A stretch of DNA of 50,570 nucleotides from a virus, in the IMG/VR virus record IMGVR_UViG_3300031857_018492, positions 1 to 50,570 of that record; one strand, written 5' to 3'. Under the pieces are notes generated by a model. It was given only the letters and a program-made list of their open reading frames with translations, had not been told where the DNA came from and ran no database searches. Every line of letters begins with the position of its first letter. The first letter of the stretch is position 1. Below are positions 1 through 50,570 of this stretch, in pieces. The translations under genes were made by a program, and so were the position numbers.

Positions 1-1
1 C

Positions 2-736
2 GATCAACTGGGAGACTATGCTACCATCTATGTGGAACAAGATGGTTCAGCCAATCGTTTAGGTGGAGTAGATGGACCTATATGGTATGCCAATCCTGCC
101 ATGATGTATGGTGATGGTCAAAACGTAGACATCAGACAGATAGGGTCTGGCAACTATCTAAAATTTTCCATAGTTACTAATTTTGAAGACAGTGAAGACC
201 GAGCGGGTCTCACTTGCTCTGATTGCAGCTTATCTACCCCTAATACTTTTGTGTACTATTCCACAGGGTTCGGCAATATAGGAACAGTGAATGTAAATGC
301 TGATGGAGAAACTGAAACATCGGGAATATCTTTGTACGTAGTTGAAACAGGAGATTTTAACGAAAACAACATAGCAATCACAGGCATGAGAAACACAGTG
401 CTGTTGCTTACTGCTGGTGATGTGAACACATACAACAGCGTCACATCAGGAGTGGATAATTTATCTTTTGCCAGTGTGACTGGCTATCTCAACAATATTT
501 CTATCACTCAAAGTGGCACCAAAGGTTTGGTCATATTAGATATAGCAGGCAATCAGAACACTGCCACTATAACACAATCAGGTGGAGGAGCTCTAGGTCA
601 TTGGACCAATCTTTCAGTCAGCGGTAACCTTAACACACACACTATAGCACAGTCGGGTATTGCAGTGGACAGCACTGTGGATGTTAAAACCACAGGCAGC
701 AGCAACAACTTTAACATCAACGTGAATTCAAGATAA
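2..736 (+). CDS. Curlin-repeat protein (5' end outside window)
   Basis: The frame is open from base 2, so the gene starts upstream; the GTG at 32 is only an internal codon. The product is built from curlin-type strands with the pattern G-x-x-N-x(5)-Q-x-G, for example GYLNNISITQSG, GNQNTATITQSG and GNLNTHTIAQSG. In CsgA/CsgB such strands stack into an extracellular amyloid. The signal peptide, if any, lies outside the window. The stop overlaps the start of the FecR gene (TAATG), so the two are probably translationally coupled. Curli-like genes are, as I recall, reported as common in pelagimyophages with unknown function; here the repeat assignment is seen directly and the amyloid role is inferred. 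Confidence 0.8.
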   Translation, partial: DQLGDYATIYVEQDGSANRLGGVDGPIWYANPAMMYGDGQNVDIRQIGSGNYLKFSIVTNFEDSEDRAGLTCSDCSLSTPNTFVYYSTGFGNIGTVNVNADGETETSGISLYVVETGDFNENNIAITGMRNTVLLLTAGDVNTYNSVTSGVDNLSFASVTGYLNNISITQSGTKGLVILDIAGNQNTATITQSGGGALGHWTNLSVSGNLNTHTIAQSGIAVDSTVDVKTTGSSNNFNINVNSR

Positions 737-1851
737 TGAAAAAAATTGTACTATTGATGTTGTTATACACCACTGCTGTGTATCCAGCGGCTATAGGCTC
801 TATCACAGAACAAACAGCAGCACCAGGATCCATTGTGAGAAATAAGAATACCATTGCAGGAGTCAAAGGCACAGGCATAGAGATGCAGGATGCTGTGAAT
901 ACTGCCAAAGGCAAAGTGGGCATAACATTTGAAGACGCTACCAAAGTGGAAGTAAATGAAAACTCTAAACTCGTGATAGACGATTTCGTTTATGATCCCA
1001 AAAAAGGCACAGGAAAATTAGCCATGAAGTTCGCTGAAGGTACAGTGAGATATGCTTCAGGTGCTATTGCCAGCAAGAATCCCAATGCAGTCAACATCAA
1101 CACACCATCTGCTACCATTGCGGTGCGAGGCACAGACTTCACTGCCACTGTGGATGAAGTGGGTGCCAGTACTATTATTCTATTGCCTAGTTGTCCCAAA
1201 GGTTGGGCAGATATAGAACGAGATTGTAAAACAGGCATAATTGATGTAATGAATAACGCAGGCACAGTTACTTTAAATCGACCATTTCAAGGCACTCGAG
1301 TAGAGAACAGAAACACAGCACCATTGAAGCCCACTCAGTTAAGTCTTAATTTAGATACTATTAATAACCTATTGATTGTGAGTCCACCCAAAGAACTGAC
1401 CAAACAACAGGAGGAAAGATCAGAGAAGAATTCAGCCAGCATGCTGAACGAAAATCTATTGGATGTCAAAGACCTGTTGAAAGATGAATTAAAAGATAGA
1501 AATGAGTTTGGAGATAACCCATTATTGGAAGATCTGTTGGGACAAAATTTCTTGGCCAACATCTTTGATATATTGGAACAACAGTTAAAAACACAGAGAG
1601 AAACTGTGTTAAAGAGTGCATTAGTAAAAGATAAAGACAGTCTATTGCCAGACTATGATCCCAACACAGGAGTAAAAGCGAGCGTGGGAGCCACTGACGT
1701 AACACTGTGCAAAAATGATGGCAGTAACAATCAATGCATCAAAACTCCTCGCGGTCAGAACAGCACAATTATACAGGGTCAAGGACCAGTGAGCATTCAA
1801 AATAGAGTCAACTCAGGTGGCAATACCTCAATCACGGTGATACAGAAATGA
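736..1851 (+). CDS. Exported FecR-domain protein with curlin-like tail
   Basis: A 371-residue protein. Residues 1-19 form a signal peptide (MKKIVLLMLLYTTAVYPAA). Residues about 30-150 match the FecR fold found in periplasmic proteins: an early GSI/VKGTG strand, a D-x-T-K-V-E-V-N-E-N-S strand, the IDDFVYDP segment, the EGTVRY segment and the RGTDF motif near residue 131. A charged, probably helical region follows (about 215-300). The last 22 residues contain NSGGNTSITVIQ, which fits a single curlin strand, so the protein may nucleate or dock onto the two neighbouring curlin proteins (inference). It lies between them and overlaps both. It lacks a TonB-receptor partner or sigma factor, so a classic FecR-FecI role is unlikely. 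Confidence 0.8.
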   Translation: MKKIVLLMLLYTTAVYPAAIGSITEQTAAPGSIVRNKNTIAGVKGTGIEMQDAVNTAKGKVGITFEDATKVEVNENSKLVIDDFVYDPKKGTGKLAMKFAEGTVRYASGAIASKNPNAVNINTPSATIAVRGTDFTATVDEVGASTIILLPSCPKGWADIERDCKTGIIDVMNNAGTVTLNRPFQGTRVENRNTAPLKPTQLSLNLDTINNLLIVSPPKELTKQQEERSEKNSASMLNENLLDVKDLLKDELKDRNEFGDNPLLEDLLGQNFLANIFDILEQQLKTQRETVLKSALVKDKDSLLPDYDPNTGVKASVGATDVTLCKNDGSNNQCIKTPRGQNSTIIQGQGPVSIQNRVNSGGNTSITVIQK

Positions 1852-3266
1852 GAAAAATTTTTATAATTTTATTGTTATTATTTTTGTTCTTTAGCAACAC
1901 AGCCATGGCTGTCAGCAATGCTATCAAGATGGGCTACAATTTCGTGACTGTGAGCCAAACAGTGGTATTCAACAGTGCAATGCAGTCCGGCGGAACTCTA
2001 ACTCTGTCTGCCACTGTAGCAGATGGTGGTGGAAGATCACCAGGAGATCCATTGACTATGAAATTGGTGTTCTACAACAGCAGCAATCAAATCATCAATA
2101 CCACACAGGCAGCATACACTCTAGTGTTGGGAGCCGCAGCATCCACCTATTCAGTCACTGCCACCAATTGTGGAGGCAGTTGTGCCAACGTGGCCTATGT
2201 CAGTGTGCAGTTCTATGGCAAAGATGGTGGATATTGGGCAGGTAACTATGGTCCTTACATACAGGATCCATCGCTGTCCCTTAATGGTGGTAGCAACATA
2301 CTTTATAATTCAGAATTTGGTATCTACACAGGCACTAACTATCCTCATGGCTGGTCCAGTTCCAATGGTTGGCAGAGCTGTGCTCTATATTCAGGAACCA
2401 ATACCTGTGTAATCAATAATGGCGCTCTGGTGAATGGTGGTTACTACAGTGCCACAGGAGGTACTACTAGTGGACAAGCGGGTGGGTATGGTGGCAGTGT
2501 TTACACCAGCAACATCACCAGTGGACAACAGATCAATATCACAGCCAATAGAAATAGAATTTCAGCTCAGAACAATGGCAATGAGATCCACATAGATCAA
2601 ATAGGCAGCAACAACATCACCACAATTACTCAAAAAGGCAATAACAATAAAATCACAGGCACCACACAGCAAACTGCTACCATCAGTGGAGACAGCAACT
2701 CTACCACGATACGACAGAACAGTGGCACAGGTAAAAATTTAGTAGATTTAAATGTGACTGGTTCGGGCAACAACACTCTCAATCTCAATCAAGGCTATCT
2801 GTCAGACGGCACACTGAGTGGTAATCAATTGGGAGACAACTATCAAAAGGTGGATGTGCAGGGCAGTTACAACACAGTGACCACGCAACAGAATCGCGAT
2901 GTGGGCACAGTGGGCAATTACATGGAACACTCTGTGAGTGGCAATTTTAATTCTATCACCAGCACACAATCTGGAGATAACAAATTATTATTCAATTCTA
3001 TCACGGGCAACAACAACACAGTGAACACCACACAGTCAGGCACAGGTGCTAATCACTATCTGGATATCACACTGAATGGCAATGGTAATAGTGCCACAGT
3101 GAATCAGTCAGGTAATACTCAAAACAAAGCCACCATAGTGATCAACAATTTGGGTGGTCCAGCAGGTGTGAATCTCACACAGACAGGTGGTCAAACTTAT
3201 AATATCACTACTAATTGTGTCACAATGGGTGGTTGTGGCACTACCACTGTGAACCAAGGCAATTAA
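1848..3266 (+). CDS. Secreted curlin-repeat protein
   Basis: A 472-residue protein with a clear signal peptide (residues 1-21, ending AMA). Residues 22 to about 240 form a non-repetitive, Gly/Ser/Asn-rich domain with paired cysteines that I do not recognise. From about residue 244 to the end come some nine curlin-type strands (GNEIHIDQIG, SNNITTITQKG, GNNNTVNTTQSG, GNGNSATVNQSG and others). The length is two to three times that of CsgA, because of the N-terminal domain. It overlaps the FecR gene by four bases. It is probably an exported amyloid subunit or adhesin made in the infected cell; display on virions is also possible. Curli secretion genes (CsgG/E/F) are not in the window and may lie upstream. 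Confidence 0.82.
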   Translation: MRKIFIILLLLFLFFSNTAMAVSNAIKMGYNFVTVSQTVVFNSAMQSGGTLTLSATVADGGGRSPGDPLTMKLVFYNSSNQIINTTQAAYTLVLGAAASTYSVTATNCGGSCANVAYVSVQFYGKDGGYWAGNYGPYIQDPSLSLNGGSNILYNSEFGIYTGTNYPHGWSSSNGWQSCALYSGTNTCVINNGALVNGGYYSATGGTTSGQAGGYGGSVYTSNITSGQQINITANRNRISAQNNGNEIHIDQIGSNNITTITQKGNNNKITGTTQQTATISGDSNSTTIRQNSGTGKNLVDLNVTGSGNNTLNLNQGYLSDGTLSGNQLGDNYQKVDVQGSYNTVTTQQNRDVGTVGNYMEHSVSGNFNSITSTQSGDNKLLFNSITGNNNTVNTTQSGTGANHYLDITLNGNGNSATVNQSGNTQNKATIVINNLGGPAGVNLTQTGGQTYNITTNCVTMGGCGTTTVNQGN

Positions 3267-3330
3267 AAATTAGACAAAATTAAATTTTAACTTTTCGTTT
3301 AAACACAAAAAAATATTTTATTTTTTAATG

Positions 3331-3360
3331 AAAGTGTCTGACTTTTCACTTTTTTATTTT
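3331..3360 (+). terminator. Possible rho-independent terminator after curlin operon
   Basis: A 6-bp stem (AAAGTG at 3331, CACTTT at 3347) with a 10-base loop is followed by a T-rich tail (3353-3360). It is weak and AT-rich, but sits in the only sizeable intergenic gap of this region, between the curlin operon and the next promoter. Confidence 0.35.
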
Positions 3361-3367
3361 ACGACTA

Positions 3368-3396
3368 TTGACTTTCGTAGTATTTAATACTAAATT
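3368..3396 (+). promoter_or_regulatory. Putative sigma70 promoter for sulfurtransferase
   Basis: TTGACT (3368-3373), a 17-base spacer and TAAATT (3391-3396). It is followed by a normal leader with an AGGAG ribosome site near 3412 and the ATG at 3422. This contrasts with the leaderless promoters elsewhere in the window. Confidence 0.45.
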
Positions 3397-3421
3397 AACA
3401 TTATTAACAAAGGAGAACACA

Positions 3422-4333
3422 ATGAACTTGATTAAAAAATTAATTTTGATTGGAATATTTTCCATTGCTTCAGTGGCACACTCCAGTGAATTCTTAGTGA
3501 ATACTGATTGGTTGGAAAAAAATCTCAACAATCCTAAACTTCGATTAATTGAAGTGAGTGTTGATACTGGAGTATATGAAAGAGGTCACATTCCAGGTGC
3601 TGTGAATATCAAATGGCACACTGATCTAGTGGATCCTGTAAAAAGAGATATCGCCAGCAAAGAAAATTTACAAAAAACATTACAAACCTTAGGTATCAAC
3701 AGCGACAGCACTATTGTTATCTATGGAGATAGCAACAACTGGTTTGCTGCATGGGGCGCTTGGGTGTTTGATGTTTATGGAGTAAAAAATGTTAAATTGC
3801 TGGATGGTGGCAGAAAGAAATGGGAAGCAGAAAAGAGACCATTGACTCCAATAGCTACTGCAGCCAAAACAGGCAACATCACATTGTCCAATGCTGACAA
3901 TGATCTGAGAGCTCGACTGCCAGACGTTGTTGCTGTTGCTAATAAAAAATCTGATACAGCGTTAGTGGACATTAGATCACCAGATGAATTTACTGGAAAG
4001 ATTTTTGCTCCAGCTGGCGTTCAGGAAACTGCAATTAGAGCTGGTCATATTCCAGGCGCAGTGAATGTTCCATGGGGACAAGCTGTTGCTGAAGATGGAA
4101 CTTTTAAATCTCGAGAAGAACTTAGAAAAGTTTATGCTGCAGTTGGTATAGATGGAAAAAAACCAATTATTACATATTGCAGAATAGGAGAACGTTCTAG
4201 TCATACTTGGTTCGCTCTTAAAAAGATACTGGGTTATGAAGTGAGAAATTATGATGGTTCATGGACAGAATATGGCAACTCTGTGGGCAATCCTGTGGCC
4301 AATCCAGCAGGCACAGTTTGGGGTGGCAAATAA
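3422..4333 (+). CDS. Exported two-domain rhodanese sulfurtransferase
   Basis: A 303-residue protein of the thiosulfate/3-mercaptopyruvate sulfurtransferase family, which moves sulfane sulfur from a donor to a thiophilic acceptor. The N-terminal rhodanese domain (about 25-145) has GHIPGAVNI. The C-terminal domain (about 165-300) has GHIPGAVNVPW and the active loop CRIGER, with catalytic Cys253. Residues 1-20 form a signal peptide, so it should act in the periplasm. The start at 3422 is chosen because of the AGGAG about six bases upstream and because the signal peptide begins there; the frame is open to 3368. It lies between the curlin operon and the cyclase gene. Its role for a phage is unknown; a host-derived accessory gene is likely. 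Confidence 0.85.
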   Translation: MNLIKKLILIGIFSIASVAHSSEFLVNTDWLEKNLNNPKLRLIEVSVDTGVYERGHIPGAVNIKWHTDLVDPVKRDIASKENLQKTLQTLGINSDSTIVIYGDSNNWFAAWGAWVFDVYGVKNVKLLDGGRKKWEAEKRPLTPIATAAKTGNITLSNADNDLRARLPDVVAVANKKSDTALVDIRSPDEFTGKIFAPAGVQETAIRAGHIPGAVNVPWGQAVAEDGTFKSREELRKVYAAVGIDGKKPIITYCRIGERSSHTWFALKKILGYEVRNYDGSWTEYGNSVGNPVANPAGTVWGGK

Positions 4334-4349
4334 TTTATTACAATAATTC

Positions 4350-4412
4350 TTGATTTTGACTATTGCTATTCATATATTATGCGTGGCAATAGCAAATCAA
4401 AGATAATAAATA
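4350..4412 (+). promoter_or_regulatory. Putative sigma70 and late promoters of cyclase gene
   Basis: TTGATT (4350-4355), 17 bases, TATATT (4373-4378) looks like a sigma70 promoter that would start transcription near 4385. A T4-type late box AATAAATA lies at 4405-4412, eight bases before the ATG at 4421. Both favour 4421 over the upstream ATG at 4379. Confidence 0.4.
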
Positions 4413-4420
4413 CCCATATT

Positions 4421-6421
4421 ATGAAATGGGTCAGTCCTTGGACAGCAATCATTACTTTAATATTAATTCTCACGATTAGGATCGCAGATCCCAAGTTCGT
4501 AGAGAGTGTGCGACTGCGATATTTTGATACACTGATTACTGGCAAAACCGCCACACAAAACAGCATTTTCACCGTTAATATTGACGAGAAGAGTTTGGAG
4601 CAGTATGGGCAATGGCCATTTCCTAGAGATGTGTATGCAGGCATAATCAAAGATTTATATGAACGCAAAGCAGGCCTGGTAGTGTTCAACGTGCTGATGC
4701 CAGAATCAGATCGCAGTGGCAAGGATGCTGTGCTGGCAGAAACCATGAGAAATTATCCTGTGGTGTTGAGCAACGTGCCAGCACAGCAGACCAAGAATGA
4801 ACCCCGAGTGCCAGGATCAGCAGTGCTGGGACCAGAACATCTCAATACTATCGTGAGATATCCAGGCCTGATTGCTAATATACCGTCATTGGAAAACGCT
4901 GCTGTAGGAGTGGGAACTACAAACACACTGCCAGAGATAGATGGTGTGAACCGAAGACTACCTCTAATAGTCACAGTGGATGGCAAACTGTATCCTAACC
5001 TTGCTATGGAAACTCTAAGAGTGGCCACAAATAATTCTACGTTTCAAGTAAAGTTAAATGCCAATGGTGTGGAGAAGATGCGACTGCCTGGAGACATAGG
5101 CATCATTGACACAGATTCACTGGGCAGAGTATGGATTGATTGGAGTCAAAAAAATCAATCAGTATCACTGAGCAATCTACCCCAAGATTTTAAAGGCGCA
5201 ATAGTGATAGTGGGTACATCAGCAGCAGGCATAGGTAATCCAGTGGCCACAGCCATAGGACCAGTTTGGCCACAGGATCTACAGGCAGCCGTGATAGGTA
5301 CCATGATCAATAAGGTTAATATCAAGAGACCTGATTGGGCTGAAGGTGCAGAAGTTATAAGTTTAATAGCGTTATCTTTAGGTTTGTTATTTTTGAGCAG
5401 ATGGGTTTATGTGGGTATGGCAGCAGGAGCCGTTGCTATCGTCGCTGTGGTCCCAATCAGCAATTATTTTTACACACATCACCTTTGGTTGTTGGATGGC
5501 ACTCTACTAGTGGCAGGATTGATACTAATAATGCTACATGCTTATAGCGTTAAATTTGTCAGTGAGTATCTACAGAAACAGAGAATCAAGAAACAGTTCG
5601 GTACCTATCTATCTCCTGCCATGGTAGAACGATTACAGAAGAATCCAGAATTGTTACGTTTGGGAGGTGAAACTCGAGAACTTTCTATTATGTTTACTGA
5701 CGTGAGGGGATTCACTGCTATATCTGAACACTATGGCAGCAATGTACAAGGACTTACCGGTATAATGAATCGCTACATGACTGCTATGACTGCCAGCATA
5801 TTAAGAAATAATGGTACACTGGACAAGTATATTGGAGATGCTCAAATGGCTTTTTGGAACGCTCCGCTGGATGACGTCAATCATGCCAAGAACGCAGTAC
5901 GCACGGCAGTGGAAATGTTGGACAATTTAAAACAATTTAACGAAGAAATTGCTCGTGAAGGCGTGCCAGCATTTGGCATGGGATTGGGCATTAATACAGG
6001 ATCAGTGGTTGTGGGCAATATGGGATCAGATCAGCGTTTTGATTATACCTGTTTAGGTGACTCAGTGAACCTTGCTTCACGTCTGGAAGGACAGAGCAAG
6101 CCCTATGGAGTGGAATTGGTGTTGGGATCACGCACAGTCGAGCTGGTTCGAGATGAGTATGCTGTGATAGAACTGGATTGTATTGCTGTTAAAGGCAAAC
6201 AAGAAGGTGTAAAAATATATACCTTAGGTTGTGAAACAGAAGAACACAAACAATTTTTAAAATTTTATTATTCAGGAGAGTGGAAAAATGCTCTTATTTT
6301 GCTGGAGAATTTAAAAAATAATGCTCCTGAACTAAAAAAATATTATTTCATGATGACTGAGCGTCTACAAGAAGGTGTTCCTGCTGACTGGTCAGGCACT
6401 TACAAAGCCACTTCAAAATAA
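4421..6421 (+). CDS. CHASE2-domain class III adenylate/guanylate cyclase
   Basis: A 666-residue membrane receptor cyclase. There is an N-terminal membrane helix (about 6-23), a CHASE2 extracytoplasmic sensor domain (about 30-300), three membrane helices (about 305-375), then a class III cyclase domain (about 405-600). The key residues are present: metal Asp427 in FTDVRGFT, Lys469 and Asp473 in DKYIGDAQMAF, and Asn550 and Arg554 in VNLASRLE. The Lys is typical of ATP use, so cAMP is the likely product. A short helical tail follows. The ATG at 4421 is chosen over 4379 because promoters overlap 4379 and the membrane helix begins just after 4421. It directly follows the curlin/FecR/sulfurtransferase genes. 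A complete receptor cyclase is very unusual in a phage. Confidence 0.88.
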   Translation: MKWVSPWTAIITLILILTIRIADPKFVESVRLRYFDTLITGKTATQNSIFTVNIDEKSLEQYGQWPFPRDVYAGIIKDLYERKAGLVVFNVLMPESDRSGKDAVLAETMRNYPVVLSNVPAQQTKNEPRVPGSAVLGPEHLNTIVRYPGLIANIPSLENAAVGVGTTNTLPEIDGVNRRLPLIVTVDGKLYPNLAMETLRVATNNSTFQVKLNANGVEKMRLPGDIGIIDTDSLGRVWIDWSQKNQSVSLSNLPQDFKGAIVIVGTSAAGIGNPVATAIGPVWPQDLQAAVIGTMINKVNIKRPDWAEGAEVISLIALSLGLLFLSRWVYVGMAAGAVAIVAVVPISNYFYTHHLWLLDGTLLVAGLILIMLHAYSVKFVSEYLQKQRIKKQFGTYLSPAMVERLQKNPELLRLGGETRELSIMFTDVRGFTAISEHYGSNVQGLTGIMNRYMTAMTASILRNNGTLDKYIGDAQMAFWNAPLDDVNHAKNAVRTAVEMLDNLKQFNEEIAREGVPAFGMGLGINTGSVVVGNMGSDQRFDYTCLGDSVNLASRLEGQSKPYGVELVLGSRTVELVRDEYAVIELDCIAVKGKQEGVKIYTLGCETEEHKQFLKFYYSGEWKNALILLENLKNNAPELKKYYFMMTERLQEGVPADWSGTYKATSK

Positions 6422-6462
6422 TTTTTTTCACAAAAAAAGTTTCATAAAAAAAAAGATTATAA

Positions 6463-6491
6463 TTGACAGATTTTAAAAAATATTGTTAAAT
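6463..6491 (+). promoter_or_regulatory. Putative sigma70 promoter for speD
   Basis: TTGACA (6463-6468), 17 bases, TTAAAT (6486-6491). Transcription would begin near 6498, giving a leader that holds AGGAG (6513-6517) before the ATG at 6529. Confidence 0.45.
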
Positions 6492-6528
6492 AGCCTGTAT
6501 AAAAACAATGTCAGGAGACAAACAGAAA

Positions 6529-6963
6529 ATGAAACCACTTGTTCACAAGCACTTGATAGTGCGAGCAGAAGTAACAAACCCACCCAAAGACGAAACACTA
6601 GCAAAAGAATTTTTACGAGAACTGATTGAAGGTATCAACATGAAAATACTGTTTGGCCCAGAAGCCAAGTATGTGGATATTCCAGGCAATCGTGGATTAA
6701 CTTGTTTTGCTATCATTGAAACGTCACACGTGGTGATGCACACTTGGGATGAGTGCGAGCCTGCCATGATACAATTGGACGTGTACACTTGTGGAGCATT
6801 GGACACTGATGTGGTGTTTGAGTCACTGCGTCGTTTTGGTGTGATCAAAATGGACTACAAATTTCTAGATCGTGAGAACGATCTTAAAGAAATACCTTTA
6901 ACTGGCGCTGTGGTACCTATGCGTAAAAGACGTGCTCGTAGAGTATTGCAAGTAGTCTCTTAA
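6529..6963 (+). CDS. speD: SpeD-family pyruvoyl-dependent decarboxylase
   Basis: A 144-residue protein of the prokaryotic S-adenosylmethionine decarboxylase family, which self-cleaves to make a pyruvoyl cofactor and supplies aminopropyl groups for spermidine. The cleavage serine is Ser66 in ETSHVVMHTW, with partner residues His71 and Cys88 (YTCG). Cleavage would fall between Thr65 and Ser66; typical family members have Glu before the serine. speD homologues occur in cyanomyophages. Relatives exist that decarboxylate ornithine or arginine, so the substrate is not certain. An in-frame ATG at 6508 would add seven residues; 6529 is preferred because of the AGGAG at 6513. Confidence 0.82.
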   Translation: MKPLVHKHLIVRAEVTNPPKDETLAKEFLRELIEGINMKILFGPEAKYVDIPGNRGLTCFAIIETSHVVMHTWDECEPAMIQLDVYTCGALDTDVVFESLRRFGVIKMDYKFLDRENDLKEIPLTGAVVPMRKRRARRVLQVVS

Positions 6964-6967
6964 AATC

Positions 6968-6975
6968 TATAAATA
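6968..6975 (+). promoter_or_regulatory. T4-type late promoter box
   Basis: A perfect TATAAATA ten bases before the ATG of the next gene. In T4 this box is read by RNA polymerase carrying gp55. It leaves room for only a few bases of leader. Confidence 0.7.
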
Positions 6976-6985
6976 CTGCTAGATT

Positions 6986-7264
6986 ATGGACTTTCTTAAA
7001 CTAGCAATAGATGTGGGTTTCCCAATAGCAGCAGCCGTGGCTTGTGGATTCTTCATATTCCTCACTCTTAAATTTATCTTGGCTTCGGTAACTTCTGATG
7101 TAAAGAAACTCAGCGGCATTATTGAAGCTCTGGACAATCGAGTTAAAACCATGAATGCTGATGTGATACGAATTGACACTCTGGTGAGTTCCACCCTAGG
7201 AATCAAACCTGATGTGGAAAGAATTGGTCGTGCCGACGGCAAGACTGATGCTAGAAAGGATTAA
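6986..7264 (+). CDS. Small membrane-anchored coiled-coil protein
   Basis: A 92-residue protein with an N-terminal membrane helix (about 9-34, containing GFPIAAAVACGFFIFLTLKF) and a helical, heptad-like cytoplasmic or periplasmic part ending in a charged tail. It is clearly paralogous to the next gene: both have Y/V-G-F-P-I near the N-terminus, a membrane helix, and a D-x-I-R-(I/L)-(D/N)-T segment. The shape resembles BhlA/UviB-like phage holins, but family membership is not shown. A perfect late box lies just upstream, so a late (lysis or virion) role is plausible. Confidence 0.72.
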   Translation: MDFLKLAIDVGFPIAAAVACGFFIFLTLKFILASVTSDVKKLSGIIEALDNRVKTMNADVIRIDTLVSSTLGIKPDVERIGRADGKTDARKD

Positions 7265-7266
7265 TT

Positions 7267-7542
7267 ATGGGCAAAGACATAGCAACAATGATTAATCAAT
7301 ATGGATTTCCTATCATTGCCGCATTTGGTATGGGAGGATTGATCTATTTCGTATGGAAATGGGTAACTACAGAGATCAAACCTGTAATGAGTGAAACCAG
7401 CAAAACTCTGATTGCACTGGTGGACAGAATAAGAATGTTGGATAATGACTTGATTCGATTGAACACCAAATTGAATGTAATCCTGGAACATCAGGAAGAG
7501 TTGGAAAAAAAGAAAAATCGCAATTCCGAACACAAGAACTAA
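7267..7542 (+). CDS. Small membrane-anchored coiled-coil protein, tandem paralogue
   Basis: A 91-residue protein with a membrane helix at about 13-32 (YGFPIIAAFGMGGLIYFVWK), followed by a long helix with LDNDLIRLNTKL and a lysine/asparagine-rich tail. Same plan as the gene two bases upstream, so the two arose by tandem duplication. They are probably cotranscribed from the late box at 6968. Function unknown; a holin/antiholin-like pair is one possibility. Confidence 0.72.
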   Translation: MGKDIATMINQYGFPIIAAFGMGGLIYFVWKWVTTEIKPVMSETSKTLIALVDRIRMLDNDLIRLNTKLNVILEHQEELEKKKNRNSEHKN

Positions 7543-7584
7543 TAACAGTATATTATTAACGATCAATCCTACGTAAGTATTTGT

Positions 7585-7836
7585 ATGAAATACTTTCTAG
7601 TTATTGTACTTTGCATGAATGGATTGTGTGAGAACTTCCTTACCACAGAACCTGAGTTCACATCCAGAGAAGAATGTCGCAAGTTTTCCGAAACAGCAGT
7701 GGAAAAAATAAGAAAAAATTTACCAGAAAGTTCTGGCAGCACCTACTGTTTTGATGAGCAAGAAGTTGTGGACATAACCAATCGTTTATTAAAAGAACAG
7801 CAAGAATTCCAAGACCAACACAATCAAGACATATAA
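7585..7836 (+). CDS. Small protein with hydrophobic N-terminus and four cysteines
   Basis: An 83-residue protein. Residues 1-18 are hydrophobic (MKYFLVIVLCMNGLCENF), possibly a weak signal peptide or anchor. Cysteines in the head plus Cys in REECRKF and STYCFD could form disulfides if the protein is exported. The C-terminal half is helical and charged. I do not recognise the family. No clear promoter is seen upstream. Confidence 0.6.
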   Translation: MKYFLVIVLCMNGLCENFLTTEPEFTSREECRKFSETAVEKIRKNLPESSGSTYCFDEQEVVDITNRLLKEQQEFQDQHNQDI

Positions 7837-7864
7837 TTGACAAAGATCTGTATCGTGTTATAAT
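7837..7864 (+). promoter_or_regulatory. Strong sigma70 promoter giving a leaderless mRNA
   Basis: Consensus TTGACA (7837-7842), 16-base spacer, consensus TATAAT (7859-7864). The ATG of the exonuclease begins at 7870, five bases after the -10 box, which is where transcription should start. The -35 box overlaps the end of the preceding gene. Confidence 0.82.
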
Positions 7865-7869
7865 ACGGT

Positions 7870-8400
7870 ATGATTCACGGTATGATAGATCTGGAAACTC
7901 TCAGCACTCGTCCTGATGCTGTGGTTCTAACATTGGGTGGCATTAAATTTGATCCTTATACAGATCAGCAGCCACATGATCCCTTATATTTTCGAGTGGA
8001 TGTGGATTCGCAAACTGCTCTGGGTCGTCATGTGATGGATGATACTCTAAACTGGTGGGCCACACAACCCAAAGAAATAGCAGAAGATGCACTGGGAGAA
8101 AAGGATAGAATATCACTGGCGGAATTTACACAACGATTAAACCGATGGTGTGTGGGCATAGATATATTCTGGTGTCAAGGACCACTGTTTGATTATGCCA
8201 TACTACAGAACCTGTATGCACAGCTGAACCAACCCTGTCCATGGAACTACTGGCAGATCAGAGACAGCAGGACACTTTTTAGTTTATACAAAGAAAACGA
8301 AACCAGCAAGCCCGATGCTCACAATGCACTCGCTGATTGTGATTACCAAGCAAAAAAAGTTCAAAGATATTACCGCACGCTAAATTTAAAATCTTTTTAA
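7870..8400 (+). CDS. DEDD-family 3'-5' exonuclease (DexA/RNase T-like)
   Basis: A 176-residue RNase H-fold exonuclease. Asp7 and Glu9 lie in MIDLETL, the third acid is in LFDYAIL, and the last His and Asp are in HNALADCDYQ, giving a DEDDh set. The protein resembles the 3'-5' exonucleases of T4-type phages and the bacterial Rv2179c-like group. Likely roles are degradation of host nucleic acid or trimming of ends. It is the first gene behind a consensus promoter and should be translated from a leaderless transcript. An internal ATG (residue 5) would also keep the active site. Confidence 0.78.
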   Translation: MIHGMIDLETLSTRPDAVVLTLGGIKFDPYTDQQPHDPLYFRVDVDSQTALGRHVMDDTLNWWATQPKEIAEDALGEKDRISLAEFTQRLNRWCVGIDIFWCQGPLFDYAILQNLYAQLNQPCPWNYWQIRDSRTLFSLYKENETSKPDAHNALADCDYQAKKVQRYYRTLNLKSF

Positions 8401-8408
8401 TTTAGATA

Positions 8409-8437
8409 TTGATTATAGAGTGGGCTCATGCTAATAT
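8409..8437 (+). promoter_or_regulatory. Sigma70-like promoter, leaderless arrangement
   Basis: TTGATT (8409-8414), 17 bases, TAATAT (8432-8437), then six bases and the ATG at 8444. The same -35 and -10 words, spacer and gap recur at 28452-28480. Confidence 0.6.
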
Positions 8438-8443
8438 AGTGTC

Positions 8444-8803
8444 ATGAAGACGAAATGGCATAGCTTAGAAAAATTCTATAATTTCGACAATCTACAAATC
8501 ACTCATAAGAAGAAAAGCGAGTTCGTCAAACTGCCCTGTGTGTATAAAATACGCATTGATAATAAAGTAGTACACGTGGGTCGATCTGACACCTGCAAGA
8601 AACATGGTGGAGCTGAAAAAGTGAGAAAAGCCCTGGTACAACTGCTACACCTATACGAGCATAACAAATCAGTGAAACCAACCAGCTATTGGGAACATAT
8701 CAGACAGGAATATCATCCCAGTCCCATTAATATTGAAATTGGCATAATTGAAACAGATGACATCGAAAACGTTTATAGCAAAGAATCTAAGAGAACCCAT
8801 TAG
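8444..8803 (+). CDS. Small protein with degenerate GIY-YIG-like segment
   Basis: A 119-residue basic protein. The segment PCVYKIRIDNKVVHVGRS, followed by R and K residues, has the spacing of the GIY-YIG nuclease core (here CVY and HVG). The catalytic assignments are weak, so this may be a related but inactive fold or a coincidence. It sits behind its own leaderless promoter, between an exonuclease and a HIT-family gene, and overlaps the latter by 47 bases. Confidence 0.55.
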   Translation: MKTKWHSLEKFYNFDNLQITHKKKSEFVKLPCVYKIRIDNKVVHVGRSDTCKKHGGAEKVRKALVQLLHLYEHNKSVKPTSYWEHIRQEYHPSPINIEIGIIETDDIENVYSKESKRTH

Positions 8804-9161
8804 CTGCTACGAAGAGAGCACGTGGCACGCCAACGGCTCTCCTAAATGGGAGAATGACACATACTCTGTGTGGGATGATCGATTTCCTGTGACACCAGGA
8901 CATCTGCTGTGGATACCCAAAAAGAACATGGTGGGACATGTGAGAGTGACCTATGGAGCAGCATACGAATATGGGCAAGATCAGATAGAGTCAGGCAAGT
9001 GGGCAGGTTTTAATATAGGACAGAATATAGGCATGGCAGCAGGACAAACTGTGCTGTGGCCTCATATACATCTCATACCCAGACACAAGGGTGATTGTGA
9101 GCCTGGACGCAATGGCATAAGATTAAGTTATCCTAACGGAGATCACAAAGAATATTATTAA
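8757..9161 (+). CDS. HIT-family nucleotide-binding protein, variant triad
   Basis: A 134-residue histidine-triad protein, a family of nucleotidyl hydrolases and transferases. The core GFNIGQNIGMAAGQTVLW is followed by PHIHLIPRHKGD. The usual H-x-H-x-H is W101-P-H103-I-H105, so the first histidine is replaced by Trp, while His103, the position of the nucleophile in Hint proteins, is kept. The start at 8757 (ATG) overlaps the previous gene; an upstream TTG at 8748 is less likely. T4-type marine phages are known to carry HIT-like proteins; the substrate is unknown. Confidence 0.78.
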   Translation: MTSKTFIAKNLREPISCYEESTWHANGSPKWENDTYSVWDDRFPVTPGHLLWIPKKNMVGHVRVTYGAAYEYGQDQIESGKWAGFNIGQNIGMAAGQTVLWPHIHLIPRHKGDCEPGRNGIRLSYPNGDHKEYY

Positions 9162-9162
9162 A

Positions 9163-9330
9163 ATGACCAAACGACAACCATTAACCAACCAAGAATGGAA
9201 TCTGTTGCGAGCTCTGGAAGAAGAAGTATATACTATAACAAATGAACAAAAAAATTGGCCCACAAAAACATGGTTAAAAAAAAGAATAAAAGAACTAAAA
9301 GAGCGAGCAGGGGAGGACCTATCTTCGTAA
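9163..9330 (+). CDS. Small basic helical protein (55 aa)
   Basis: A 55-residue ORF starting with the ATG just after the HIT gene stop. The product (starting MTKRQPLTNQEW) is rich in charged residues with helical spacing and a basic C-terminal half. It overlaps the next gene in another frame by about 60 bases. Its position directly behind the HIT stop and its phage-like composition support it; no family is recognised. Confidence 0.5.
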   Translation: MTKRQPLTNQEWNLLRALEEEVYTITNEQKNWPTKTWLKKRIKELKERAGEDLSS

Positions 9331-9557
9331 GCCCAGATGGCGGCGAAACTGTGTACGAGCAGAAACGAGGAGGGGGTTGGGGTCGATGTGTGTACAAGAG
9401 CGAGCAATCCAAACTAATGGATCAAGCACAGGCCGAGATGGACATGATGGGCACTGAAGCCATAAGAATGAGACAGAAATATCCAGCACTGCAAAAAGCA
9501 TGGGATCAATATAAACTTGTATGGAATGTAATAGCCAAGGAAGAATATGACTATTGA
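9270..9557 (+). CDS. Unknown basic protein
   Basis: A 95-residue protein from the ATG at 9270 (a TTG at 9255 is also in frame). It has a lysine/arginine-rich head, then a Gly-rich segment containing GGPIFVSPDGGETVYEQ and GGGWGRCVY, then a helical tail with Met-rich QAEMDMMG. The Gly-rich part looks like a compact domain, but I do not recognise it. The first 60 bases overlap the upstream small ORF. Confidence 0.6.
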   Translation: MVKKKNKRTKRASRGGPIFVSPDGGETVYEQKRGGGWGRCVYKSEQSKLMDQAQAEMDMMGTEAIRMRQKYPALQKAWDQYKLVWNVIAKEEYDY

Positions 9558-9693
9558 GAAAAGGAAGTTACTGGAAGAACCTATTATAGAGTTTAAAGAC
9601 GAAGAAGATGAAGAAGATTTATCATGGATGATAAACAATGATGAAAAAACTGAATCAGAATTAAATAATAAAAAACGGAAACATAAAAAATGA
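9547..9693 (+). CDS. Small acidic protein (48 aa)
   Basis: A 48-residue ORF that overlaps the end of the previous gene by 11 bases and ends in ATGA shared with the next start. The middle is strongly acidic (FKDEEDEEDLSW) and the C-terminus is basic (NNKKRKHKK). The overlaps at both ends fit the coupled gene chain seen here. Function unknown. Confidence 0.55.
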   Translation: MTIEKRKLLEEPIIEFKDEEDEEDLSWMINNDEKTESELNNKKRKHKK

Positions 9694-10301
9694 GTGTTAT
9701 AAAATATTTTGTATTGCCCGATATTAGAGAATCACTAGTAATTAATGTGGCAGAGCCATGGGGATTTGCTGACGCATTAATTAACACAGGCAAAGATGCA
9801 GCTTTAAAAGAATTCTGTGAGAAGAATCAAGTGGAATATGGTCATCAGTGTGATAAAATTAATACATTTGTGTGGAATGGGTTCACTTATTACTGTTCTG
9901 CTAAAACAGCACAGGCAATAGAAAAGAAATTTAAAATTGATAGGATTGTTACAGATAGAGAACAGCAAAAAGAAAGCCGAGAAAAAGAAAAAGAAATCAA
10001 ACAAGAAATGCGTTCTGATGAGTGGTTGGCAGATAAAGTAACCTCAGATTGTGCTGAGTTATTAAACAATGGTTTAAAAAGATACAAATTTGTACAAGAA
10101 GTTCGAGATAAGAATCCAGACATAGCACACACTAGAATGACTCGACAAATACAAAAGATGTTTGAAGAGGAGTGGTTAACAGCCAACGATAGAGGCATTA
10201 TTGTGGCAGGTAAAAATTTTCCTAAAGATAGATTGGTATCCTCTGCAGTGGTAGAGAAAAAAGACCTTTACGGCAGAGTTAAAACAATAAAAAATGACTA
10301 A
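9690..10301 (+). CDS. Unknown protein with charged coiled-coil middle
   Basis: A 203-residue protein. Residues 1-75 look like a compact mixed domain with CDKINTFVWNGFTYYCS. Residues about 90-110 are a very charged helix (REQQKESREKEKEIKQE). The rest is helical with an R-rich segment. The start overlaps the previous stop (ATGA) and the end overlaps the next start by eight bases, so it belongs to the 9163-10926 chain. Family not recognised. Confidence 0.68.
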   Translation: MSVIKYFVLPDIRESLVINVAEPWGFADALINTGKDAALKEFCEKNQVEYGHQCDKINTFVWNGFTYYCSAKTAQAIEKKFKIDRIVTDREQQKESREKEKEIKQEMRSDEWLADKVTSDCAELLNNGLKRYKFVQEVRDKNPDIAHTRMTRQIQKMFEEEWLTANDRGIIVAGKNFPKDRLVSSAVVEKKDLYGRVKTIKND

Positions 10302-10926
10302 ATTTGTTTCCATTATCGGCAACGGCGAGAGTCGTTTCGGCTTTGATCTTGTGCCTTTAAAAAAATTCAGCACAGTAATTGGTTGCAATGCACAGTTCCG
10401 TGATTATAATTTTGATTATTTTGTTTGTGCTGATCGTCACATGTGTCAAGAAGCTGCCAACACAGTGGGTAAAAATACCACCATATACACTCGTCAACGA
10501 TGGCACTCAGAATTTGCTATGTGGTCTAATGTTAAACCACTGCCGGATCTACCCTATGAAGGAGATAAACGTCAAGACGAACCATTCCATTGGGGCACAG
10601 GTCCTTATGCTGGTGTGGTAGGTTTAACTTTTAAACCCAAAGCCATATTCATGATAGGATTTGATCTACATCCTGTGGAAAAAGATACTGTGAATAACAT
10701 CTACAAAGACAGCAAAGGCTATGAGTATATCAAACGTCCTGTGGATCCAAGTTACTGGATCTATCAGTTTGAAAAACTAATGGTATTGAACAGTTGTCGT
10801 TGGATTGTGGTAAATCGAGAAGGATGGACTCTGCCCACAGAATGGAGTCAACACAAGAATGTTTTCCAAGAAACCTACGAAGGCATGGCCAAGTACATCA
10901 ACAAACAGTTGACAGAATCTAAATAA
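10294..10926 (+). CDS. Rossmann-like protein of the DUF115/MptE or GT29-like type
   Basis: A 210-residue protein. The N-terminus VSIIGNGESRFGFDL, then VIGCNAQ and DYFVCADRHM, resembles proteins that bind a nucleotide-linked substrate, such as MptE-like (DUF115) and sialyltransferase-like folds, in which a phosphate-binding loop is followed by an N and a D pair. A later segment (WGTGPYAGVVGLTF) also fits. Possible roles are glycosyl transfer or pterin metabolism; the PTPS-like gene at 11268 and glycosyltransferase at 12818 are nearby. The assignment is by pattern only. Confidence 0.55.
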   Translation: MTKFVSIIGNGESRFGFDLVPLKKFSTVIGCNAQFRDYNFDYFVCADRHMCQEAANTVGKNTTIYTRQRWHSEFAMWSNVKPLPDLPYEGDKRQDEPFHWGTGPYAGVVGLTFKPKAIFMIGFDLHPVEKDTVNNIYKDSKGYEYIKRPVDPSYWIYQFEKLMVLNSCRWIVVNREGWTLPTEWSQHKNVFQETYEGMAKYINKQLTESK

Positions 10927-10936
10927 CAATTACAAT
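10909..10936 (+). promoter_or_regulatory. Sigma70 promoter, leaderless arrangement
   Basis: TTGACA (10909-10914), 16 bases, TACAAT (10931-10936), six bases, ATG at 10943. The -35 lies inside the end of the previous gene. Confidence 0.75.
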
Positions 10937-10942
10937 TAGCTT

Positions 10943-11191
10943 ATGTTAAAAAAACACGAACAAAGTATTAGTTGTTTAATGGATGCCACAGAAGCATTAT
11001 TGAGTGCTATGGAAAAACATGGTATGGATCCAGAAGCTCTAAGTAAAACTCCAGAGTTTGTGGTATTGGTACATTTCTTAAAAGCTATAATCGATGGCAA
11101 AATGGAAATACCCAATCATCTCTCTGATAGAATAGCCGAATTGGCCGACACTTTAGAGATTGACAAAATTGCTGGCAGTACGTTACACTAA
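10943..11191 (+). CDS. Small helical protein
   Basis: An 82-residue, mostly helical, mildly acidic protein without a membrane segment. It begins six bases after a -10 box and should be translated from a leaderless mRNA. No family recognised. The gap to the next gene (11192-11267) holds a CTAAATAT sequence near 11233 and the AGGAG that serves the PTPS-like gene. Confidence 0.62.
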   Translation: MLKKHEQSISCLMDATEALLSAMEKHGMDPEALSKTPEFVVLVHFLKAIIDGKMEIPNHLSDRIAELADTLEIDKIAGSTLH

Positions 11192-11267
11192 CATAATTAA
11201 GCACAGTGGACTTTAAGACATTCATTCCCACTCTAAATATTCTGCATGTCATAACAGGAGAAAAACA

Positions 11268-11714
11268 ATGACATACTACTCAACAAAAACATACGACCAC
11301 ACAGAAGGTTTAAGTTGTGCATTCCGTCAATGGAAAGCCACACACTCACATTGCCAATTAATACACGGTTACTCACTGGCATTTAAATTTGTATTTGGTG
11401 CTACCACACTGGATGATCGAAACTGGGTGCAGGACTTTGGAGGATTAAAAGATATCAAGGCTTGGTTAAAAAAGCAATTTGATCACACACTTTGTATTGC
11501 AGAGGATGATCCAGAATTTCAAACAATCATGCTGTTGGATGGCAAGATTGCAGACGTTAGAGTGCTGCCTGCAGTAGGTTGTGAGAAATTTGCTGAGTAT
11601 GTGTACAACCATGTAAGTAAGATCATAGAACAGAGCAGCGGTGGCAGAGTATGGTTAGATTCCGTTGAATGTCGAGAACATGGAGCAAACAGTGCAATCT
11701 ATCAAAGAGATTGA
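11268..11714 (+). CDS. 6-pyruvoyl-tetrahydropterin synthase/QueD-like protein
   Basis: A 148-residue protein of the PTPS/QueD fold, which acts on dihydroneopterin triphosphate in pterin or 7-deazaguanine synthesis. Family landmarks are HCQLIHGYSLAFKF, WVQDFGGLKDIKAWL and FDHTLCI. The usual HGH zinc motif reads HGY, and the upstream A-A-H is replaced by CAFRQW, so the zinc site is altered or remade using the nearby H-S-H. AGGAG lies seven bases before the ATG. No QueC or QueE follows, so a complete preQ0 route is not present here. Confidence 0.72.
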   Translation: MTYYSTKTYDHTEGLSCAFRQWKATHSHCQLIHGYSLAFKFVFGATTLDDRNWVQDFGGLKDIKAWLKKQFDHTLCIAEDDPEFQTIMLLDGKIADVRVLPAVGCEKFAEYVYNHVSKIIEQSSGGRVWLDSVECREHGANSAIYQRD

Positions 11715-12825
11715 AATAGTATTAAGGAATCCTGAAGATAAAACAGATACTCTATCTTATTTTATCGACATTGAATCTACGGATTTTAATCTGCGTTGGC
11801 TTGAATTACTCAAACAAAATCTTAAAAATAATCTACATTTAGAAAAAAATTACTGTTGGTTAGGCTGGGCTGATTCGCCTCGAAATGCTGAATATCTATG
11901 TCGACAAATAAATCAAGCCATATTTCAAATCAATTGTTTTAATTCCACAAACTATTGGGGAGTAGCAGGACTGCCTTCTTATCATATCAATGATTATTTC
12001 TCTCCAGAATCTGTAATACAATCAGGCGAAGTGGGCAACGGAAAACCTGGTTTAAGATTAAATCATGAACCCATGAATAGGTTGCATCGATATTTTGAAG
12101 ATTTACAAGGTGAAACTTGGAACATTAGTCGTTATTATAAACTGGCTGATTATGATACCAAATGGGCTATACGTCAGCTGAATGATCTATGTCATGAATT
12201 AGAATCTTGGGTACTATCCAATAGAAAGAAAACATATGAACCAGAGTGGCAAAGACCTTCACAGATAACCACATTCCTCAACGCTCCTAGACAGGATTTA
12301 CAAGATAAAGATTATGAATTATTTTTAAAAACTAGATATGATAGAGAGTTAGGAGGAGTATATCTACATTGGGCGCAGGTGGGCAAAACACAGTTTGAAG
12401 TATTTCGTGATGAGAATGGAGCAGATATTGATGCTGCCACTTGCTCTGCTATTAACAGTTTAAAGTTTTATTCTGGAGAATTTGATATAGAATGGGGTAG
12501 AAATATCAACGAACAGAATCATGAATGGCATGCTCGAGAACAAAGAGCATTTCGTGAATGGTTGACTCGAAATGGTATGAATTATAATGATCCTAAATTG
12601 AGTCTAGGCTATATTAAGATAGGGCAGGTCAATCTCGAGAAGAGTTTTGGCACGGAAGATTTTGCAGTGATATTAAAAAAGTTATCCGCGCATCTAGATA
12701 TCCATCAAATTCATGCAGATGGTGTGACGGGCACTTTTGATTATGTGTGGAGTGATGATAACTATAAACAAATGCAAATAGATTTCCTTCGACCAGGATA
12801 TGATTGGAGCAAAAACAATGCCTAA
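11680..12825 (+). CDS. Unknown 381-aa protein
   Basis: A large, soluble protein with many Trp and Tyr residues, starting at the ATG inside the end of the PTPS-like gene (35-base overlap). The frame is open to 11665 but 11680 gives the natural start MEQTVQ. No membrane segment. Local features are CWLGWADSPRNAEYLCRQIN, a Trp-rich middle, and GYIKIGQVNLEKSFGTEDF. I cannot name a family. It is coupled on both sides, so it should work with the PTPS-like enzyme and glycosyltransferase. Confidence 0.7.
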   Translation: MEQTVQSIKEIEIVLRNPEDKTDTLSYFIDIESTDFNLRWLELLKQNLKNNLHLEKNYCWLGWADSPRNAEYLCRQINQAIFQINCFNSTNYWGVAGLPSYHINDYFSPESVIQSGEVGNGKPGLRLNHEPMNRLHRYFEDLQGETWNISRYYKLADYDTKWAIRQLNDLCHELESWVLSNRKKTYEPEWQRPSQITTFLNAPRQDLQDKDYELFLKTRYDRELGGVYLHWAQVGKTQFEVFRDENGADIDAATCSAINSLKFYSGEFDIEWGRNINEQNHEWHAREQRAFREWLTRNGMNYNDPKLSLGYIKIGQVNLEKSFGTEDFAVILKKLSAHLDIHQIHADGVTGTFDYVWSDDNYKQMQIDFLRPGYDWSKNNA

Positions 12826-13516
12826 TCATGTGCTATGTGTTAAATGGGGCAACAAATATACCAGCCAATACGTTAATGTTCTAAAAAATATGTGTCGCCG
12901 GCACATTGCTGTGCCATTTGAATTTCATTGTCTCACAGAGGATCCTCAAGGATTAGATGCAGATATTAAAATAATAACCTTACCTGTACATCCAGGCATT
13001 AAAACTTGGTGGAGTAAACTGTATATGTTCTCTCCAGAATTACCCATACAAGGCACTGTATTATATTTTGATTTAGATGTTGTAATATTCAAGAACATAG
13101 ATAGATTATTCTCTCACAATCTTGAACAGTTCATGATCATAAGAGATTTTAACAGATGTAGAGTATCAGATTGGAAACTCAGCAACTCCTCTGTGATGCG
13201 TTGGAAGACCGGACAGTTGGATTATCTTTGGACAGAATTTGCTCGAGATCCTGGCAGTGTAATGCGTAACAATCATGGAGATCAAGATTGGATTACTAAA
13301 AGAGCAGCAAAGGATATAAATCATTGGCCCGACGAATGGATTCGTAGCTATAAATGGGAAATGATGCCTCGCAATGCTAGGCCAATTAATAAAGGTAATA
13401 AAAAAGTATTCGAACATGCTCCCGCAATCACAGATAATAATATGGTAGCAGTATTCCATGGAGAACCAAAACCATTCAATTCAGGAGATCCTTTCGTTGT
13501 TGACAATTGGCAATAA
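12818..13516 (+). CDS. Glycosyltransferase, GT-A fold (GT8-like)
   Basis: A 232-residue protein. VLYFDLDVVIFKNID is the classical D-x-D region of GT-A enzymes, which binds the metal and nucleotide-sugar, and KTWWSKLYMF just before it is typical of small GT8-like transferases. HGDQDW and the terminal FHGEPKP also fit. It probably modifies a host envelope glycan or a phage component. The ATG at 12818 overlaps the previous stop by eight bases and is preferred over the in-frame ATG at 12800. Confidence 0.75.
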   Translation: MPNHVLCVKWGNKYTSQYVNVLKNMCRRHIAVPFEFHCLTEDPQGLDADIKIITLPVHPGIKTWWSKLYMFSPELPIQGTVLYFDLDVVIFKNIDRLFSHNLEQFMIIRDFNRCRVSDWKLSNSSVMRWKTGQLDYLWTEFARDPGSVMRNNHGDQDWITKRAAKDINHWPDEWIRSYKWEMMPRNARPINKGNKKVFEHAPAITDNNMVAVFHGEPKPFNSGDPFVVDNWQ

Positions 13517-13527
13517 TGTGTTACAAT
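13500..13527 (+). promoter_or_regulatory. Sigma70 promoter, leaderless arrangement
   Basis: Consensus TTGACA (13500-13505), 16 bases, TACAAT (13522-13527), six bases, ATG at 13534. Confidence 0.78.
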
Positions 13528-13533
13528 TAACAC

Positions 13534-14571
13534 ATGACGAAACGTATAGGTTTCTGCTGTCAATGGTATCATACTGATCAGACTCTCAGCAAGAAACAAC
13601 TGGAAGAAATTCAAAGACCCTTTAATACCAAAGCTACTACAGTGCGTTGGCTGAATGAGCATCGTGATCAAGCAGAAGAGAAATTAGATTCAGTGGTGAG
13701 ACACAACATAGAATCACTGAAAAAACTTGTGTCACATGTAGGATCACTGCCACCCGAAAGACGAATGGTACGATTAGGATCTCCTGTGCTGCCAATGGCC
13801 ACAGAAGCGACATGGCGATACTATATAGATTCACAGGATATTGTACGGTATTGTGAAAAGCATTTTGCTGAAGTGGGCGAGTTAGCTCGTCGACTAGATG
13901 TTAAAGTATCTTTCCATCCAGGACAATTCACAGTGTTGGCTTCAGAATCTGAAGATATAGTACGCAGAAGTATTGATGAGTTTGAATATCATGTTAATAT
14001 GGCACGCTGGATGGGTTTTGGTCGTAAGTTTCAAGATGGTTGTAAAATTAATGTACACATATCCGGTCGTCAAGGTACAGAAGGTATTATTAAAGCTCTG
14101 CCTAGATTATCACCCGAAGCACGCAATCTTATCACCATAGAAAATGATGAAATGGGCTGGGGTTTGGATGCCACACTTAAATTAGAGAAGCATGTGGCAC
14201 TGGTATTAGACATACATCATCATCTGATCAGAGACGAAGAATACATACAAGCAAATGATGATAGAGTCAAACGAGTGATTGATTCATGGCGTGGCACACG
14301 TCCTACTCTGCATTATTCTTATTTCCGTGATGAAGAATTGTTGCCCGCTTACCGAGATCATCCTGAAAAGATGCACAGTGGTTTGCATAATATCAAGGAC
14401 TTATTATTATTAGGTTGTAAGAAACAGAAATTAAGATCTCATTCAGATCTATTACCTAATAGAACTGCTAATGCTTGGGCATTGACTTTCTTGGATAATT
14501 TTGATATTCAAGTCGAAGCTAAATGGAAGAATCTAGCTGCTCAACAGCTCTACGAGCAATCACTGAGCTAG
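13534..14571 (+). CDS. uvsE: UV-damage endonuclease (UvdE/UvsE family)
   Basis: A 345-residue TIM-barrel UV endonuclease, which nicks DNA 5' of UV photoproducts and other lesions. Features are the N-terminal RIGFCCQW, RLGSPVLP, the metal-site segment VSFHPGQFTV, NVHISGRQG, TIENDEMGW and LDIHHHL. The length is normal for the family. Expression should be from a leaderless transcript. UV-repair enzymes are common in surface-water phages. It is followed 7 bases later by the promoter of the Fe-S/halogenase operon. Confidence 0.9.
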   Translation: MTKRIGFCCQWYHTDQTLSKKQLEEIQRPFNTKATTVRWLNEHRDQAEEKLDSVVRHNIESLKKLVSHVGSLPPERRMVRLGSPVLPMATEATWRYYIDSQDIVRYCEKHFAEVGELARRLDVKVSFHPGQFTVLASESEDIVRRSIDEFEYHVNMARWMGFGRKFQDGCKINVHISGRQGTEGIIKALPRLSPEARNLITIENDEMGWGLDATLKLEKHVALVLDIHHHLIRDEEYIQANDDRVKRVIDSWRGTRPTLHYSYFRDEELLPAYRDHPEKMHSGLHNIKDLLLLGCKKQKLRSHSDLLPNRTANAWALTFLDNFDIQVEAKWKNLAAQQLYEQSLS

Positions 14572-14578
14572 CAATAGG

Positions 14579-14607
14579 TTGAATACCAACCATTAATCGT
14601 TTATAAT
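14579..14607 (+). promoter_or_regulatory. Sigma70 promoter of the Fe-S/halogenase operon, leaderless
   Basis: TTGAAT (14579-14584), 17 bases, perfect TATAAT (14602-14607), six bases, ATG at 14614. It is the only clear promoter ahead of the chain that runs to 18734. Confidence 0.72.
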
Positions 14608-14613
14608 TGAATA

Positions 14614-14910
14614 ATGCCAAAGAAAAAACGACGCAAGAAATCTGGTTATTTGCAGAAGTTTCGTCATAATATAGATCTTAATAATTTTGGAGTGGATGGA
14701 GATCTCATAGAATGGTGCAAAAGACACAGTGTGGGTTCATGGGGTTGGTGGTTCTGGACACACCCAGACTGGCACAATCTTGCCTATGATACCTACGATG
14801 AGCGGTCTTATGGTAAGAATCGTGCTTACATGAGTTTTCAATATAAAAAAGACGCAATGCGTTTTTGGTTTTGGTGGCAGAGGATGGGAGATCATGCGAA
14901 TAAAAAATAA
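14614..14910 (+). CDS. Unknown Trp-rich basic protein
   Basis: A 98-residue protein with a very basic head (MPKKKRRKKS) and a strikingly Trp/aromatic-rich body (GSWGWWFWTHPDWH and RFWFWWQRMGDH). No membrane-helix pattern. It opens the operon leading into SufE and overlaps it by 17 bases. Similar small Trp-rich proteins occur in marine T4-type phages, as I recall, but no function is known to me. Confidence 0.65.
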   Translation: MPKKKRRKKSGYLQKFRHNIDLNNFGVDGDLIEWCKRHSVGSWGWWFWTHPDWHNLAYDTYDERSYGKNRAYMSFQYKKDAMRFWFWWQRMGDHANKK

Positions 14911-15298
14911 AATACAACAATGGAGTGAAACATTGTCTCAGTTGTCAAGCATGGATCGATTAGAATATCTCATAGATCTTGGCAGAAAATTAGAACCACT
15001 GGATGAAAAATATCAGTTGGAGAGCTTTAAAATACGCGGCTGTGCCAGCAATCTATGGTTAGTGCCTATCTTTGAAAAAGAGGTGTTAAAATTGCGAGCA
15101 GGAGCAGATGCTTTCATAACTCGAGGCACTGCCTATATTATATTGGATATATTGAATGAACAAAAGTATAAGAATATACAAAAAATTAAGATAGAAGATT
15201 TTGCATCATTAAATATTTCATCTATTCTGACTCCTCAAAGACAGAATGGTTTGGGCAGTCTTATATTAACAATAAAGAATTACGCCAACGGAAGATGA
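14894..15298 (+). CDS. sufE: SufE-type sulfur acceptor
   Basis: A 134-residue SufE-family protein, which takes persulfide sulfur from a cysteine desulfurase (SufS) and hands it to the Fe-S scaffold. The acceptor Cys lies in IRGCASNLWL, matching the family G-C-x-S loop; DLGRKLEPL and an RGTAYIIL segment also fit. No desulfurase is encoded nearby, so it would draw on host SufS. Its stop overlaps the radical SAM start (ATGA). Confidence 0.85.
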   Translation: MRIKNKIQQWSETLSQLSSMDRLEYLIDLGRKLEPLDEKYQLESFKIRGCASNLWLVPIFEKEVLKLRAGADAFITRGTAYIILDILNEQKYKNIQKIKIEDFASLNISSILTPQRQNGLGSLILTIKNYANGR

Positions 15299-16380
15299 AA
15301 CTATTATACGAATCACATTCACTGTGTCCTGTTTGCTATCGACATCTACCCAGTCAAATTGTGGTTGAGGATAATGTGAGATACATTGTGAAAGAATGCA
15401 CCGAGCATGGACCATTTCGAGTGATACAGGATCCTGATGCTGAATTCTGTGAGCGATTAGAGCAACGAACCAACCAACTATACAATAAAATATTGATGGT
15501 AGAAACTACCAATAGATGTCAGTTGGACTGTCCTCACTGTTATCATATACCCAATAACAGAGATAGAGATATTGATCTTGCTTACATTTATAATGATATA
15601 AGAACAGCACCACGTGAATTAGAAAATATTGTGTTAGCAGGAGCCGAACCCACTGTGAGGAAAGATCTATTTGATATCATAGATTGTGTGCATCATGATG
15701 GTAGAAAAACCATGATATTAACCAATGGTGTGAGACTGGGTGAAAGAAAGTTTGTAGAGAACTTGATATTATACAGGGTAGATCAGGTTTTGATAGGATT
15801 GAATCACTGGAGTTATCAAGGTAGAGATACTCATGAGAGACAATTAGAAGGCATAAAAAACTGTATCGATATGGGATTGAGATTTCACTATATTGGATAC
15901 ACTGTGGAAAGTTATGAACATCTACGAGATGTACTGGAAGAGATTAACAGTTTTCCTTATTACAATAAAAAAGGCAAACGATATCAATTCCGCATACGAT
16001 TGGGTAGTAACATAGGACGAGTACCCAATGAACCCACAGCATATATCAGCAAGAATTACAAAGAGATAGAGAAGATAGCAAAATCATTGGGTCATGAATT
16101 GATCAGTGCTCACAACGAAGGGGATGATAATATGTATCATATGATGGCCTATATGAATGGACACAAATTAAGAATCATACAGTGGCCAGATGTTACCAAC
16201 ATAGATCTGCATCAGTTGAAACACTCGCCATGGGCTAAGTTTAATAGACAGGATTATCTCACAAACTTTGTGCATCAAGTGATCACTCGTGATGCTTATG
16301 TGAACAAACGATTACCTGTGCTGGATCGAGTACCCGAAGCCTACACCTACAGCGAAAAAAATGATGGAGATATAGCATGA
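15295..16380 (+). CDS. Radical SAM enzyme with N-terminal Cys-rich domain
   Basis: A 361-residue enzyme. Residues about 10-45 form a Cys-rich motif (CPVCYRHLP, then ECTEHGPF) as in MJ0619/Tes-like radical SAM proteins that act as methylases or C-C coupling enzymes. The [4Fe-4S] triad is in NRCQLDCPHCY (C-x3-C-x2-C). AGAEPTVRKDLFDII is the SAM-binding GGE-like region (GAE here), followed by ILTNGV. The substrate is unknown. It is coupled by ATGA to SufE upstream and the halogenase downstream. Confidence 0.85.
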   Translation: MKLLYESHSLCPVCYRHLPSQIVVEDNVRYIVKECTEHGPFRVIQDPDAEFCERLEQRTNQLYNKILMVETTNRCQLDCPHCYHIPNNRDRDIDLAYIYNDIRTAPRELENIVLAGAEPTVRKDLFDIIDCVHHDGRKTMILTNGVRLGERKFVENLILYRVDQVLIGLNHWSYQGRDTHERQLEGIKNCIDMGLRFHYIGYTVESYEHLRDVLEEINSFPYYNKKGKRYQFRIRLGSNIGRVPNEPTAYISKNYKEIEKIAKSLGHELISAHNEGDDNMYHMMAYMNGHKLRIIQWPDVTNIDLHQLKHSPWAKFNRQDYLTNFVHQVITRDAYVNKRLPVLDRVPEAYTYSEKNDGDIA

Positions 16381-17846
16381 GAATAATAATAGTGGGTGGT
16401 GGCACAGCAGGATGGATGACTGCAGCCTATCTAGCCAAATATAAAATATCCAATGATATTACTGTGATAGAACCTGCAGATATACCCAGAATTGGTGTGG
16501 GCGAGAGTGTTACTCCACATGTAGCAAGATTTTTTGAAGAAATAGGTATTCCCACTGAAGATTGGATGGCCAAAACAGGTGCTGTGTACAAGTATGCAAA
16601 TAAGTTTGTGAACTGGGTAAACAACAAAGGTGAATACGAATACTTTAGTTTTAATTACACTGTGCCAGAAATAAATTTTTTAAAAGATATCACTCAAAAC
16701 ATATCCTATGAAAATTTCTCTGATACCACAGATATACGCAGTATCGATCACATGGCATGGCATTGTAAAAATGGATTTGATAGATTTGATCGTTATTTTA
16801 ATCCACAATTTTATTATATGGAAAAAAATACACTGCCATTCTATAAAGGTGAACATCTATTGAATCAACCCTACAGTGTTAGCCAACACATCAACGCAGA
16901 GATGGCAGCAGAATATATTAGAGATGAAATTGCTGTTCCGCTAGGAGTTAAAAGAATAATAGATCAAGTGACAGAAGTTGTGCATAAAGACAGTACTATT
17001 ACGGAATTAAAAACAAAAAATAACAGTGTACAGGGAGATTTTTTTATCGATTGTTCTGGTTTTCGTAGAGTGCTTGTGAATAAATTAGGATGGAAAATTA
17101 AAGAATACTCACAGCATCTTATCGACAGTGCAGTGGTCGCACAGAGTGATTATGAAGACAAGCAGAAAGAATTGGTTTGTTATACTCAGAGCATAGCAGA
17201 ACCCTATGGCTGGAGATTCAACATAGGACTACAACATAGAATGGGCAATGGCTATTGTTATTCATCTCAACATCTAGATGATGAATCCGCTATAGAATAT
17301 TTTAAAAAACAAGTGAGTAATTTAAAAACCGAACCAAGAATAATTCGTTGGAAACCATCTAGATTAGAAACATTCGCTGAAGGCAATGTAGCAGCAGTGG
17401 GATTGAGTTGTGGCTTTATTGAACCACTGGAAGCCAATGCTCTATACATAATTGTTAATAGTATTAGAAGATTATCCCGAGTATTAATGAAAGGACAATT
17501 AAATTTTACATCTTATAATAAAGAAATGAGCTACACCATTGATGATATTGCTGATTTTATTCTTGTGCATTATACCATGAGCAATAGAACAGACACAAAA
17601 TTTTGGCAAGATATAAAACAGAATCACACACAATTAATCAATGATAAAATTAATAATCCTTTGAATACTATGAAAAATTCTATCAGTGGATATTCTATGT
17701 TTCCAGATTATATGTGGTTACAATTAGCAATATCATGGGGTATTGATGTTAAATTAAAAACAGTTGATGAGATATTTTTAGATCTATCTAAAAAATATTA
17801 TGAATACCATGAGAATAAACACAGAACTATAGCAAATATAATATGA
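16377..17846 (+). CDS. Flavin-dependent tryptophan-halogenase homologue
   Basis: A 489-residue protein of the PrnA/RebH superfamily. Landmarks are the FAD loop GGGTAGW (7-13), GVGESVTPHV, VYKYANKF with a lysine at the position of the catalytic Lys, DCSGFRR, a degenerate form of the W-x-W-x-I-P region (PYGWRFNIG), GYCYSSQHLDD and GFIEPLEANALY. Loss of the second Trp leaves halogenation unproven. Homologues occur in cyanomyophages with unknown role. Coupled by ATGA on both sides. A flavin reductase partner may be the nitroreductase-like protein at 27722 or a host enzyme (guess). Confidence 0.85.
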   Translation: MRIIIVGGGTAGWMTAAYLAKYKISNDITVIEPADIPRIGVGESVTPHVARFFEEIGIPTEDWMAKTGAVYKYANKFVNWVNNKGEYEYFSFNYTVPEINFLKDITQNISYENFSDTTDIRSIDHMAWHCKNGFDRFDRYFNPQFYYMEKNTLPFYKGEHLLNQPYSVSQHINAEMAAEYIRDEIAVPLGVKRIIDQVTEVVHKDSTITELKTKNNSVQGDFFIDCSGFRRVLVNKLGWKIKEYSQHLIDSAVVAQSDYEDKQKELVCYTQSIAEPYGWRFNIGLQHRMGNGYCYSSQHLDDESAIEYFKKQVSNLKTEPRIIRWKPSRLETFAEGNVAAVGLSCGFIEPLEANALYIIVNSIRRLSRVLMKGQLNFTSYNKEMSYTIDDIADFILVHYTMSNRTDTKFWQDIKQNHTQLINDKINNPLNTMKNSISGYSMFPDYMWLQLAISWGIDVKLKTVDEIFLDLSKKYYEYHENKHRTIANII

Positions 17847-18412
17847 TGAGTTGGATAGATTATAAACAGTATCGTCACCCAGAATTATTGGAACAGTTAA
17901 GAGATACAGGATTATCAGAATATAATCCAATGTTAGATCTTTACAAAGTTGCAGAATCTATCAAAGAAAGATACCGTCAGTTACCATGGCCTCCTCAAGT
18001 GGACTGGCACTGTCATGCTCTAATAATGGGAGGAAAAATTAACAAAGATTACGAACCTTATTGGCCCAAGAGCACACAATTTGCTGTTACTATTCCTGGT
18101 TTAAAAAGTCTCAATGTAAATTATGTGGCTGCCCACAGTATTATACCAGATCACTGTGATGACATTAAACCGTTAAAACAGCAGGAAAGTTGGAGAGAAG
18201 AGTTAGGCATAGTGACCATTATTGGCATAGACATGCCCAGTGATAATGTAGAGCTAGTGGGATTCCATGTAAATAATATTAAGAAATCATGGGCTACTGG
18301 GGACATAGTTTCTATGGACGGTAGTCAATTACATGGTGGATGGAATAGATCTGATAAGATGCGAGTGACATTTTATCTAGCAATAGACAAGGAATATTAT
18401 GCAATGGTTTGA
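17843..18412 (+). CDS. 2OG-Fe(II) oxygenase, Asp/Asn hydroxylase-like
   Basis: A 189-residue cupin-fold oxygenase. The iron ligands H-x-D are in IIPDHCDDIKP and the distal His in SQLHGGWNRSDKMRVTF, where the Arg would bind 2-oxoglutarate. The pattern matches the aspartyl/asparaginyl beta-hydroxylase group. The start overlaps the halogenase stop (ATGATG; either ATG at 17843 or 17846). It follows the halogenase and precedes the A-type carrier, so the three probably act on one substrate. Confidence 0.78.
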   Translation: MMSWIDYKQYRHPELLEQLRDTGLSEYNPMLDLYKVAESIKERYRQLPWPPQVDWHCHALIMGGKINKDYEPYWPKSTQFAVTIPGLKSLNVNYVAAHSIIPDHCDDIKPLKQQESWREELGIVTIIGIDMPSDNVELVGFHVNNIKKSWATGDIVSMDGSQLHGGWNRSDKMRVTFYLAIDKEYYAMV

Positions 18413-18734
18413 ACTAACAGAATCAGCGAAGAAACAGATGAGCAATTTGCTGTCTCGAAATCCTGGCAAATATGCTGTGAGTTTAGGTGTGCGAGGCGGA
18501 GGTTGTGCAGGATTCAAATACGATTGGGGATTTGTAGATTCTGCAGAACAGATACAGAAAGATGATGTAGTGGAATCTTGGGAAGATGGTCGTTTTGTAG
18601 TGGATTCTACCAGCATGCTCTACGTGGCAGGCACACGTATCGATTGGCGAGAAGAAGTGTTTGGGTCGCAATTTGAGATATCCAATCCCAATGCTTCAGG
18701 TGGTTGTGGTTGTGGTGAGAGTTTCTCTGTTTAA
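18399..18734 (+). CDS. A-type iron-sulfur carrier (IscA/SufA/HesB)
   Basis: A 111-residue protein of the HesB family, which carries clusters to target enzymes. The three cysteines are in GGGCAGFKY and GGCGCGESF, the standard arrangement. Viral HesB genes are a hallmark of cyanomyophages and pelagiphages. It overlaps the oxygenase gene by 14 bases and closes the SufE-to-IscA operon. Its stop overlaps the stop of the convergent zinc-ribbon gene. Confidence 0.9.
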   Translation: MQWFELTESAKKQMSNLLSRNPGKYAVSLGVRGGGCAGFKYDWGFVDSAEQIQKDDVVESWEDGRFVVDSTSMLYVAGTRIDWREEVFGSQFEISNPNASGGCGCGESFSV

Positions 18735-19018
18735 GTACTGCCTATAGGTCTATCACTGCTAGCATCGGTACGGTAGATTCGACGCATTTTAACACCCACT
18801 TTTTGAGCAAATCTTTTGGAATCACAGAAACTGCACACGTGTTTATAATCATTGGTAGCTCGATCCTGATCCACTCGGCTTTTAGGACGGAAAAAAGTAG
18901 TGCCGCAGCAGTCGCACTTGAATACATATAGAGTGTTTTTTCTTTTGAAGGTATGATATACACCCAGTTTGCTCTGGCGTTCGTACAGTCGGAGTGTTTT
19001 CAGTGTTTCTATGAACAT
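18731..19018 (-). CDS. Zinc-ribbon protein, minus strand
   Basis: A 95-residue protein read leftwards, starting at MFIETLK behind a GAGG ribosome site. Two Cys pairs (CDCC and CSFC) about 30 residues apart form a probable zinc site, with basic residues between them. Such small zinc ribbons are common in T4-type marine phages and may bind nucleic acid. The ends of this gene and the A-type carrier overlap within TTAA. It is one of only two minus-strand genes in the window; a frame open to 19057 gives a less likely start. Confidence 0.72.
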   Translation of the reverse strand: MFIETLKTLRLYERQSKLGVYHTFKRKNTLYVFKCDCCGTTFFRPKSRVDQDRATNDYKHVCSFCDSKRFAQKVGVKMRRIYRTDASSDRPIGST

Positions 19019-19037
19019 GATATCCTCGGAAATATTT

Positions 19038-19045
19038 AATAAATA
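19038..19045 (+). promoter_or_regulatory. Late promoter box for tail-fibre cluster
   Basis: AATAAATA 15 bases before the ATG at 19061, between the divergent zinc-ribbon gene and the fibre cluster. Confidence 0.5.
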
Positions 19046-19060
19046 CATGCGGATCATTAT

Positions 19061-19408
19061 ATGAGCAGACTTACAATTGACACAGGAACAGCAGGAAATT
19101 CAGCCACAGGCGACAGTCTACGCACGGCATTCACCAAAGTTAATACTAATTTTGCAGAATTATATTCTGGCACAATTACTACAGAAACTACCAATGCCAA
19201 TCTAACACTGAGTGCTAATGGCACAGGGCAGATAGTGGTCAATGGAGACAGACTAGTGATCAACACTAGCAAAACTCCAACAGCCACTGGTGAATCAGGA
19301 GATGTGGCAGGATCTATATCATGGGATGGTACCAATTTATATATATGTGTATCCAATTATGATGGTTCAACTACTATATGGAAAAAATTAATATTACAGG
19401 CGATATAA
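19061..19408 (+). CDS. Short tail-fibre-type protein
   Basis: A 115-residue protein with the N-terminal fibre module also found in the next two genes: an I-D/N-x-G-T-x-A-N/G-x-x-x-T-G-D stretch, LRTAFTKVNTNFAELY, then SANGTGQIVV. The C-terminal half is a short beta domain. The module probably docks the fibre to the baseplate or to other fibre proteins. This one may be a truncated paralogue or an adaptor. Confidence 0.75.
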   Translation: MSRLTIDTGTAGNSATGDSLRTAFTKVNTNFAELYSGTITTETTNANLTLSANGTGQIVVNGDRLVINTSKTPTATGESGDVAGSISWDGTNLYICVSNYDGSTTIWKKLILQAI

Positions 19409-19409
19409 T

Positions 19410-20813
19410 ATGGCAAGAATTAATATAAATGTAGGAACTAACGCAAACGACGGAACAGGTGATGATCTTCGCACAGCGATGCAGAAGATCAATACGAATT
19501 TCACTGAGTTATACGGAACCACAGCAGAAGCCAATGATCTAGTGGAAGATGGATCTCCGCAATTGGGTGGCAATCTGGATCTGCAAACCTACATAATCAC
19601 TACCTCTGCTACCAATGGTAACATAACTCTTACACCCAATGGCACAGGAAATGTGGTGCTGAGCGCACTGACGATAAATGGAACCACTGTTAGTTCAGAT
19701 AACTCATCTAAAATTACTCTAGCAGAATCTGTGGACGTTACAGGCACGCTATCAGCTGCTATCATACATGTTAATCTATTACAGAGCGATGACAGCTCAG
19801 CCATACAAATCAGTGATTCTGTGAATATATCAGGCATATTAAATGTGAAAGATTTGATTGTGAATGAGATCAGTTCAGAAGATTCTTCCGCAATTGAAAT
19901 AAAAGAAAAATTAAATGTATCCGGCACACTGACTGCACCTTTTATTGCTACCAATGGAATTTTCAGCAATGATTCTTCAGAGATACAATTTGGAAATTCT
20001 ATCAGCACAGCAGGCAATGTATCAGCATCTTCTATATTAACCAACACTATATCTTCTCCAGATTCTACAAGAGTAAATGTGAACGATTCTTTACAAATCA
20101 GCGGTGCTTTATATGTCAACAGCATTCAGAGTGATGATTCGACTGCTATACAAATCAACGACACTTTAAATTTAAATAACAACAAGATAGTCAATGTACA
20201 AGATCCTGTGGATAATCAAGATGCAGCCACAAAAAACTATGTGGATAATCAGGTAGTGGCATCATCGTCATTCACAATAGTAGGTGATGACAGTAATGGT
20301 ACAGTATTCACAACAGGAGAAACTATAAAATTCGAAGGACAAGGAACCACTGGTGTTACAGTTACTGGAGACACTGTGTACATCAACAGCACTGGAATTA
20401 GTGCAAGTTTGGATGACCTCACAGATGTAGTGATATCCGCACCCACAGTGGGCGATGTGCTGTATTACAATGGCACCAACTGGGTGAAACAGAATGGTCC
20501 TATAATCAGATGGAGTTTGTCCAACAGTGGTGCTTCTGATTATGTATTAACTGGTCCAGGTTTTTACGCAGCCACCAACGATCCCGTTCTGTATTTGCAC
20601 AGAGGAACCACATACATTTTCAGCAACACTGTGCATGCTGGTCATCCTTTAGAAATTAGAGTGAGCGATGGAGGTGCTGCATACACCAATGGAGTGTCTG
20701 GTGCTGGCACTAACACAATAACTTTCACAGTGCCCATGGACGCTCCTAGCACTTTATACTATCAATGCATAAACCATAGTGTAATGGGTAATACCATCAA
20801 CGTGGTAACATAA
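19410..20813 (+). CDS. Tail-fibre protein with C-terminal cupredoxin-like domain
   Basis: A 467-residue virion protein. The N-terminal docking module (DGTGDDLRTAMQKINTNF) is followed by repeats of about 38 residues with a Q/S-D-D-S-S/T-A-I-Q-I pattern (about 95-270), as in a beta-rich shaft. The last 100 residues look like a cupredoxin: His412 in AGHPLEI and Cys453, His456, Met459 in YQCINHSVMG give a full type 1 copper ligand set by pattern. This suggests a metal-stabilised tip or a redox-active adhesin. Two bases after the preceding gene. Confidence 0.8.
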   Translation: MARININVGTNANDGTGDDLRTAMQKINTNFTELYGTTAEANDLVEDGSPQLGGNLDLQTYIITTSATNGNITLTPNGTGNVVLSALTINGTTVSSDNSSKITLAESVDVTGTLSAAIIHVNLLQSDDSSAIQISDSVNISGILNVKDLIVNEISSEDSSAIEIKEKLNVSGTLTAPFIATNGIFSNDSSEIQFGNSISTAGNVSASSILTNTISSPDSTRVNVNDSLQISGALYVNSIQSDDSTAIQINDTLNLNNNKIVNVQDPVDNQDAATKNYVDNQVVASSSFTIVGDDSNGTVFTTGETIKFEGQGTTGVTVTGDTVYINSTGISASLDDLTDVVISAPTVGDVLYYNGTNWVKQNGPIIRWSLSNSGASDYVLTGPGFYAATNDPVLYLHRGTTYIFSNTVHAGHPLEIRVSDGGAAYTNGVSGAGTNTITFTVPMDAPSTLYYQCINHSVMGNTINVVT

Positions 20814-20848
20814 CATAATAATAATCACATTAGGTTTATAAAATCTTT

Positions 20849-20856
20849 GGTAAATA
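20849..20856 (+). promoter_or_regulatory. Late-promoter-like box
   Basis: GGTAAATA six bases before the ATG at 20863; a variant of TATAAATA with matching spacing. Confidence 0.45.
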
Positions 20857-20862
20857 ATCAGT

Positions 20863-22302
20863 ATGCCAAAACAGACAATTAACATAGGATCTACAGCAAA
20901 CGACGGCACAGGTGATCCGTTACGCACAGCGTTTCAAAAGATTAACGACAATTTTGCAGAATTATACGGAGATGACAGCTCAGCGGATACATTCTCTTCA
21001 CCGCAGATAACCACTCCCACTATCACAGGCACTGCTACCATAGACAATTTAATATTCAATGACACTACAATCAGCACACCAACTAATTTTAATATACTAT
21101 TGAATCCAAATGGCACAGGGGTAATAGAATTAATGGCAGATACCAATGTAACCGGAGCTCTGGATGTCACAGGTGCTGCAACATTGAACACATCATTGAC
21201 ACTGGCCACAGGAGCAACCATTACAGAATTTTCAACCAATACTGCTCTAGGTACTAGCAACACAGTGGTTCCTACACAGAACGCAGTAAAAGCCTATGTG
21301 GATGCACAGAATGTGGCACAGGCCATCACTTTCGTAGGTGATGACAGCACAGGTACTGCTGTTAATTCTGGAGAGATTTTTAAAATTGCTGGAGGCACAG
21401 GATTAACATCAGCAGTGACTGGTGATGCACTAACTCTAGACATAGATTCATCTGTAGTTACTCTAACAGGTGGACAGACTTTAACAAATAAAATTTTAAC
21501 TTCTCCTACTATAACTGGAGCAACAACTATAGATAATTTAACTTTTGATGACAACATCATAGGTACAGCATCCAATGCAGACTTAATACTGACTCCGGGA
21601 GGCACAGGACTAGTGAGTATACCTGGCAGTCTAGATGTATTAGGCACAACATATCTATACGACATCAGCTCTACAGGCACTGCAAATTTAACCACTGTTA
21701 TTGTTGGGAATGGTATTACTGTTACTGGAGATGTGAGCATCACAGGCAATCATTCTGTGTCTGGCAATATTACAACACAAGGCACTGTATATTCAGATCG
21801 AATAAAATCACCTGCTTCCAATGCCAATCTATCTCTATCAGCACAAGGCACAGGAATAGTAGATGTTCAATCCGCAATGACCACAGTGGCTCAAACCATA
21901 TCAGGCAATGTAACTGTGCCAGATGGTTTTATTACACAATTGGGCAATATACAGGTTTACAGTAATACAATAACTTCAACTACCAATGGCGACATAAACA
22001 TTGTGGCCAATGCTGGTGGTCAAATTATATTAAATGCTGCTCGTGTTGGAGCAGGTCAAATCAATGCTACCACAGTGGCTCTTTCTGGCACATTGGACAC
22101 AAACAGTATTAGAAGTTTTGATTCTAACCAAGACATAGTGATAGCGTCGCAAGGCACAGGCACAGTGGACTTTAAATTGCCCACACAGAGCACAGTGGGT
22201 TCAGCGGGTGCTGCAAGTGCATTGCCAGCTAATCCATCAGGATATATTGAGTTTAAAATCAATGGCACTCCTTACGTGATACCTTATTACGCTAAAAGTT
22301 AA
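20863..22302 (+). CDS. Tail-fibre protein with docking module and repeats
   Basis: A 479-residue protein. The N-terminus (DGTGDPLRTAFQKINDNFAE) is the same module as in the two genes before it. The rest is built of Thr/Asn/Gly-rich repeats of the type S-N-A-N/D-L-x-L-x-P/A-x-G-T-G, such as NLSLSAQGTGIVDV, as expected for a beta-helical shaft. It ends in GTPYVIPYYAKS. Probably a receptor-binding or long-shaft component of the hypervariable host-recognition region. Confidence 0.8.
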   Translation: MPKQTINIGSTANDGTGDPLRTAFQKINDNFAELYGDDSSADTFSSPQITTPTITGTATIDNLIFNDTTISTPTNFNILLNPNGTGVIELMADTNVTGALDVTGAATLNTSLTLATGATITEFSTNTALGTSNTVVPTQNAVKAYVDAQNVAQAITFVGDDSTGTAVNSGEIFKIAGGTGLTSAVTGDALTLDIDSSVVTLTGGQTLTNKILTSPTITGATTIDNLTFDDNIIGTASNADLILTPGGTGLVSIPGSLDVLGTTYLYDISSTGTANLTTVIVGNGITVTGDVSITGNHSVSGNITTQGTVYSDRIKSPASNANLSLSAQGTGIVDVQSAMTTVAQTISGNVTVPDGFITQLGNIQVYSNTITSTTNGDINIVANAGGQIILNAARVGAGQINATTVALSGTLDTNSIRSFDSNQDIVIASQGTGTVDFKLPTQSTVGSAGAASALPANPSGYIEFKINGTPYVIPYYAKS

Positions 22303-22314
22303 TCCTTAGTTTAC

Positions 22315-22322
22315 CATAAATA
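22315..22322 (+). promoter_or_regulatory. Late promoter box followed by a strong ribosome site
   Basis: CATAAATA (22315-22322), then AAGGAG (22331-22336) and the ATG at 22346. This late gene has a normal leader with a good ribosome site. Confidence 0.6.
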
Positions 22323-22345
22323 CACCTGTAAAGGAGTAAGTTCAA

Positions 22346-24892
22346 ATGGCAGCACCGATCTGGAAAACCACAGCGGGCAAAATAGCGATTATAAACGAGC
22401 AATCGTTCTATTCCTATCAACTGGAAGCTGAAGATGCTGACAGTACCACTTTGACCTACTCCAAGGTTGCAGGCACTCTACCACCAGGTATTGAACTTAC
22501 TACTGATGGAGTACTGCAAGGCGTACCGTCTGAAGTTGCCACAAGATCCCTTTACAACTTCGTAGTGCGAGTTTCAGACGGTACCAATATAGCAGATCGC
22601 ACATTCAGTTTACAGGTCAAAGGTGCAGATGCTCCTGTGATAGAAACACCTGCAGGCGAATTAGATCTGACTGATTCTTCTAAACCCACATACAAATGGG
22701 TATTGGATGGCAGTTATATAGAATATCAAATAGAAGCTTCTGATACTGACACAGCCGCTGGACAAACTCTAGTGTATGACATAGCAGGAGGATCTCTACC
22801 ACCAGGTGTTACCATAAGCACATCAGGATTGATATCAGGCACTGTGTTATTAGCTGATGATGAAAGGTATGGAGCCATAGGAGGATATGATGACAGCACA
22901 GTTGGTTATGCTTTCGATGACTCTCCATTCGATCCCACAGTGTATTCTACTTCAAGATCAGTGAACTATGAATTCACAATAAGAGTCACAGATGGAACCA
23001 CTTCAGTGGAACAGATCAACAGCATATTTGTTTTCACAGCAGATTTTTGGCGAGTAGACAATAACAGAATTTCAGTGGATCAGAATGTCTATGATGGTTT
23101 TCCACTGGTGATGAGTTTAAGTGCTAATCGAAGACCAGTGTTCTTAACTCCAAGCAATTTAGGCACATTCCGACATGACAATCAATGTGTAATCAAAATT
23201 GATGTGGTAGACTTTGATCCATTACAGGCCTCTCTCGAGTACAGCATTGTGGGAGGAGCTCTGCCCACAGGATTGAGCATAGATATAACCACCGGTGAAA
23301 TATATGGAGCTCTACCCACACAGGCAGCCATAGAATCAGAATACAGTTTCACAGTGAGAGCCAATCGAACTCCGCTGGCTGGTGTAACAGTGTTCACTGA
23401 TAAAACATTCACAATGACGGTGATTGGCAACATTGATGTGGGTATTGCTTTCTTAACTGGTACTGATATAGGCACAATTACACCAGGTATACCTTCTTTG
23501 TTTTCTATAGAAGCTGAAGCAGCAGAAACTAACCGAGTATTGACTTATTCTGTCACAGCAGGATCGCTACCGCCAGGATTGTCTCTATCCTCACAGGGCA
23601 ATATTATAGGTAAGGTGGATCTCACAGAATTTAGAATATTAGATGATTCCGCTACATCATTTGATTACATATTCACTGTGAATGTGAGTGATCAATATCA
23701 ATCAGCCGCTGCTAATAAACAATTCACTATCACTGTGTATCTTCCTTACAGTGTAGAATATGGCAATATGTCAGCTCAAGGATTACTATCCAATAGAGTT
23801 AATTCTGTTTCTGATCGTGATTTATTCTATTCTATAGCACAGGATCCCAACATCAACAATGATGACGTAATATTTCGATCAGAAGATCCAGCATTCGGTG
23901 TGAGACAGAGTCCAGACATGTTACTGATAGCAGGATTAGAACATCAAACTCTCACAACATTACAACAGGTCATGGAACAAAATCATGAACCCAAGACACT
24001 GTATTTTGGAAACATAAAAACAGCAGTGGCTCGACAGAATGGTGTTGTAAAATATGAAGTGGTATACATAGAGATGGTGGATAATCTTGTGAATAATGAT
24101 GGAATATCCGTACCTAAAAGCATCACATTACGCACAGATATTCACAGACCGATGTTAGGTCCTGTAGCAGATGTAACTAGAATCACCACAGACAACTATG
24201 ATGATTATACTGTTACCACAGATGGTGGTTTAAGTTTCAGTATATCAGGTAGTAAAATTAGATATGCTCATCCGTTAAGTTCAGATCTTGGCACATTTGA
24301 AAAATTATTTCCTAATGCTATAGCGAACATGAGATCTGTTATGAAAAATTTAGGACAAAAAGAATTCATACATTTACCTCTATGGATGAGAACTTCGCAA
24401 GATGGATCAGGAGTACCATTGGGTTATAAACCAGCTGTAGTTTTAGCATATTGTAAACCAGGCAAATCTGCACTCGTAAGAAGAAGAATATTAGACAAAA
24501 ATATTGATTTTAAAAAAATCTTTTTCCGTATAGATCGTTATGTGGTTAATGCTGGTCGAGTGGACACAGGCACAATAATTCCAGATGGCAGTACTCGAAC
24601 ATTTACATTAAATGAAATTGTGCATGAAGAAGAGATTAAAATTAGAACAAACTCTCATGTGTTAAGATATGGGGATCAAGTCACAGCAGACAATGATGAA
24701 GATCCTACATATCTCAGTGCAGATACTCTGATACGATCTGCAGATTACGAGCCAGAGTTCTATCTAACACACGATACTGTTACCAAAAAAACCACCATTA
24801 ATTTTACCAACGCTCCGGCTGCTAGTGTTAAAATTACAGTGGAGAGACAGGGAGATAAATATCTAGCATTTAGAAGGAAACTAAAAGAATAA
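22346..24892 (+). CDS. Large adhesin/tail-fibre protein with Ig-like repeats
   Basis: An 848-residue protein. Residues about 1-490 hold at least four Ig-like repeats of the He_PIG/cadherin-like type, each with a phrase like GTLPPGIELTTDGVLQGVP followed by a strand pair containing F-T-V-R-A/V-x-D/N. The C-terminal 350 residues form a different domain (with RQSPDMLLIAG and FRIDRYVVNAG) that I do not recognise but which may trimerise or bind the baseplate. Good AAGGAG site and late box upstream. It is the largest fibre gene here and a prime receptor-binding candidate. Confidence 0.78.
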   Translation: MAAPIWKTTAGKIAIINEQSFYSYQLEAEDADSTTLTYSKVAGTLPPGIELTTDGVLQGVPSEVATRSLYNFVVRVSDGTNIADRTFSLQVKGADAPVIETPAGELDLTDSSKPTYKWVLDGSYIEYQIEASDTDTAAGQTLVYDIAGGSLPPGVTISTSGLISGTVLLADDERYGAIGGYDDSTVGYAFDDSPFDPTVYSTSRSVNYEFTIRVTDGTTSVEQINSIFVFTADFWRVDNNRISVDQNVYDGFPLVMSLSANRRPVFLTPSNLGTFRHDNQCVIKIDVVDFDPLQASLEYSIVGGALPTGLSIDITTGEIYGALPTQAAIESEYSFTVRANRTPLAGVTVFTDKTFTMTVIGNIDVGIAFLTGTDIGTITPGIPSLFSIEAEAAETNRVLTYSVTAGSLPPGLSLSSQGNIIGKVDLTEFRILDDSATSFDYIFTVNVSDQYQSAAANKQFTITVYLPYSVEYGNMSAQGLLSNRVNSVSDRDLFYSIAQDPNINNDDVIFRSEDPAFGVRQSPDMLLIAGLEHQTLTTLQQVMEQNHEPKTLYFGNIKTAVARQNGVVKYEVVYIEMVDNLVNNDGISVPKSITLRTDIHRPMLGPVADVTRITTDNYDDYTVTTDGGLSFSISGSKIRYAHPLSSDLGTFEKLFPNAIANMRSVMKNLGQKEFIHLPLWMRTSQDGSGVPLGYKPAVVLAYCKPGKSALVRRRILDKNIDFKKIFFRIDRYVVNAGRVDTGTIIPDGSTRTFTLNEIVHEEEIKIRTNSHVLRYGDQVTADNDEDPTYLSADTLIRSADYEPEFYLTHDTVTKKTTINFTNAPAASVKITVERQGDKYLAFRRKLKE

Positions 24893-24893
24893 T

Positions 24894-25457
24894 ATGTCAA
24901 GCAATATAGTACCAGGCAATATAGATAGCTCTTTTCCTGTAGCAGGACAAGACAATAGTTCACAGGGATTTCGAGATAATTTTACAGCAATTAAAAATAA
25001 TTTCACAGAAGCCAGGGACGAAATTGTAGATCTACAGGACAACAAAGCGAGCACTGACACTAATACTAGTTTCAATGATTACGTAGTTACTAGAGCCACT
25101 CTTAAAGATTGTGCTGAAACTGTTTATGCACATGGCTCTGTGTCAGGATCTGTGATTTTAAATCACGAGAGTGGTCATTATCAAACTATCACTACCAGTG
25201 GTTCAATCACTCTGGCTTTTAATAACTGGCCTGCTTCAGCTAAACTGGGTAGAATAATATTAGATATCACATTTGCAAACACAGCACATACTTTAACTGT
25301 AACATCGGCTACACTGGTTGCAGACAATGTAACAGGATTTGACAGTGGCACAGATATCATCACTGTGGCTGGCACAGGCAGATATCTCTATGAGTTTGTC
25401 ACAGCAAACGGTGGTACCACTGTGCTGATGCATCAAATAGGCAAACTGTACGTCTAA
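24894..25457 (+). CDS. Tail-fibre-associated protein
   Basis: A 187-residue protein. The N-terminus (FPVAGQDNSSQGFRDNFTAI) is a second type of fibre docking module, with the N-F-x-x-I-K-N-N-F pattern common in marine T4-type phage fibres. A helical linker follows, then a C-terminal beta domain. One base after the large adhesin gene, so likely coexpressed and part of the same distal tail structure. Confidence 0.72.
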   Translation: MSSNIVPGNIDSSFPVAGQDNSSQGFRDNFTAIKNNFTEARDEIVDLQDNKASTDTNTSFNDYVVTRATLKDCAETVYAHGSVSGSVILNHESGHYQTITTSGSITLAFNNWPASAKLGRIILDITFANTAHTLTVTSATLVADNVTGFDSGTDIITVAGTGRYLYEFVTANGGTTVLMHQIGKLYV

Positions 25458-25466
25458 CATATAACA

Positions 25467-25721
25467 ATGTATTTTCATCCATTACAAGAAGAACTCGGTA
25501 ATATGCCCGAAGCGGAACTTGGAAAACGTATTAGAGAACTTACCAAAAAAATAGCACAGGCCAAAAGATGGATGAGGAATCCAGAACTACTGGCACAACT
25601 GCAGAATGCTTTGGTATCTTACCAAGACGAGCAGAGACGCAGACGATTAAAGACCTGGCAAGACGAATATAAAAAAGCTCGAGGAGAACCAGATATGGGC
25701 GAGCTGATCAATATCGAATAA
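25467..25721 (+). CDS. Small helical protein
   Basis: An 84-residue, highly charged helical protein (repeated E/K/R; RRRRLKTWQDEYKKARGE near the end). No membrane segment. It fits small conserved proteins seen after fibre genes in cyanomyophages, but I cannot name it. Confidence 0.62.
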   Translation: MYFHPLQEELGNMPEAELGKRIRELTKKIAQAKRWMRNPELLAQLQNALVSYQDEQRRRRLKTWQDEYKKARGEPDMGELINIE

Positions 25722-25731
25722 TAACTACAGG

Positions 25732-26367
25732 ATGAAGAGCAAATCTTTCTCTTGGAAAACAGAATTTCGCACAGTCATAATCGTAGGTGATGAGTTGTTT
25801 CATAATCAGTATGATGTGACCTGTCATATCTCTCCCATCACCGCCGATCTTGCAGAGCAGAGTGAATATTTTGAGCGATTAAAAAGCCTCTATCAATTAG
25901 TATTTGCTAATACCATTATTACCTGGAGAGATGAGGATCTTTACCAATTATTAAAATTAAACAGCGATAATCGATTCATAGAGCTACCACGACCTCCCTA
26001 TGATCAAGTGATGGCAGCAGCTTGTTTTGCCAAAAGCAATGCCATATTAGAAGGTAAAATCACAGTGGATCGACTGCAATTGGGCAGTTATCAAGGCGAT
26101 GGTATAGTGTACACTATAGAGAAAGATGGCCCAGAATTAGAGCTATTAGACGTTGACAATTGGTTCTCTGCCAAGTACAATAAGATGGATCCATGGTGGT
26201 TAAGACCCGACACGGCGACTTATGATGAAGAATTGGAAAAAGGCATATACACAGGACATTTCAGCTGGAACAAAGAGATCGCTGAGGTTGACGAACACCG
26301 AGAAAATGCTAAAATATTTGAATTTAATCCAAAGGTTTTAGATGGTGGCAAAGGCAAGAAGAAATAA
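25732..26367 (+). CDS. Unknown 211-aa protein
   Basis: A soluble, acidic protein with Trp-rich segments (DNWFSAKYNKMDPWWLRPD) and a lysine-rich C-terminus. It overlaps the DnaE-like gene by 26 bases, so the two are translationally linked. No family recognised. The AGGATG at the start may act as a weak ribosome site. Confidence 0.65.
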   Translation: MKSKSFSWKTEFRTVIIVGDELFHNQYDVTCHISPITADLAEQSEYFERLKSLYQLVFANTIITWRDEDLYQLLKLNSDNRFIELPRPPYDQVMAAACFAKSNAILEGKITVDRLQLGSYQGDGIVYTIEKDGPELELLDVDNWFSAKYNKMDPWWLRPDTATYDEELEKGIYTGHFSWNKEIAEVDEHRENAKIFEFNPKVLDGGKGKKK

Positions 26368-26866
26368 TTGGGGTGATTGCGTTTATGACGAGCAGAGCAT
26401 CATTGAACATCTCTATCAAAATCCCTCAGCAGATATCAGTCAACTCTATATAGAAAATACAGAACCATATCTCACAGCTCTAGCGGAGTTAGGCATAGAT
26501 TTACCCGTAATAAAAGGAGAACCTCAACACAATGAAACTCCGGAAGAATTTGATTCGAGATTACAATCTCAGTGGCACATGCCTACAAATTACAGTGATT
26601 TAGATGTGTTAAAATATCTTTTGGATAGATGTCAAACAGATCAAGAAAGAGAGCGAGTACAGACAGAATATGCTTTGTTTGAGAAGAAGAATTTTACCAA
26701 GGTTCTACAATTTTTAATATATTTTGTAGACACACTGAGAGCTAATAACATAGTATGGGGTGTAGGACGAGGCAGCTCAGTGGCTAGTTTTTGCTTATTT
26801 TTAATAGGTATACACAAGATAAATCCACTGCTGTATGCTTTGGACCACCGTGAATTTTTGCGATGA
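26342..26866 (+). CDS. DnaE-like fragment lacking the catalytic acids
   Basis: A 174-residue protein. Its C-terminal 40 residues (IVWGVGRGSSVASFCLFLIG, then a D-H-R-E-F-L-R ending) match the GRGS motif region of bacterial DNA polymerase III alpha, which reads G-R-G-S-A-x-x-S then x-E-R-F-L-N. In DnaE the catalytic P-D-x-D-x-D motif follows directly; here the ORF stops exactly before it. So this cannot polymerise by itself. It could be a decoy, a nucleotide or clamp-binding module, or half of a split protein. Related short proteins are annotated in T4-type marine phages, as I recall. Confidence 0.68.
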   Translation: MVAKARRNNWGDCVYDEQSIIEHLYQNPSADISQLYIENTEPYLTALAELGIDLPVIKGEPQHNETPEEFDSRLQSQWHMPTNYSDLDVLKYLLDRCQTDQERERVQTEYALFEKKNFTKVLQFLIYFVDTLRANNIVWGVGRGSSVASFCLFLIGIHKINPLLYALDHREFLR

Positions 26867-26896
26867 TAAGTAAAAGCACACAAGGAGTAATATAAT

Positions 26897-27283
26897 ATGG
26901 TAGCAAGACAGTCAAATAGAAAACTTTACAGAACCATGCAAGGTCGTATGGTGGATATTGAAAAACTAAGAGCATCTAATGAAAACGTTAAAGCTGTGGG
27001 CAATATGAGTGTCAACGCTCGAGGCGATGTGTTAGGAGCAGGTGGACAGGTTATCAAGAGTAAAGAAGAGCAGATGAAAGAATATTATGACGCTCCAAAA
27101 GGTCAAGTCAGTGATGTTAGAACCAGAACTGTTAGAGAATCTAGACCTCAACCGATACCTCAAACACAAGTGGTACAAACACAAGTAGTGAATCCACAAG
27201 CAAATAAACCAGCACAGGGCAAAACCATTAACACTTTTAAACCTAAAAAAGGTATTGATGCTGCTCTTGACGGCATAGAATAA
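26897..27283 (+). CDS. Unknown basic, partly disordered protein
   Basis: A 128-residue protein. The N-terminal half is basic (KLYRTMQGRMVDIEKLRASN). The second half is low in complexity with Q/V/P repeats (TQVVQTQVVNPQANKP) and probably disordered. AGGAG stands eleven bases before the ATG. The type is seen in cyanomyophages near replication or virion genes; function unknown. Confidence 0.65.
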   Translation: MVARQSNRKLYRTMQGRMVDIEKLRASNENVKAVGNMSVNARGDVLGAGGQVIKSKEEQMKEYYDAPKGQVSDVRTRTVRESRPQPIPQTQVVQTQVVNPQANKPAQGKTINTFKPKKGIDAALDGIE

Positions 27284-27295
27284 ACATTATATAAT
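27267..27295 (+). promoter_or_regulatory. Sigma70 promoter, nearly leaderless
   Basis: TTGACG (27267-27272), 17 bases, TATAAT (27290-27295), nine bases, ATG at 27305. The transcript would have only about three bases before the start codon. Confidence 0.7.
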
Positions 27296-27304
27296 ATAAC
27301 CACT

Positions 27305-27715
27305 ATGGTGGATATAATATCAGACTTACAGAAAAAAGGATTCGGTTCTCACGGAGGACTACAGCACACAGTCAGCGATTCAGACATACAACCCATCGGA
27401 AAAAGAGTTCTAGTTTATAAGATGAGATTTGGTGATATTAAGACTAAAGGTGGATTAATACTACTGGATGATGATGGCAAAGAACAGGGCATACATCCGC
27501 GATGGGGTCGAGTATATGCTGTGGGAGCAAAACAAGAAGATGTCAGTGTGGGACAATGGATATTGGTTGCACATGGTCGTTGGACTCGTGGTATGATTGT
27601 GGAGAAAGATGGTGTTAAAGAAGAAGTGAGAATGGTAGATGAGAAAGATATCTTATTAGTTTCAGACGAAGAACCTCAAGACGAAGTTGCCAAACAGGCT
27701 GGGTATAGCGCCTAG
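27305..27715 (+). CDS. GroES/gp31-type co-chaperonin
   Basis: A 136-residue Cpn10-fold protein. PIGKRVLVYKM, KTKGGLILLDD, PRWGRVYAVG and GQWILVAHGRWTRG follow the order of GroES strands, with a mobile-loop-sized segment around residues 48-62. In T4, gp31 replaces host GroES on GroEL to fold the capsid protein; this is likely its counterpart. Expressed from its own near-leaderless promoter. Confidence 0.82.
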   Translation: MVDIISDLQKKGFGSHGGLQHTVSDSDIQPIGKRVLVYKMRFGDIKTKGGLILLDDDGKEQGIHPRWGRVYAVGAKQEDVSVGQWILVAHGRWTRGMIVEKDGVKEEVRMVDEKDILLVSDEEPQDEVAKQAGYSA

Positions 27716-27721
27716 CAATAA

Positions 27722-28447
27722 ATGAGTGAATTAAAAAGATTAATGAAGTTGCGTGAGAACATCACACACTTCTCTGATCAAGCCCCCGAAAAAACAATAA
27801 TAGATCAAATACTCAAAGATGCACACGAGTTAATCCCTGTTAAAAATAATATGTGGAACTACCAAATAGATGTGTGGGGACCAGAACATGCAGAAGAAAA
27901 AAGATTAGTAGCTCTACAAACTGTCACAGGACCAGACAAAAGAATTTTTGCCGCTGGAGGCAAAGAAGAAGACAATATAAAACTATTAGAAGAGATATAC
28001 GAAGGATGGAAGAATAAAAGAGAAATCATGAGGAATGGTATAAAAATTGAGAGTACATATCAAGGTTTTGGATTTAATGATCAAGTACGAGCACCTTATC
28101 TTTTAGTGTATTATCAAAGACCAGGTATACCCACAGAAAAACAAAAAAAGCAAAAATACAATGAAAAAATAATTGGATATGCTGATAGAACAGAACATCA
28201 GTGGATGATATCAGCCTCAATGCATGCCTATGGTACAACTCTTTTAAGTGCCGAACAAGGACTATATGCTTCATTCTGTAAATGTTATTATCACAGTTAT
28301 AAAAATTTTAATAATATATTAGCACCATTAAAACATGGCTTTTCTAACGTAGCATTTCTTCTAGGCATCGGTTATCGTGATAAAGAATTACCTTATTTTA
28401 AAAACAAGATCAAACCCAATTACGAAGAAATAGTTAATTGGAAATAA
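27722..28447 (+). CDS. Nitroreductase-like flavoprotein
   Basis: A 241-residue protein. The N-terminus (LRENITHFSDQAPEKTIIDQ, then P-V-K-N-N-M-W-N-Y) follows the nitroreductase pattern R-x-S/I-x-x-F-x-x-x-x-P ... N-x-Q-P-W. APYLLVYY and a C-terminal region with AEQGLYASFCKCYY, then VAFLLGIGYRD, fit the FMN-binding half. It likely reduces a small molecule with NAD(P)H; supply of reduced flavin to the halogenase homologue is a speculative link. It lies six bases after the GroES gene. Confidence 0.6.
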   Translation: MSELKRLMKLRENITHFSDQAPEKTIIDQILKDAHELIPVKNNMWNYQIDVWGPEHAEEKRLVALQTVTGPDKRIFAAGGKEEDNIKLLEEIYEGWKNKREIMRNGIKIESTYQGFGFNDQVRAPYLLVYYQRPGIPTEKQKKQKYNEKIIGYADRTEHQWMISASMHAYGTTLLSAEQGLYASFCKCYYHSYKNFNNILAPLKHGFSNVAFLLGIGYRDKELPYFKNKIKPNYEEIVNWK

Positions 28448-28451
28448 TCAG

Positions 28452-28480
28452 TTGATTTTTTTATGTATCTGTGTTAATAT
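28452..28480 (+). promoter_or_regulatory. Sigma70-like promoter of clamp-loader operon, leaderless
   Basis: TTGATT (28452-28457), 17 bases, TAATAT (28475-28480), six bases, ATG at 28487. Words and spacing are identical to the promoter at 8409-8437. Confidence 0.62.
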
Positions 28481-28486
28481 ACTCAT

Positions 28487-28681
28487 ATGACACAAGAAAA
28501 TAAACAAGGACCTTTCTACGCAGCATTCCAGGGAAATACCACAGGAGTTATCAAACAAGAATTAGTAACTTATAGAATCCGAGACGGAGTATTAGTTAAA
28601 GAAACTGTTCAAAGGAATTACTCTGAGAATGATTACACTGATAATTTCTCTGTGACTCCATTAGCCGAAGTAAAAGAATGA
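28487..28681 (+). CDS. Small protein (64 aa)
   Basis: A 64-residue protein with beta-like strands (TYRIRDGVLVKETVQRNY) and an acidic tail. It is the first gene of the clamp-loader operon and shares ATGA with the next gene. No family recognised. Confidence 0.6.
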   Translation: MTQENKQGPFYAAFQGNTTGVIKQELVTYRIRDGVLVKETVQRNYSENDYTDNFSVTPLAEVKE

Positions 28682-28854
28682 AAATTCAAAACAAAGACAA
28701 TAGGCTAGGACATTTTCGAGTATCACTGATCAAGAGCGGTGTGAGATTGATTGCAGGATTGTGTTTATGTTTATCAGGCAGTACACTATTGAATATTGCA
28801 GGATTGGCTTTTATCATTGCAGAAATACTAGGTATCGTTGAAGAGGTTGTATGA
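28678..28854 (+). CDS. Small membrane protein (58 aa)
   Basis: A 58-residue ORF overlapping its neighbours by ATGA at both ends. A basic head (MKIQNKDNRLGHFRV) leads into a single strongly hydrophobic segment from about residue 24 to 54 with Gly and Cys. The tight coupling between two good genes supports it as real. Function unknown. Confidence 0.6.
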   Translation: MKIQNKDNRLGHFRVSLIKSGVRLIAGLCLCLSGSTLLNIAGLAFIIAEILGIVEEVV

Positions 28855-29780
28855 AAGAGTTGTGGACAGAGAAGTATAGACCCAATACTTTAAAAGATTA
28901 TGTGGTTCGCGATCAGCGTCAGCGAGAACAAATAGAGAGCTGGATCAAAAGCGGAGCCATCCCTCATTTATTATTTTCAGGTGCACCAGGTGTGGGCAAA
29001 ACTACACTGGCTAAAATATTATTCCATGAATTAAAAGTAGACCCATATGATGTGCTAGAAATTAACGCATCTAGAGAGAACTCTGTGGACACAGTGAGAG
29101 ACAAGATTATAAACTTTGTGCAGATAATGCCGTTTGGTGCTTTTAAATATGTGCTATTGGATGAAGCAGATTATATCACTCCTAATGGCCAGGCAGCACT
29201 GCGTGGTGTGATGGAAACATACCATACATCAGCAAGATTTATATTAACCTGCAACTATCCCAACAGAGTTATTCCAGCACTGCACAGCAGATGTCAAGGA
29301 TTTCATATCGAGACCATAGATAAGAACGAATTCACAGCACGAATAGCACAGATACTAATTGATGAGAAAGTGGAACCAGAATTGGATATACTGGACACGT
29401 ATGTTAAAGCCACATATCCAGACCTAAGAAAATGTATCAATATGGTGCAACAGAATTGCAAAGATGGCAAATTATATGCTCCAGACAAATCAGATAAAGG
29501 TCAGCAAGATTACAGATTAGAGATGGTGGATCTGTTTAAAAAAGGCAAGATATTAGATGCACGAAAATTAGTGTGTTCACAAGCTAGACCCGAAGAAGTG
29601 GAAGATATATTTCGTTGGTTGTATGACAATTTAGAACTTATCAGCAAAGACGATGAGCAACAAGACAAAGCGATATTAACAATCAAACAAGGATTAGTGG
29701 ATCACTCATTCGTAGCAGATCCAGAGATCAACCTTGCGGCTGTAATGATTAAACTAGCGAGAATACACGATGGAAAGTAA
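28851..29780 (+). CDS. 44: Clamp loader ATPase subunit (T4 gp44-like)
   Basis: A 309-residue AAA+ protein that loads the sliding clamp onto primed DNA. It starts WTEKYRPNTLKDYV as in gp44/RFC proteins, with Walker A GAPGVGKTTLAKI, Walker B LLDEADY and the RFC-box arginine segment (PALHSRCQGF). The partner gp62 and the clamp gp45 are not recognised in this window. Translationally coupled to the preceding small membrane protein. Confidence 0.92.
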   Translation: MKELWTEKYRPNTLKDYVVRDQRQREQIESWIKSGAIPHLLFSGAPGVGKTTLAKILFHELKVDPYDVLEINASRENSVDTVRDKIINFVQIMPFGAFKYVLLDEADYITPNGQAALRGVMETYHTSARFILTCNYPNRVIPALHSRCQGFHIETIDKNEFTARIAQILIDEKVEPELDILDTYVKATYPDLRKCINMVQQNCKDGKLYAPDKSDKGQQDYRLEMVDLFKKGKILDARKLVCSQARPEEVEDIFRWLYDNLELISKDDEQQDKAILTIKQGLVDHSFVADPEINLAAVMIKLARIHDGK

Positions 29781-29979
29781 AAAAAGAACCGTAGTAAGAA
29801 TGATTACTTATAGACTTTCTGCTTGGTTATTTACAATTTTTTATACTTGGTTGTTTACTGGAAGTATCAGTTCTGCAACCGGATTTGCTACAGTATTACA
29901 TATTCTTCTTAGTATTGATTATTATATTCATGAAAGAATATGGTTAAAAATTAAATGGGGAAGATTAAATGGGAAGTAA
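29770..29979 (+). CDS. Small membrane protein, DUF2061-like
   Basis: A 69-residue protein with two membrane helices (about 12-32 and 38-53) and a basic C-terminus. RMITYRLSAWLFTIFYTWLF, then HILLSIDYYIHERIW, matches DUF2061 proteins, small inner-membrane proteins of unknown role that are also common in marine phages. It overlaps both neighbours by 11 bases. Confidence 0.75.
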   Translation: MESKKRTVVRMITYRLSAWLFTIFYTWLFTGSISSATGFATVLHILLSIDYYIHERIWLKIKWGRLNGK

Positions 29980-30232
29980 ACATGAAAAGAAAAGATATTT
30001 TGTAGTAAAATATAATATAAAACCTGATGGCAAATTTGATGAGTTTGTTGAACTTAGTAAGAAAAAATTAGGAGCAGGCAAGATTGCCGAAGCAAAAGTA
30101 GTATTGGATTTAGTTGAACAAACAGTTATTAAAGTGGATCTACCTAATGTTCCGAAAGATTTTCCGTTTGACGCTCTATACAAACATTATAGACAATGGT
30201 ATGCAGATGCCATTGACGAATTCTTAAAGTAA
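29969..30232 (+). CDS. Small protein of clamp-loader operon
   Basis: An 87-residue protein, basic at the start and then alternating strands and helices (RYFVVKYNIKPDGKFDEFVE). The layout resembles small conserved cyanomyophage proteins with no known function. It ends one base before the convergent phoH stop, without room for a terminator. Confidence 0.66.
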   Translation: MGSKHEKKRYFVVKYNIKPDGKFDEFVELSKKKLGAGKIAEAKVVLDLVEQTVIKVDLPNVPKDFPFDALYKHYRQWYADAIDEFLK

Positions 30233-30946
30233 TTATTCTCCGTAAATTCCTAACACTTCTGACACAGCAGGATGTCTCTGTATATCCGCTTTGCCTAATT
30301 CTATAAATTTAACGTATTCAGCATTAAAATAATTCTCATATTGCCTTTTAAAATCTACCAATCCATTGCCCACCATTCTGTCTGATTGACGAGTATCTCC
30401 TGTGATAACCATCTGTGATCCTCTGCCCAAACGAGTCATTAACATCTTCATCTGTGAAGGAGTAGAATTTTGCATTTCATCTCCAATAATAAATGCATCT
30501 TTAAATGTTCTTCCTCGCATGAATGCCAGTGGTGCAATTTCTATAGTGCCACGTTTCATCATCTCATCCACTGTGGGTGGCATATAATGACTCTCAAAAA
30601 CATCCAGTATAGGTTTCATCCACGGTTCCATTTTACGATTAATATCACCGGGTAAAAATCCTATTTCTTCGTCCACTGAGCTAGCAGGACGAGTCACAAC
30701 CACTTTATCGATTTCACCTTTTTGTAATCGCTCAATAGCACGCTCTGTAGCCAGCATGGTTTTGCCTGTTCCTGCTGGTCCTAATGCCACTACAATCTTG
30801 TATTGGTAGTTGTTTAATATGTTCAAATACTCCTGCTGACCCGGTGTTCTAGCGGTAGGTCTAGCCGCTTGTTTTTTTTCGGCAAGATAATTCATAAAGT
30901 TAACGATGTTGGATTGTTGTTTTTGACGTCTGTGTTTACGAGACAT
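30233..30946 (-). CDS. phoH: PhoH-family ATPase
   Basis: A 237-residue P-loop ATPase on the minus strand. Walker A is GPAGTGKTMLAT; TRPASSVDEEIGFLPGD, IIGDEMQNSTP and ITGDTRQSD are the family signature blocks. PhoH is carried by most marine T4-type phages; it is linked to phosphate stress in some bacteria, and a nucleic-acid or ribosome-associated role has been proposed. The N-terminal extension is basic (MSRKHRRQKQQ). It faces away from the 31029 gene, with a shared 5' region of about 80 bases. Confidence 0.93.
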   Translation of the reverse strand: MSRKHRRQKQQSNIVNFMNYLAEKKQAARPTARTPGQQEYLNILNNYQYKIVVALGPAGTGKTMLATERAIERLQKGEIDKVVVTRPASSVDEEIGFLPGDINRKMEPWMKPILDVFESHYMPPTVDEMMKRGTIEIAPLAFMRGRTFKDAFIIGDEMQNSTPSQMKMLMTRLGRGSQMVITGDTRQSDRMVGNGLVDFKRQYENYFNAEYVKFIELGKADIQRHPAVSEVLGIYGE

Positions 30947-31013
30947 TGTATAAAATTACTTACCACTTTACCACAAGAGATATATGAGCATAAATTACAA
31001 ACAAGAAAAGCAG

Positions 31014-31021
31014 CATAAATA
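31014..31021 (+). promoter_or_regulatory. Late promoter box deciding the next start
   Basis: CATAAATA seven bases before the ATG at 31029. Transcription from here would exclude the in-frame upstream ATG at 30984. Confidence 0.6.
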
Positions 31022-31028
31022 CACAACC

Positions 31029-31496
31029 ATGCATGACGTATTAGATGTAATCCGCAACGTACAAGACCTTTATTCATTAAGCCCATCTCTGGGTATATTA
31101 AAGGACTTTGAACGAGTTATCGACGAATTAGATGTATATGTGTTTAAAAATTGGGATGAAGGCGAATTATTATCAGGACCCAAAGATCAAAGACATTTTG
31201 TAGAGTGTTCATTCATGTGGCCTCTGGACAAAATGCCAGATCCGCAAGGAGGCAAAAGATTAACAGACAGAGGTTGCAAAGTGACCTATCAAAAAGATAC
31301 TCTATTCAAACCAAGACCTATCAAAGGACCAGAAGATTATAGACCAGGCACAACCAAAGGTCGGATTGATGGACATTCAATATGGGTGGTTAACATTCGC
31401 ATGCCAAAAGAGTTAATCGGCAATTTCAAACACGGCCAAGATTTAGAAACCACAATAGATTATCAAGCAGCACAGGACGCAGCCAATGCAAGTTAA
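31029..31496 (+). CDS. Probable virion-associated protein
   Basis: A 155-residue soluble protein beginning MHDVLDVIRNVQDLY. It is rich in Pro/Gly/Lys in the middle (PDPQGGKRLTDRGC). I recall similar proteins annotated as conserved in cyanomyophages, but no domain is named. The start at 31029 is set by the late box; the frame is open to 30984. It overlaps the next gene by 11 bases. Confidence 0.62.
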   Translation: MHDVLDVIRNVQDLYSLSPSLGILKDFERVIDELDVYVFKNWDEGELLSGPKDQRHFVECSFMWPLDKMPDPQGGKRLTDRGCKVTYQKDTLFKPRPIKGPEDYRPGTTKGRIDGHSIWVVNIRMPKELIGNFKHGQDLETTIDYQAAQDAANAS

Positions 31497-32226
31497 TGAA
31501 GGATTAAAAGCAGGCGATCTTGAAGGCATAGTAGAGAAACGTTTCTCGGTGGATCAATACAAGAGCAAGATGGGCGAAGACAAAGACATCTGTGTTCTTG
31601 CTTTCGTATGTTCAGGAGCAGCTGGTGCCAAAGATTTAGAAAATTTTGCTGAAAAAGGTTATAAAAAAGTTTTAGATGCTGATGCCACTCCAGGCACTAT
31701 GACTGATGGAAAATATAGAGTATTCATAGAATTTCCTAGAGAACAAGGTCTAGATAGATACATTGGAGAGTTTTTAGATGATCTTAAAAAATTAACCAAT
31801 ATTAAAAATTTTGAATTTACCTATCATAAAAACGAAGTACCATTTGAAGCCAGTCGAGAAAATTTAAAGAATATAATACCTAGCACTGCTGAGGCATATG
31901 GCCAAAAAATAACAAGCCTAAAATTAGGAGAGATACACAGTTTCTTCGATAAATTTCAATTGTTAGAATTTAAATTAGATAATAATATTATTTCTGTAAC
32001 TAAAAAAGGTAGTCTTGATGAATTACGATTTGAGTTACACGAATATGGTTCTACTCAACAAATATTAAAAGAAACTCGAGCATTTAAAATAGATGCTGAA
32101 AGTATGGCAGAATGTCTATTTTTAACAAAATACTTCGGCCCGTACAATATCACAAAGACCTATGAAAATCGATTCATATTCTCTAAAGGCAATCAGTCAG
32201 CTCTGGTAAGTAAATATAAGTGGTAA
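31486..32226 (+). CDS. Conserved T4-type marine phage protein, role unknown
   Basis: A 246-residue soluble protein with alternating strands and helices: an N-terminal part up to FIEFPREQGLDRYIGEFL and a C-terminal part (FDKFQLLEFKLDNN to the end) that may be a separate domain. Not convincingly gp45 or any named replication protein. It is coupled to the gene before it and precedes the spanin-like pair, so a late virion role is most likely. Confidence 0.62.
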   Translation: MQVNEGLKAGDLEGIVEKRFSVDQYKSKMGEDKDICVLAFVCSGAAGAKDLENFAEKGYKKVLDADATPGTMTDGKYRVFIEFPREQGLDRYIGEFLDDLKKLTNIKNFEFTYHKNEVPFEASRENLKNIIPSTAEAYGQKITSLKLGEIHSFFDKFQLLEFKLDNNIISVTKKGSLDELRFELHEYGSTQQILKETRAFKIDAESMAECLFLTKYFGPYNITKTYENRFIFSKGNQSALVSKYKW

Positions 32227-32235
32227 TATAATATT

Positions 32236-32721
32236 ATGTTTGGATTATTTGGTTCAGTAAAAATGGTCTTTACGATCATCATGGTTCTAGCAGTTTCAGG
32301 AGCAGGTGCTTACGTGCTGAAACTGAGAGGAGATAATGCTATTCTTAAAGGCAATCAAGTAAAGATGGAACAGGCCTTAGAGCAACAGACCAAATACATC
32401 GAACAACAGAAAAAAGATTTTGAAGCCATAATGAAAGCTAACCAAGAAGTGAACAAACTGGTAGGCAATCTTAAAAAAGATATCGATGACCTAGACAAGA
32501 GATTCAACAAAGGCACCAGAGACTTGGGCAAGACAGCAATGGAAAGACCCGAAGCCATGGAAAGAATTGTTAACAAAGCATCAGACAAAGCTCTGAGATG
32601 CGTAGAGATCGCAGGTGGAGCCAAACTAACAGAAGCTGAAAAAACAGCCACTAAAAAATCAGAGATTAATTCCGAGTGTCCAGCCATAGCCAACCCAGCG
32701 TATAAGCCATACAACGAATAA
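32236..32721 (+). CDS. Inner-membrane coiled-coil protein, i-spanin candidate
   Basis: A 161-residue protein with one N-terminal membrane helix (about 8-30) followed by a long coiled coil (about 32-100, rich in E/K/Q/L) and a C-terminal region with two cysteines. This is the layout of an Rz-type inner-membrane spanin, which fuses inner and outer membranes at lysis. The next gene is a lipoprotein, the expected Rz1-type partner. Family identity is by architecture, not motif. Confidence 0.68.
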   Translation: MFGLFGSVKMVFTIIMVLAVSGAGAYVLKLRGDNAILKGNQVKMEQALEQQTKYIEQQKKDFEAIMKANQEVNKLVGNLKKDIDDLDKRFNKGTRDLGKTAMERPEAMERIVNKASDKALRCVEIAGGAKLTEAEKTATKKSEINSECPAIANPAYKPYNE

Positions 32722-32722
32722 T

Positions 32723-33085
32723 ATGATTAAAATAATTTCCGTGATAGCTTTGAGTTTGTTTTTAACCAATTGCAGCTTAGTGGGAGAAAAAGTGATTAAA
32801 GTGCTCACACAAGAACAAAGCCGAGAAAAATTGAATCTTAAGACTCCCACTCTGGAAGAGATGGAGAAATTGAGATGGATTGTGATCACCAGCAACAATG
32901 CCAATGAAGTATTTGCCAAAATGAAAGCAGAAGGATTGGATCCTGTGCTGTTTGGGTTGAGTGATGAAGATTATGAGTTGTTGGCTAAAAATTTTGCACA
33001 GATTCGCAGCACACTAAAACAGACTCAAGACATATTGGATCGCTACAAAGAATACTATGAAGGAACGACTAAAACAAATAATTAA
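32723..33085 (+). CDS. Lipoprotein, o-spanin candidate
   Basis: A 120-residue protein with a lipoprotein signal peptide whose lipobox is LTNC (Cys at residue 17). The mature part is helical and charged, not Pro-rich like lambda Rz1. It starts two bases after the coiled-coil protein, so the pair has the order and topology of a two-component spanin. It overlaps the next gene by 29 bases. Another envelope role cannot be excluded. Confidence 0.66.
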   Translation: MIKIISVIALSLFLTNCSLVGEKVIKVLTQEQSREKLNLKTPTLEEMEKLRWIVITSNNANEVFAKMKAEGLDPVLFGLSDEDYELLAKNFAQIRSTLKQTQDILDRYKEYYEGTTKTNN

Positions 33086-33431
33086 CGCCATTGTTTCAAT
33101 ATTAAAGAACATATGGTCTTGTTTCAAACTTTATTCTGTAAAAGGTTACGGATATTCTAAAATTGTTGCCTGCATACTGTATCGTTATCTAAAAATTGGT
33201 TCTAAAAGCATTTGGTCCGCACTAGCATGGGTTTATCATCATGTGGCAGACATGTTCAAAAAGATTCCTTCAGAATTGACCTATTGGCACGATGGTGTAT
33301 TAACCACTGTGCATGTAGATGATTTTGTAGAACTTGCACCCAATTTAATACAGTACAGAGACAGTGAATCTGGCAAGAGAGTCAAAGTAAAAGCTGAATA
33401 CCCCATCAAATATATCCTTAAAGAGAAATAA
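33057..33431 (+). CDS. Basic, partly hydrophobic unknown protein
   Basis: A 124-residue protein. The first 70 residues mix hydrophobic and basic residues (KQIINAIVSILKNIWSCFKL) and may bind the membrane as amphipathic helices. The rest is a small beta-type domain (WHDGVLTTVHVDDFVELAP). It sits inside the lysis-type gene cluster, overlapping the lipoprotein gene. No family recognised. Confidence 0.58.
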   Translation: MKERLKQIINAIVSILKNIWSCFKLYSVKGYGYSKIVACILYRYLKIGSKSIWSALAWVYHHVADMFKKIPSELTYWHDGVLTTVHVDDFVELAPNLIQYRDSESGKRVKVKAEYPIKYILKEK

Positions 33432-33434
33432 ATA
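33427..33434 (+). promoter_or_regulatory. Late promoter box
   Basis: AATAAATA ten bases before the ATG at 33445, overlapping the stop of the previous gene. Confidence 0.5.
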
Positions 33435-33444
33435 ACAGTACATT

Positions 33445-33720
33445 ATGTGGGAAATGATTGAAAGAATGGCTGGAGATCGTCTGTGGATCTACACAGGTAT
33501 TATGGGATCTATATTTGGTGCCCTGTTCCTTGCCTACATGAAAGACACTAGAATTGGTTTATGGGTGTACAACAAATGGGATAGAGCCATTGATTTTTTA
33601 CGTGATCGATATGGATGGACTTGGTTAAATCAAGATCCAGATGCTTGGAAAAAAATAAATCCTAATATAGCAAAAAAAATAGACGAATTAGAAACAAGAA
33701 TTAAAAAATTGGAGAAGTAA
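33445..33720 (+). CDS. Small membrane protein with C-terminal coiled coil
   Basis: A 91-residue protein with a membrane helix at about 13-31 (WIYTGIMGSIFGALFLAYM) and a lysine/glutamate helix at the end. It stands two bases before the holin-like gene and shares its late box, so it is probably part of the lysis functions. Confidence 0.66.
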   Translation: MWEMIERMAGDRLWIYTGIMGSIFGALFLAYMKDTRIGLWVYNKWDRAIDFLRDRYGWTWLNQDPDAWKKINPNIAKKIDELETRIKKLEK

Positions 33721-33722
33721 CA

Positions 33723-34037
33723 ATGAGTGAAACTAAAAAAGAAGATTGGATGCAGAAACGATGGAGACCAGCAATGGGTTGGTTGTACATGGGAATCTGT
33801 GCTTTTGATTTTGTAATATTTCCTATACTGTGGAATGTTGCTCAAGCCACTTATCTAAAAAACATTTTATTCACACAATGGCAACCATTAACTCTACAGG
33901 GTGCTGGTTTCTTCCATATTGCAATGGGAGCAGTGTTAGGATTGTCAGCATATGGTAGATCACAAGAGAAGATTGCTTCTACCACTACTACTAATGGTAT
34001 CAGCAAACCGTCCAAAACCGAAGACCCAGCTCTTTAA
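33723..34037 (+). CDS. Holin, 3-TM superfamily
   Basis: A 104-residue protein with two to three membrane segments. RWRPAMGWLYMGICAFDFVI, then FPILWN, and PLTLQGAGFFHIAMGAVLG follow the pattern of the 'holin of 3TMs' group, which includes gene-transfer-agent release proteins. It would open the inner membrane for the endolysin at 45419. The basic/polar C-terminus ends shortly before the dnaJ promoter. Confidence 0.76.
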   Translation: MSETKKEDWMQKRWRPAMGWLYMGICAFDFVIFPILWNVAQATYLKNILFTQWQPLTLQGAGFFHIAMGAVLGLSAYGRSQEKIASTTTTNGISKPSKTEDPAL

Positions 34038-34048
34038 TTACCAAAGCA

Positions 34049-34076
34049 TTGACAGATACTAGATCTATAGTAAACT
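34049..34076 (+). promoter_or_regulatory. Sigma70-like promoter of dnaJ-def-clpA operon, leaderless
   Basis: Consensus TTGACA (34049-34054), 16 bases, TAAACT (34071-34076), seven bases, ATG at 34084. Confidence 0.62.
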
Positions 34077-34083
34077 TATACAA

Positions 34084-34923
34084 ATGAAGAATTTTTACGA
34101 CACTCTAGGTGTGGCCGAAACTGCTTCTGAGAAAGAGATAAAGAACGCATTTAAAGTATTGGCTAAAAAGTATCATCCTGATCAAGGCGGAGATGAAAAT
34201 AAATTTAAAGAGATCAATGAAGCCTATGATACTCTAAAAAATCCAGAAAAGAGACAAGAGTACGACGCCATGAGGCGTTATGGAACACGAGGTTCGGGTT
34301 TCAATCAGCAGGGCAATGATTTCTTCAGCGAAGATATATTCCAAGATTTTTTCTCAGGTTTTGGATTTGGGCCTGGTAGAGGACAAACAAGAGTATATAG
34401 AACACGACCGCGAACTAATCAATCAGTAAACATTAGAATAACTCTATCTATAAAAGAAGTATATCAAGCCACAGAAAAAACTATCAGTGTAAGACTACCT
34501 TCAGGCAGAGATGAAATTGTAAATTTAAAAATACCTGCTGGTGTACAGAATGGTGCTGTGTTCAAATACAAAGGACTAGGTGATGATACTGATAATAATT
34601 TAGAAAGAGGAGATTTATTATGCACTGTAACTGTATTGGATTCAGATGGCTATACTCGCAAAGGTAACGATCTTTTTAGTGATAAAACTATAAGTTGTTT
34701 TGATGCTATTCGAGGCACAGAATTTAAAATACGCACACTGGATGACAGAATATTAAACGTTAAAGTGCCTGCAGGCACACAGCCAGGCAATACAATAGTC
34801 TTAAAAGGTCAAGGCATGCCAGTGCATGATACATTAAATATTAAAGGTAACATATATATTAAAATTAATATATTAATACCCCAATTGAGTGCAAAAGATT
34901 TAGAGAAGATCAAGGACTTATAA
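34084..34923 (+). CDS. DnaJ/CbpA-like co-chaperone
   Basis: A 279-residue J-protein. The J domain (1-66) has KYHPDQGGDENKFKEINEAY with the HPD motif that stimulates DnaK. A Gly/Phe-rich region (70-105) and the two substrate-binding beta domains (about 115-270, with RLPSGRDEIVNLKIPAGVQ) follow. There is no zinc-finger domain, as in CbpA. It likely directs host DnaK to phage or host proteins, and heads the operon with peptide deformylase and ClpA. Confidence 0.9.
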   Translation: MKNFYDTLGVAETASEKEIKNAFKVLAKKYHPDQGGDENKFKEINEAYDTLKNPEKRQEYDAMRRYGTRGSGFNQQGNDFFSEDIFQDFFSGFGFGPGRGQTRVYRTRPRTNQSVNIRITLSIKEVYQATEKTISVRLPSGRDEIVNLKIPAGVQNGAVFKYKGLGDDTDNNLERGDLLCTVTVLDSDGYTRKGNDLFSDKTISCFDAIRGTEFKIRTLDDRILNVKVPAGTQPGNTIVLKGQGMPVHDTLNIKGNIYIKINILIPQLSAKDLEKIKDL

Positions 34924-34924
34924 T

Positions 34925-35395
34925 ATGAATATGAGCATAATGGTTCATCCATACCATACATTATATACTGTCTGTACAGAGTTTAAATTTGACGAAATAC
35001 CCATGAGATATCGTGATTTAGAAATGTTTGAGCATGACATGATACATCTTATGATACACAGCAATGGCATAGGTCTTGCTGCTAACCAAATAGGCATTAC
35101 CAAAAGATTCTTTGCAATAGGCCATGAGTCATTTGACGTATTTAAAAAACCTGCTATAATTTATAATCCAGTACTAGTTAATGCAGATGAAGAGCAAGAA
35201 TTAGCACAGGAAGGATGTCTGAGCTTTCCGGGATTGCTGTTACAAGTAAGCAGGCCCAAAATAATAATGGTCAGATATCAAAATAATAAAGGAGAATTTT
35301 TGTTGTCACGATTAGAAGGTTTAGAAGCAAGATGTTTTCAACACGAACTGGATCATCTAAACGGTATTACGTTTAATAAGAAAGCGAATAGATAA
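34925..35395 (+). CDS. def: Peptide deformylase
   Basis: A 156-residue metallo-enzyme that removes the formyl group from new proteins. All three motifs are intact: GIGLAANQIG, EGCLSFPG and QHELDHLNG, giving the Cys and two His metal ligands and the catalytic Glu. It lacks the long C-terminal helix of bacterial enzymes, as other marine phage deformylases do. Its last base is the first base of the clpA start codon. Confidence 0.92.
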   Translation: MNMSIMVHPYHTLYTVCTEFKFDEIPMRYRDLEMFEHDMIHLMIHSNGIGLAANQIGITKRFFAIGHESFDVFKKPAIIYNPVLVNADEEQELAQEGCLSFPGLLLQVSRPKIIMVRYQNNKGEFLLSRLEGLEARCFQHELDHLNGITFNKKANR

Positions 35396-37707
35396 TGTTA
35401 GAAGCAAACGAATCACTAGAAAATATTTTTGAGAACGCAGTCAAAGAAGCTGAAAAACGTAAACATGAATACGTAACCATAGAGCATTTATTATTAGCTC
35501 TGATCAAAGACCAAGAAGTGGGCACAGTGTTGCAAGAATTAAAAACAAATGTGGGTGCCATGATATTGGACATAGAGAATTATTTAGATACTAAATGTGC
35601 TGATATCGTAAGCAAAAGTACAAATCCTGTAGCACCAAGAAAAACAGCATCACTGGAACGACTAATGAACCGAGCATTTACACAAGCTCTATTCCAAGGC
35701 AGACAGAGTGTTACGTCTATAGATGTATTATTAAGTATATTTGCTGAGAAGAAAAGTTATGGTGCTTTCTTTTTAAAGACACATAAAGTTAATAAAGATG
35801 ACCTAAATGACATGATCTCCGCAGAGAGTATTTTAGAAGAAGCTGCCATGGGTGGTAGTACTAGTGTCAATCCTGAACAAAAATTAAGACCCAATCAAGC
35901 AGATAAAGTATTAAAGAATTATTGTGAGAATTTAAATCAAAAATATTTTGATAAAAAAATAGATCCTGTAATAGGCAGAGATGACGATCTAGAAGTATTA
36001 AAGCAGATTCTAGCTCGTAGAAATAAAAACAATGTATTAATAGTGGGTGATCCAGGAGTGGGTAAAACTGCCATAGTAGAGGGACTAGCAAGAAGGATTG
36101 CTAAAAACAAAGATGATGTACCAGAATATTTAAAAGGCAATGTGGTTTATAGTTTAGATGTTGCCAGTATGATTGCAGGATCTAAATTCCGAGGAGACTT
36201 TGAAGAGCGATTAAAACTAGTGCTGAATGCATTGGATCAAAAAGGCAATGCTATATTGTTCATAGATGAAGCACATATGATGGTAGGTGCTGGATCTACA
36301 GGACAAGGTGGTATGGATTTAGCCAATATGATGAAACCAGTGTTGACCAAAGGCAATATTAAAGTAATTGCTTCAACCACTTGGGAAGAATATAGAAAAT
36401 TCTTTGAAAAAGATCGAGCTCTAATGCGCCGATTCCAAAGATTACAAATTGGAGAACCCACACAAGAAGTTTGCGTTAAGATATTAAAAGGTATTAAACA
36501 ATACTATGAAAAGTTTCATGGTTGTACAATCACTGATGAAGCCTGCGAAGATGCAGTGGAATACTCATCTAAATTTATAGCAGATAAAAAATTGCCAGAC
36601 AAAGCCATAGACGTTATTGATAGTGCTTGTGCTAGATTAAGATTAAAAGGCATCAAAGATGGCAAAATTGATCACGAAGAAATCATACACGAGATTAGCA
36701 AATTAACAGGTATCAGCATAGAGCAATTGAGTCAGAAACAAGCAGCCAATTTAGAAACATTGGAAACCAAAATGAAACTGCAGGTGTTTGGACAGGATGA
36801 TGCTTTAAATAAAGTTATCGATAAGATATTGATCAGCCGAGCAGGTTTAAAAAGTCTGAACAAACCTGTGGGATCATTCCTATTCATAGGACCAACTGGT
36901 TGTGGTAAGACTGAAACAGCAAGAACATTGGCCACTACATTGGGCACACAATTGATAAGATTTGATATGTCTGAGTATCAAGAGAAACATTCTATTGCCA
37001 AATTAATAGGATCGCCTCCAGGCTATGTGGGCTACGAAGACTCACACATGGGCGGTGGTTTGTTTATTAATGAGATTGAAAAACATCCTCATGCAGTGGT
37101 ACTGTTTGACGAAGTGGAAAAAGCACATCAAGATGTTACTAATATGTTGTTACAAGTAATGGATTATGGAACTGTGACAGGTAGTAATGGTAAGAAAGCT
37201 GATTGTAGAAATATTATTTTAATTCTTACATCTAATTTAGGTGCAGAAGAAATGGAACGAGCTAATCTAGGATTTGGAGATCAACAGAGAAGCGACGATG
37301 ATGATGCAGTTAAAAGATTCTTTGCTCCAGAGTTCCGTAATAGGTTAGATGCTGTAATTAAATTTAGAAAACTAGAAAAAGAGACCATGAAGAGAATTGT
37401 GAAGAAATTCTTATTAGAGTTAAACACAATGACACTGGAAAAACGTGTGGAAGTGAATGCTTCTGAAGAAGCTATAGAATATCTAGTTAAAAAAGGATTT
37501 GATGATAAACTAGGAGCTCGTCCATTAGCAAGAATTATAGATGATGAGATTAAAAAACCTTTATCTAAAATGATTTTATTTGGAGAGTTATTAGATGGTG
37601 GTAGGGTTGAAGTTACAATTAAAGATGAAAAGATAGCATTAGAATATAAAAAATCGCAGGCAGAAACAAACACTCAAACAGAATCAGCTGATGCGAAAAC
37701 ATCATAA
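35395..37707 (+). CDS. clpA: ClpA-type AAA+ unfoldase
   Basis: A 770-residue double-ring ATPase, full length for ClpA. The N domain (1-145, with EYVTIEHLLLALIKD) is followed by D1 (Walker A GDPGVGKTAIVEG, Walker B LFIDEAHMM) and D2 (Walker A GPTGCGKTETA, Walker B VVLFDEVEKAH). There is no ClpB middle domain. Within D2, residues 625-627 read LGF at the position of the IGL/IGF loop that docks on ClpP, so the phage ring could drive host ClpP. The N domain could recruit host ClpS. No phage ClpP is seen here. Confidence 0.92.
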   Translation: MLEANESLENIFENAVKEAEKRKHEYVTIEHLLLALIKDQEVGTVLQELKTNVGAMILDIENYLDTKCADIVSKSTNPVAPRKTASLERLMNRAFTQALFQGRQSVTSIDVLLSIFAEKKSYGAFFLKTHKVNKDDLNDMISAESILEEAAMGGSTSVNPEQKLRPNQADKVLKNYCENLNQKYFDKKIDPVIGRDDDLEVLKQILARRNKNNVLIVGDPGVGKTAIVEGLARRIAKNKDDVPEYLKGNVVYSLDVASMIAGSKFRGDFEERLKLVLNALDQKGNAILFIDEAHMMVGAGSTGQGGMDLANMMKPVLTKGNIKVIASTTWEEYRKFFEKDRALMRRFQRLQIGEPTQEVCVKILKGIKQYYEKFHGCTITDEACEDAVEYSSKFIADKKLPDKAIDVIDSACARLRLKGIKDGKIDHEEIIHEISKLTGISIEQLSQKQAANLETLETKMKLQVFGQDDALNKVIDKILISRAGLKSLNKPVGSFLFIGPTGCGKTETARTLATTLGTQLIRFDMSEYQEKHSIAKLIGSPPGYVGYEDSHMGGGLFINEIEKHPHAVVLFDEVEKAHQDVTNMLLQVMDYGTVTGSNGKKADCRNIILILTSNLGAEEMERANLGFGDQQRSDDDDAVKRFFAPEFRNRLDAVIKFRKLEKETMKRIVKKFLLELNTMTLEKRVEVNASEEAIEYLVKKGFDDKLGARPLARIIDDEIKKPLSKMILFGELLDGGRVEVTIKDEKIALEYKKSQAETNTQTESADAKTS

Positions 37708-38368
37708 TAGATTATATTTTGGTAGGTATACTAATAAAGTAGTATTTCGTATGCCATGGGCTTGTTATCTATATCCTACAACAGATCAGCATTTAAAGTC
37801 AGTGCTGGATCATCAAGAGAAGGATTTTAAAGCAGAACGAGCGATGAGAGAAAATCGATGGGTGTTCTTTTTTAAACACAGTAAAAAATTAAAAAAATTA
37901 GCATCATTTATATTACATAATAGAAAAAATATGAAGTTTCGAATACAGAATATAGACAGTGTTTTTTATTGTGATGAGAATATGGCTAAAGATCTAGTCT
38001 CTGTTTTTTGGGATGAATGGTCTAATGCTGATGCTATTCCAGAAGATAAATCTTATCTACTAGATAAAAATTCTGTGCTGTGTAAAAGATTACCATTGGG
38101 CAAATACCAGTATCAGGTACATTTAAAAAAGAATGTACACAGAATATTAAAACAGCATCAACGAGAAGATCTATATAGATATCTAAATCAAAATCCAGAA
38201 AATTGTCTAATAACAGGCAAGTATGTAAAAGAATATTTAGAAGGAGCCAGCCAATACGGATGGCAAGGTTATTTTTATGTGCGAGATGAAAAGATGTTGA
38301 CTCCTATATACATGATAGCACAAGAAGCTATAGAAAAAGTTATAAAATTTGTAAAGGTATCCAAATGA
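37691..38368 (+). CDS. Unknown basic protein
   Basis: A 225-residue, basic, aromatic-rich protein that overlaps the end of clpA by 17 bases. It contains a Lys-rich stretch (FFKHSKKLKKLASFILHNRK) and long helical parts. It is likely cotranslated with clpA and may be a partner or an unrelated passenger. No family recognised. Confidence 0.65.
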   Translation: MRKHHNRLYFGRYTNKVVFRMPWACYLYPTTDQHLKSVLDHQEKDFKAERAMRENRWVFFFKHSKKLKKLASFILHNRKNMKFRIQNIDSVFYCDENMAKDLVSVFWDEWSNADAIPEDKSYLLDKNSVLCKRLPLGKYQYQVHLKKNVHRILKQHQREDLYRYLNQNPENCLITGKYVKEYLEGASQYGWQGYFYVRDEKMLTPIYMIAQEAIEKVIKFVKVSK

Positions 38369-38673
38369 TAGACGTTATATTAAAATTAAAAGAAAAGAAT
38401 ATATTTAAAGTGGGCACCATGATTGAAACCATAATAGATAAACATCATATGGGCACACCTATACAAGTGCGTGCCGCCATGCGTATCAAAGAGCTACACA
38501 ATGATCACTGTATTGCAGATGAAGAATTTGATTATTCTGCAGAAGTACCCTACAGAAAAATCATGTATTATGACATTATAACCATCGATGGTATGAGACC
38601 ACAGGATCTAGCCGCTGTGTACAACCTAGGACCAAAAACATCCAGATTCCGAAAAGAAAAACGCCATAAATAA
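38365..38673 (+). CDS. Unknown small protein
   Basis: A 102-residue protein overlapping the previous stop by ATGA. It has a helical N-terminal half and a C-terminal region with IDGMRPQDLAAVYNL and a basic end. Its last bases overlap the late box of the virion gene at 38679. Confidence 0.6.
   Translation: MIDVILKLKEKNIFKVGTMIETIIDKHHMGTPIQVRAAMRIKELHNDHCIADEEFDYSAEVPYRKIMYYDIITIDGMRPQDLAAVYNLGPKTSRFRKEKRHK
38665..38672 (+). promoter_or_regulatory. Late promoter box
   Basis: CATAAATA six bases before the ATG at 38679; it overlaps the end of the previous coding sequence. Confidence 0.6.
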
Positions 38674-38678
38674 CTGCC

Positions 38679-39287
38679 ATGGCACAGTCAAGCACAACAA
38701 TACGAAGCGCGGCATCACACAAAGCCACATTGAGTGGCACCGTGATCAGTTTCTCACAAACAGGCACTGAATACAAAATAAATTCCAGCAACACCACTAC
38801 TTTAAGTTTGGCGGGTTGGGCACAGTATGATCGTATCACTGTATCTGGCTCAACCAATAACAACAATACATTCACAGTTAAAAGTGTGGCTACCAACGGA
38901 GCATATATTATTGTAGAAGAGGCAGTTACCACAGAATCTGCAGGTGCTTCTATGTCTTTAGCACATACGGGATTCGTAACAGCGAAATATCAGGGCGATG
39001 GATACTATTCACATGTGGATGGCATACACACAGTGGCCTATCATGTGTCAGCAGGATCTAACACAGCAGCCAATAACTTTAATGGATCTATCAAGATGCA
39101 GGGCAGTCTAGCAACCACTCCCACAGAAGATGATTGGTTTGATATTTCAGGAACCACTTTCACAGCAGATACCAGTACTTCTGTAGCCGCATATAATTTT
39201 ACTGGCAATTTTGTTTGGGTTCGAGCTAAATGCTATGATTGGACCACTGCTAGTTCATCAGTTACAAAAATCCTTTATAATCACTAG
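38679..39287 (+). CDS. Probable virion structural protein
   Basis: A 202-residue, Thr/Ser/Asn-rich, beta-strand protein with no signal peptide (MAQSSTTIRSAASHKATLSG). The C-terminal half has GSIKMQGSLATTPTEDDWFD and ends like fibre or decoration proteins. Late box upstream. It could be a head decoration, collar or short fibre protein. Confidence 0.68.
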   Translation: MAQSSTTIRSAASHKATLSGTVISFSQTGTEYKINSSNTTTLSLAGWAQYDRITVSGSTNNNNTFTVKSVATNGAYIIVEEAVTTESAGASMSLAHTGFVTAKYQGDGYYSHVDGIHTVAYHVSAGSNTAANNFNGSIKMQGSLATTPTEDDWFDISGTTFTADTSTSVAAYNFTGNFVWVRAKCYDWTTASSSVTKILYNH

Positions 39288-39339
39288 AGATCACAATTTA
39301 AGTCGTTGAATTTGAACACTTTTATCTAAGATCAACTCG

Positions 39340-39367
39340 TTGACTTCTACCATATCTACTGTATACT
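39340..39367 (+). promoter_or_regulatory. Sigma70 promoter, leaderless arrangement
   Basis: TTGACT (39340-39345), 16 bases, TATACT (39362-39367), six bases, ATG at 39374. Confidence 0.7.
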
Positions 39368-39373
39368 TGTAGT

Positions 39374-39556
39374 ATGGATAATAAAAATATAGATCAATTA
39401 GAATATGTGGATGTGAAAGTGACTCCTGAAACCATGGAAGTTCATGTGCATATCTTGAAAGAAAATGGTTATGCTATTCAAAAGAGAGCCTATGTATTCA
39501 CCACTTGCTTGATGTGTTTCTTGGCAGGTATGTATCTCATGGGGTTGGTTCGATGA
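39374..39556 (+). CDS. Small tail-anchored membrane protein
   Basis: A 60-residue protein with a polar N-terminal 37 residues and a single C-terminal membrane helix (FTTCLMCFLAGMYLMGL). It ends in ATGA shared with the next gene. Expected to be translated from a leaderless mRNA. Function unknown. Confidence 0.62.
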   Translation: MDNKNIDQLEYVDVKVTPETMEVHVHILKENGYAIQKRAYVFTTCLMCFLAGMYLMGLVR

Positions 39557-39840
39557 AGATGAACAACAGCAGTGTCAATCATGCTTGGCAATTTGATTGT
39601 GTGCTAGAGAATGGAATTAAATTAAAATCTTGGTTCTATGCCGACACTGAGCAGGATGCTTCGAATAGAATAAAAGAATACCTAGGTGCTCGATTGGTTT
39701 CTATCAAAGAAATAGACGATCCTTTGGACATAAAAAAGAAACAGATAGAACAGGATAAAATCAGAGACACATTAGCAAAAAAAAGACAAGAAGAATACGA
39801 AGCAAGACAGAATTCTAAAAAAGAGGAAAACATTGAATAA
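39553..39840 (+). CDS. Small charged protein
   Basis: A 95-residue protein (start MKMNNSS at 39553, coupled by ATGA; the frame is open to 39505). The N-terminal half looks like a small alpha/beta domain with DTEQDASNRIKEYLGARLVS; the C-terminal half is a very charged helix (KKKQIEQDKIRDTLAKKRQE). It overlaps the lipoprotein gene by eight bases. Confidence 0.6.
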   Translation: MKMNNSSVNHAWQFDCVLENGIKLKSWFYADTEQDASNRIKEYLGARLVSIKEIDDPLDIKKKQIEQDKIRDTLAKKRQEEYEARQNSKKEENIE

Positions 39841-39994
39841 ATTATTATCAATCGTTATTATTTCTTTTTTTTTAAATGCCTGCTCTACCACCGTGGCAGT
39901 AGTGGATGTCACAGGATCAGCAGTGGTATATGCAGGTAAGACCATAGTGAACACAGTGGATATGCTGACTCCAGATATAATCAATAAAAAATAA
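39833..39994 (+). CDS. Small lipoprotein (53 aa, TTG start)
   Basis: A 53-residue ORF with a lipoprotein signal peptide: MNKLLSIVIISFFLNAC, lipobox LNAC, Cys17. The mature 37 residues (ending VDMLTPDIINKK) resemble small lipoproteins of alphaproteobacteria. It starts with TTG behind AGAGG and overlaps the previous gene. It ends two bases before the autotransporter start, so it may assist that protein's transit or act as an outer-membrane partner. The start codon and role are inferred. Confidence 0.6.
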   Translation: MNKLLSIVIISFFLNACSTTVAVVDVTGSAVVYAGKTIVNTVDMLTPDIINKK

Positions 39995-39996
39995 AA

Positions 39997-42630
39997 ATGA
40001 AAAACTTATTAAAACTATTAATCACAATATCTTTTATATTGTTTTATACAGAAACATCTTTTGCACAAACCAAAACAGCAACACCGATTACGAATGGTGT
40101 TAAGACATTGAATCCCATTGTTGAGACTAAAGTCAGCAAAGGATCAGAATTCACTGAAAAAAATGTATCTTCTTCTTTGGGTTCTCAAACAACAACCGTT
40201 ACCTCAGAGAAAGCAATCAGTACAAACACATCAAGTAAAGATGTAGTATCTAACGTGAACAATAAAGATGGCAGCACCACTAGAACCACTAGACGTATCA
40301 CTACTACCACTGTGGTTACACCAAAAGTTACTACTATAACTGCACCAAAGACAGTGACGGATAAAGTTTATGTTAATGTTATTACTACTACAATTACAAC
40401 TCCTAGAACTTCTAAAATAGTCAATGGCAAAGAAGTAATCACAGTAGGCAAACCTGTAATTAAAGTTGGACCTGCAGTAAAAACTTTTGTTAGAGACATT
40501 AAAACTACATCTATTGTACAGATTAAAGTCACTAGAGAAAATATTACAACGAGTACAGATAATACACCAGGCGTATTAACAGCAACTGAAATTATACCTG
40601 CTTCAAATTTAATTACAAACCCAAATGGTACGCCAACACCAGGTTACAACAGTAATCCTACATTCTATCAAACTTCAGAATTTGCCGCAGGCAAAGCAGG
40701 TGCATTAGTGAATGCCGACAAAGCCTATGCACGAGGTTGGACTGGTAAGGGTGTAACTGTGGCAGTGGCTGACTCGGGTTATGCTGTGAACAGCACAGAT
40801 TTGCAAGGGCAGGTTGTTGCTACTCGAGATTACACAGGCACAGGTATCAATGACACACACGGTCACGGTACTTTCGTATTGGGAGAAATTGTTGCTCTCA
40901 AAAATAATATCGGTACGCAAGGTATAGCCTATGATTCTAAAGCAATTGTGGTTAAAATTGGCACAGGCTCTTCGGTTAATTTAAGTGCTGCCTCTCAAGG
41001 TTTGGCATGGGCCGCTGATCAGGGTGCTGTGGTAGGTAACGTGAGTGCTAACACAAATTATGACTCCACATTTACTAAAAATTTAGTAAGTGTCAGCAAA
41101 GGTGTTTATAGAAGCACTGATTCTAGATACAACTATGGTACTGGACGATATTATAACTTGCAAGATCCTGCAGAATGGAAAGCTGTCACAGATCGAGGTA
41201 TGGTTGTAGTGAATGCGGCAGGTAACCAAGGACTGCCAGTTTCTGCTAATCCAGGATATTTTGCTACAGTTACAGATGCATCAGGCAATCTATTATTAGG
41301 CGGTCGTATGTTGATCGTGGGTGCAGCCGATGAAAAAGGCACACTTTACAGTTGGAGTAATAAAGCAGGATCTATCTGTCAAAATTATGTTTCAGCTACC
41401 AATACATGTGCTGACAAATATAAAGTTAGCGATTTCTATATAATGGCACCAGGCGTGGTACAAAGTACAAGTTTAAACAATGGTGTGACCACTATGTATG
41501 GGACATCCATGGCAGCACCAATTGTGACTGGTGGTGTAGCATTGGTTAGCCAAATGTGGCCGTACATGAAAGGCGAGAATGTTGTTAAGTTATTAACAAC
41601 CACTGCAAATAAAAATATACCAAATTATGATCCAAGTGTGAATGGTGCTGGTATGTTGGATTTGGATCGAGCAACACAACCTGTAGGAGCAGTGGGTATT
41701 CCTACTTCAGGTAGAGCAACTAGTGCTGTGAATACTGCGACACTTAATACTAGTGGTGGTACAGGTTCGGCTCTTAGCTCTTTAAAAAATACAGGCGCTT
41801 TATCCAGTGTGATGATTGTAGATGAATTTTCTAGAGATTTCTATGTGAATCTATCACAAGGTATTACTGTTAAAGATAAAAGAAAAATCAGTGATGTAAA
41901 AGCTCAACAAGATGGATTAAGTTATCTACCATTCCAACAAGCATTTGGTAACTTTTATCAAGGTGGAGAGTTCGCTATTATGGATGATTTAAAAGTGGGT
42001 ATGACCAGCAATCCTGATTTCAAAGGTGACTGGAGCTCACATGTGACTAAGAAATTTGGAGTGTCTCCTAACGTTGCTGTGAGAACTACACTAGGTACTA
42101 TGAGTGAACAGACTACTTGGTTGGGTAATGAAAGTAGTGGTGCTCTATCTGTGGGCAATAATAACAGCACTAATTTTGCACAGGTTGGTGTGGATTATAT
42201 TCAAGATAAAAATCGATGGAGCATTGACTTAGGCCGAGGTTATACTAATGTTAATACTGCCGGCAATTCTTTGATCAAGAATATCGACACTCTACAATCA
42301 CAGAGCTTAAAAGTTGGATTTGAACAATCTTTAACTGATAACAGCAATTGGGGTATAACAGCAGGATTGCCTAACTATATCACTAAAGGTTCTGCCACAG
42401 TATCAGTGCCATATGCTACTTCTGCAGAAGGAGATATTCTTTATAATGATGTGAGAGCAAATCTAAAGACTCGAACTCCTGAAAAGAACCTAGGACTATA
42501 TTACACTGAAAGAGGCGAATCTGATATGGAATGGAGTATGAGATACAATATGGAATATCGAAAAGATGTAGCTGGAGAAACAGGTAAAAACAACCTAGGC
42601 TTTGGTATACAAGTAGAAAGAAGATTTTAA
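39997..42630 (+). CDS. Subtilisin-like autotransporter (S8 protease plus beta barrel)
   Basis: An 877-residue secreted protein. The signal peptide is residues 1-24. A Thr/Val-rich, repetitive stalk covers about 25-215. The S8 protease domain (about 240-560) has a full triad: Asp259 (VAVADSGY), His290 (THGHGTFV) and Ser504 (YGTSMAAPIV). After a Ser/Thr/Gly-rich linker, the last 260 residues have alternating strands and end in QVERRF, as outer-membrane autotransporter barrels do. It would be displayed on or released from the infected host. It is preceded by a small lipoprotein gene and followed closely by phage genes. Very unusual for a T4-type phage; probably host-derived. Confidence 0.88.
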   Translation: MKNLLKLLITISFILFYTETSFAQTKTATPITNGVKTLNPIVETKVSKGSEFTEKNVSSSLGSQTTTVTSEKAISTNTSSKDVVSNVNNKDGSTTRTTRRITTTTVVTPKVTTITAPKTVTDKVYVNVITTTITTPRTSKIVNGKEVITVGKPVIKVGPAVKTFVRDIKTTSIVQIKVTRENITTSTDNTPGVLTATEIIPASNLITNPNGTPTPGYNSNPTFYQTSEFAAGKAGALVNADKAYARGWTGKGVTVAVADSGYAVNSTDLQGQVVATRDYTGTGINDTHGHGTFVLGEIVALKNNIGTQGIAYDSKAIVVKIGTGSSVNLSAASQGLAWAADQGAVVGNVSANTNYDSTFTKNLVSVSKGVYRSTDSRYNYGTGRYYNLQDPAEWKAVTDRGMVVVNAAGNQGLPVSANPGYFATVTDASGNLLLGGRMLIVGAADEKGTLYSWSNKAGSICQNYVSATNTCADKYKVSDFYIMAPGVVQSTSLNNGVTTMYGTSMAAPIVTGGVALVSQMWPYMKGENVVKLLTTTANKNIPNYDPSVNGAGMLDLDRATQPVGAVGIPTSGRATSAVNTATLNTSGGTGSALSSLKNTGALSSVMIVDEFSRDFYVNLSQGITVKDKRKISDVKAQQDGLSYLPFQQAFGNFYQGGEFAIMDDLKVGMTSNPDFKGDWSSHVTKKFGVSPNVAVRTTLGTMSEQTTWLGNESSGALSVGNNNSTNFAQVGVDYIQDKNRWSIDLGRGYTNVNTAGNSLIKNIDTLQSQSLKVGFEQSLTDNSNWGITAGLPNYITKGSATVSVPYATSAEGDILYNDVRANLKTRTPEKNLGLYYTERGESDMEWSMRYNMEYRKDVAGETGKNNLGFGIQVERRF

Positions 42631-42631
42631 C

Positions 42632-42820
42632 ATGGAACAGGTAGAAATCGTTTGTATAGATAATGGTAAAACCAAACGAGCTGATGTGCTAAGCCGCACG
42701 GATCGCTATATGAAAGTAGCTGTGGAAGGAACCACAATGACCATAGAGATGCACCGTACTGATTTAAATAAACCATACGTAGGAACCAAAGCAGGATTAG
42801 AGTTTAAATATGTCGATTGA
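42632..42820 (+). CDS. Small beta-strand protein
   Basis: A 62-residue protein with predicted strands (VEIVCIDNGKTKRADVL and DRYMKVAVEGTTMTIEMH), resembling small OB or SH3-like barrels found in marine T4-type phages. It starts one base after the autotransporter gene stop and overlaps the next gene by 11 bases. Function unknown. Confidence 0.6.
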   Translation: MEQVEIVCIDNGKTKRADVLSRTDRYMKVAVEGTTMTIEMHRTDLNKPYVGTKAGLEFKYVD

Positions 42821-43289
42821 AAAATTAAAATTTAAATTAGAGTTATACAGTACTCATTGGGATAAGGCTCCTCGAGCAGAGATATTGATTAACAATCACA
42901 GTCATTACAATCAAGAAATAAAAAGCACAGAAAAAGAACCCACTGTTATAGAGTTTGAGCACGAATTAAAAGAAGGAGAAAAATATCGATTAATAATTAA
43001 TCGATCTGGCAAAGATACTCGACAGACTGTGGTTGAAAACGGTCAGATTGTTAAAGATCAGTTGTTACATATTAAATCTATAGAAATAGACGAAATAGAC
43101 ATTGGTTCACTAATTTATAGTGGTCTTTACACTCCAAAATATCCAGAACCATGGGCATCTGAACAAGCGGCTGCAGGTAATAAATTGCCAGAATCGTTTA
43201 AAAATGTTACGGCTATGGGTCATAATGGACGTTGGGAATTAGAATTTACATCACCATTTTACATGTGGCTTTTAGAGAACCTGTATTAG
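42810..43289 (+). CDS. Beta-rich protein, possible carbohydrate-binding type
   Basis: A 159-residue beta-sandwich-like protein (KLKFKLELYSTHWDKAPRAE at the N-terminus, TSPFYMWLLENLY at the C-terminus). The opening resembles the protein at 47218 (K-A-P-x-A-x-I after a short strand), so the two may share a fold. The type is seen in cyanomyophages and may be a virion or adhesion module. Confidence 0.6.
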   Translation: MSIEKLKFKLELYSTHWDKAPRAEILINNHSHYNQEIKSTEKEPTVIEFEHELKEGEKYRLIINRSGKDTRQTVVENGQIVKDQLLHIKSIEIDEIDIGSLIYSGLYTPKYPEPWASEQAAAGNKLPESFKNVTAMGHNGRWELEFTSPFYMWLLENLY

Positions 43290-43300
43290 CTAAATACAGG
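43280..43300 (+). promoter_or_regulatory. Hairpin overlapping a late promoter box
   Basis: CCTGTATT (43280-43287) and AATACAGG (43293-43300) form a perfect 8-bp stem with a 5-base loop. The late-like box GCTAAATA (43289-43296) lies within it, six bases before the ATG at 43303. It could terminate or protect the upstream mRNA, or act as a DNA-level operator. Confidence 0.5.
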
Positions 43301-43302
43301 GT

Positions 43303-43710
43303 ATGAGCAACTATCAAGATATCAAAGTACTGCTTACTAGATTAGACAGCATAGCAGCCGAACCTGCTTACGAACCACTGCCAGAAACAGATGAAATCAC
43401 AGTGGAAGATAATCAAGATTTTCATGAAATGTTTGGATATCTAGGATTTCCAGAAACGGAATTATGGGAAGCAGAATATCGGGGTAGAAAAGTATCATTG
43501 GGCAAACCAATGAAAGGTGATGTTAAAAAATTTAAAGTTTATGTAAAAGATCCCAAGACTGGTAATGTAAAAAAAGTTAATTTTGGTGATCCTAATATGA
43601 GAATCAAAAAACACATTCCAGGAAGAAGAAAGAGTTTTCGAGCAAGACACAACTGTGCTAATCCAGGACCAAGAACCAAAGCAAGATACTGGAGTTGTCG
43701 CAAATGGTAA
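43303..43710 (+). CDS. Conserved T4-type marine phage protein with basic C-terminus
   Basis: A 135-residue protein. The acidic N-terminal half is followed by GNVKKVNFGDPNMRIKKH and RKSFRARHNCANPGP, ending in YWSCRKW. This basic, Cys-bearing C-terminal domain is, as I recall, frequent in cyanomyophage head-region proteins. It may bind nucleic acid in the head or prohead. Its end overlaps the next start. Confidence 0.66.
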   Translation: MSNYQDIKVLLTRLDSIAAEPAYEPLPETDEITVEDNQDFHEMFGYLGFPETELWEAEYRGRKVSLGKPMKGDVKKFKVYVKDPKTGNVKKVNFGDPNMRIKKHIPGRRKSFRARHNCANPGPRTKARYWSCRKW

Positions 43711-44057
43711 GAGCTCATCAATTTATCGCAGAATCCAGCATTGACGCAGTCAACGAATTAGATCTTTATATCAATAACAATGAAGACTTATATAGAAAAA
43801 AATTCATGCCATTGGTTCATGATTTAAAAACAAACGTTAATTCTAATAGATACAATCACGAGAATGCTACCAAACAATGGAATCTTTTAGTCGATGATGC
43901 CGCTAGAGAATATGTTAAAGAATTTGGCAAACCTAATGAAGATGTCAAAGACATGTTCCCACAAGAAACTAGAACTAAAGTGGCACAGGTACTTGCTGAC
44001 AGAGAATTTGAAAATATAAAAAAAGGTGAGTACGATGTGGCTAAAGGAACTATTTGA
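43704..44057 (+). CDS. Helical protein with T4-like capsid-targeting N-terminus
   Basis: A 117-residue helical protein. From the ATG at 43704 it begins MVRAHQFIAESS. T4 internal proteins begin with a ten-residue capsid-targeting peptide that gp21 protease removes after (L/I)-x-E; here F-I-A-E ends at residue 10, as in the T4 peptide. The start at 43704 overlaps the previous stop; an in-frame TTG at 43695 is less likely. It overlaps the next gene by 23 bases. Packaging in the head is inferred. Confidence 0.65.
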   Translation: MVRAHQFIAESSIDAVNELDLYINNNEDLYRKKFMPLVHDLKTNVNSNRYNHENATKQWNLLVDDAAREYVKEFGKPNEDVKDMFPQETRTKVAQVLADREFENIKKGEYDVAKGTI

Positions 44058-45207
44058 AGCTAAGAACGATTCCATCGTTTTTGCATTCGGCAGATACAAT
44101 CCACCAACACTAGGACATGAGGCTGTATTTCAAACAGTGATCAATACTGCCAAGTCCAAAGGTGCTGACCATACCATATTCATCAGCTCAACACAAAAAC
44201 CCAAAACAGATCCACTGTCATTCCAATACAAATTAAGTTATCTTCAAAAAACGTACACAGGTGTAAATTTTAATGGTGATGACACTGTAAAAACTATTGT
44301 GCAATTATTACAAGAACTAATGAACCGTGGTTATAGAAATATTACTATGGTAGCAGGTTCAGATCGAGTAAACGAATTTCGAACATTCTTAAATCAGTAT
44401 AATAAGAAGCCTGATAAGAAAGGTAATATACCTTTTGAGTTTGACAGCATAGATGTTGTGAGCTCGGGCGAGAGAGATCCTGATCAGGAAGGTGTTAGTG
44501 GTATCAGTGCCAGCGGTGCTCGAGCAGCCGCAGCAGCAGGAGATCAAAAAAGTTTTATGAGTATGGTAAATCCTAAATTTGGTGCTGAATTATATAAAGA
44601 ATTAAGAAAATCCATGGGCATTAAAGAGCAGGTTGCAACAAACACGGAAAAGTTGTATAATGAAGCAATGCCCGAACAAGCAAATGGTAAACCAACTGTT
44701 TACCTAGACATGGATGGAGTGCTGGCTGATTTCTTTGGTGGAGTGGAAAAACTCTATGGAGTAAGTCATTGGAAACAATTAGCATCAGATAAAACTAAAG
44801 ATCTACGACAAGATGTGATCGATAGAATCACAGGCACAAACTTTTTTGAAACTCTACCTAAATTCCCCACAACAGATCCGCTGATTGGTATGATTAAAAA
44901 ATTCACCAGCGGCAGATTCTCTATATTAACATCTCCATTAAGAGGAGACCATGACAACTCTGCTAAATGGAAAAAGATTTGGATCAATCAAAACATAGAA
45001 CAGCCAGATGAGACTATAGTAACTGGAAGAAAAGAAAAATATGCTACAACTAATGGTACACCTAACATACTCATCGATGATCGTCCTATCAACATACAGA
45101 AATGGCAGGACAAGGGTGGATACGGAATTTTATATCAAGCCAACAAAGATTCATTAAATAAAATAGAACAGAGTTTAAAAAACTACGGAGAAAAAAATGG
45201 TAATTGA
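44035..45207 (+). CDS. Nucleotidyltransferase-HAD phosphatase fusion with targeting N-terminus
   Basis: A 390-residue two-domain enzyme. Residues 1-200 are a cytidylyl/adenylyltransferase fold: GRYNPPTLGHEAVF (T-x-G-H motif), VAGSDRVNEF and ISASGARAAA (I-S-x-x-x-x-R motif). Residues about 225-390 are a HAD fold like 5'(3')-deoxyribonucleotidases: YLDMDGVLADFFGG, ILTSPLRGD, NILIDDRPIN. The N-terminus MWLKELFEA has L-F-E at residues 6-8, like T4 capsid-targeting peptides, so the enzyme may be packaged and injected. The ATG at 44035 is preferred over the in-frame GTG at 44026. Confidence 0.78.
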   Translation: MWLKELFEAKNDSIVFAFGRYNPPTLGHEAVFQTVINTAKSKGADHTIFISSTQKPKTDPLSFQYKLSYLQKTYTGVNFNGDDTVKTIVQLLQELMNRGYRNITMVAGSDRVNEFRTFLNQYNKKPDKKGNIPFEFDSIDVVSSGERDPDQEGVSGISASGARAAAAAGDQKSFMSMVNPKFGAELYKELRKSMGIKEQVATNTEKLYNEAMPEQANGKPTVYLDMDGVLADFFGGVEKLYGVSHWKQLASDKTKDLRQDVIDRITGTNFFETLPKFPTTDPLIGMIKKFTSGRFSILTSPLRGDHDNSAKWKKIWINQNIEQPDETIVTGRKEKYATTNGTPNILIDDRPINIQKWQDKGGYGILYQANKDSLNKIEQSLKNYGEKNGN

Positions 45208-45415
45208 TATTAGAAGAGATTATAGATCAGATCAAGAGATTAAAATGGCTCAGGACGAAAAAGATCGTATGATGCAAGAGTTTCTTGCTAAAGGTGGCAA
45301 AGTTGAAAAGTTAAAACCAGGCATTGCTAAAGGAGCATCCAGTTTAAACTATGGTGGAAAACTACAGTACACCGAAGCAGAAATCAAAGCACAAGCCGAA
45401 GAAGATAAGGAATAA
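45197..45415 (+). CDS. Small charged protein
   Basis: A 72-residue, charged, helical protein (MAQDEKDRMMQEFLAKGGKV in the middle) with an acidic tail. It overlaps the enzyme fusion by 11 bases and stands three bases before the endolysin. Similar small proteins occur in marine T4-type phages, role unknown. Confidence 0.62.
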   Translation: MVIDIRRDYRSDQEIKMAQDEKDRMMQEFLAKGGKVEKLKPGIAKGASSLNYGGKLQYTEAEIKAQAEEDKE

Positions 45416-45418
45416 TCT

Positions 45419-46039
45419 ATGTCATTCACTTTTACTAAAGAACAATTGCAATCTATAATTGGTAATAATCCTAATCTAGATGGATGGCACGAAGCACTAT
45501 CAAATGTTCTTCCTGAATATGAAATCAATACTCCCGAGCGAGTGTCTGCTTTCATAGCACAATGCACACACGAGAGTGGTGGATTCAAGAGATTAAAAGA
45601 GAATTTAAACTATAAATGGGAGAGTTTAAGAAAGGTATTCCCGAAATATTTCCCCACAGATGAATTAGCACAAGAATATGCACACAAACAAGAGCAGATT
45701 GCTAATCGAGTTTACGGCGGCAGAATGGGCAACGGTGACGAATCATCTGGAGATGGATTTCGTTATTGTGGCAGAGGGTTGATACAACTTACAGGTCGTA
45801 ACAACTACACTAAATTTGCTGAAAGTATTGGCATGGCAGTAGAAGAAGTGCCCGCACTGTTGGAAACCTTCGAAGGTGCAGTAAAGTCTGCTTGCTGGTT
45901 TTGGAAGACCAACAATCTAAATCAGTATGCTGATGCAGGAGATATTTTAACCATGACCAAACGTATCAACGGTGGTACTATTGGATTGGAAGATCGTATC
46001 AAACATTATAATCACGCATTGGAAGTATTTTCCTCTTAA
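45419..46039 (+). CDS. GH19-family endolysin
   Basis: A 206-residue peptidoglycan hydrolase of the chitinase-19/lysozyme-like fold. The catalytic Glu lies in QCTHESGGFKRL; a second acidic region (NYKWESLRKVFPKYF) and GRGLIQLTGRNNY complete the signature. No signal peptide, so it depends on the holin (33723 candidate). The spanin-like pair is at 32236-33085, giving a dispersed lysis system. Confidence 0.88.
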   Translation: MSFTFTKEQLQSIIGNNPNLDGWHEALSNVLPEYEINTPERVSAFIAQCTHESGGFKRLKENLNYKWESLRKVFPKYFPTDELAQEYAHKQEQIANRVYGGRMGNGDESSGDGFRYCGRGLIQLTGRNNYTKFAESIGMAVEEVPALLETFEGAVKSACWFWKTNNLNQYADAGDILTMTKRINGGTIGLEDRIKHYNHALEVFSS

Positions 46040-46044
46040 TCAAT

Positions 46045-46260
46045 ATGGACCTGGAACATCTACGAAGATTAGCAGGTATTAGTAATACAGCAGAACACAA
46101 TCCCAGTGTGGGAGAAAATGTATCTCACTCTGCTACAGAAAAAGCTGAATATCAGAGAAAACACAACATACAACCAGGCACACAGGAATGGTTTAAGTTA
46201 TGGTTTGCAAGACCGTATCTTACAGGAGAAAATCCTATGCCTCGTAAATCTAATAAATAG
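46045..46260 (+). CDS. Small protein starting MDLEHLRRLAGI
   Basis: A 71-residue protein. The short helical start is followed by a polar region and FKLWFARPYLTGENPMPRK. I recall similar short proteins beside endolysin or head genes in cyanomyophages; function unknown. Its stop overlaps the late box for Dps. Confidence 0.6.
   Translation: MDLEHLRRLAGISNTAEHNPSVGENVSHSATEKAEYQRKHNIQPGTQEWFKLWFARPYLTGENPMPRKSNK
46252..46259 (+). promoter_or_regulatory. Late promoter box
   Basis: AATAAATA twelve bases before the ATG of the Dps-like gene at 46272. Confidence 0.5.
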
Positions 46261-46271
46261 AAGCATATTAT

Positions 46272-46712
46272 ATGACTCCAGAAATTGGTAAAATTGCAAA
46301 ACAGGCTTTCGCAGATACTTTCCTATTCTATCTTCAAGCACACTATTATCATTGGAATGTAGAAGGCAGAAACTTCTCACAGGATCATGAGTTACTGGGC
46401 AAGATATATGAAGAAGTGTTTGGTTCAATTGATACGTTTGCAGAAGAATTAAGATCTATGGGTACCTATGCTCCAGGAGTGTTTGATCGATTAAAAGAAT
46501 TAGCCACTATACAACAATCAGATGAAATACCTGTTGCTGAAAAAATGATGCAAAATTTAATAGACAGTAACGAAAAAGTATTAAAAAGTCTTGGTACTGC
46601 TTTTGACGTTTTAGAAGCAAATCACATGCATGGATTTGGCAATTTTATTGCTGAAAGAATCGACGCACACAGCAAACATGCTTGGATGTTGAAAAGCACA
46701 TTAAAAAAATGA
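46272..46712 (+). CDS. Dps-like ferritin-fold protein
   Basis: A 146-residue four-helix protein of the Dps family, which oxidises and stores iron and can protect DNA. YYHWNVEGRNFSQDHELLGK, then SIDTFAEELRSMG carry the inter-subunit ferroxidase ligands (His, His, Asp, Glu) in Dps order. It lacks the Lys-rich N-terminal tail. It follows a late box, so the product is made late and may protect packaged DNA or host iron. Its end overlaps the next start. Confidence 0.82.
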   Translation: MTPEIGKIAKQAFADTFLFYLQAHYYHWNVEGRNFSQDHELLGKIYEEVFGSIDTFAEELRSMGTYAPGVFDRLKELATIQQSDEIPVAEKMMQNLIDSNEKVLKSLGTAFDVLEANHMHGFGNFIAERIDAHSKHAWMLKSTLKK

Positions 46713-46876
46713 AGATACGAGAGATAATCTACACACAAGATCCCAAATTAATACACCCAGACGTGAACAAGATCATTAACCGATATGAGAAGCGTGCCAT
46801 CAAGAGAGTAAAACAACGAACTAAAATGGGTTACCATCCAGGTTTTCCTATGGGATATCCATTCAGAGTCAAATGA
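46709..46876 (+). CDS. Small basic protein with M-K-I-R-E start
   Basis: A 55-residue, very basic protein starting MKIREIIYTQ and ending HPGFPMGYPFRVK. Coupled to Dps (ATGA) and to the next gene (ATGA). It shares the first six residue pattern M-(K/R)-I-(R/N)-E-(I/V/L) with three other genes nearby. Nucleic-acid binding in the head is plausible. Confidence 0.6.
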   Translation: MKIREIIYTQDPKLIHPDVNKIINRYEKRAIKRVKQRTKMGYHPGFPMGYPFRVK

Positions 46877-47187
46877 AAATCCGAGAAGTAATACAGAGAG
46901 AAGATGCTGCTGGTGTAGGTATAATCACCAAACAAAATACTACTGCAGATGTTAAACCTGGCGAGACCGAAAGAAATTTAAAAAAATTACATTTAACAAA
47001 TGCTGTAGATGAAAACTTTGCTGATGGAAAAGGTCCGGGTCGTCCAGGTGATTCTAAACGAGCAGGCATACCCAAAGGTGCTACCATAGCACAATTAAAA
47101 AAGATACGCAGTTCTAAAACTGCTTCGCCACGTAAAAAACAACTGGCACACTGGCAGATTAACATGCGCCAAGGCCGAAAAAAATAA
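46873..47187 (+). CDS. Basic protein with M-K-I-R-E start
   Basis: A 104-residue protein beginning MKIREVIQREDAAG, then a low-complexity, basic body (DGKGPGRPGDSKRAGIPKG) and a Lys/Arg-rich end. The start resembles an (L/I)-x-E capsid-targeting peptide at residues 3-5. It is probably disordered, and could coat DNA in the capsid. No domain recognised. Confidence 0.62.
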   Translation: MKIREVIQREDAAGVGIITKQNTTADVKPGETERNLKKLHLTNAVDENFADGKGPGRPGDSKRAGIPKGATIAQLKKIRSSKTASPRKKQLAHWQINMRQGRKK

Positions 47188-47217
47188 TACTCAAACTAAA
47201 AGAAAATAACTAAAGAT

Positions 47218-48060
47218 ATGAAGCAGGTCATATTTTTAGGTTTCTATTGTCAAATTTACAAGAAGGCACCCACGGCCAGGATCTATGTGGGCGACATCAT
47301 GATCGACGAGATAGAGATTTCTGAATTTTATACAGAAGAATATGTGAGAGATAAAAAGCTATCATTTTTAAGCAATGAAAATGTAGATAGTTCTTTTCTA
47401 TCACGTCAATTACATGTAGGACAAAACGAATTGGATCCAAGTCTATTTGAAAAAAACCATATATTAGATAACTTTTGGTGGGATAAAAAAGGAATGAGTA
47501 AAATTTCATTTGTAGAAATTTGTAAAGAATTTGATCCAGAATTTAACACTCTATCAAATATAAAACACCCTAAAATTCTTGTTTATGTTATAGACAACGA
47601 AGTTTTAAAGACAGCACAATATGAATTGCGTATAGAGATAAAAAATGCTGACAGTGATTATACAAATGGATTTATGTCCAAATCAACATTAGTATACTTG
47701 AGTCACTTTTATATTATCCCTTATTCGTTGTTTGAAGATCCTATAAATTATACAGAAAATTTTTTACAAGTATATTCACGTCGTGGGTGTTCATACAATC
47801 TTCGAAAAATTTTACAATTTTATAAAAAAAAGGTTGGATGGCCTCTAAATTTAAATCAATATTTTACGCTGTTTGATAATACAGGAAAACAAAGATCAAA
47901 ATTAGATCCTGTGTTTGGTGGTGATGCTGTGTTACATATCACTATGGAAAAAAAACATAACATATATTGGCCTAAAGGTATAACTCCTAAGGGATTTTTT
48001 TACATCAATCGTTTCTTTGTAAAAGATTTTGTTGTACCTTTAAGCAATAAATACAAGTAG
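47218..48060 (+). CDS. Unknown protein with beta-sandwich-like start
   Basis: A 280-residue protein. The opening (QVIFLGFYCQIYKKAPTARI) resembles the start of the 42810 protein. The rest is rich in Tyr, Phe and Asn and visibly more AT-rich in codons than most neighbours. Possible carbohydrate-binding or virion role. No late box of good quality is seen in the 30-base gap upstream. Confidence 0.6.
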   Translation: MKQVIFLGFYCQIYKKAPTARIYVGDIMIDEIEISEFYTEEYVRDKKLSFLSNENVDSSFLSRQLHVGQNELDPSLFEKNHILDNFWWDKKGMSKISFVEICKEFDPEFNTLSNIKHPKILVYVIDNEVLKTAQYELRIEIKNADSDYTNGFMSKSTLVYLSHFYIIPYSLFEDPINYTENFLQVYSRRGCSYNLRKILQFYKKKVGWPLNLNQYFTLFDNTGKQRSKLDPVFGGDAVLHITMEKKHNIYWPKGITPKGFFYINRFFVKDFVVPLSNKYK

Positions 48061-48061
48061 A

Positions 48062-48325
48062 ATGAGAATCAACGAAATACTGATTAGAGAAACAGCATCA
48101 GCAGGAGCCACATCATCAGGCAGTATTGCTACGGTTGTTTCTCCGCATATCGCTATAGGACCAGATAGATTTAAGAAGAGTTACACAGGCACACCAGGAC
48201 AGTCAGGAAAACGAGCACCTCGAGTGCCTGCAGCATACACACCAAAAAATTCCAATGGCACTGCCAAAGGCGCACACGAATTAGCAGGCACCAGTCTATT
48301 TGGTGGGCCACTGGTGAGAAGATAA
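48062..48325 (+). CDS. Small basic protein with T4-like targeting N-terminus
   Basis: An 87-residue protein. MRINEILIRETASAG has I-R-E at residues 8-10, the exact place of the gp21 cleavage site in T4 internal proteins, followed by a small-residue start (T-A-S-A-G). The body is Gly/Ser/Pro-rich and basic (PGQSGKRAPRVPAAYTPK). A packaged internal protein is likely by analogy. Confidence 0.62.
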   Translation: MRINEILIRETASAGATSSGSIATVVSPHIAIGPDRFKKSYTGTPGQSGKRAPRVPAAYTPKNSNGTAKGAHELAGTSLFGGPLVRR

Positions 48326-48355
48326 TAAATTAAAAAACTTCCTATAATTTTTAAT

Positions 48356-48363
48356 TATAAATA
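48356..48363 (+). promoter_or_regulatory. T4-type late promoter box
   Basis: Perfect TATAAATA, five bases before the ATG at 48369. The mRNA would be leaderless or nearly so. Confidence 0.68.
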
Positions 48364-48368
48364 TTTTT

Positions 48369-49670
48369 ATGAAAATTGCTATTCTTGGTAATTCTGCTAG
48401 TACAGATTTTATAGTACAAACTATGTTAAAATGTAACAAAGTCGAAACCATGTATCATTTAGGTGCTCCTATAAATTCTTTAAAAACTGATCGATATATT
48501 CCAATATCATTGTTTTATTCAGATATTACTGTTGAAAAAAATAAAGAATTTATTTTAGAATTTCCTTACAAAAATATTGTTGATTTAATTCTTCCTATGA
48601 ATAATCAATATCAATTGTGGACAGAATTTTACAATAAAATGAAAAATAGTAAGGCAGCAGTATTAATGTCTAACAGACAAGTAGGTATGTTAGAATGGTC
48701 TAAAATTATAGGAAAAAAGTTCCTTAAGGAAGCTGGAATACCAACTTCTGTTAGTAAAGAATATAATCTTCAAGAATTAATTAAAGAATTTTTAAATATA
48801 CCTCGACCATTTGTTTTAAAATATGATCAATATTGGCGAGAAGAATTAGTAGGAAAAAATTTCCTTGAAGGTTCTAATCCTAAATCTCCAACAATAATTA
48901 TTACAAATGAAAATTATAAAGAAGAATTTGATTTATTAAAAAAAGAAACTACTGATTTATTAACAACAAAATTTTTTGAAAATCAAAAATTTCTTATCGA
49001 GGAATATATTGATGGCATTAGAGAATTTTCATATCATGCATTAATGAACGATACTAGTTGGACATATTTAGGATGTGCTAGAGATTATAAAAAAAGATAT
49101 GAAAATGATCAAGGATATAACACTGCTGGTATGGGATCTTATAGTCCTGTTACTGATGTGAATCCTATTATTCATTCTTATATAGATCGTTTACGTAAAC
49201 TATTAAAAGAAAAAAGAATTAGTTATATTGGTTTTTTATATTTAGGAATTATTATTGATAAAAATGGAACTCCTATTGTTTTAGAAATAAACACACGTCC
49301 AGGTTGCCCAGAAATACAAAGTATTTTATCTGTAATAGATGATAATATTGTTGATCTTTTTTATAAAGCAGCAACAAACCAAGAATTAAAACCAGTTAAA
49401 TTTTCTAATAAATCAGCAGTATCGATACGAATAATTAATAAAGAATATAATTTAGATTTAAGAAAAAATAATATTATTCAATTTCCAGAACTATATCCTC
49501 CTATTGAAAATATTTGTATTCAATATAATACACAACAAAATTCACTTTCTTCAGTAATTACAACAACTGCTGATAACATAGACTTAGCTAGCGACAATCT
49601 ATATGCATTCTTAAAAAACAAAAATATGGGTAATTTTACATATAGAAAAGATATTGGATATCTAAGATAA
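48369..49670 (+). CDS. PurD-like ATP-grasp ligase
   Basis: A 433-residue ATP-grasp protein similar to phosphoribosylamine-glycine ligase (GAR synthetase), the second step of purine synthesis. The Rossmann start is MKIAILGNSAS (PurD has G-x-G-G-R-E-H, not kept). LEWSKIIGKKFLKEAGIPT, IEEYIDGIREFSYHAL, AGMGSYSPV and VLEINTRPGCPEIQ fit PurD blocks. Loss of the first motif means another amine or acid may be ligated. The coding DNA is distinctly more AT-rich than the neighbours, suggesting recent transfer. It has its own perfect late box. Confidence 0.74.
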   Translation: MKIAILGNSASTDFIVQTMLKCNKVETMYHLGAPINSLKTDRYIPISLFYSDITVEKNKEFILEFPYKNIVDLILPMNNQYQLWTEFYNKMKNSKAAVLMSNRQVGMLEWSKIIGKKFLKEAGIPTSVSKEYNLQELIKEFLNIPRPFVLKYDQYWREELVGKNFLEGSNPKSPTIIITNENYKEEFDLLKKETTDLLTTKFFENQKFLIEEYIDGIREFSYHALMNDTSWTYLGCARDYKKRYENDQGYNTAGMGSYSPVTDVNPIIHSYIDRLRKLLKEKRISYIGFLYLGIIIDKNGTPIVLEINTRPGCPEIQSILSVIDDNIVDLFYKAATNQELKPVKFSNKSAVSIRIINKEYNLDLRKNNIIQFPELYPPIENICIQYNTQQNSLSSVITTTADNIDLASDNLYAFLKNKNMGNFTYRKDIGYLR

Positions 49671-49671
49671 G

Positions 49672-49679
49672 ATTAAATA
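49672..49679 (+). promoter_or_regulatory. Late-promoter-like box
   Basis: ATTAAATA six bases before the ATG at 49686; a variant of TATAAATA with the usual spacing. Confidence 0.4.
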
Positions 49680-49685
49680 AAAATA

Positions 49686-49850
49686 ATGAGCAAGAAAGAA
49701 AAACCTTACTGTATCAACTGTGGCGGATCCAGCCATTGTAAAAAAACTCTCAAAAGAAAAGAGCAAGAGACTATTAATGATAAAACGGTGCGTGAGTGGA
49801 CCATAGAAGTTTGCCGTAACTGCCACTGCAACCGTTGTCAACCAGCATAA
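49686..49850 (+). CDS. Small Cys-rich zinc-ribbon protein (54 aa)
   Basis: A 54-residue protein with CINC and C in SSHC near the N-terminus and CRNCHCNRC near the C-terminus, a probable zinc-binding fold. Similar small Cys-rich proteins are common in T4-type marine phages. Its end overlaps the late box of the next gene. Confidence 0.62.
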   Translation: MSKKEKPYCINCGGSSHCKKTLKRKEQETINDKTVREWTIEVCRNCHCNRCQPA

Positions 49851-49853
49851 ATA
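49846..49853 (+). promoter_or_regulatory. Late promoter box
   Basis: CATAAATA five bases before the ATG at 49859, overlapping the stop of the zinc-ribbon gene. Confidence 0.6.
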
Positions 49854-49858
49854 AGCAC

Positions 49859-50570
49859 ATGCGTATTAATGAATTAAATGTACCAGTACAACCGGACACA
49901 TATGAAGCCAGTATGTTCATTAAACAGGCTATTAGAGCAGGCAAATACGCAATAAAAATTCATAACTTATTAAACAACGACCAAGAAATGGAATCTTGGG
50001 TGGCTAAAAAAATTGATCTAGCATCAGGTTATATCGCATCTATTGGAAATTATTTAGAAGGACAAACATTCTCAGAAGACGCTGGAGAAGGACACATGTC
50101 AAAATCACAGTTGTATGCAACTGCCAAATATGCTCTGCAGATTGCTTCTATAGTACGACCTGGCGATGATATTGAAGCTTGGCTACAAACTAAAATGAAT
50201 CGAGCAGTGGACATGCTGGACGCAGTGTATCATTATGAAGACTATCAAAGATTAAATCCCTACAGAGAAGAAATAGGAGATCTACATCAGAAGCATGCTG
50301 AAATAGTAAAAAAGAATATCGATGAAATTCTAGCCACAGAAACTCCTGTGGATGACGTAGAGACCAAACCTGGCATGCTGAATATATTAAAGAAAAGAGT
50401 ACACCAATTTGAAAAAGAACGTGCTCAAGAAAATAGAAAAACCAACGAAGCAGGTTCTAGACTACCATCATCAATGGCGAAGACTAAAGCCAAATTGGAC
50501 AGTATGTCTCCAGATGAGATCAGAGCATTTTTCAAAAAAAGAGAAGATTTCGCCAAACAACATGCTGGTG
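49859..50570 (+). CDS. Helical, probable head/core protein (3' end outside window)
   Basis: At least 237 residues, open to the last base. It begins MRINELN, sharing the M-R-I-N-E start of the 48062 protein, then a helical, charged body (QLYATAKYALQIASIVRPGD, later KKRVHQFEKERAQENRK). The late box and neighbours suggest a head core, scaffold or internal protein. No named family is recognised. Confidence 0.65.
   Translation, partial: MRINELNVPVQPDTYEASMFIKQAIRAGKYAIKIHNLLNNDQEMESWVAKKIDLASGYIASIGNYLEGQTFSEDAGEGHMSKSQLYATAKYALQIASIVRPGDDIEAWLQTKMNRAVDMLDAVYHYEDYQRLNPYREEIGDLHQKHAEIVKKNIDEILATETPVDDVETKPGMLNILKKRVHQFEKERAQENRKTNEAGSRLPSSMAKTKAKLDSMSPDEIRAFFKKREDFAKQHAG

Follow-up and report, generated by a model that had tools for sequence, protein, structure and literature searches.

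A phage operon that pairs an apparently virus-restricted radical-SAM enzyme with a halogenase homologue and Fe-S helpers looks like one of many related gene islands

The operon described here looks like one of many related phage gene islands that are seemingly built to make or decorate a molecule in infection, and it forms one tightly packed transcription unit behind a conserved promoter. It lies in a virus record of 50,570 nt (the window, that is, the whole stretch of DNA that was analysed; coordinates are positions within it), which appears consistent with a T4-like phage and in which the clamp loader and the ATP-dependent protease match PHROGs. A first-pass annotation had read the gene order as SufE, radical SAM, halogenase, 2OG oxygenase and HesB, and all five are present in the list of open reading frames and were assigned by Pfam with scores above the gathering scores; the overlaps that it described (ATGA, 4 bases, at each of the first three junctions, and a longer one of 14 bases between the 2OG and HesB genes) were confirmed. 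Position 14579, which it gave as the start of the gene interval, is instead the first base of the promoter; the first gene begins at 14614, and the operon opens one gene before SufE, with an open reading frame of 98 amino acids. The features are:

14579-14607, + strand: sigma-70-like promoter, TTGAAT-N17-TATAAT (promoter scan plus conservation)
14614-14910, + strand: 98-aa basic, Trp-rich protein, first gene of the operon (open reading frame; conserved beside SufE)
14894-15298, + strand: SufE-like sulphur acceptor (PF02657, 9e-29)
15295-16380, + strand: radical-SAM enzyme, seemingly virus-restricted, with a rubredoxin-type N-terminal metal site (PF04055, 3e-18; PF23545, Zn_ribbon_HMPTM, 2e-12)
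16377-17846, + strand: flavin-dependent halogenase homologue, FDH (PF04820, Trp_halogenase, 3e-95)
17843-18412, + strand: AspH-fold Fe(II)/2OG oxygenase (PF05118, Asp_Arg_Hydrox, 4e-8)
18399-18734, + strand: A-type Fe-S carrier of the HesB/IscA/ErpA type (PF01521, Fe-S_biosyn, 3e-15)

The promoter scan by itself performed no better than shuffles, and the promoter is called because it is conserved in relatives: 29-33 of 37 bases are identical in six of them (L002-L006 and L012), and it precedes the operon even where an extra gene has been inserted. A SPASM-type radical-SAM gene lies between the promoter and the 98-aa gene in L003-L005, this gap being a second position in the operon at which a cassette can sit. 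The 98-aa gene overlaps SufE by 17 bases, and its product is 75-90% identical in six relatives, adjoining SufE in each (dN/dS 0.09), with no match in Pfam, PHROG, NCBIfam or isolate phages. Its Trp content prompted us to consider it as a dedicated substrate of the halogenase, which was rejected given that the protein is equally conserved where the FDH is absent. In a check for a RiPP precursor, the operon left no room for another gene and the 98-aa protein was the sole candidate, although such a substrate could lie elsewhere.

Purifying selection acts on the operon genes (NG86 dN/dS of 0.035-0.16 where dS was measurable) and the catalytic residues of the enzymes are kept. The operon contains no gene for a flavin reductase, for transport or for resistance, an Rfam search gave no match, and a DNA-level search for the operon in phage records returned none. 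Just upstream lies a UvdE-type UV endonuclease gene (13534-14571) that is kept in the window's lineage, and facing the end of the operon on the minus strand (18731-19057) is a gene for a 108-aa zinc-finger-like protein with CxxC pairs, which is 88-96% identical in relatives and has no family match in Pfam, PHROG or NCBIfam.

The radical-SAM enzyme stands outside any named family. It carries an N-terminal CX2C-X20-CX2H site (C11, C14, C35 and H38) and the radical-SAM cluster motif CX3CX2C (C75, C79 and C82); across 60 diverse family members, the cysteines of the rubredoxin-type site are found in all 60 and H38 in at least 90%, and only six cysteines are invariant (three in the rubredoxin-type site and three in the radical-SAM cluster). 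As all six are thereby used, both auxiliary [4Fe-4S] clusters of GDGT-MAS are absent. The model of the enzyme (pLDDT 91.7) has GDGT-MAS as its best PDB fold match (TM 0.72; next best about 0.5), and the likeness to GDGT-MAS/Tes (PDB 7TOL) extends to the rubredoxin CX2C-X20-CX2H spacing, the radical-SAM core and the fold; however, the window enzyme has neither the N- nor the C-terminal auxiliary [4Fe-4S] cluster and is about 130 residues shorter. Membership of Tes was ruled out by these missing clusters, and the protein falls below the NCBIfam cut-offs for both Tes (69 versus 450 bits) and TrsS (83 versus 490 bits). The many invariant polar residues of the family (R233, R242, H282, D299, Q328 and R332) weakly hint at a polar substrate.

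When viral contigs were scanned with a profile, this family was confirmed in at least 192 viral stretches, and it has so far been seen only in viruses, to which it would appear to be restricted. Pattern scans that need short conserved motifs were run twice on 84,980 cellular genomes and yielded no full-length relative, and the single confirmed cellular match was to the generic core (25% identity over 105 residues). The window protein had no match in isolated phage records, a distant family member used as the query gave short core matches only in isolated phages, and predicted viral structures contained no full-length match.

The genes on either side would fit an Fe-S supply that flanks the radical-SAM enzyme, as we infer. 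SufE scores 100 bits for PF02657 (threshold 27), with its sulphur-accepting cysteine within GCASNLW, and lies below the NCBIfam equivalog cut-off (59 versus 160); HesB scores 98 bits for TIGR00049 (cut-off 58.8) and has three cysteines in GGCAG and GGCGCG. SufE is 62-85% identical in L002-L006 and L012, and HesB 75-93% identical in relatives. Among the loci examined, SufE is limited to the window's lineage and HesB is present in this lineage plus L027 and L028. In L027 (4660-9813; also in L028), the same radical-SAM family lies among nrdA-like, IscU-like, two HesB and nrdB-like genes, a context that provides a second link of the family to Fe-S assembly.

Comparison with close relatives shows what is kept and what is exchanged. 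L002, L003, L005, L006 and L012 retain the flanks of the window together with the 98-aa gene, SufE, the radical-SAM gene and HesB, and carry between the last two, on the minus strand, genes for an amidinotransferase, an aminotransferase of class III and, by the calls of the gene map, two or three 2OG enzymes; L004 has a halogenase and an aminotransferase in this position. DNA similarity between the window and L002 ends at 16374 and restarts at 18393, abrupt borders that point to a clean cassette exchange. In L007, which has different flanks, the radical-SAM, FDH and 2OG genes are contiguous (73, 61 and 72% identity, respectively), which argues that the arrangement is beyond chance, and the truncated L013 has the three in the same order as L007. 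The first-pass annotation had grouped the five genes in one operon, but they do not form a constant set: the exact combination was found in the window only among the loci examined, the FDH and 2OG genes being swapped in sister phages and SufE and HesB being lineage-limited. Scattered genes with independent gain and loss, which it held to speak against a shared pathway, were thus encountered in half: FDH and 2OG are exchanged, yet the link between the radical-SAM gene and FDH persists.

This link reaches far beyond the phage of the window. In stretches of up to about 21 kb, with crude gene calls and family profiles built from radical-SAM loci, 15 of the 18 dereplicated loci that were found by the halogenase alone (using the FDH alignment as the query) hold the radical-SAM gene, 11 an amidinotransferase and 12 an aminotransferase. 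Loci found by the amidinotransferase alone include the radical-SAM gene in 9 of 30 cases and the aminotransferase in 25. The window FDH is present in 6 of 54 dereplicated radical-SAM loci, within the stretches examined, so most copies of the radical-SAM enzyme work without it; the radical-SAM gene is the wider element and the halogenase a frequent attachment. Viral scans with single FDH and 2OG sequences gave zero or one locus, as exact 8-residue patterns were too strict.

Additional genes, among them radical-SAM, 2OG and QueC-like ones, are present in many islands. L182 (1-19661, on a 265-kb contig) is a large island with a halogenase, an amidinotransferase, an aminotransferase and four OG1-type genes, as well as KedN5-type B12 radical-SAM, SAM-decarboxylase-like and nitroreductase-like genes. 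The amidinotransferase of the sister-phage cassette has HsvA (PDB 5WPI) as its best profile match in the PDB, a likeness that belongs to the sister phages, as the window has no amidinotransferase; together with the class III aminotransferase and the SAM-decarboxylase-like and KedN5-type genes of L182, it tilts the picture towards small-molecule chemistry. Many marine phage contigs (L100-L131; for example, L112:8362-11074) carry an aminotransferase-2OG (OG64)-amidinotransferase trio that has no radical-SAM gene of the window's family within the stretches examined and no close match in isolated phages, and that forms a core of its own. In an isolated phage (L175; Synechococcus phage S-SCSM2R, PQ898602), an amidinotransferase gene lies beside KdsA/KdsB and 2OG genes, which makes a glycan context possible for this amidinotransferase type.

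For the two oxidative enzymes, the residues expected of catalysts are in place. In the FDH, the flavin motif GGGTAGW (GGGTAG at residue 7), K72 and E349 are invariant within its clade, their equivalence to the catalytic residues of Thal being read off the alignment, and WRFNIG at 279 stands in place of WxWxIP, a motif that is also missing from some active halogenases, as summarized in a review. Halogenation by this enzyme is likely but not certain. Its tree places it in a separate (starred) clade of 20 rows, apart from isolate-phage halogenases, the rows of which carry a long-branch warning. One environmental contig (L030:3214-6109) and one isolate (Syn10; L199:4473-7578) each carry a tandem pair of different halogenase genes that overlap. 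The 2OG enzyme conserves the iron ligands H104, D106 and H164 and the 2OG-binding R174, and its model (pLDDT 90.9) best matches AspH in the PDB (TM 0.69), followed by proline hydroxylases; it shares the fold and PF05118 with the AspH catalytic domain (PDB 5APA), but lacks the TPR domain and has an HxD...H triad.

Taken together, we tentatively read the operon as encoding, in compact form, a phage tailoring pathway of modular design, a reading to which we give slightly less than an even chance. In such a pathway, SufE would receive sulphur from a host cysteine desulphurase, and the radical-SAM enzyme would rely on HesB for help in assembling or repairing its oxygen-labile [4Fe-4S] cluster. This enzyme would generate a 5'-deoxyadenosyl radical and alter an unactivated C-H position on a small, polar substrate, perhaps derived from an amino acid, a peptide or an amine. 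The host would provide reduced flavin for the halogenase, which together with the 2OG oxygenase would then modify the same scaffold, whereas in sister phages an aminotransferase, an amidinotransferase and other 2OG enzymes might act at the same step to give variant products; the product would have its effect while infection proceeds, with the host or competitors as the target. The tailoring logic proposed in the annotation is borne out in its linkage, modularity and single transcription unit, but not in an invariant five-gene set. In favour of the pathway are the overlapping genes behind one conserved promoter, the retention of the core with a swapped middle in L002-L006 and L012, the contiguous genes of L007, the partners found at the 18 FDH loci, the kept catalytic residues under purifying selection, and the IscU-like and two HesB genes beside the radical-SAM family in L027. 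Against it count the presence of FDH in just 6 of 54 radical-SAM loci, the confinement of the five-gene set to the window, the lack of flavin reductase, transport and resistance genes, the replacement of WxWxIP by WRFNIG, and the coexistence in one cell of an oxygen-labile radical-SAM enzyme with the oxygen-requiring chemistry of FDH and the 2OG enzyme, although this last tension may be the reason for carrying the Fe-S helpers.

An unlikely but serious alternative is that the enzymes modify virion or host proteins (for example, tail fibres), with radical-SAM chemistry, AspH-type hydroxylation and aromatic halogenation all taking place on polypeptide residues and module swaps altering receptor binding or escape. 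Fibre-like genes lie directly 3' of the operon and near the radical-SAM gene in 19 of 54 dereplicated loci, but phage cargo genes commonly sit there, which makes this position a weak argument; similarly, the 2OG fold is nearest to AspH, a protein hydroxylase, yet AspH-fold enzymes include free amino-acid hydroxylases too. The operon has no core biosynthetic gene and several islands hold genes for SPASM radical-SAM enzymes, the targets of which are often peptides, whereas the amidinotransferase and class III aminotransferase partners suggest free amines.

We consider it just as improbable that the genes are unlinked metabolic cargo, each with its own role, gathered by recombination in a hypervariable slot, with SufE and HesB serving not the radical-SAM enzyme but ribonucleotide reductase or the Fe-S metabolism of the host. 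The clean cassette exchange, the failure of HesB and SufE to track FDH, and the location of HesB in L027, flanked by nrdA- and nrdB-like genes, would all be expected of such cargo, as would the separate occurrence of halogenase, HesB/NifU and 2OG genes in cyanophages, which agrees with what the annotation had said of individual halogenase and HesB genes there. It accounts poorly for an FDH clade that keeps company with the radical-SAM gene in 15 of 18 loci across gene orders and phage backgrounds, for the translational overlaps behind one promoter, and for the contiguous radical-SAM, FDH and 2OG genes of L007. Hypermodification of phage DNA or RNA bases is the least likely of these rivals and in our view highly improbable: phages are known to use 2OG, PLP and radical-SAM enzymes in DNA hypermodification, and a QueC-like PP-loop protein is encoded in several islands, but no gene scanned in the operon or the swapped cassette matches a DNA-modifying family, and we know of no described base-modification pathway that includes a halogenase.

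Returning to the modular tailoring pathway, a broader version, which we regard as conceivable but somewhat doubtful, is a modular phage secondary metabolism in which interchangeable modules (halogenase, hydroxylase, aminotransferase and amidinotransferase) are arranged around the virus-only radical-SAM enzyme as one hub and yield infection-stage natural products, the operon being its minimal version. That this family is found together with Fe-S helpers and with tailoring enzymes that can be exchanged suggests that certain tailed phages produce or decorate molecules outside every described pathway. With a halogenase and an oxygenase in one operon, alongside the radical-SAM enzyme that accompanies this halogenase clade, the system offers a concrete way into the question of which substrates are used by the halogenases and 2OG oxygenases so abundant in phages.

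Phage halogenases, 2OG genes, HesB genes and the exchangeable module of phages CP220/CPt10 are already known. As far as our searches reach, three elements appear new: a radical-SAM family that bears a rubredoxin-type site and is restricted to viruses, the near-constant association of this family with a single halogenase clade, and an Fe-S-helper operon with an exchangeable middle; consistent with the suggestion that the pathway may be undescribed, our literature search gave no paper that combines phage radical-SAM, halogenase and amidinotransferase genes. VirX1-type cyanophage halogenases and that of HTVC008M have Pfam Trp_halogenase, the flavin motif and the lysine in common with the window FDH, and phage tryptophan-halogenase-like genes (for example, in HTVC008M) often adjoin 2OG/PhyH genes, as the window FDH does; however, the window FDH is about 30% identical to these halogenases and belongs to a different clade, and isolate phage records have no copy of the window radical-SAM gene. 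Among published systems, the closest precedent is a radical-SAM/amidinotransferase cluster of the Campylobacter phages CP220 and CPt10, which is interchangeable and set in an otherwise conserved genome (PMC2853527). An exchangeable radical-SAM cluster is shared with the lineage of the window, but the CP220/CPt10 radical-SAM proteins match the SPASM-type clusters of our set rather than the window's family, and no halogenase, SufE or HesB is noted there, whereas the amidinotransferase of the CP220-type module is missing from the window and carried by its sister phages.
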